Of a stretch of 24,049 bases of DNA, positions 1 through 24,049 are shown in pieces (position 1 is the stretch's first letter; every line of letters begins with the position of its first letter). Where the stretch lies: the IMG/VR virus record IMGVR_UViG_3300022907_000096, positions 1-24,049 of that record; one strand, written 5' to 3'. The position numbers and the translations under genes are program-made. The stretch comes from a virus. Below the pieces are notes generated by a model. The model searched no databases and was not told the DNA's origin. It saw only the letters and a program-made list of their open reading frames with translations.

Positions 1-672
1 GTAACAGTACCGTCTACTGGTGAGAAAGTTGACTTCAGACCTTACCTCGTAAAGGAAGAGAAGGTCTTGATGTTGGCATTTGAATCGAAAGATACTGCAC
101 AGGCAACCAAGGCAATCGGCAATACGTTGAACGCCTGTGCACAGAATGATGGATTCAATGCATTTGAGTTGACAACGTATGATGTGGAATACATCTTTAC
201 GATGTTGAGAACAAAGTCTGTAGGCGAGACTTCGAACATCATCATTCCGTGTTCGGAATGTGAACATAAGAATGACATAGTAGTCGATCTTGAAGATGTG
301 AAGATCGAAGACGGAACGATTAAACGAGATAGAGTCCAGTTGACACAAGATATTTCTGTTGACATGGCCTATCCACAGTATGGCGCATTGATGGAGATCA
401 GTGCATCGGGAGAAACTCTTCAAGACAGTATTGCTATGATCGGTACGTGTATCGACTCTATCAATACTGAGAGTGAAAGATTTGAAAGGAGTGACTTCAA
501 GAAGGAAGAACTGGAGGAATTTCTAGAGTCCTTGACTACAGATCAATTCACCAAGTTGTCTGAGTTCTTGAGAGACATACCCAAGTTGGCACATGAAGTG
601 TCGTTTACATGTGCAAGTTGTAATCATGTAAACACCACAACATTAACGGGTATGCAGGATTTTTTATCGTAA
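1..672 (+). CDS. 26: gp26-like baseplate hub / tail assembly protein, 5' end missing
   Basis: The frame is open from base 1, so the gene begins upstream of the window; the internal TTG/ATG near 67-70 is not taken as the start. The visible part is 223 residues. Its beginning (PSTGEKVDFRPYLVKEEKV) is the typical N-terminal region of T4-like gp26 proteins. Two CxxC pairs (CSEC near 249-261 and CASC near 613-624) suggest a zinc-binding knuckle. In T4, gp26 is assigned to the baseplate hub. The 0-frame stop at 670-672 comes directly after a slippery heptamer, and a gp51-like sequence follows in the -1 frame. The tape-measure candidate is next. That order matches the G/GT tail assembly chaperones of long-tailed phages, so this protein may be a tape-measure chaperone rather than a structural hub protein. 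The family call is firm; the chaperone role is inference. Confidence 0.82.
   Translation, partial: VTVPSTGEKVDFRPYLVKEEKVLMLAFESKDTAQATKAIGNTLNACAQNDGFNAFELTTYDVEYIFTMLRTKSVGETSNIIIPCSECEHKNDIVVDLEDVKIEDGTIKRDRVQLTQDISVDMAYPQYGALMEISASGETLQDSIAMIGTCIDSINTESERFERSDFKKEELEEFLESLTTDQFTKLSEFLRDIPKLAHEVSFTCASCNHVNTTTLTGMQDFLS
660..666 (+). promoter_or_regulatory. Programmed -1 ribosomal frameshift site (T_TTT_TTA)
   Basis: The heptamer TTTTTTA is phased exactly as X_XXY_YYZ in the gp26-like frame (GAT TTT TTA), three bases before the stop at 670-672. Slipping back one base enters the 62-codon frame at 666-854, which lacks a good start of its own. A 6-bp stem (690-695 with 707-712) lies about 23 bases downstream, too far to be a standard stimulator. 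An AGGA lies just 5' of the heptamer. Confidence 0.75.
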
Positions 673-854
673 ACCTTTCTCATGATAATTTGGTCAATCA
701 TTATAAGACCAATTTTTCGTTGATGCAACATCATCATTATAGTTTGACAGAACTTGAGATGATGATACCGTGGGAAAGGGAGATTTACGTTAGCATGTTA
801 ATTGATTATGTTAAGGAAGAGAATGAGAGATTAAAACAACTTAACAGGAACTAG
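666..854 (+). CDS. 51: gp51-like segment, read as a -1 frameshift extension of gp26
   Basis: After slippage, 62 codons are open from ATC at 666 to TAG at 852-854. They encode a compact helical protein containing HYKTNF, LMQHHHYSLTELE, IPWEREIYV and a charged EEENERLK-type end. This matches the short gp51 'baseplate hub assembly catalyst' of marine T4-like phages as I recall it. T4 gp51 itself is much longer. The first ATG in the frame lies about 20 codons in and would remove the conserved HYKTNF part; TTG at 690 has no ribosome binding site. Translation by frameshift from gp26 is therefore the simplest explanation, giving a gp26-gp51 fusion alongside plain gp26. The tape-measure candidate starts 3 bases after the stop. 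Confidence 0.72.
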   Translation: MVNLSHDNLVNHYKTNFSLMQHHHYSLTELEMMIPWEREIYVSMLIDYVKEENERLKQLNRN

Positions 855-857
855 GCA

Positions 858-2933
858 ATGGCCGAAAAGACATTACAAGACGTTATCGAACGAATAGTGG
901 CAGAGGGTCAGTTGACCCGAAACTCTGGCTCACATTCGATTCGTACTGTCAAAGAGATAATGAGAGAGCAGACAGAAGAAACTCGTTCTCAAACCGAGGA
1001 GTTGAAAAACGCCATCGGTAAGAGTGCGGGTGCAACTATCTCTGCGACTCGTTCCATTGCAAGTCCTGCTGGTGATGATAACCTCACTACGGGTGACGAT
1101 CTAGAAGCCCGTAGAGAAGATCAGTCTTGGCAATCCCAGACTCTCAAGTTCCTTGAAGAGATCGCTGCAAACACCGCAGGATTAGGAAGACCCGCTCCCG
1201 AAAAAGAAAAGAAAGATGGTGGCCCAACACTCATTGATATCGGTTTAGGTGCAATCCTTGCGGGTGGTGCACTAGGTGCGGCCGCTGGTATTGTCCTTGG
1301 TCAGTTGAAAGTCATCGAAACTCTGATTCCACCTATCGAAACATTGAGACGTAGACTCAGAATACTATTCAAAAGAACTATCCCTAGACAGTTTGCTCAA
1401 TTAACCAAATCAATTCGTAATAGTGTTCGTGGTCTAATTCTAGCAGCAACTATTCAGTTCGAATTGATTAGAGGAAGTTTCGTTGCTTTTGGTGAAAGGT
1501 TTCGAAAATTACTGAGACCCCTACAAGGTATCTTTGCTCCTGTAACTGATTCTGTTAGAGGGATTGGAAATTATGTTGGGAGAATCACCAAATCGTTTAC
1601 GGATGCATTTGATGAGATAGTTAAAGTATTCAGAGCAGTAAATAAATTTGCTTCTGGTACAACAAAAGTCGGTAAAGCTGTCGAACCTATTCAAGATGGT
1701 GTAAGGGCAGTCATGGGATTCTTCAAGGGGATGGGCCCAGTCTTCAAGATGGTCGCCAAAACAGTGGGTACAATCTTTAAACCCATTGGAATCATCATAA
1801 CTGTATTTGATACCATCAAAGGCGCAATGAAAGGATATGAAGAAGAAGGCATCATTGGCGCTATCAAAGGTGCAATCAAAGGTTTTGTTAACTCACTCAT
1901 CATGGCACCTCTTGATATGTTGAAGAACGGTATTGCGTGGATCATGGGCAAGTTCGGTGTTGACCCCGCAACGGTAGATGCAGTAAAGAATTTTAGTTTT
2001 ACAGAATCCTTCAACAAAATTGTAGATAGTGTATTCCAACTGCCCAAAAAGGCAATAGCATGGATAAGTGATAAGTTCACATCTATCAGTGAGACCGTTG
2101 GAGAATTCATAACCAATGTTATGGGAGACCCTGTTGGTTTCATATCAAAAATAATCGCTGCACCTTATGAACTGTTACAGAAAGGTGTCGCATGGATTCT
2201 TAGCAAACTAGGATTTGAGAATGCAGCCGAAGATGTTGAGGGTTTTGATATTGCAGGGAAGCTTAAAGAAGTTATTAGTGGTGTGATCAAACTGTTCACC
2301 GATGCAATTGACTTTTACATTGGGATTTTCACGAAAGGGGCAGACTTAATTGGTGGTCTCGTATCTGGTGACTACAGTATCAGTGACGTGTTCAAAGAAA
2401 TCCTACGTAACATCCTACCAGACCCATCGAAAGACCGTAAGTGGTATGATCCTATCGGACTTGTTCAGAGATCAATACCAAAATCCGTTTACGAGTATGC
2501 GGGTATCAATCCTGAGACAGGAGGGGTTCTTGAGGAACTTCCGGTGAGAACTCCGGAAGTCGAAGTGCCGGATACTACTGTTGCTGTCAAACCAACACTA
2601 GACGAAGAACAGTTGAAAAAAGATACCGAATCGGCACAGAGAGCAACTAGAATTGAGATTCCGCTTGAAACCAGATCACCTGTTGTGGGTGCGGCCACAG
2701 AGACCGATAATGTACGTGTTGAGAGACCCCCAGTACCTCAACGTGAAGGTGTTCGGTTACAAATGGATCAGGAACAAACCGAAAACGCACAACAACAACA
2801 GAAAGCTTCTGTGATTGCAATGCAGAGTAACGTATCTCAGTCTACGGTAAACAACACGAACGTCAACAATAACTCTTCGGTTGGTATTACAGGAACTTCA
2901 GGCGACCCGTTAGATAGGTCTTGGGGAGTATAA
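858..2933 (+). CDS. Candidate tail tape-measure protein
   Basis: 691 residues. The start is clear: ATG 3 bases after the gp51 stop, preceded by AGGAACTAGG. The protein has a charged coiled-coil-like N-terminus (about 1-110), a glycine/alanine-rich hydrophobic segment (about 125-150), a long helical middle with further hydrophobic stretches (about 290-345), and a polar Q/N-rich C-terminus (about 640-691). The phrase AWI followed by K and a helix recurs near residues 360, 401 and 445. Long helical proteins with hydrophobic patches directly downstream of the frameshifted chaperone pair are the usual tape measures; T4 gp29 is 590 residues. Alternatives are another large virion protein or a fibre-associated protein. 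The role rests on position and composition, not on a recognised domain. Confidence 0.5.
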   Translation: MAEKTLQDVIERIVAEGQLTRNSGSHSIRTVKEIMREQTEETRSQTEELKNAIGKSAGATISATRSIASPAGDDNLTTGDDLEARREDQSWQSQTLKFLEEIAANTAGLGRPAPEKEKKDGGPTLIDIGLGAILAGGALGAAAGIVLGQLKVIETLIPPIETLRRRLRILFKRTIPRQFAQLTKSIRNSVRGLILAATIQFELIRGSFVAFGERFRKLLRPLQGIFAPVTDSVRGIGNYVGRITKSFTDAFDEIVKVFRAVNKFASGTTKVGKAVEPIQDGVRAVMGFFKGMGPVFKMVAKTVGTIFKPIGIIITVFDTIKGAMKGYEEEGIIGAIKGAIKGFVNSLIMAPLDMLKNGIAWIMGKFGVDPATVDAVKNFSFTESFNKIVDSVFQLPKKAIAWISDKFTSISETVGEFITNVMGDPVGFISKIIAAPYELLQKGVAWILSKLGFENAAEDVEGFDIAGKLKEVISGVIKLFTDAIDFYIGIFTKGADLIGGLVSGDYSISDVFKEILRNILPDPSKDRKWYDPIGLVQRSIPKSVYEYAGINPETGGVLEELPVRTPEVEVPDTTVAVKPTLDEEQLKKDTESAQRATRIEIPLETRSPVVGAATETDNVRVERPPVPQREGVRLQMDQEQTENAQQQQKASVIAMQSNVSQSTVNNTNVNNNSSVGITGTSGDPLDRSWGV

Positions 2934-2935
2934 AA

Positions 2936-2958
2936 AAGGGGGACTTAGTGTCCCCCTT
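2936..2958. terminator. Hairpin terminator between convergent tape-measure and gp32 genes
   Basis: A 9-bp perfect stem, AAGGGGGAC (2936-2944) with GTCCCCCTT (2950-2958), has a 5-base TTAGT loop. Read on the - strand, a run of six Ts follows, making a strong intrinsic terminator for gp32. On the + strand only TT-ATC follows, so it is weaker for the tape-measure transcript. It fills almost the entire 30-base gap between the two stop codons. Confidence 0.85.
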
Positions 2959-2963
2959 ATCAT

Positions 2964-3884
2964 TTAGTCTTCTTGTGCCATCTTAGCGAAGTAAGACAAG
3001 GTATCATCCTCATCCTCTTCCGCACCAACCGCAGGTGCAGGTGCACTCACGATTTCAGGTTCAGGCGCAGATCGACCAACGTTAGATTCTGCAGACTGAG
3101 AAACGTTTGCAGTCGCAGCGACAGCACCCGCACCAGTTGCTTCACCCAACACTAGAGACAGACGTGCCTTGAGTTCATCGTAAGACTTGTAGGTCTTAGG
3201 ATCAGTGAACTCAGCCAGATCATGCATCTGGTTGTAGGTTGCCTCTAGTTTCACTTCGTCCGCTTCGAACAAAGCAGAAGGTGCTTTGAACTCAGACTTG
3301 TCGTAGTTACGGTAACCCGCAACGTTACGAATCTTGAGCTGGAAGTCCGCACCATTCCAGAAGTCAAACGGATTTACTGGTTCTTCGCCAGGAAACTCCG
3401 GTTGCATCTTGTCCATGATCTTGTCAAAAATCTTCTTACCAAAATCATAGAGGAATACTTTTCCGTTATTCGCAGGGTTAGAAGGATCGCTCACAACAAG
3501 AACGTTCGACACGTAGTGAAGACGGCGCTTCTGTTTACGTGCAACTTCTTTGTCGTCTTCGATACCAGAGTTCCAGAGTCGAGAGTTCAACTCAGACACC
3601 GGATCGTTCTGACCAATCGTGGTCAAAGACTTCTCAATGTACCACTGACCAGCAGGGCCTTTGAAGAAGTGATCCCAGTAACGAACCCAAGGGAGTTCCG
3701 AACCCGCACCCGCAGGAAGGAAACGAATAACAGCATAACCGTTACCGCTCTCATCGACAGTAGGTTTCCAGAAACGGTCATCACCGTAGGATTTTTTCTC
3801 AGTACCACCACCGTTCATTTCTTGGGCGGCAGATACCAGTTTAGAAACGTCCAAGGACTTGGACTTAAGATCAGCAAAGCTCAT
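2964..3884 (-). CDS. 32: Single-stranded DNA-binding protein gp32
   Basis: 306 residues, close to T4 gp32 (301). Such proteins coat ssDNA cooperatively in replication, recombination and repair. Layout: an N-terminal cooperativity region with LKSKSLDVSKL, a core OB-fold from about 35 to 240 (GNGYAVIRFLPAG, WVRYWDHFFKG, YIEKSLTTIG, DPVSELNSRLWNSG), and an acidic tail ending EEDEDDTLSYFAKMAQED that in T4 recruits partner proteins. The protein has no cysteine at all, so the His/Cys3 zinc site of T4 gp32 is absent; this is usual in many marine relatives. GGAG precedes the ATG. The gene carries both a sigma70-like and a T4-type late promoter, fitting expression throughout infection. Confidence 0.95.
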   Translation of the reverse strand: MSFADLKSKSLDVSKLVSAAQEMNGGGTEKKSYGDDRFWKPTVDESGNGYAVIRFLPAGAGSELPWVRYWDHFFKGPAGQWYIEKSLTTIGQNDPVSELNSRLWNSGIEDDKEVARKQKRRLHYVSNVLVVSDPSNPANNGKVFLYDFGKKIFDKIMDKMQPEFPGEEPVNPFDFWNGADFQLKIRNVAGYRNYDKSEFKAPSALFEADEVKLEATYNQMHDLAEFTDPKTYKSYDELKARLSLVLGEATGAGAVAATANVSQSAESNVGRSAPEPEIVSAPAPAVGAEEDEDDTLSYFAKMAQED

Positions 3885-3943
3885 ATATTTCTCCGTATGT
3901 ATTTGTATAACTTTGTATTAATGTTTATCCACATTACCATCAT

Positions 3944-3972
3944 ATAGTAACACTATTTATATGCCGTGTCAA
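3944..3972 (-). promoter_or_regulatory. Sigma70-like early promoter of gp32
   Basis: On the - strand, -35 TTGACA (3967-3972), a 17-base spacer, and -10 TACTAT (3944-3949) preceded by TGT (an extended -10). The -35 box overlaps the 3' end of the upstream oxygenase gene. Transcription would start about 50 bases before the gp32 ATG. The late promoter sits inside its spacer. Confidence 0.72.
3954..3961 (-). promoter_or_regulatory. T4-type late promoter of gp32
   Basis: Exact TATAAATA on the - strand, about 70 bases upstream of the gp32 start codon. It matches the T4 late promoter, which is recognised by gp55 with gp33 and the sliding clamp. Confidence 0.75.
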
Positions 3973-4487
3973 GCATCTTTTAACCAAACTACCAAGGAGG
4001 TTCTTTTTCCTTGAGTTACTTCGGTTATCTCATGGTATACAGTTCTTGAATCGAAAACGACAGTCTCTCCGACTTTCAAATCAATCACTCTACCAACTTG
4101 ATCGTCTTTACCATCAAAGACGACTAGATCGCCTCCAATCAAATTATCGGACTTATCCAACAACGTGATCGTAGACCATTTTCTTTGTCTAGATTTGGGT
4201 ATGTTTCTAGACTCATCTAGGTGTTTTGTAAACTTTCCACCGAGAGTATATATCAAAATATCGAATTGGGAAACCCTTGATCCATCATTCACATGATCTT
4301 CAACCTCTCGACATGTCTCAGGGTACATATTGTAATGTGCAACTATTCTAGTAGTTTTCCTCATACTAAGATCCTTTTGTTTACTCTTAGTATCCGTATA
4401 AATGAGGGCTTCTTCTTTCGCAAACGAATCTATGGATGATAGAAGGTCTTCAATAGATTCCTTCGATAGTACCTTTACGCCAACCAT
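3969..4487 (-). CDS. 2-oxoglutarate/Fe(II)-dependent oxygenase, prolyl-4-hydroxylase type (copy A)
   Basis: 172 residues. The double-stranded beta-helix signature is present: HxD iron ligands H89/D91 in FTKHLDESRN, distal H152 in TVYHEITEV, and R162 for 2-oxoglutarate, ten residues later, in GKRTSLVVWL. GGDLVVF and KVGETVVFDS are the usual strands before the distal histidine. The expected reaction is Fe(II)- and O2-dependent hydroxylation of a protein or small-molecule substrate, with succinate and CO2 released. The substrate cannot be read from the sequence. The start overlaps the end of the paralogous oxygenase by 13 bases, so the two are probably co-translated. Such genes are common in marine T4-like phages. 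Confidence 0.85.
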   Translation of the reverse strand: MVGVKVLSKESIEDLLSSIDSFAKEEALIYTDTKSKQKDLSMRKTTRIVAHYNMYPETCREVEDHVNDGSRVSQFDILIYTLGGKFTKHLDESRNIPKSRQRKWSTITLLDKSDNLIGGDLVVFDGKDDQVGRVIDLKVGETVVFDSRTVYHEITEVTQGKRTSLVVWLKDA

Positions 4488-5053
4488 GACACAAGAACTT
4501 CCCTGTATCCACGTTCAATAAGGGTACACTCATGCACATTCGTCGCAGGAAAGAATGCTGTCTCACCAATCTCCAAATCCATCTCGTAGGGAATACCCTC
4601 ATTGAATGCAATCAGGATACCACCAACCAGATCAGGGGACTTGTCAATCATAGTGATGGCAGTCACCTTACGCACCGTGTGCGCCATCGTACCGTGAACC
4701 TCATGTTCATCATAGGTATCGATATGTCGTCTCAGGTAGTCGCCCTCGACGTACCGTAGGTAGTTGGTATCGATAACCTTGAGTCCCGCATCAGCCCATG
4801 CACATTCGAACTCAAAGTTGATATCATCAATCATGTCAGTAGTAATCACCTTGTTCATACTATGACGAATCTTTTCACCACGGTAGTCCGCAGTATATTC
4901 CTCGTGGTTACCATTATTCAATCGATCAAGGTAACCATATTCACAAGAACCCTTTGTCAGGTGCGAAGTCAACCAAGGAGCTTCTAACTCCCGCAAGTCT
5001 TGCACCTGTTCGTCTGTGAGTACTCGTTTAACTGAGGGTTTGAATTTAAACAT
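4475..5053 (-). CDS. 2-oxoglutarate/Fe(II)-dependent oxygenase, prolyl-4-hydroxylase type (copy B)
   Basis: 192 residues, with the same fold as its downstream neighbour: H110/D112 in YLRRHIDTYDE, distal H174 in ATNVHECTLIE, and R184 in GYREVLVSWL. LVGGILIAF and EIGETAFFPA precede the distal histidine. The two proteins are clearly diverged paralogues: both end in VVWL/VSWL-type strands and carry IDKSPDLVGG or LDKSDNLIGG before the last strands. The ATG overlaps the gp33 stop by 8 bases and is preceded by AGGAA. The substrate is unknown; a protein hydroxylase is the usual guess. Confidence 0.85.
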   Translation of the reverse strand: MFKFKPSVKRVLTDEQVQDLRELEAPWLTSHLTKGSCEYGYLDRLNNGNHEEYTADYRGEKIRHSMNKVITTDMIDDINFEFECAWADAGLKVIDTNYLRYVEGDYLRRHIDTYDEHEVHGTMAHTVRKVTAITMIDKSPDLVGGILIAFNEGIPYEMDLEIGETAFFPATNVHECTLIERGYREVLVSWLA

Positions 5054-5303
5054 CCAAAGTTCCTGTATTGTTTTTGATAAAGTTGAGACCAGTCGCTTCC
5101 GCTTCTAGTTTCGACTTAATAGGGTCATTGAGATACTTCTTAATGTCTTCGATCTCAATACCGTTCTCTTCACACAGATGGACTATCGTATCGATATAGT
5201 TCATCTTCGTCCGTATCACCGTCTCCTCGACCATCTTCGAAAAGCTCTTCTTCGTCAGGAAGTTCTGTTCGTTCTCTTCGATCTGGACTCCACTCTTTTC
5301 CAT
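5046..5303 (-). CDS. 33: gp33-like late promoter transcription co-activator
   Basis: 85 residues from the ATG at 5303, which has a strong AGGAGAGG site 5' of it. A longer in-frame ORF reaches 5444, but its extra part is only a shadow of the upstream gene. The pattern FLTKKSFSKMVEE, then MNYIDTIVHLCEENGIE, DIKKYL and KLEAEATGLNF, is that of gp33 in T4-like marine phages. gp33 binds the RNA polymerase beta flap and links gp55-polymerase to the sliding clamp at TATAAATA promoters; several of those are in this window. Its first 134 bases overlap the preceding gene in another frame, and its last 8 bases overlap oxygenase copy B. Confidence 0.75.
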   Translation of the reverse strand: MEKSGVQIEENEQNFLTKKSFSKMVEETVIRTKMNYIDTIVHLCEENGIEIEDIKKYLNDPIKSKLEAEATGLNFIKNNTGTLDV

Positions 5304-5844
5304 ACCACCTCTCCTGAAGTTCCTGTGTCCATACTTGACCAATGTCCGGATAGAACGTACCGAAGTCTCTCTTCGGTGTACCGTCCGGATAGTATGCCAT
5401 TGCAATACAGACACGTTGAACTCTTTGTTCGCCATTCGCACCATATCTAAAATCAGACCAGTTGCCTGAAGATAAGTACGACTTCATATTCTTGATGTAA
5501 ACTTCAAGACTCTGATAATCGGCCCTCTCCTTCCAATTAGAAGAGTCCTTCATAGTCTTCATACCACGAAGTTTCATCTCATTATCTTTGATCCACTCTT
5601 TGACCTTAGTCCAATGAAGGTAATGGTCTTCGGGTAGATCACGAATCGAATGATGGACAGAAAGCGCACCCGTATGACCACGTGCTTCACGTGCCTTCGC
5701 AAGACGCTCTGCAGCAGCCTTGCGTTGTTCTTCGGTCATGGGTTTACGCTTTCGTTTTACCTTCTTGCGTTCGAAACCCAACTTATCCAACATCTTCTGT
5801 TGTTTGAGTTTACGGGTCTCTGCAGCTTTCTGTCCTTTAGTCAT
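5170..5844 (-). CDS. Conserved T4-like phage protein of unknown function
   Basis: 224 residues. The first 55 are highly basic (KKVKRKRKPMTEEQRKAAA, a helix resembling a nucleic-acid-binding tail). A middle part follows with LPEDHYLHWTKVKEWIKDN, YQSLEVYIKNMKSYLSSG and CIAMAYYPDGTPKRDFGTFYPDIG, and the last 35 residues are strongly acidic (DEEELFEDGRGDGDTDEDE). I recognise the middle as a family frequent in cyanophages directly upstream of gp33, but no function is known to me. The acidic C-terminus is encoded almost entirely by the 134 bases it shares with gp33 in a different frame. Opposite charges at the two ends suggest a scaffold or nucleic-acid-associated role; that is speculation. Confidence 0.7.
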   Translation of the reverse strand: MTKGQKAAETRKLKQQKMLDKLGFERKKVKRKRKPMTEEQRKAAAERLAKAREARGHTGALSVHHSIRDLPEDHYLHWTKVKEWIKDNEMKLRGMKTMKDSSNWKERADYQSLEVYIKNMKSYLSSGNWSDFRYGANGEQRVQRVCIAMAYYPDGTPKRDFGTFYPDIGQVWTQELQERWYGKEWSPDRRERTELPDEEELFEDGRGDGDTDEDELYRYDSPSV

Positions 5845-5846
5845 TG

Positions 5847-6116
5847 TTACGCCTTGTTAAAGGTTAAAACCTTATCTATGCGAAACGAACGCCACTCCTG
5901 AATGTCAGTATCAAAGACACGCAGGGTAGACTCGCCACCCACAGTCTGATCAACCGTACCGCCTTTCGGCATCTTATCAACAGGAATAGAATCCTGAACT
6001 AGGGTAGCGGACATCTCACGAATCGCACCATCCTTTACTTTCTCAAACGACAGTTTGACAGCTCCTTCACGGAGCATACCTAACATGTCGTCACGACTTA
6101 GATCAATAGCCATCAT
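5847..6116 (-). CDS. Small phage protein resembling DUF2693
   Basis: 89 residues, start at the first of two ATGs after AAGGAG. The form is a short helix (SRDDMLGMLREGAVKLSFEK), strands with a REMSATL segment, and a closing motif VFDTDIQEWRSFRIDKVL. The last part, a strand pair around 'W-R-S-F-R', is typical of a small phage family (DUF2693, SH3-like) found in T4-related phages. Function unknown. It overlaps the stop of the next upstream gene by 14 bases and lies 2 bases before the following gene. Confidence 0.6.
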   Translation of the reverse strand: MMAIDLSRDDMLGMLREGAVKLSFEKVKDGAIREMSATLVQDSIPVDKMPKGGTVDQTVGGESTLRVFDTDIQEWRSFRIDKVLTFNKA

Positions 6117-6297
6117 TTTTTTCTCCTTTTACACGATCACCATAATGTGAATCAAGATAACGGTCAGTATCCGACCAGTGCATACTAGATTGATCATCTA
6201 GTTTATCCAGCGCCTTCTCATACTTCTTCACAAGAGTATGTGCTCGACGTTGGCTCTGTTGACGTTGCTGAATCTTCAATGCAGCTCGTCGAATCAT
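6103..6297 (-). CDS. Small basic helical protein, unknown
   Basis: I place the start at ATG 6297 (MIRRAALKIQQ), giving 64 residues. The in-frame ATG at 6330 lies inside the -10 box of a strong promoter and has no room for a leader, while the 6297 ATG has GAGAGG six bases upstream. The protein is a lysine/arginine/glutamine-rich helix (about 1-40) followed by a tail with WSDTDRYLDSHYGD. No family recognised. It overlaps the downstream DUF2693-like gene by 14 bases. Confidence 0.6.
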   Translation of the reverse strand: MIRRAALKIQQRQQSQRRAHTLVKKYEKALDKLDDQSSMHWSDTDRYLDSHYGDRVKGEKNDGY

Positions 6298-6328
6298 TGC
6301 GTACCTCTCTGCTTTTTTAAGTGCGTCC

Positions 6329-6358
6329 ATTATATACTTATACTACCTCTTCTGTCAA
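6329..6358 (-). promoter_or_regulatory. Consensus sigma70-type promoter
   Basis: On the - strand, -35 TTGACA (6353-6358), an 18-base spacer, and -10 TATAAT (6329-6334): both boxes are perfect. The -35 overlaps the end of the upstream gene. It would initiate near 6322 and drive the block from 6297 downward through gp33 and the oxygenases. Confidence 0.78.
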
Positions 6359-6862
6359 GAACCAATTTGGAATTTTTCGTTTCGTCCACTTCATATCAAA
6401 ACGAGACTGCTTAGTCTGGTAGAAGTTCCGGTAGGACGCAACCGGATCGCCTTCAACTATACACTCAGGATGAGTCTTGAATGCGAGTTTGAATGGGGTG
6501 AACCCTCCTTTGGGGATGTTCGCAGGCAAACGTGAGAGACGATTACCGAACTTCTCCCAAGACTTGTGTACCTTACCGTAACGATAGGTGTACTCCTTAC
6601 AGAGTTCCATCCAGTGACGGTAGTGCCATTGGTAGTTCGAATCTGACTCCATAGTCCACAGAGTCGAAGGGTGTTTGGGGTGTGCAATCTTGTAGAGGTC
6701 TTCGTTACCACCATCAAGAACACGATGAACAGTACACAACATCTGAGCTGACTCAAGGGGCATCTTCACCACATGTTTATCGCATTGCGAACGTGCAGAG
6801 TCAATTGCACACGGGAACTTGAATCCCCGTTTATCGTCATACTCAATACCAAATATATTCAT
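6338..6862 (-). CDS. Conserved phage protein with CDKHVVKM motif, unknown function
   Basis: 174 residues from ATG 6862 (the GTG three bases earlier is less likely, since ATGA-type coupling with the upstream gene and a GAGG site favour the ATG). The N-terminus (MNIFGIEYD) leads to a conserved QCDKHVVKMPLESAQMLCT segment near 27-45, then HPSTLWTMESDSNYQWHYRHW and a C-terminal YRNFYQTKQSRFDMKWTKR region. This family is widespread in tailed phages and usually annotated as hypothetical. The clustered Cys/His/Lys residues suggest a catalytic site, but I cannot name the reaction. Confidence 0.72.
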   Translation of the reverse strand: MNIFGIEYDDKRGFKFPCAIDSARSQCDKHVVKMPLESAQMLCTVHRVLDGGNEDLYKIAHPKHPSTLWTMESDSNYQWHYRHWMELCKEYTYRYGKVHKSWEKFGNRLSRLPANIPKGGFTPFKLAFKTHPECIVEGDPVASYRNFYQTKQSRFDMKWTKRKIPNWFLTEEVV

Positions 6863-7152
6863 CACTCAACCTCTACGATGATACCTTCATCGGTACTACG
6901 GATGCGTTTCACAATCAAAGGTTCATCACCCTTCTGACCACCAAGAATCTCATCGTAGTAAACCTTGGAACCAACCGCAATATACGGGCCACCGCTCGCA
7001 TCAAACATACCAAGATCATCATGGTCAATGCCTTCCTGAAGGTGTTTGCCACCAACCCGACAATACTTCATGGAGTCGCCTTCCATGACGAACTTGTATT
7101 CGTTGTCACCGATTTTCTCGTAGTGATACTCATCACCATAACGATTCTTCAT
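6862..7152 (-). CDS. Small hypothetical protein, beta-rich
   Basis: 96 residues from ATG 7152, coupled to the upstream gene through TGATG. The sequence alternates acidic turns and short strands (YHYEKIGDNEYKFVM, YIAVGSKVYYDE, LIVKRIRS, GIIVEVE), consistent with a small beta barrel. CRVGGKH carries the single cysteine. No family recognised. Genuine coding is supported by SD placement and tight coupling at both ends. Confidence 0.6.
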   Translation of the reverse strand: MKNRYGDEYHYEKIGDNEYKFVMEGDSMKYCRVGGKHLQEGIDHDDLGMFDASGGPYIAVGSKVYYDEILGGQKGDEPLIVKRIRSTDEGIIVEVE

Positions 7153-7430
7153 CACTCAACCCCCATTTCCTTCGCAAGTTTCTTCGCATACTTGTATGCA
7201 CTCTTCAGATTCTTCAGAAGTTCCTCAACATCTTTGAAGTGAATTGGAACGATCTGGTCTGAGCCAGGAACAGTATAACTATTGAGTTCTTGATCGATCA
7301 ACTCTTTAATAGACTTCTTTTCAATATAAGAAGGTTCGCAAGCGTCACCAAGGTATACACCAACTTCAACGAAACCATCTTGGGTGATCCAAGGAGCCGC
7401 ATCAATCTCAATATAAGTTTTAGTAGTCAT
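7152..7430 (-). CDS. Small hypothetical protein
   Basis: 92 residues from ATG 7430, chosen because GGAGG lies eight bases upstream; a longer in-frame start at 7454 lacks this. It has a strand-rich N-terminal half (YIEIDAAPWITQDGFVEVGVYL) and a C-terminal amphipathic helix (VEELLKNLKSAYKYAKKLAKE). No family recognised. It overlaps the preceding 58-aa gene by 11 bases and its TGA is shared with the next start. Confidence 0.62.
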   Translation of the reverse strand: MTTKTYIEIDAAPWITQDGFVEVGVYLGDACEPSYIEKKSIKELIDQELNSYTVPGSDQIVPIHFKDVEELLKNLKSAYKYAKKLAKEMGVE

Positions 7431-7596
7431 TTTTAAAACCTCCATCACTGTCATAGAAATTTTCGTCTATGCACTTGTTACGGCCCAAGACTCCTGTCTT
7501 CTTGGACTCCTTTTTACGGTCAGTCATCGTGACCGCCTTGTTAAACTTGCGACTAAACTTCGCTACCGGATTCTGGTTTCTTGTCTTCTTCGGCAT
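7420..7596 (-). CDS. Small basic protein, 58 aa
   Basis: ATG 7596 with AAGGA eight bases upstream; 58 codons to TAA at 7420. It begins MPKKTRNQNPVAKFSRKFNK and continues with lysine/arginine-rich sequence and a DRKKESKK stretch. Short basic proteins starting with a 'K-R-N-x-N-P-V-A' phrase are frequent in marine T4-like phages. The charge suggests binding to nucleic acid or polymerase. It overlaps both neighbours (44 bases upstream, 11 downstream). Confidence 0.6.
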   Translation of the reverse strand: MPKKTRNQNPVAKFSRKFNKAVTMTDRKKESKKTGVLGRNKCIDENFYDSDGGFKNDY

Positions 7597-7726
7597 AATA
7601 CATATCCTTCAACCAGTGGGAGTACTTCCCCACATACTCATCAAACGTCATGACAGTTTCCTTGTACAGGACAACCTCTTCACGATACTCATAATACTTC
7701 TCTCGCAGAAAACTTTTGAATTCCAT
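7553..7726 (-). CDS. Small acidic/aromatic protein, 57 aa
   Basis: ATG 7726 with AGGAG seven bases upstream, immediately after the SprT-like gene; TAG at 7553. The product is 57 residues, tyrosine-rich and charged (MEFKSFLREKYYEYREEVVL, then YVGKYSHWLKDMYYAEED), probably two helices. No family recognised. It fills most of a gap that otherwise appears non-coding. Confidence 0.58.
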   Translation of the reverse strand: MEFKSFLREKYYEYREEVVLYKETVMTFDEYVGKYSHWLKDMYYAEEDKKPESGSEV

Positions 7727-7735
7727 TATTCACTC

Positions 7736-8173
7736 CTAGTTATTGAACTCAGCAAAGTGGGGGAAGCAGTCCATGAAGAGAGTCTTCTCAAGACGATACG
7801 CTTCCTTCTCCCAAGGTTGGTTTTCATATTCGAAGTTGTCCGCACGGCGACCCTTCCAAGCCCAACCGCTTTCGTTGTTCAACTGACCACGAAGGAACTG
7901 GCGAGCGTGAACCATCTCGTGAGCGAGAGTCTGCATCATCTCAATGAAACCGAGTTTCCGACCAGTGGCGGGACACTTCTTGGCAATGTGAATCTCAGCG
8001 TACTCACCCTTCTGACCATCGCAGAGACCGAACGCATCACACTTGTTGACAAACTTGATAACAATAGCGGGTTTACGGAGACGGGCCATACCCAACTCAC
8101 GGATAAGGTTTTCGACAAAGAAATAAACAACCGCTTTGTTCTTGACTTGACCTTCAATCGCAAAATTCATCAT
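7736..8173 (-). CDS. SprT-like zinc metalloprotease
   Basis: 145 residues. HEMVHARQ gives the HExxH catalytic motif (H85, E86, H89), and PWEKEAYRLE (about 120-129) supplies a third ligand region as in SprT/Spartan-like proteins. Paired cysteines (C45/C51, C67) may hold structure. Cellular SprT domains cleave DNA-crosslinked proteins; phage versions are common in T4-like marine phages, with unknown targets. AGGTG lies near the first of two ATGs. It has its own promoter at 8205-8233 and heads the small-gene string that follows. Confidence 0.82.
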   Translation of the reverse strand: MMNFAIEGQVKNKAVVYFFVENLIRELGMARLRKPAIVIKFVNKCDAFGLCDGQKGEYAEIHIAKKCPATGRKLGFIEMMQTLAHEMVHARQFLRGQLNNESGWAWKGRRADNFEYENQPWEKEAYRLEKTLFMDCFPHFAEFNN

Positions 8174-8204
8174 GGTAACACCTCTCTCATCAACTTAGGG
8201 TACT

Positions 8205-8233
8205 ATTATCTCAAGAAATGGGGTCAAAGTCAA
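8205..8233 (-). promoter_or_regulatory. Sigma70-like promoter with extended -10
   Basis: On the - strand, -35 TTGACT (8228-8233), a 17-base spacer, TGA then -10 GATAAT (8205-8210). It lies about 30-60 bases before the SprT-like gene. Confidence 0.68.
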
Positions 8234-8281
8234 CACCTTTTTCATGGATTTTTTCGATCATTATCTCCGGATCGATAGGTT

Positions 8282-8392
8282 TTATCGATTACGACCCTTC
8301 AGGAGGGCATGGATCAACTTCGCCTCCTTACCCTTGATTCGGGGGTCTTTTTTGATGGACTTATCCACAGCCTCTTTATTGTATTTCGACAT
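8282..8392 (-). CDS. Very small basic protein, 36 aa
   Basis: ATG 8392 shares an A with the TGA of the upstream gene and has GGAGG seven bases upstream. It has 36 codons (MSKYNKEAVDKSIKKDPRI, then a KGKEAKLIHALLKGRNR end) to TAA at 8282. The perfect site, tight coupling and helix-like composition argue for real translation. Unknown function. Confidence 0.5.
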   Translation of the reverse strand: MSKYNKEAVDKSIKKDPRIKGKEAKLIHALLKGRNR

Positions 8393-8565
8393 CACTTCAC
8401 CTCCGCTACATTGCAGTAGTCTTCGGTCAGACGTTTGACCTCTAGGGTGGCCACCCCGTTGGGGTTAGATGAAGCGGGAACGTCCCGCACGATAACGGTA
8501 GAACCTACCGCCATACCAATGGTTGATGGAAAGTTTTGGGTAACACAATCAAAAGATAAAGTCAT
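8392..8565 (-). CDS. Small hypothetical protein, 57 aa
   Basis: ATG 8565, overlapping the TAA of the upstream gene by one base (TAATG) and preceded by AGGAG at seven bases; stop TGA at 8392. It reads as a compact beta protein (GMAVGSTVIVRDVP, GVATLEVKRL) with an N-terminal TLSFDCVTQ. No family recognised. Confidence 0.58.
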   Translation of the reverse strand: MTLSFDCVTQNFPSTIGMAVGSTVIVRDVPASSNPNGVATLEVKRLTEDYCNVAEVK

Positions 8566-8834
8566 TACAGTACTCCTGCTTCTCGCATTTCATCTTCAAT
8601 AGAGGCGTGGTTCTTTGCGTTCTCACGCAGTCGCCAAATCAACATACGTCCTTTGCGGGACAACTGAAAGGTAGAACCCACACGGCTCAGACGGTAGTAG
8701 TCAGTCTCACAACAGCAAGCCCGCAAACGGATAATCTCTTCAAGAGCGTATTGTTCGGTAATACCGATGCTTTTCAGAGAGAAGTCTCTCAACATAAAGC
8801 CGTAGTGGATCTGTTCAAATCGTTCAAATTTCAT
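8565..8834 (-). CDS. Small hypothetical protein with CCC cluster
   Basis: 89 residues from ATG 8834 behind GGGGGAG. It has an alternating helix/strand pattern with RLRACCCETDYYRLSR in the middle and a basic segment RKGRMLIWRLRENAKNH. The triple cysteine is unusual and could bind metal. The possible winged-helix look (ALEEIIRLR, then STFQLSRKGRMLIWRL) hints at DNA binding, but this is weak. First gene after the promoter at 8863-8891. Confidence 0.6.
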   Translation of the reverse strand: MKFERFEQIHYGFMLRDFSLKSIGITEQYALEEIIRLRACCCETDYYRLSRVGSTFQLSRKGRMLIWRLRENAKNHASIEDEMREAGVL

Positions 8835-8862
8835 AATCTATTCTCCCCCAATCAACAAAGAC

Positions 8863-8891
8863 ATTATCTCATAACTAAAACAAGAAAGCAA
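8863..8891 (-). promoter_or_regulatory. Sigma70-like promoter with extended -10
   Basis: On the - strand, -35 TTGCTT (8886-8891, weak), a 17-base spacer, TGA then -10 GATAAT (8863-8868). It lies in an 87-base intergenic gap (8835-8921) that also holds two runs of seven A/T and no hairpin. Confidence 0.6.
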
Positions 8892-8921
8892 CACTTTTTT
8901 TGACTTTTTTTAGAATATTTT

Positions 8922-9206
8922 CTACTTACCGATGTGTTTGATATCACTTTTTGGAATAACCTGATACGCACCCTTATTGTACGCAGGCGCAACGGTAAAC
9001 TTCTTGGATTCCTCTACCATGTAGGATTTGTCCGCCTCAGGGCGGTACTCTGTGACCCCTACAGAGGGGTAATTGGGGGTATCCCTCCGAAAGGGTTCGG
9101 ATGGGGTATAGGGTACGAACTCCCTCTCCCTAGACTTGGTTTTAGTCCAACAGTTGACCTTCTTCTTACGACCACTGGCGTAATGACGCATAGAACCATG
9201 AAACAT
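8922..9206 (-). CDS. Conserved small marine-phage protein, unknown
   Basis: 94 residues, ATG 9206 after AGGAG; an internal start (MRHYASGRKKK) five residues in is possible. It has a basic beginning HYASGRKKKV, FVPYTPSEPFRRDTPNYPS in the middle and an end KKFTVAPAYNKGAYQVI. I recognise the ends as a small conserved protein of T4-like cyanophages, function unknown. The proline/tyrosine content suggests a mostly extended chain. Confidence 0.65.
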   Translation of the reverse strand: MFHGSMRHYASGRKKKVNCWTKTKSREREFVPYTPSEPFRRDTPNYPSVGVTEYRPEADKSYMVEESKKFTVAPAYNKGAYQVIPKSDIKHIGK

Positions 9207-9217
9207 TAATATAACTC

Positions 9218-9457
9218 CTAACTTGCCTTTTTTCTACCCTCGTTCTGGGATTTGAATTTCGCAAGTTTCTTTTTTCTCTTGAGTTTACTGTTAAATTGAT
9301 TCTTAGTCTCGTTAGGTTTAACGTAGTACTTTCTCTTCTTAACTTCCGCTACGATACCTGCTTTGTTGCAGGCTCTCTTGAATCTATTCAACATCTTGGT
9401 GAAGTCTTCGGTGTACTGACCTTTGTATCCAGTTGTTCTAGGCGTTACTTGTGGCAT
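9218..9457 (-). CDS. rpsU: Ribosomal protein bS21 homologue (phage-encoded)
   Basis: 79 residues from ATG 9457, which has AGGAG four bases upstream; an in-frame extension to 9514 is shadow. Residues 23-50 (LNRFKRACNKAGIVAEVKKR then YYVKPNE) align without gaps to E. coli S21 ([20 protein letters not shown] then EFYEKP), followed by the usual lysine/arginine-rich helix. bS21 sits near the anti-Shine-Dalgarno region of the 30S subunit and exchanges readily. Phage copies are known from marine viruses and are thought to bias host ribosomes to phage messages. It overlaps the upstream gene by 20 bases and lies in the early-promoter block. Confidence 0.9.
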   Translation of the reverse strand: MPQVTPRTTGYKGQYTEDFTKMLNRFKRACNKAGIVAEVKKRKYYVKPNETKNQFNSKLKRKKKLAKFKSQNEGRKKAS

Positions 9458-9833
9458 ATTTCTCCTGTGTTGTGAATGAGTCGAACTCATTCGGGTTAAT
9501 CTTATCGAATCCAAAATCTGCTACGGCGTACTTGGTGCGGCCGCACAGAATGTGGTCACCCACAGAGGTCGAACGAAGACCCATCACTTGACCAGTACGC
9601 TTACTGACGGGCAGATCAGCCATGACAGTCACGTCTTCAGAAAAGTCGGGGTTCTGGTGAATCTCACCACCAAATTCAAACTCTGATTCACGAGACCAAG
9701 AACCCGCAAGGTTCTGAGTTCGATGGTAGGCGTACTCAAGGGCCTCCATGACAGGCATATCATCGGAAACGTCAACGAACGCAACTAGACGTGAAGACTC
9801 TTCAAACGCACGGTGGATAACTGATAACTTCAT
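9438..9833 (-). CDS. Conserved T4-like phage protein, unknown
   Basis: 131 residues, ATG 9833 with GAGGAAG upstream, first gene after the early promoter at 9866-9894. Features: MKLSVIHRAFEESSRLVAFVDV, a helix MPVMEALEYAYHRTQNLAGSWS, and a C-terminal RSTSVGDHILCGRTKYAVADFGFDKI. The last part is a phrase I recognise from small cyanophage proteins of unknown function. Its final 20 bases overlap the bS21 gene, so it may help load ribosomes onto it. Confidence 0.65.
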   Translation of the reverse strand: MKLSVIHRAFEESSRLVAFVDVSDDMPVMEALEYAYHRTQNLAGSWSRESEFEFGGEIHQNPDFSEDVTVMADLPVSKRTGQVMGLRSTSVGDHILCGRTKYAVADFGFDKINPNEFDSFTTQEKYATSNA

Positions 9834-9865
9834 AATTTACTTCCTCTCATCAATTTACAGAGGTA

Positions 9866-9894
9866 AGTGTATCAGCTTCTGTGGGGGTTGTCAA
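9866..9894 (-). promoter_or_regulatory. Sigma70-like early promoter with extended -10
   Basis: On the - strand, perfect -35 TTGACA (9889-9894), a 17-base spacer, TGA then -10 TACACT (9866-9871). It drives the unknown gene at 9833 and bS21. It is back-to-back with the late promoter at 9898-9905. Confidence 0.74.
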
Positions 9895-9897
9895 GCG

Positions 9898-9905
9898 TAT
9901 AAATA
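9898..9905 (+). promoter_or_regulatory. T4-type late promoter
   Basis: Exact TATAAATA, 37 bases before the + strand gene at 9942. An A/T-rich leader follows. Confidence 0.75.
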
Positions 9906-9941
9906 GAAAAAAGTGAAATTTTTTTAAAAACAGGTATAAAT

Positions 9942-10205
9942 ATGAGTGACGAACTATTTGACTTTGGGTTCACCTTCGCAAACGAGAATGAACTGGAAGT
10001 CGTACAACAGGCACAGCAGACTGTATCTCAGAATACCACTGCGGTCATTTCTACTCAGGAGAAACTCGACAAGTTGTTCAATGCGGTTCAACCCCTACTG
10101 AACAACCTGAAACAGAATCCAGAGAAGGAATATATACTATGGCCTAACAGACTAGAGAAGATCGAACAGTTTGAAGACCACATTCAGAACATCTACAAGG
10201 GATAA
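9942..10205 (+). CDS. Small conserved-looking phage protein, late-expressed
   Basis: 87 residues: an acidic/aromatic start (DELFDFGFTFANENELE), a glutamine-rich coiled-coil-like helix (about 20-60), and a C-terminal PEKEYILWPNRLEKIEQFEDH. I recall similar short proteins with the 'NPEKxYIxWPNR' phrase in T4-like marine phages, without an assigned role. Late promoter upstream and two-base gap to the next gene suggest a joint late function, possibly in virion assembly (inference). AGG eight bases before the ATG. Confidence 0.68.
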   Translation: MSDELFDFGFTFANENELEVVQQAQQTVSQNTTAVISTQEKLDKLFNAVQPLLNNLKQNPEKEYILWPNRLEKIEQFEDHIQNIYKG

Positions 10206-10207
10206 CC

Positions 10208-11071
10208 ATGTTATATAAAAGCGACTCAGAGTTTATTGTTTACACTAGAGATGAAGATGGTCTCTATCAATCCAAGATTGTTCATAAATCCGTGAAGACT
10301 GATCTTTACGGTGAACTTAACGGTAGATTGAAGAACTATAAGACTACAGTGCAACCTCTGTTAACCTACAAGACAGAGACACAGAACGGCATGTTGGCGG
10401 TAATGACACGTGGCCCTGTACTACTTAACATTCTCGCTGGACGTGGATATAAGAACGTTCTGTTTGTGGGTCACTACAATCAGGGCGAAACTATGAACTG
10501 GATGTTAGACACCGCAAGCGACAGAATCCTTGATGCTATCCCCTATGAGTCTAGAAACGTATCTGCAGTGATGGATTTCAATGTAAGTTATCAGTTCCTC
10601 CCTATCCTTGCAAAGGTCTATGGATATGGGTTCAATGTGACAATCACTAAACCACCCGAGTCGAAACATAATGGTGCAATGCACTATCTGTATGAGAAAT
10701 GGGATATCCCAACCATTGAGACCAACAAACAATACAAGCATGGTAGTGAGTCTACTACCCCGTTGACTCAACCAGAAGAACCGTTTGATGCGATTGTATT
10801 CTTGGGTGTTCCTAAGAAATATGACGATACCACTTTCACATCTCAACAAATCAAATCGAGATGGGGCGGTGCATTAAAGGCTGGTGGTGAGTTGGTCGAT
10901 ATCTATTACGGTGAAGCAGATAAGTTGAAATTCTCTGATAGAGAGAGTATCAAAGACATCAACCCTCAGATTGTGAAGGCATTCTCAAATCGTGCAGAGT
11001 GGGATCAGGAAGTGGTGACAGGTAGACCTACCCACTTCCAAGCAATCGAAAGGTGCGTTACTGTAGTTTAA
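10208..11071 (+). CDS. Phage protein of unknown function, possible Rossmann-like fold
   Basis: 287 residues, ATG after AAGGGATAACC. Strand-helix alternation is visible in the second half: YKNVLFVGHYN, NVSAVMDFNVSYQFLPILAKVYG, FNVTITKPP, FDAIVFLGVP, then GGALKAGGELVDIYYGE. The last segments resemble the final strands of a methyltransferase-like fold (FDAIVFLG followed by LKAGGELVDI), but no glycine-rich SAM motif stands out, so I leave it unnamed. It is co-transcribed with the small gene upstream. Its stop overlaps the convergent kinase gene by four bases, with no terminator between them. Confidence 0.65.
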   Translation: MLYKSDSEFIVYTRDEDGLYQSKIVHKSVKTDLYGELNGRLKNYKTTVQPLLTYKTETQNGMLAVMTRGPVLLNILAGRGYKNVLFVGHYNQGETMNWMLDTASDRILDAIPYESRNVSAVMDFNVSYQFLPILAKVYGYGFNVTITKPPESKHNGAMHYLYEKWDIPTIETNKQYKHGSESTTPLTQPEEPFDAIVFLGVPKKYDDTTFTSQQIKSRWGGALKAGGELVDIYYGEADKLKFSDRESIKDINPQIVKAFSNRAEWDQEVVTGRPTHFQAIERCVTVV

Positions 11072-11940
11072 TCCCAGTCTACGTTCTTCGGGACGTAGGC
11101 TTTGATCTTCGCACGAATCTCTTTATCTAACTTGTCAACGGACGTAGGTGCTTTACCCGCACGTTTTACGTAGAAGTAGTTTGCGTCCTTGACATAAGAA
11201 CCACCCTTACCCGACTTGACTAGGTTTGCATCAACACCAACTTTGTTGAATGCGAACACGATGTCTCCATCAATGTACTTCTTGAGACGTGACCCCATGT
11301 TGATGATGTCGCCCATAGTGTTTGCGGCACCACGATGAGTGTTGATTAGAATATCTGAAGATACGGTACGTGAACGTGCAGCATTCTGTTTCTGTGCAAC
11401 TTCGATGTCGTTGACCACCCAGACGATGTGAATGTTCTTCTTGTCATAACCCAACATAGATGCATCACGTGCAACCTTGTCGAGTTTGTCTAGGGACTTC
11501 AGAGTCATGTCAAAGATGATGTTGGGTTTACGATCTTCGGGTGCAGTGAGGACACTACGGTAGAATGCCTGTTCCTTACGCTTGTCGATCTTGAGATACT
11601 CGCCCATGATGTCATGGAGCTTGCCTATATTCTCAGTGTTCTTGAGATTGTTGGCAAGGTCTTCCAGATCAACACCAAGTTCTTTGGCGACACGTCTCTT
11701 GATTGCGGGAGTCTTAGATGCAAGAGTCTTGAGTTCATCCACATCAAAAACCTTACCTTCTAAACCAACCAGATTCCCCAGAACAAAACCCTTACCCGAT
11801 CCTGCACCACCGGCCATAAGGACGATGTTACCGTACTTGGGATATGCTTTGCCACCAAAGGTGATCAGTTTTTCTAGAAGTGTTTCTGCTTCTTCTAACA
11901 AGAAGTTTTGTTCGGTAAGGAACGATGTAAACTTTTGCAT
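11068..11940 (-). CDS. P-loop kinase, zeta-toxin-like
   Basis: 290 residues. VLMAGGAGSGKGF (about 41-52) is a Walker A loop with glycine where Ser/Thr normally follows the lysine. VFDVDELK (about 64-71) and NIIFDMTLKS (about 140) look like the substrate-side acid and second strand of the zeta-toxin/AAA-kinase group. RSRTVSSDILINTHRGA is a likely lid region with arginines. An N-terminal helix MQKFTSFLTEQNFLLEEAE precedes the domain. Relatives occur in several T4-like marine phages as predicted ATPases or kinases. The target is unknown; a sugar-nucleotide or nucleic-acid kinase is possible. A late promoter lies 34 bases upstream. Confidence 0.7.
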   Translation of the reverse strand: MQKFTSFLTEQNFLLEEAETLLEKLITFGGKAYPKYGNIVLMAGGAGSGKGFVLGNLVGLEGKVFDVDELKTLASKTPAIKRRVAKELGVDLEDLANNLKNTENIGKLHDIMGEYLKIDKRKEQAFYRSVLTAPEDRKPNIIFDMTLKSLDKLDKVARDASMLGYDKKNIHIVWVVNDIEVAQKQNAARSRTVSSDILINTHRGAANTMGDIINMGSRLKKYIDGDIVFAFNKVGVDANLVKSGKGGSYVKDANYFYVKRAGKAPTSVDKLDKEIRAKIKAYVPKNVDWD

Positions 11941-11973
11941 TGACTGCGAACCCTGAAAGTAAATTTATATGTT

Positions 11974-11981
11974 TATTTATA
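11974..11981 (-). promoter_or_regulatory. T4-type late promoter of the kinase gene
   Basis: Exact TATAAATA on the - strand overlapping the stop codon of the 44-aa membrane peptide gene, with about 34 bases to the kinase ATG. Confidence 0.72.
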
Positions 11982-12111
11982 CAAATAGGGCAATCAAGAA
12001 CGCAATAGTCCACCAAATATGAACGTTGGGATGAGCCTTCCAAACGTGTTTAAAATCTTCCCATGTCTTTTTTAGAAACCACACACATTCTTCTTTAATG
12101 TCCTGCCACAT
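11977..12111 (-). CDS. Small membrane protein, 44 aa
   Basis: ATG 12111 overlaps the end of the upstream gene by 17 bases; TAA at 11977. The N-terminal 30 residues are amphipathic and tryptophan-rich (MWQDIKEECVWFLKK, HVWKAHP), followed by a single hydrophobic segment WWTIAFLIALFV at the very C-terminus. This resembles small phage membrane proteins such as holin-like or inhibition peptides. The upstream lysis-type spanin genes belong to the same transcription unit. No family recognised; a holin or regulator role is only a suggestion. Confidence 0.55.
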   Translation of the reverse strand: MWQDIKEECVWFLKKTWEDFKHVWKAHPNVHIWWTIAFLIALFV

Positions 12112-12742
12112 TTTTCTTTACCTCTGTTACAATAGTTACGTTATCTGGAATCTCAATCCTAATCTTATTATGACTATGATAGAGGTAGAACTTGGTGTTC
12201 TTAAACTCTTTAAATATCATAGTGAAGACTGGGCGCCAGTTATTCGCAAGTCGAAAAGTGTTGGCGTGACCCCTATCACTTTCTAGGATCAAGTCTGTAG
12301 AACTTCTCAGGTTCAACTCAAACATAGAGTCGAACCCATAGATGTGAACCTCATCTGCTTTCAGTGCACGGCACGCATAGTCTACTGCCATGTGACCACA
12401 ACTATAATTGGTTGCAGCCTGTCCTTCTGACTGTCCCGGCAACTGTGCGTATTTAGGAACGTGTTGATGAAATGCTTTAATGTTTTGAGAATATTTTAGA
12501 TAGAATGAGGGTTGCATTTCCATCCATCGACGGGGACGCATACCCAACACCCAATCATACATGTCAAGTTTAACATGACCCTCAGCGAGGGCTTTCATCA
12601 TCTTAAAATCGACCATGCAAGTCGCAAATACTTCCTTACGAGGAATCTCAAAAGGAGGCATATTACAGATCAACAACTTGCCTGGCGTACCACGCTTAAA
12701 CATAAAAGCATGGTCACCATTACCCAAAACATTAATTCTCAT
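12095..12742 (-). CDS. Conserved phage protein, possible glycosyltransferase-related or DUF115-like
   Basis: 215 residues, ATG 12742 after AAGGG, starting four bases beyond the nuclease stop. It begins MRINVLGNGDHAFMF, an NxGxG-type first strand. Later segments are PFEIPRKEVFATCMVDFKMM, DWVLGMRPRRW, a central NYSCGHMAVDYACRALKADE, then VHIYGFDSMFELNLRSSTDL and a C-terminal NNWRPVFTMIFKEF. The 'GHMAxxYA...KADExHxxGFDS' core recalls MptE/DUF115 and sialyltransferase-like folds used in glycan work, which fits the neighbouring cassette. I know related cyanophage ORFs only as hypothetical proteins. Confidence 0.6.
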   Translation of the reverse strand: MRINVLGNGDHAFMFKRGTPGKLLICNMPPFEIPRKEVFATCMVDFKMMKALAEGHVKLDMYDWVLGMRPRRWMEMQPSFYLKYSQNIKAFHQHVPKYAQLPGQSEGQAATNYSCGHMAVDYACRALKADEVHIYGFDSMFELNLRSSTDLILESDRGHANTFRLANNWRPVFTMIFKEFKNTKFYLYHSHNKIRIEIPDNVTIVTEVKKNVAGH

Positions 12743-12745
12743 TAT

Positions 12746-13234
12746 CTACCCTTTCATTTTCTCAACAGCAGCGTCATAATCTTCTTGAGACACAATCCCT
12801 TCACGGAGAAGTTTCTCACGGTTGACCATATGTTTGGCCTGAATCTCTTCCTTCGATCCACCAAAGTAAGGTACACAATGACCTTCACGAATCATGATAT
12901 CAGTGACGGGAGTCCATCTATCTAGTTCTCCGTCATACACTTCGAAGTCACCAAGGATACGTCCAAACTTACCCTTCATGTCCTCACCGTGTTTATCTTC
13001 AGTGGTGATCAGTTTTGCACCGCCCTTCAACAGTTCCTTGAGACGTGCCTTTGCAGCCTCACCAAACAGGTCTTCTACTCTGTCACGGGTACGTGACTCA
13101 GGTGTATCAATGCCCATGATACGAACACGTTCGTCCTTGAGACAGATACCAAATCCCATATCGATATCCACATCGACGGTATCTCCGTCTACTATTTTGA
13201 TGATGTCTACATCATACTTGTTATGGTTAGGCAT
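12746..13234 (-). CDS. Staphylococcal-nuclease-like thermonuclease
   Basis: 162 residues from ATG 13234 (AAGGAG eight bases upstream); a longer in-frame form to 13261 is not favoured. The family pattern is visible: IVDGDTVDVDID (calcium aspartates), VRIMGIDTPES (catalytic Arg, Asp and Glu), FGEAAKARLKELL, and KFGRILGDFEV with the second catalytic arginine. A final helical part ends the protein. It would be a Ca2+-dependent nuclease cutting DNA or RNA. No signal peptide is seen, so it probably acts in the cytoplasm, for instance on host nucleic acid or in repair. Confidence 0.85.
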   Translation of the reverse strand: MPNHNKYDVDIIKIVDGDTVDVDIDMGFGICLKDERVRIMGIDTPESRTRDRVEDLFGEAAKARLKELLKGGAKLITTEDKHGEDMKGKFGRILGDFEVYDGELDRWTPVTDIMIREGHCVPYFGGSKEEIQAKHMVNREKLLREGIVSQEDYDAAVEKMKG

Positions 13235-13238
13235 TATA

Positions 13239-13448
13239 CTACTCCTTGAAGTACTTGTCAAGAACTTCTAAGATGTCGTCATACTCAGCCATCTTGTGAA
13301 GTTCAGTTTGAATTGAACCCAGCACATCGGGATGTTCTCCGATACCTGCGGGGTTGTTGAGATAAACATCTACGTTGTACCGATGTTTCTCAATGTTACC
13401 AGTGGCAAAATCACGAACCGCTTGGATCGCTCTCTGTCTCCTGTCCAT
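13239..13448 (-). CDS. Small hypothetical protein, 69 aa
   Basis: Start ATG 13448 (MDRRQRAIQAVRDFATGNI) with GAGGAAG upstream; 69 residues. It contains KHRYNVDVYLNNPAGIGEHPDVLGSIQTEL and ends in YDDILEVLDKYFKE, mostly helical. The 'VxVYLxNPxGIGEHxDVxxxIxxEL' phrase is one I associate with small cyanophage proteins of unknown role. The first 38 bases overlap the end of the spanin-like lipoprotein gene. Confidence 0.62.
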   Translation of the reverse strand: MDRRQRAIQAVRDFATGNIEKHRYNVDVYLNNPAGIGEHPDVLGSIQTELHKMAEYDDILEVLDKYFKE

Positions 13449-13854
13449 CTTTTTCTTCCTCATCGTTTGTGTTGATAGTACGGTAGTACACCACAACTTC
13501 TTTTAATTGGTTTATGTATCGACGAATTTCCTGCATGTTGTATGCCATCAACTCGTAGTCTCCAACGGACATTGCAACGAAGACCAACTGTCCTTCGTGT
13601 CTCTTCTTGATATCCTCAAGGAAGGTGTCAACGTTCTGATCTGATACCACATACCACTGAGGGTCTCTCAACTGAATCGCACGGGGCATGGTGGGGTGTG
13701 TGATCGGAATCTGTATTTCGACGGTTCGAATCTCTACCGGAATGGGAGCAGGCGGTTCTTTCTTACCCCAAGAGAAACCTAGAGAAGTACAACCACTAGT
13801 TATCGTCAATAGCGTCGATATCAGTAGTATCTTGCTCAATCGTTCTGAAAACAT
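13411..13854 (-). CDS. Outer-membrane spanin-like lipoprotein
   Basis: 147 residues from ATG 13854 (GGGG seven bases upstream; the GTG before it is an alternative). The N-terminus has a lysine/arginine start, a hydrophobic helix and a lipobox TSGC with Cys22 as the predicted lipidated residue, then a proline stretch (KKEPPAPIPVE). The rest is periplasmic. Its first 59 bases lie inside the end of the upstream membrane-coiled-coil gene in another frame, the arrangement of Rz/Rz1-type spanins, which fuse the inner and outer membranes at lysis. It is longer than Rz1. An ordinary phage lipoprotein remains possible. Confidence 0.58.
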   Translation of the reverse strand: MFSERLSKILLISTLLTITSGCTSLGFSWGKKEPPAPIPVEIRTVEIQIPITHPTMPRAIQLRDPQWYVVSDQNVDTFLEDIKKRHEGQLVFVAMSVGDYELMAYNMQEIRRYINQLKEVVVYYRTINTNDEEEKDGQETESDPSGS

Positions 13855-14203
13855 CACTTGTCCCCTTGTTAATTCTTGTTTCGATTAGACCAGGCTTTGC
13901 GGCCGCCAGTTTCGACAGATTGTGTCGAGCGAAGATTGCGAGGTAACGTTGTGCCTCTGCTTCAATCTCCTGATTACGAGTACTCATGGTGTTGAGTGCC
14001 TCTGTAGTCTTCTGCAGATTGTTCTGCAATGCTTCGATAGTACGGACTTGTTCCGCCTGTCGAGTTTCGAACGCAGTGATTACACCTGCCTGCGTCTGTA
14101 GTTGGGCATTAAGGTCTGCGATCTGTCCTTGTGTCGTTTGGAAGTAAATGTATCCAACTCCACCCATCGCAACGATAATGCCGAATAGTACTTTACTAAA
14201 CAT
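13796..14203 (-). CDS. Inner-membrane spanin-like protein
   Basis: 135 residues. MFSKVLFGIIVAMGGVGYIYF is a single N-terminal transmembrane segment, followed by a long periplasmic coiled coil (IADLNAQLQTQAGV, RTIEALQNNLQKTTEALN) and a tail, the layout of Rz-like i-spanins. The downstream lipoprotein starts within its last 59 bases, and the ATG overlaps the glycosyltransferase stop by 8 bases. Together they form a candidate two-component spanin for the last lysis step in a Gram-negative host. No endolysin or holin of known type is next to them. Confidence 0.6.
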   Translation of the reverse strand: MFSKVLFGIIVAMGGVGYIYFQTTQGQIADLNAQLQTQAGVITAFETRQAEQVRTIEALQNNLQKTTEALNTMSTRNQEIEAEAQRYLAIFARHNLSKLAAAKPGLIETRINKGTSDVFRTIEQDTTDIDAIDDN

Positions 14204-14852
14204 TACTCATTTGCTCCCTTATAACGTCTTTACCTTTTTGACCAGTGTGGTGAACAATTAACGGGTCTTTGACCGCAGTATTGTCCAAATAATCTAGTCG
14301 TAGTGTATTGTATTTATGCGGCAATGGTTCTATGATTGACATCTTCATAATCTCATCACCACCCATCATTGCATACAATGTCTCCTGATCACCCTGCCAA
14401 GGATCACTAATACACTGTTCTGCCCATGCACGGAGGATATTGGGTTTACCTTCCCAAACCACAACACCAGAGTTGTACCATGTACCGTAATCGCCACGTC
14501 TGCGAGTCCACGGTCTATCTTCCACCATACCAATCTTGAAAGGTACGGTCAGGTCAAAGATGTCGGAGATGTCTCCTAGAACTTCACAGTCAGTATCCAA
14601 CCAACAGACTTTGTGTGCTTCTTCACACGCACGTAACATCGCAGAAGGTTTCTTGAACCATCCGTCTGCCTGAGTGTGTAGTAGAATAGACTCACCAATC
14701 TCCTTGTCAACCCATTGACGCATCTCATCGGACATACCAAAGTCGATGACCTTCAATGGGGTCTTGTTGGTCTCACGAAAGTTGTCCCAAAACCAAGGGA
14801 GTTGCCATTCTGTGTTTACATCACATCCAGTGATGAATAACTTATCAATCAT
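14196..14852 (-). CDS. GT8-like glycosyltransferase
   Basis: 218 residues from ATG 14852 (GGAG just upstream; a longer open frame to 14942 overlaps the sulfotransferase gene and is rejected). VCWLDTDCEVL carries the DxD metal/nucleotide-sugar motif (D86, D88); GTWYNSGVVVW is the family's 'N-S/T-G-V' strand; LIVHHTGQKGK near the end is the H-x-x-G-x-K motif of GT8 enzymes. The enzyme would transfer a sugar from a nucleotide-sugar donor. The acceptor is unknown; cassette mates imply a surface glycan or a virion protein. The end overlaps the spanin gene. Confidence 0.74.
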   Translation of the reverse strand: MIDKLFITGCDVNTEWQLPWFWDNFRETNKTPLKVIDFGMSDEMRQWVDKEIGESILLHTQADGWFKKPSAMLRACEEAHKVCWLDTDCEVLGDISDIFDLTVPFKIGMVEDRPWTRRRGDYGTWYNSGVVVWEGKPNILRAWAEQCISDPWQGDQETLYAMMGGDEIMKMSIIEPLPHKYNTLRLDYLDNTAVKDPLIVHHTGQKGKDVIREQMSNV

Positions 14853-15471
14853 ATTCTCCGTATCCAAATTCATTAAAAGTTTCGGAATCAATCTCACGTA
14901 TTTCGGCAAGAAACTCCTTCGGGATGGACTCGTGTGCATCAACCAAGCTTGTGTCCACTCCCTGATAATTATATCTATAGGTATCTAATCTATTGGTAGT
15001 CTGGAATATAGGTTGTAACTTAACCGCAACTTCATTCACCAAATCTTCATGTCGAAGAATAATGTCACACCCCTTCCAGTAAATAGTTTGGGGTCTTCTG
15101 AAGGCTTGAATTTGATTAATGTTGCCGGGCCCTTCCCAAAATTTCCTAAAAGATATTTGATCCTTCCTTGCTTTGTCACGATTTATGTACCGCCAAAAAC
15201 TTAGGTATCTCATATAAGGGTGTCTAACTATACATACCGTCTTATCAATCTTAAACGGTTCACCGTTAATATGTAAAGACATCATCTTATCACGGGCATG
15301 GTGTTGTCTAAACTTATAACTATCCCACTCTGGTTTTTTGTTATCATAAAGCCAACCATTCAAGGAAGACCCACCCGTCCTTGGATTATGAATAAAACCA
15401 AGTGTACCGTGTTCTTTCATATCAATGATTTGAGAACCAGCAATCTTCTCAGGAGAGTTAATTTCCAACAT
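14845..15471 (-). CDS. Sulfotransferase family protein
   Basis: 208 residues. LGFIHNPRTGGSSL (about 24-37) is the 5'-phosphosulfate loop of the Sulfotransfer_2 type, and CIVRHPYMRYLSFWR (about 80-94) holds the arginine and serine of the 3'-phosphate site; the spacing between them is normal. It would move a sulfate from PAPS to a sugar or other hydroxyl. The start overlaps the end of the GT25-like gene by 14 bases and the end overlaps the GT8-like gene by 8. No PAPS synthesis gene is in the window, so PAPS would come from the host. Confidence 0.78.
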   Translation of the reverse strand: MLEINSPEKIAGSQIIDMKEHGTLGFIHNPRTGGSSLNGWLYDNKKPEWDSYKFRQHHARDKMMSLHINGEPFKIDKTVCIVRHPYMRYLSFWRYINRDKARKDQISFRKFWEGPGNINQIQAFRRPQTIYWKGCDIILRHEDLVNEVAVKLQPIFQTTNRLDTYRYNYQGVDTSLVDAHESIPKEFLAEIREIDSETFNEFGYGEYD

Positions 15472-16111
15472 TTAGAATCTCATAGTCTTGATTATAATTG
15501 TGTTTCGCAAGGCAACCACGTTCTACCTGAATTGTTGTAAAACTATCATCAGCCTTAGCAATGAATGGATAATGTTCTTGCAACCAAGAGAAAGTGTCCA
15601 TAGACAAAAACACGTCTGTCGGTTTCGCAAACACCTTTGCCTGTCTAATCAGTGACTCTGCGCCACGTGGATTTACCTGATATGCATGAGCGCCTGGAAA
15701 GTACCTCTTAGTAGTCAGTGGGCCTGTTCCAAGGTGTTGGGGTGTAATGAACTTACCATAACTAGGTTCACCGATATTCATACAACCCACAAATGGTTTG
15801 TTAGGAACGGGTTCAAGTAATACGGCATCATGTTCAAATATGGTGATGGGTGTATTCAATCGGATACACTTCTTCCACAAACTATAGTGAGATAGGAATG
15901 CAGAGAGACAGTTGAGGTAACGTGAGTACACCTCTTCGAACCCACGAGGATCGATACCCTCTCGTTCTGCAATCTTTTCAGGATCGTCATTTGGAGTTAC
16001 CGCATGGAATTTTTCAATGAAGGTGTTGTTCCTAACTCCAGAACGAATACAACGTTCCGCAGCTTCTACAGACTTTTCATTGTCCATGATAGTGATTACA
16101 TAGTTTTTCAT
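15458..16111 (-). CDS. GT25-like glycosyltransferase
   Basis: 217 residues. The GT25 pattern is clear: a YVITIMDNEKSVEAAERC start, LSHYSLWKKCI, then PITIFEHDAVLLEPVP with the E-x-D metal motif (E93, D95), and YQVNPRGAESLI, a typical downstream segment. LPS-type beta-galactosyl or glucosyl transfer is the family role. ATG 16111 shares ATGA with the co-chaperonin stop, so they are coupled. Confidence 0.78.
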   Translation of the reverse strand: MKNYVITIMDNEKSVEAAERCIRSGVRNNTFIEKFHAVTPNDDPEKIAEREGIDPRGFEEVYSRYLNCLSAFLSHYSLWKKCIRLNTPITIFEHDAVLLEPVPNKPFVGCMNIGEPSYGKFITPQHLGTGPLTTKRYFPGAHAYQVNPRGAESLIRQAKVFAKPTDVFLSMDTFSWLQEHYPFIAKADDSFTTIQVERGCLAKHNYNQDYEILNVGN

Positions 16112-16359
16112 TCACTTACCACGAGTTTTACGTGTTCATATTCTACCACACCACACTGCAGTCCGTCAAGTTCTACGGGTAGTGCTTTTGACCAGTCCAG
16201 ATAAACGATCTGTTCGGGTTTCAAAGGAACGTCTTCTGCAACCGCAATTACCACAGCGGGTTTCGAACCAGAAGGTTTAGTTGATAAAACTAGACCACTC
16301 TCGGTGGTCTGATCCATTTTGTGTTCTGTGAATAGAACACTGTTATTCAATACTTTCAT
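16108..16359 (-). CDS. GroES-like co-chaperonin
   Basis: 83 residues from ATG 16359 (AGG five bases upstream; a longer open frame to 16482 is a shadow of the upstream gene). The layout is that of GroES and T4 gp31: NSVLFTEHKM, a mobile-loop candidate DQTTESGLVLSTKP (compare E. coli SAGGIVL), a PAVVIAVAEDV strand, an EQIVYLDWSKALPVE barrel segment, and the end GVVEYEHVKLVV. It would cap host GroEL, possibly to admit the major capsid protein, as gp31 does for gp23. I know similar 'co-chaperonin' ORFs in marine T4-like phages. It is wedged with one-base and four-base junctions between two GT25-like genes. Confidence 0.72.
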   Translation of the reverse strand: MKVLNNSVLFTEHKMDQTTESGLVLSTKPSGSKPAVVIAVAEDVPLKPEQIVYLDWSKALPVELDGLQCGVVEYEHVKLVVSE

Positions 16360-16360
16360 A

Positions 16361-17305
16361 TTAACCTGTCGTCGATGAGGTTGTTCCCTGAACCACACTG
16401 TAATATGGCCAGCATGTCTGCATCCAAGGGAAGAACTGTTTGCACATAAGTGCGTCATTAGGCCACATACCAATCTCAGCAACTTTGTCCAAGAGTTTCT
16501 TTGCAGCCCACGGTTTAATGATATACGCAGAGTTTCCTGCGATACCTTGAGGTAGAGGATCGTCTCCGATCTGATCTACAGAGGGAACCTTATGGAACCC
16601 AAACTTACCAAATAATGCATTGTGATATACCGATGCTTTACGGGTTGCACCGATAGGAGAATTTAGTCCTAGAATACCGCCCGTGAAAGAACCTGTTGGT
16701 TGTTCTTTAACAACCTTAGACATATTCTCCCACTTTGTTTTTTCATCCCAATTGAGTACTTGCATCTCCTTAGTATCTTTCCATCTCTCCCACCACTGAT
16801 CTGTTAACATTAGGGGTCGGGGTGTAGAGACATCTTCCCACTTAAAAGGACGAATGAACAAAGCGTCTTGTTCTAAAACCATCATGGGTTCGTTTATGTC
16901 GATGCAATATTGCCACGCCCGCATGTGCGAGACCATACATGCAATAACCTTCTTGATATCATTCGCACGATATGCTTTGCGGTAGAGTCCTGTTCTCAAA
17001 TCAAGTCCATTGTCAGACTCATTGATAGGCCATGACCATTGCGCTTTCGTCACGTCACAGTAGGTGATAGACTCAAGTCCTCTCTGTGCAGTATTAGGTG
17101 TAGAGGCATCAAGAATAAGAGGATTGATGCGAGACCAAGTATATTCAATTGAATTTAACAAACGTCTAGTAACATGTGTCGCAGCTGCGTCACCAGTAAG
17201 TGAAATGATAACCGCCTTGATATAACGGTTACCTTCCAAATCTACTTGTGTGGGTTCGGGACTCTCAACTTTATTTGCCATTTCTATCGCTTCAACAACG
17301 TCCAT
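16361..17305 (-). CDS. GT25-like glycosyltransferase, larger form
   Basis: 314 residues from ATG 17305, one base after the upstream stop. It shares the GT25 plan: KAVIISLTGD strand, CMVSHMRAWQYCI, PMMVLEQDALFIRPF with the metal-binding acids, and GNSAYIIKPWAAKKLLDKV followed by PNDALMC near the end. About 80 extra residues between these regions (IRPFKWEDV through TGGILGLNS) set it apart from the 217-aa copy. Likely transfers a hexose to a glycan; donor and acceptor unknown. The first 27 residues of the longer open frame to 17386 are rejected because they lie entirely inside the neighbour. Confidence 0.72.
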   Translation of the reverse strand: MDVVEAIEMANKVESPEPTQVDLEGNRYIKAVIISLTGDAAATHVTRRLLNSIEYTWSRINPLILDASTPNTAQRGLESITYCDVTKAQWSWPINESDNGLDLRTGLYRKAYRANDIKKVIACMVSHMRAWQYCIDINEPMMVLEQDALFIRPFKWEDVSTPRPLMLTDQWWERWKDTKEMQVLNWDEKTKWENMSKVVKEQPTGSFTGGILGLNSPIGATRKASVYHNALFGKFGFHKVPSVDQIGDDPLPQGIAGNSAYIIKPWAAKKLLDKVAEIGMWPNDALMCKQFFPWMQTCWPYYSVVQGTTSSTTG

Positions 17306-17306
17306 A

Positions 17307-17999
17307 TCATATCCAGTAATTCTTCGTTGCTCCGGTATCGAAATCAAATCCCCAGTGATCAATGTCCTTCTTATACCAATCAGCAATGATTTGAATCGTC
17401 TTGTCGGTGTACATATCTTGATACGTACCTTTATGTAGGTTTGTCACATTGCGAGGTTCTGGATTGAACAATACACCAAAGTAATCCTTGACATCCTCAT
17501 TGTAGTTTTCAAATCGAAGGATGTCACATCTTACCTTACCATCTTTATCACAGACATGATCGTATGCCGGATACCAACCACGGACTGCACGATGCCACAT
17601 GTACTCTTCGCCACCCCACTTGTGACGTTCTTCCAGAAAGGCCTCAAACGAAGACACGTCTGCATAGTTCTTCTGACCGTAGACGTTGGAGTCTTTCTCC
17701 ACCTCAATAACTTTCTTTGCAAAGAAGTATCGGGATACCACACGAGACCAAGGGTTGCGAACAATCGCAAAGGCACGATAGTTATCACGAATCTCTGGTT
17801 TGACATCTCTCCACCGTGCGTGTTCGTAACCCATATCGTCGCCAGTCTGTCTCATCTTTTCTTCCAGACCTTTCGTGTACTCCCTGTTCTTGTGGTGATT
17901 GGGAGTACAAGGAATAATCATCTTACGCAGTTCTGCGTTGCGACGAATGGTCATACCCCCGTTCTTAGGGATATGAATGAACAACTTACTCGACACCAT
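17307..17999 (-). CDS. Sulfotransferase family protein
   Basis: 230 residues. LFIHIPKNGGMTIRR (6-20) is a textbook PAPS 5' loop (H-I-P-K-x-G-G), and IVRNPWSRVVSRYFF (79-93) the 3' site with R81 and S89. LRFENYNEDVKDYFG and a C-terminal YKKDIDHWGFDF are as in Sulfotransfer_2 proteins such as heparan/chondroitin-type enzymes. The start lies within the end of the methyltransferase gene (14-base overlap). Confidence 0.82.
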   Translation of the reverse strand: MVSSKLFIHIPKNGGMTIRRNAELRKMIIPCTPNHHKNREYTKGLEEKMRQTGDDMGYEHARWRDVKPEIRDNYRAFAIVRNPWSRVVSRYFFAKKVIEVEKDSNVYGQKNYADVSSFEAFLEERHKWGGEEYMWHRAVRGWYPAYDHVCDKDGKVRCDILRFENYNEDVKDYFGVLFNPEPRNVTNLHKGTYQDMYTDKTIQIIADWYKKDIDHWGFDFDTGATKNYWI

Positions 18000-18621
18000 A
18001 CTTAACTCTCAGAATGTAACCGTCCGGATATGCACCAGAACCAGCAACAGTTGTAGTACGGTAGTCATAGTGTTTAACGTCAAACTGTTCAACCGTATTC
18101 ATGAATCTAACATGTTCGGGCATACTGTAGAGTTGAGGTCTTGCATCCACCCACGGATGACTCTTCATTCTATCCAACATCCACACGTCTTCTATGAAGT
18201 ATGCACCGTCTTCCTTTAGAAACTGCATACAGTTTTCGAAGGTCAGTCTGTTTGCCTGAGGCCAGTGTGCACCATCATCGATGATGAAATCGAACTCAAC
18301 ATCACCCCACTCCTTTCTCATTTTCATAGGAAGAGAGGCATTCATACTGTCCGCTTTCAACCACTTGACACGTTCTTCCTTGAGGACATCGATATCATCC
18401 GGAGTGTGTCTCTCAAAAATATCGATTGTGTAAATAGTGGCATGAGGAAAATATTCGAGCCACGCCCAAGTACTCTCACCCCGAAAACAACCGATCTCAA
18501 GAATATTGAGTTGATCGTGTCGTCGGTCTGCCATATATGGCTCGTAACAACGGTCGTACTTGTGTTTCTTGGTGCCTTTGTCGCACTCATACTTGTCGAA
18601 TAATTCTCTTAACGTTCCCAT
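17986..18621 (-). CDS. Class I methyltransferase, Methyltransf_24 / TylF-like
   Basis: 211 residues. DKGTKKHKYDRCYEPYM followed by LNILEIGCFRGESTWAWLEYFP (SAM motif I, about 39-60), IYTIDIF (motif II acid), EFDFIIDDGAHWP (about 107-122, metal/catalytic acids) and FLKEDGAYFIEDV (motif for the C-terminal strand). This is the pattern of macrolide/rhamnosyl O-methyltransferases. O-methylation of a sugar is therefore likely. It overlaps the preceding methyltransferase gene by 13 bases. Confidence 0.8.
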   Translation of the reverse strand: MGTLRELFDKYECDKGTKKHKYDRCYEPYMADRRHDQLNILEIGCFRGESTWAWLEYFPHATIYTIDIFERHTPDDIDVLKEERVKWLKADSMNASLPMKMRKEWGDVEFDFIIDDGAHWPQANRLTFENCMQFLKEDGAYFIEDVWMLDRMKSHPWVDARPQLYSMPEHVRFMNTVEQFDVKHYDYRTTTVAGSGAYPDGYILRVKYGVE

Positions 18622-19160
18622 TTTACATACATCCTATTTCTGTCGGGCATAAACTCAGTCACTTCAAATCCCGTTTCTTCTGCTAACATGATGTGATCCT
18701 GTATTCTCCAATTGAAGAACGGAATCTCACCCACCCTATTGTTTCCATGATCTCTGTGGCCTGGATTGCATCTCCAATAGATGCGTGATCCTGTTTCCTT
18801 CAGTGAATCCGCCACACGATACACCTGTGTACGTACAAGTTCGATATCACCAAAGTTAATGCTACCTAGACAGAACGCAACATCATACTTCTTTTCGTAA
18901 ATCTCTGCAAGTTCATAGTCCTCTATTGCACAGACTTCATCAGCTCCAATATCAGTGATATCAATACCGTGAAGGCAGTGAATATGCCGCTTAAAAGGAT
19001 TAACTCCGCAGCCCACATCCAAGACTCGCTCATTTTCTTTGATTTCATCGATTAACCTAAATCCTGTCCAATAGTACTGATCCAAACCCGCAGTTCTTGA
19101 ACTGGGCCACGTATTAGTGAAGTAGTCCTTCAAGAAATCATAGTGTGGGTTTATAGACAT
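18609..19160 (-). CDS. Class I SAM-dependent methyltransferase
   Basis: 183 residues from ATG 19160 (MSINPHYDFLKDYF); the in-frame extension to 19205 is shadow. NERVLDVGCGVNPFKRHI (about 43-60) is SAM motif I, GIDITDIGADEVCAIEDYE the second part, and DVAFCLGSINFGD the motif II/III strand. EETGFEVTEF lies near the end. The small-molecule methyltransferase fold is certain, the substrate not. The start overlaps the upstream P-loop gene by 23 bases. Confidence 0.75.
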   Translation of the reverse strand: MSINPHYDFLKDYFTNTWPSSRTAGLDQYYWTGFRLIDEIKENERVLDVGCGVNPFKRHIHCLHGIDITDIGADEVCAIEDYELAEIYEKKYDVAFCLGSINFGDIELVRTQVYRVADSLKETGSRIYWRCNPGHRDHGNNRVGEIPFFNWRIQDHIMLAEETGFEVTEFMPDRNRMYVKWER

Positions 19161-19755
19161 AGACAACAACGTCCTTCTTCGCATAGGTGTCATTATTAAC
19201 TCCAAGAATTGATATATTAAATAGTTCTAGTAACTCATATAAGTCTCGGACTTTAGTTACCTTATCCTTGTTGTTATATATGAACCTCATGATACCAGAG
19301 TTTTGTTTCTGTATATGATCGAACATGTTGTCCATGTTCTGATACCACCAATAGTCGGGGTAGTCTATAGAGAAACCACCAGCTTCCTTCCACCACTCAA
19401 TACACTCATAGTCGTTTCGATAGACCATGATGATTGGGTATTTTTTAAAGTTGTCGATTTGACGTGAAAGGGTGTGTGATTTAATGAGACGAATCCCCTC
19501 TCCCTTTTCGGAGAAAGGTTTGTCCCATTCGCTTGGTTTGAAATCATACTCCATGCCAGGGTCAAAGTAAGCCCCACAATGGAGTTGACTGTAGTTGTGA
19601 TGGTAACTTCTTTCTTCGGTTTGATCTGAGATGTCAAAGTCTAAACTTTGATAGATCATATTGGCGACACCAGACCAACGAGAGCCTGGCGCACCTGTGA
19701 ATAGGATATACCTATTTTCTTTCAGACTTGGGTCTAAGACCTTTCCAGACTTCAT
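19138..19755 (-). CDS. Sulfotransferase-like P-loop protein, phage type
   Basis: 205 residues. ILFTGAPGSRWSGVANMIYQ (17-36) is a P-loop-like beginning, RLIKSH (89-94) and IIMVYRNDYECIEWW (108-122) sit where sulfotransferases hold the 'TH' loop and 3'-phosphate arginine. CGAYFDPGMEYDF in between is a phrase I recall from cyanophage proteins labelled sulfotransferase or hypothetical. Catalysis is unproven; the sequence departs from cellular families. Overlaps its upstream neighbour by 44 bases. Confidence 0.6.
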   Translation of the reverse strand: MKSGKVLDPSLKENRYILFTGAPGSRWSGVANMIYQSLDFDISDQTEERSYHHNYSQLHCGAYFDPGMEYDFKPSEWDKPFSEKGEGIRLIKSHTLSRQIDNFKKYPIIMVYRNDYECIEWWKEAGGFSIDYPDYWWYQNMDNMFDHIQKQNSGIMRFIYNNKDKVTKVRDLYELLELFNISILGVNNDTYAKKDVVVYVYKPTL

Positions 19756-20386
19756 TATCTAACCAGTGCTCCTCAACATATTTTACATATTTGTTATTTT
19801 GATCTTCTACTAGGATATCATACACTCTTGGGTTGTCGTAGTCAATAGGAAATCCTAGAATATTTCCCAAAGACTTTAAGTACATACATTTATGTAGGTA
19901 TAGAGTTTCGTGGGATAGAAACGCAAAATCACAGTTGTCCAGACAACGATAGTATGCCATCGCAGTGGGTAGGGTTATTTCATCCCTTACCCTTTCCTGT
20001 TGAAGACAGTTGATGTTACGGTCACGAGAGACGATACAAACAGTTACTCTATGACCCGCACTCTTCGCTTCATCAACGAACTCCTGAATGGCAGGAATTC
20101 TTTTCTCTCCGTCAAAGACAAATGGGACACTGACGTTTGCGACAACGTAGGTCTCTTTGATCTTCTCTAGGGTAGGAACGGTCAGTTCAGGGTTGACCCA
20201 ACATTCTGCGAAGGGTTCCTCATCACTCGGAATCCAATACTTCTCTCCAAAGTCCCAACCATAGACATGTTCGCTGAGACCAAGGATTTTACTGAATAGG
20301 TGATTACCAGAACCCTGTGGGCCTGTGACCAATAGAATGCGTTTTCCGATTGGTCTGTTTCTGTTATACTCGCTGTTGTCCGACAT
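19712..20386 (-). CDS. Sulfotransferase-like P-loop protein, phage type
   Basis: 224 residues. ILLVTGPQGSGNHLFSKIL (17-35) is a nucleotide-binding loop of the 'TGPQGSGNHL' type common in marine phages. IVSRDRNINCLQQERV (about 118-133) and AYYRCLDNCDFAFLSHE follow, with LFLSH-like strand and a C-terminal YVEEHWLDNEVW. It probably has the same fold as the next protein but is too diverged to align with confidence. The substrate is unknown; a PAPS-dependent or kinase activity is plausible. Confidence 0.58.
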   Translation of the reverse strand: MSDNSEYNRNRPIGKRILLVTGPQGSGNHLFSKILGLSEHVYGWDFGEKYWIPSDEEPFAECWVNPELTVPTLEKIKETYVVANVSVPFVFDGEKRIPAIQEFVDEAKSAGHRVTVCIVSRDRNINCLQQERVRDEITLPTAMAYYRCLDNCDFAFLSHETLYLHKCMYLKSLGNILGFPIDYDNPRVYDILVEDQNNKYVKYVEEHWLDNEVWKGLRPKSERK

Positions 20387-21023
20387 AGGTACGTACCTTC
20401 AATGGGTTAACTTCATCTGTTGGGCCTGTACCAGAGTCAGGCGCAAACACGAAAAGGGTAACGTCTTCACCATCATTACACATAAAATTGTGAAGGGTGT
20501 TTCTCTCCATAAAGAACACATCGCCTGGCGCAAGAGGAAAGATTTTATGGTTGTCCAGTTCTACTTCACCGTGACCCGTAAGGATGAGACCAACACGGTG
20601 ACTCGGGTGTGTATGGAGAGTCTGTTGCATTCCAGCAGGGAAATGCACATAGTTGATTACAGGTAGACCAAGACGGCCAGGGTTTACTGCGGTAGTGTTA
20701 GTACCACCGTCCATATAGGACAGATTACCCTGCGAACCACTCTTCACCTTAAAGATGCGTTCGTCATTCATTTTCAAACCAAGAAAATCAATGACGCAAA
20801 CCTTATGGTTGGGCATCACCTTAAAGTTAACATCATCGGTAGTCTGTGCGGCCGCAAATGTATTGTGTGCTAGAGAACCCTGAACCTGATCAGTCTGCAT
20901 ATAGTATGCAGTACCTTTCGGTTTGAAGCTGGGGTGGTTTAGTCCCCTACCAAATACATGAATGTCAAAGTTCCAGATATCATTGACGGAGTGGGTTTCC
21001 CCCTCCTTAACAGTAATCATCAT
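20364..21023 (-). CDS. Cupin-domain protein
   Basis: 219 residues from ATG 21023, which shares ATGA with the amidotransferase stop. FPAGMQQTLHTHPSHRVGLILTG (128-150) is cupin motif 1 with H137 and H139, missing the usual glutamate. PLAPGDVFFMERNTLHNF (163-180) is motif 2 with H178. The N-terminal 120 residues are beta-rich and may form a second, degenerate cupin. Possible roles are an epimerase/isomerase, a dioxygenase or a sugar-binding protein. Its coupling to the amidotransferase and di-iron genes suggests a shared pathway. Confidence 0.72.
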   Translation of the reverse strand: MMITVKEGETHSVNDIWNFDIHVFGRGLNHPSFKPKGTAYYMQTDQVQGSLAHNTFAAAQTTDDVNFKVMPNHKVCVIDFLGLKMNDERIFKVKSGSQGNLSYMDGGTNTTAVNPGRLGLPVINYVHFPAGMQQTLHTHPSHRVGLILTGHGEVELDNHKIFPLAPGDVFFMERNTLHNFMCNDGEDVTLFVFAPDSGTGPTDEVNPLKVRTYVGQQRV

Positions 21024-21595
21024 AGCGTAAGTCCTGTTGCCTCCAAAATCTCGGGTGGAACCCAAGGTTTCTTCATACGTTCCGGATGCCATACCATGGC
21101 ACAAATATTATCCTTGATCCACGATTCTACATCACCTTCGGGGTCTCTGGCAAGTACTACCGAACCACGAGGTTTATGTTTTATATAGGTGGTGTGGAAA
21201 CTGTTGACAATATGTTCTTCATTGTGCATGTCAAAGACTTTGTGTTCAGAGAACCAGTGTTGTTCTTTCGCCTCTACAACCTGTCCACGCAAAATAGAAG
21301 TCAACAAAAAGGCGCCATGACAAATACCCAATACGGGTTTGCCAAGAGAGACCATTGATGTTGCAAGTTCAGTTTCGGTGATGATACGAATGTCTTCGTT
21401 CTTACCACCTGTGATGATGAGAAGGTCTAATTCTTCTGCCAATTCATCATAATCTAAGTCACTTCTATTCGGAACAGGAATCAACGTGTGGTTCTTAGTG
21501 AGTGGTGATGAATACCAATCGTGATCTAAGAAGTCACCCGTGATTCCTGATCTCTCAGAATATAGAAGGACTCGTTGAGTGAGTCCTATTTTCAT
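21020..21595 (-). CDS. Class I glutamine amidotransferase / peptidase C26-like
   Basis: 191 residues. PVLGICHGAFLL (87-98) carries nucleophile C92, MVWHPERM (167-174) gives H170 and E172, and LLIITGGKNEDI (58-69) the oxyanion strand; the triad is complete. The MKIGLTQRV start and NSFHTTYI segment resemble the PuuD/gamma-glutamyl hydrolase and nucleotide-sugar-cluster GATases. It might release ammonia from glutamine for an amino-sugar step or hydrolyse a gamma-glutamyl compound. It sits 3 bases after the di-iron gene and is coupled to the cupin gene. Confidence 0.78.
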   Translation of the reverse strand: MKIGLTQRVLLYSERSGITGDFLDHDWYSSPLTKNHTLIPVPNRSDLDYDELAEELDLLIITGGKNEDIRIITETELATSMVSLGKPVLGICHGAFLLTSILRGQVVEAKEQHWFSEHKVFDMHNEEHIVNSFHTTYIKHKPRGSVVLARDPEGDVESWIKDNICAMVWHPERMKKPWVPPEILEATGLTL

Positions 21596-21598
21596 AAT

Positions 21599-22297
21599 TT
21601 ACCAGCCGTATGCTTCGTTTACGAGGTCTCGTGATCCTTCCGCTTCCACGGTGTTTGCACAAGAGATTTCAAAGAGGTCTTTACGCATAGATTCGACGAC
21701 ACGCTGGACACGAGATTGTGTCTCTTCGTCCTTCGCAAGTTGACGCAGTTTCCAACCACCAATTGCACTGTGGAAACCTTCATCTCTTGCGATCTCACGA
21801 TAGCGAGTAGAAATGAATTCGTCCTGAATGGTATCTGCCATCTGGTTCCAGACTGCTTCCGCACGTCCTTCCGCAACCAACTGATACGCAGCAAGAACTG
21901 CTTCGTCGTCCTCTGCACCGTACTTCTCAAGGAGAGTTGCACCCTTTGCGGTGTTCATCTCACGTTCCTTGCGAAGTGCTTCTGCAACGTCCACTTCACC
22001 ACCAGTGATGTGTTCGATTACTTCCTTGACCATGCGATAGTGTTTCGCTTCGTCTGCAGCCTGCTTCGACAACAGTTCTAGTTCTTTGGGGTCTGCATCG
22101 TCTGCCACGTTGGCAATTTGTGCAGAGATTTCGGTCATGTTCATTCTCTCATTGACCATACGACCAATGAAATGATCGACCATTTCTTCTTGGGGAAGTT
22201 CACCTTCGAAGTATGCCTTGACGTTCTTTCTAGACGCTTCGAAGAGAGCTTGGTTTTCGTTACGAATGTTCTTTACGAACTCGTTAGGGTTTAACAT
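21599..22297 (-). CDS. Ferritin-like di-iron protein
   Basis: 232 residues, all helical. Two ExxH motifs are present: E83/H86 in ADEAKHYRM and E173/H176 in RDEGFHSAIGG. Glutamates in the paired helices (E50/E56 and E143/E147) complete the classic four-helix di-iron site. Relatives include rubrerythrin-like proteins, di-iron oxygenases and aldehyde decarbonylase-like enzymes; length favours a stand-alone oxygenase or oxidase over a storage ferritin (inference). A strong AAGGAG site and a late promoter 50 bases upstream make it the first gene of the long late unit ending near 11977. Confidence 0.78.
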   Translation of the reverse strand: MLNPNEFVKNIRNENQALFEASRKNVKAYFEGELPQEEMVDHFIGRMVNERMNMTEISAQIANVADDADPKELELLSKQAADEAKHYRMVKEVIEHITGGEVDVAEALRKEREMNTAKGATLLEKYGAEDDEAVLAAYQLVAEGRAEAVWNQMADTIQDEFISTRYREIARDEGFHSAIGGWKLRQLAKDEETQSRVQRVVESMRKDLFEISCANTVEAEGSRDLVNEAYGW

Positions 22298-22346
22298 ATT
22301 GGTTCTCCTTTAGTTTCACACTCTTAATATAGATATTCACCAATCT

Positions 22347-22354
22347 TATTTATA
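22347..22354 (-). promoter_or_regulatory. T4-type late promoter of the di-iron/glycan unit
   Basis: Exact TATAAATA on the - strand, overlapping the stop codon of the P-loop gene 22350-23159 and 50 bases before the ATG at 22297. The next visible late promoter on this strand is at 11974. Confidence 0.75.
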
Positions 22355-23159
22355 AGAACTCGGACTCAAACTTTAAAATTAGTTTGTCATTGCGTACACG
22401 ATATTCTTGTATTTCCGAAGGATATTTATCCCAAGGCGAACCTGTGGGTAATCCATACAGAAACAAGTCCGCATAGTTAACTACGAGTAGTTCCGAATGT
22501 TCTTCAATTGCATCGGGGTTGAAGTCGAGATTTCTCTTGTGAGATTTATCCCAGTACTCTTCGGGTCTATTCTCCCTAGCCTCCTTAATCCATGTGTCAT
22601 AACATATTTTGACAAACCCATAAAAAGAAACGGGGGGTTTCTCAGTGACATATTTTAACACAATCTTAGAGTATCTATCAATACTTTTACACGATATAAC
22701 TTTGTCGGGATAGTTCCTTTCAATACCACCCTCCTGAACTGTATACAAATGCAGTTGATCAAAGTTCCTATCAATACCATCCTGAAATTCAGGTCTCAGT
22801 CCACAAGGCCCACACCACTTCTTCAGAAACATGAGTTGTGCGGTATAGTCGAACGAGTCGTCATCCGATGCATCAATCTGATATACAATAGGACAGTCGT
22901 ACCACTGAAGGTATTTGTGGATATCTTGTTTTGCAACCAAGACTGATTGTTCAGTAGTCTCTAGAGGCCCAGTCGAGTTGTCCAGTTGGACACAGTGAAC
23001 CGAACCACCATACTCATTGAACCGAACACTACGGCGACAGCCCGGATTGGTTTCCCAATTACCAGACTCTTCTTCGGTGGTGTTGTCCAATAGTTCTGTG
23101 AGGAACATGCCACCTGAACCAGACGGGTAACATAGTCCATATCTTACTTTCTGTTTCAT
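22350..23159 (-). CDS. P-loop-like protein, possible sulfotransferase relative
   Basis: 269 residues. The N-terminus GLCYPSGSGGMFLTELLD (8-25) matches the 'YPSGSGGxFL' nucleotide-binding start of a phage family. ELLVVNYADLFLYGLPTG near the end recalls the 'NYEDLF' phrase common in sulfotransferase-like phage proteins. Eight cysteines, including LKKWCGPCGLRPEF, are unusual. No catalytic pattern beyond the loop can be assigned. It is in the same orientation as the glycan cassette and directly upstream of the late promoter. Confidence 0.58.
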   Translation of the reverse strand: MKQKVRYGLCYPSGSGGMFLTELLDNTTEEESGNWETNPGCRRSVRFNEYGGSVHCVQLDNSTGPLETTEQSVLVAKQDIHKYLQWYDCPIVYQIDASDDDSFDYTAQLMFLKKWCGPCGLRPEFQDGIDRNFDQLHLYTVQEGGIERNYPDKVISCKSIDRYSKIVLKYVTEKPPVSFYGFVKICYDTWIKEARENRPEEYWDKSHKRNLDFNPDAIEEHSELLVVNYADLFLYGLPTGSPWDKYPSEIQEYRVRNDKLILKFESEFL

Positions 23160-23175
23160 ATATTGTGCAATAGGG

Positions 23176-23961
23176 TTATATTTGACTCATTAATGAGACA
23201 ACATCTTCCCCTTGGTTTGGAAGTTTGTCTTTTAGAAAGAAGTGAATGAAGTGACACTCTTTAATATTATTCGCTGCAGTATATAGACCGTTCCACACTT
23301 TGTCCATGTGCTTGACCGGAACGTTGTATTTCTTGAGGAATACATTCAAGAGAGTTTGATCTGTAGACCACTTCCATGCGCCCACCCCGTCCACAAAGTC
23401 TTTGAACTCTGCACGTTGAAGGAACTGTTTACCTGTCTGTCCTTTCAAAAGGGGTTTGAAACTTTCACAATTTAGAAGTATCATCCCCATATTAAAGAAC
23501 TCAAACCCACGTTCTGTCAGTTTGAAATCAAGTTTGTTGTTCTGCAGTTGACTATACTGCATACGAGAGTAGTTGACGATCTTCTGTACGTACCAAGGTT
23601 GGATATCCATCTCACGTTCGCACACTGCACCGAAGGCATGTTCAGTCCCAAAGTCTTCGAAGATATTGGGTGCGTCCTCACGGATGTAGATGTCCGCATC
23701 GATGATTGCAATTTGATCGTAGTTGTCGATATAGTCGAAGGCCACTTCCTTCTCAAAGATAGGAAGGTAACCACCATACTTCTCAAATGACTCACGAGAC
23801 CGGCCCATGTTAAATGGATCGGGTGCAATACGATACACCGGAGAACGTTGCACATAATGTACAATATCATGCTTTTGGCAATAATAAGAAACACTTTCAA
23901 TACAGTGTTCGTATAATTTAGAAGGTTTACCTACGGCAACCTGATAGATCATTCGTTTCAT
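23176..23961 (-). CDS. Glycosyltransferase-like protein (GT-A fold)
   Basis: 261 residues. QIAIIDADIYIRED (83-96) gives a D-x-D motif (D88, D90) after a hydrophobic strand; EFFNMGMILLN and WSTDQTLLNVFL follow in the order seen in GT8-type and related nucleotide-sugar transferases; CHFIHFFLKDKLP near the end provides the closing histidine region. The N-terminal YQVAVGKPSKLYEHCIES matches the usual first strand and helix. Donor and acceptor unknown. The start overlaps the upstream partial gene by one base (TAATG). Confidence 0.68.
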   Translation of the reverse strand: MKRMIYQVAVGKPSKLYEHCIESVSYYCQKHDIVHYVQRSPVYRIAPDPFNMGRSRESFEKYGGYLPIFEKEVAFDYIDNYDQIAIIDADIYIREDAPNIFEDFGTEHAFGAVCEREMDIQPWYVQKIVNYSRMQYSQLQNNKLDFKLTERGFEFFNMGMILLNCESFKPLLKGQTGKQFLQRAEFKDFVDGVGAWKWSTDQTLLNVFLKKYNVPVKHMDKVWNGLYTAANNIKECHFIHFFLKDKLPNQGEDVVSLMSQI

Positions 23962-24049
23962 TAGTGAATTTTTCTTACTTCATAATTAAAGGGGACTTCA
24001 ACACTGAGGGTGATCTTACTTCCTTCAACAGTCACCCCTTCCAACCTTT
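23961..24049 (-). CDS. 3' end of an unidentified gene, cut by the window edge
   Basis: An open - strand frame enters from the edge and ends in TAA at 23961-23963. About 28 residues are visible, ending VEVPFNYEVRKIH, beta-like in composition. It continues the co-directional gene run. Identity cannot be told. Confidence 0.55.
   Translation of the reverse strand, partial: RLEGVTVEGSKITLSVEVPFNYEVRKIH

Follow-up and report, generated by a model that had tools for sequence, protein, structure and literature searches.

Does the gp26-like gene at the left end of this viral sequence, together with the gp51-like frame behind it, represent two baseplate genes or a single gene that is read in two ways? 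The window, by which we mean the whole stretch of 24,049 nucleotides that was analysed, comes from an uncultured marine phage. An earlier note on it had proposed that the two frames are joined by a programmed -1 frameshift immediately upstream of a tape-measure candidate, and that they encode tail assembly chaperones of the lambda G/GT type. The features on which the question turns all lie on the plus strand.

1-672, plus strand: gp26-like gene of the T4_baseplate family, putative short form (TAC-N); PF12322 E 6e-56, phrog_150 E 1e-54
624-854, plus strand: -1 open frame, which from 666 on is the gp51-like C-terminal extension (putative TAC-C, 62 codons); phrog_634 E 1.1e-25
646-651, plus strand: ACGGGT, at the site of the SD-like stimulator of relatives (usually GAGGGA or AAGGGG), weak in the window; synonymous-recoding z
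660-666, plus strand: slippery heptamer T_TTT_TTA, in the correct phase for gp26; sequence
670-672, plus strand: zero-frame stop TAA of gp26; sequence
682-720, plus strand: hairpin 3' of the slip site, arms 682-695 and 707-720; fold, synonymous recoding and pair counts
858-2933, plus strand: tape-measure-like protein of 691 aa, presumed chaperone client; phrog_305 E 1.2e-10, phrog_1272 E 1.6e-8

The gp26 zero frame occupies positions 1-669 and lacks its 5' end at the window edge, with about 13-14 residues fewer than in the otherwise identical locus L001, whose full-length short form is about 236 aa. Its PF12322 score of 190 bits exceeds the curated cut-off of 24.5. The gene ends with the codons ATG CAG GAT TTT TTA TCG TAA, so that the stop begins 4 bases past the heptamer, as had been claimed. 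Among the 5,550 codons in the longer ORFs of the window, an in-frame T_TTT_TT occurs once, at the end of gp26 only. The -1 frame contributes 62 residues, IVNLSH...NRN, from ATC 666-668 to position 851, and is closed by TAG 852-854; the phrog_634 family that it matches is labelled 'baseplate hub assembly catalyst'. The statement that this frame lies exactly at -1 without a convincing start was confirmed: a scan of the -1 frame of the window found no ATG in the gp51 frame, and the sole candidate start, TTG 690, exhibits no Shine-Dalgarno site (+0.6 kcal/mol). The tape-measure-like ORF opens with ATG 858, 3 bases past the gp51-frame stop, which bears out its proposed position. Annotated relatives exhibit the same order, although a single small ORF sometimes separates gp26-gp51 from the tape-measure gene.

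We consider it very probable that gp26 and the gp26-51 fusion are the products of one gene with a -1 programmed frameshift, and that they constitute a tail assembly chaperone pair of the G/GT type. The first line of evidence is the conservation of the junction. Viral contigs were scanned with the 62-residue gp51 peptide, yielding 80 loci, with gp26 identities down to about 40%. Every one of them exhibits gp51 at -1 relative to gp26 and a GAT TTT TTN sequence 0-1 codons ahead of the stop. The set was then widened to 182 loci with P-SSM2-like loci and isolates, including S-PM2, P-SSM2, KVP40, Vibrio D482/F86, phiM12, Cr30, pf16, RL2RES, phiM9, RHph_Y68, Atu_ph04, ORM_20, HTVC008M and others. In this comparison of relatives, which the earlier note had recommended, the -1 phase is present in 182 of 182 relatives, and NNT TTT TTN lies no more than two codons from the gp26 stop in 181 of 182. 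The sole relative without the heptamer is L109, which has an intact gp51 but lacks some 110 nt at the 3' end of gp26, around position 1896; this is probably a deletion or an assembly fault and not a counterexample. A further six distant loci all contain the heptamer. The longest run is found in HTVC008M, near position 2475 of its locus, where the slip site consists of eight T followed by AA and the stop abuts the heptamer region.

Clustering at 85% DNA identity reduced the 182 loci to 100 representatives. Among these, the residue ahead of the slip codons is Ser in 41, Asp in 34, Ala in 15 and Asn in 10, and the third base of its codon is always T. The first slip codon is TTT in all 100, while TTC accounts for a third of the Phe codons of these genes. 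The log10 P of this fixed T/TTT usage is -41 when the loci are treated as independent, which over-counts, as the phages are related. A nucleotide that is constant while the residue varies is the signature of a slip site and not of a protein.

With regard to the region upstream of the heptamer, most relatives exhibit an AGGG or GGAGG motif at a distance of 6-10 nt. Pairing with the 16S anti-SD was computed in the 24 nt upstream of the heptamer and compared with that of synonymous recodings. For the 100 representatives the mean is -7.65 kcal/mol, against -5.52 for the recodings (mean z -1.4), with a peak 6-10 nt before the heptamer, whereas six control windows along gp26 gave z values of 0.0 to +0.5. 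The signal is strongest in the cyanophage clade (B, z -2.0) and lower in the clade of the window (A, z -1.0); the window's own element is no better than synonymous recoding (z -0.4). It is the choice of GAG and GGG codons that drives the SD-like signal: Glu at codon -5 is encoded by GAG in 63 cases and by GAA in 6, compared with a GAG usage of 33%, and GGG is used in 24 of 98 cases, compared with a usage of 6%.

Downstream of the heptamer, the strongest part of the window hairpin is formed by UUGGUC (690-695) and GACCAA (707-712). Its z is -2.4 to -2.7 relative to synonymous recoding with the codon usage of the clade, and that of the window clade is -2.3. Over this clade, the helix comprises 12 pairs, with 90.9% of the cells paired and three pairs changed on both sides. 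It begins 15 nt past the heptamer, or 23 nt if only the strong part is considered, which is longer than the usual 5-9 nt. The cyanophage clade exhibits an 11-bp hairpin, AGUAUGGCUCA...UGAGUCAUACU, about five nt past the heptamer, with a stability z of -5.0 relative to synonymous recoding in the -1 frame. In both clades, 91-92% of the cells of the helix are paired, the both-side changes exceed those of all shuffles, and slid controls mostly collapse; nevertheless, the covariation is modest, as each helix contains only two to three pairs of this kind. The same slip site is therefore accompanied by different hairpins in two related lineages, at 5 nt in the cyanophages and at 15-23 nt in the window clade. 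From the sequences, it looks as if the stimulator had been replaced between lineages while the heptamer stayed. A search of the junction in Rfam returned no known RNA family. A pseudoknot in the window clade between AUGAUAAU and the hairpin loop AUCAUUAU, noticed by eye, was rejected, because relatives do not share the sequence and the loop joining the two stems seems too short.

The arrangement found in the window family, with an SD-like element, a slippery heptamer and a downstream hairpin, is that of the -1 cassette of E. coli dnaX. The heptamer is different, however, the window's own SD-like element is weak, and the frameshifted product is truncated in dnaX, whereas it is extended here. 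What the window would share with lambda gpG/gpGT and HK97 gp13 is a short product and its -1 extension, encoded immediately ahead of the tape measure. The lambda heptamer is G GGA AAG, while that of the window is of the T TTT TTN type, and no significant sequence similarity of the window pair to lambda gpG/gpGT or HK97 gp13 was seen.

The second line of evidence comes from T4, in which genes 26 and 51 are located on opposite strands. T4 gp51, which is 249 aa long, gives a PF12322 match that spans residues 1-201, an end-to-end match to phrog_150 and, at the C-terminus, a match to phrog_634. In a profile built from 100 virtual fusions, T4-type gp51 proteins align with no gap at the junction, whereas the match of T4 gp26 is confined to the short form and ends at model position 236, which is the slip position. 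As judged from these alignments, T4 carries the short and the long products as two genes: its gp26 corresponds to the short form and its gp51 to the fusion. Unlike the window, T4 has two opposite-strand genes and no slippery site, as gene 26 ends with GAG TTC TTT GAG TTA CTA TAA, a sequence that interrupts the slippery run and leaves no open -1 frame. The equation of the short marine 'gp51' with T4 gp51, made in the earlier note, does not hold, since the marine 'gp51' is only the C-terminal extension of T4 gp51, and it is the whole gp26-gp51 fusion that corresponds to the T4 protein.

Confident AlphaFold2 models were obtained, with pLDDT values of 89.6 for the full-length gp26 of L001, identical to the window protein over their overlap, and 88.5 for a T4-type gp51. 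A Foldseek search of the PDB with the gp26 model gave no significant match (E 0.65, probability 0.66). When PDB chains were re-aligned to gp26 (VIA-align, 41 matches), the uncharacterised protein 3fgx (Z 6.7) ranked first and the HK97 tail assembly chaperone 2ob9 (Z 6.0) second, each over about 86 residues at the N-terminus, the next value being 4.9. The superposition with 2ob9 has an rmsd of 3.6 over 86 N-terminal residues at 13% identity, with Z below 8. The predicted N-terminal fold of gp26 bears a modest resemblance to that of the HK97 chaperone, which is suggestive but not proof. The part of the gp26 model aligned with 2ob9 comprises its N-terminal 87 residues, and an extra domain follows after residue 90.

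Could gp51 be translated from a start codon of its own? Relatives with such a start, which the earlier note had regarded as evidence against frameshifting, do exist on the face of it, since an ATG lies close behind the gp26 stop in 65 of the 100 representatives (at stop+2 in 9, at stop+5 in 56). However, these ATGs lack a Shine-Dalgarno site, with a mean energy of -0.6 that is the weakest of the site classes tested (random gp26 sites, -2.1); most of them sit in a hairpin arm, and the heptamer is retained in all ATG-bearing representatives. In the cyanophage clade, the ATG is paired within the 5' arm of the hairpin, and it is this ATG, inside the hairpin and without a Shine-Dalgarno site, that many cyanophage records annotate as the start of gp51. 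In 32 of the 100 representatives, namely the window and 31 others, the junction region examined contains no ATG. Given the weak SD energies, the absence of the ATG in these 32 and its position in the cyanophage hairpin, an own start is not the conserved feature of gp51, and an independent start is, on the sequence evidence, not the main route to this protein.

Some free gp51 may nevertheless be made in the ATG-bearing lineages. Frameshifting and a little independent gp51 synthesis could operate together there, as an ATG at a fixed place in 65% of the representatives would suggest; we consider this unlikely, as it is impossible in the lineage of the window, the SD is weak, the ATG is buried in the hairpin, and the ATG may be retained only because it pairs with the conserved 3' arm. 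In a more elaborate form, with slightly poorer prospects still, the hairpin of the ATG-keeping lineages would both stimulate the -1 shift and hide the ATG. Free gp51 would then be a third product, made when translating ribosomes open the hairpin, so that the proportions of the three forms (short, long and free) would be linked. The lineage of the window would have lost this third product.

If gp51 were exclusively a separate protein, it would have to arise by termination-reinitiation at the ATG beside the gp26 stop (TAATG or TGATG, or an ATG five bases downstream), and the T run would reflect a conserved D-F-F/L protein end. Many records are annotated in this way, and TAATG coupling alone would place gp51 at -1. 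This is very improbable, because 32 representatives are devoid of an ATG near the junction and the ATG-bearing lineages retain the heptamer. Moreover, the residue before the Phe varies (D, S, A, N) under a constant third-base T, the pairing energies and the cyanophage hairpin disfavour initiation, and in T4 gp51 the two parts are covalently joined, with an ungapped junction. Slippage of the RNA polymerase on the T run, instead of the ribosome, is more improbable again. The run comprises six T and up to eight in HTVC008M, and a run of six is short for an RNA polymerase to slip on efficiently; in addition, the run keeps its codon phase and has ribosome-specific stimulators on either side. A sequencing error or a decayed gene, for which nothing beyond the split frame itself was found, can be dismissed together with a chance heptamer, as the same arrangement recurs in 182 independent contigs and isolates.

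The sequence itself shows the frame, the heptamer, its conservation, the stimulatory elements, the paralogy with T4 gp26 and gp51, the position of the pair and the fold resemblance; slippage, its rate and the chaperone function of the products are inferred. Most ribosomes would read gp26 and stop at 670, yielding the short form. A minority, with tRNAs on TTT TTA (661-666), would slip back by one base onto TTT TTT and go on in the -1 frame, yielding a fusion that is about 60 residues longer (...GMQDFL-IVNLSHDN...). In most relatives, the AGGG or GGAGG that pairs with the anti-SD and the downstream hairpin probably raise the shift rate, while in the window this would be left to the hairpin and a weak upstream element. 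If the pair acts as lambda gpG/gpGT do (PMC5009743), the domain common to both forms would coat the tape-measure protein, the product of the next gene, and the extension at the C-terminus, which is less abundant, would bring in the subunits of the tail tube.

The chaperone assignment of the earlier note is therefore supported by conservation, stimulatory elements, T4 paralogy and fold match, although it is not new. T4 gp26 and gp51 have been listed as hub assembly chaperones, with conflicting views on the presence of gp26 in the hub, in an account limited to T4 (PMC3004832), and a 2016 review describes G-T frameshifting as widespread in long-tailed phages 'except T4' (PMC5009743). Frameshifting of T4-like tail assembly chaperones was published in 2022 by Vladimirov, Gautam and Davidson (PMID 34826709; cited in PMC10885494 and PMC12846349). 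As cited there, some T4-like phages encode the short form in a gene of its own and the long form in a fused gene (Vladimirov et al. 2022 via PMC10885494). As far as these citing accounts go, the systems are of the same family and position as the window pair, with a poly-T site in the short-form gene and a long form made by frameshift in some groups; the window differs in belonging to an uncultured marine phage. The 2022 abstract reportedly names genes 26 and 51 and describes frameshifting as conserved in several T4-like groups. The frameshift proposal is thus right but was already published, and the present analysis contributes a map of the SD-like element and of both types of hairpin, together with the location of the annotated ATG inside one of them.

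For annotation, the 'baseplate hub subunit gp26' and the 'hub assembly catalyst gp51' of marine T4-like phages would be one frameshifted chaperone gene, so that many public records are probably mis-split or omit the gp51 part, and in some the annotated start codon is a methionine buried in the hairpin. The family would also offer a natural contrast between lineages that make the long form by frameshift and T4 relatives that have two separate genes. Several public records, namely L186 (S-CAM1, 2501-2688), L193 (ACG-2014d, 2501-2685), L182 and L183, carry no annotation for the gp51 region, so that a gap seems to separate gp26 from the ORF on the tape-measure side. Within positions 1-2933 of the window, the gp51 segment at about 700-790 is the sole part for which similarity to the DNA of cultured cyanophages was detected (72-84% over 76-140 bases), and is more conserved than gp26.

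After the tape-measure-like ORF the coding strand switches, and positions 2964-23961 are occupied by a minus-strand block that begins with a gp32-like single-stranded DNA-binding protein and continues with mostly unassigned ORFs. This block exhibits two or three 2OG-Fe(II) oxygenase matches (3969-4487, 4475-5053 and, more weakly, 15458-16111), two sulfotransferase-like ORFs (14845-15471 and 17307-17999) and a methyltransferase (17986-18621), which perhaps form a glycan or surface-modification cluster.
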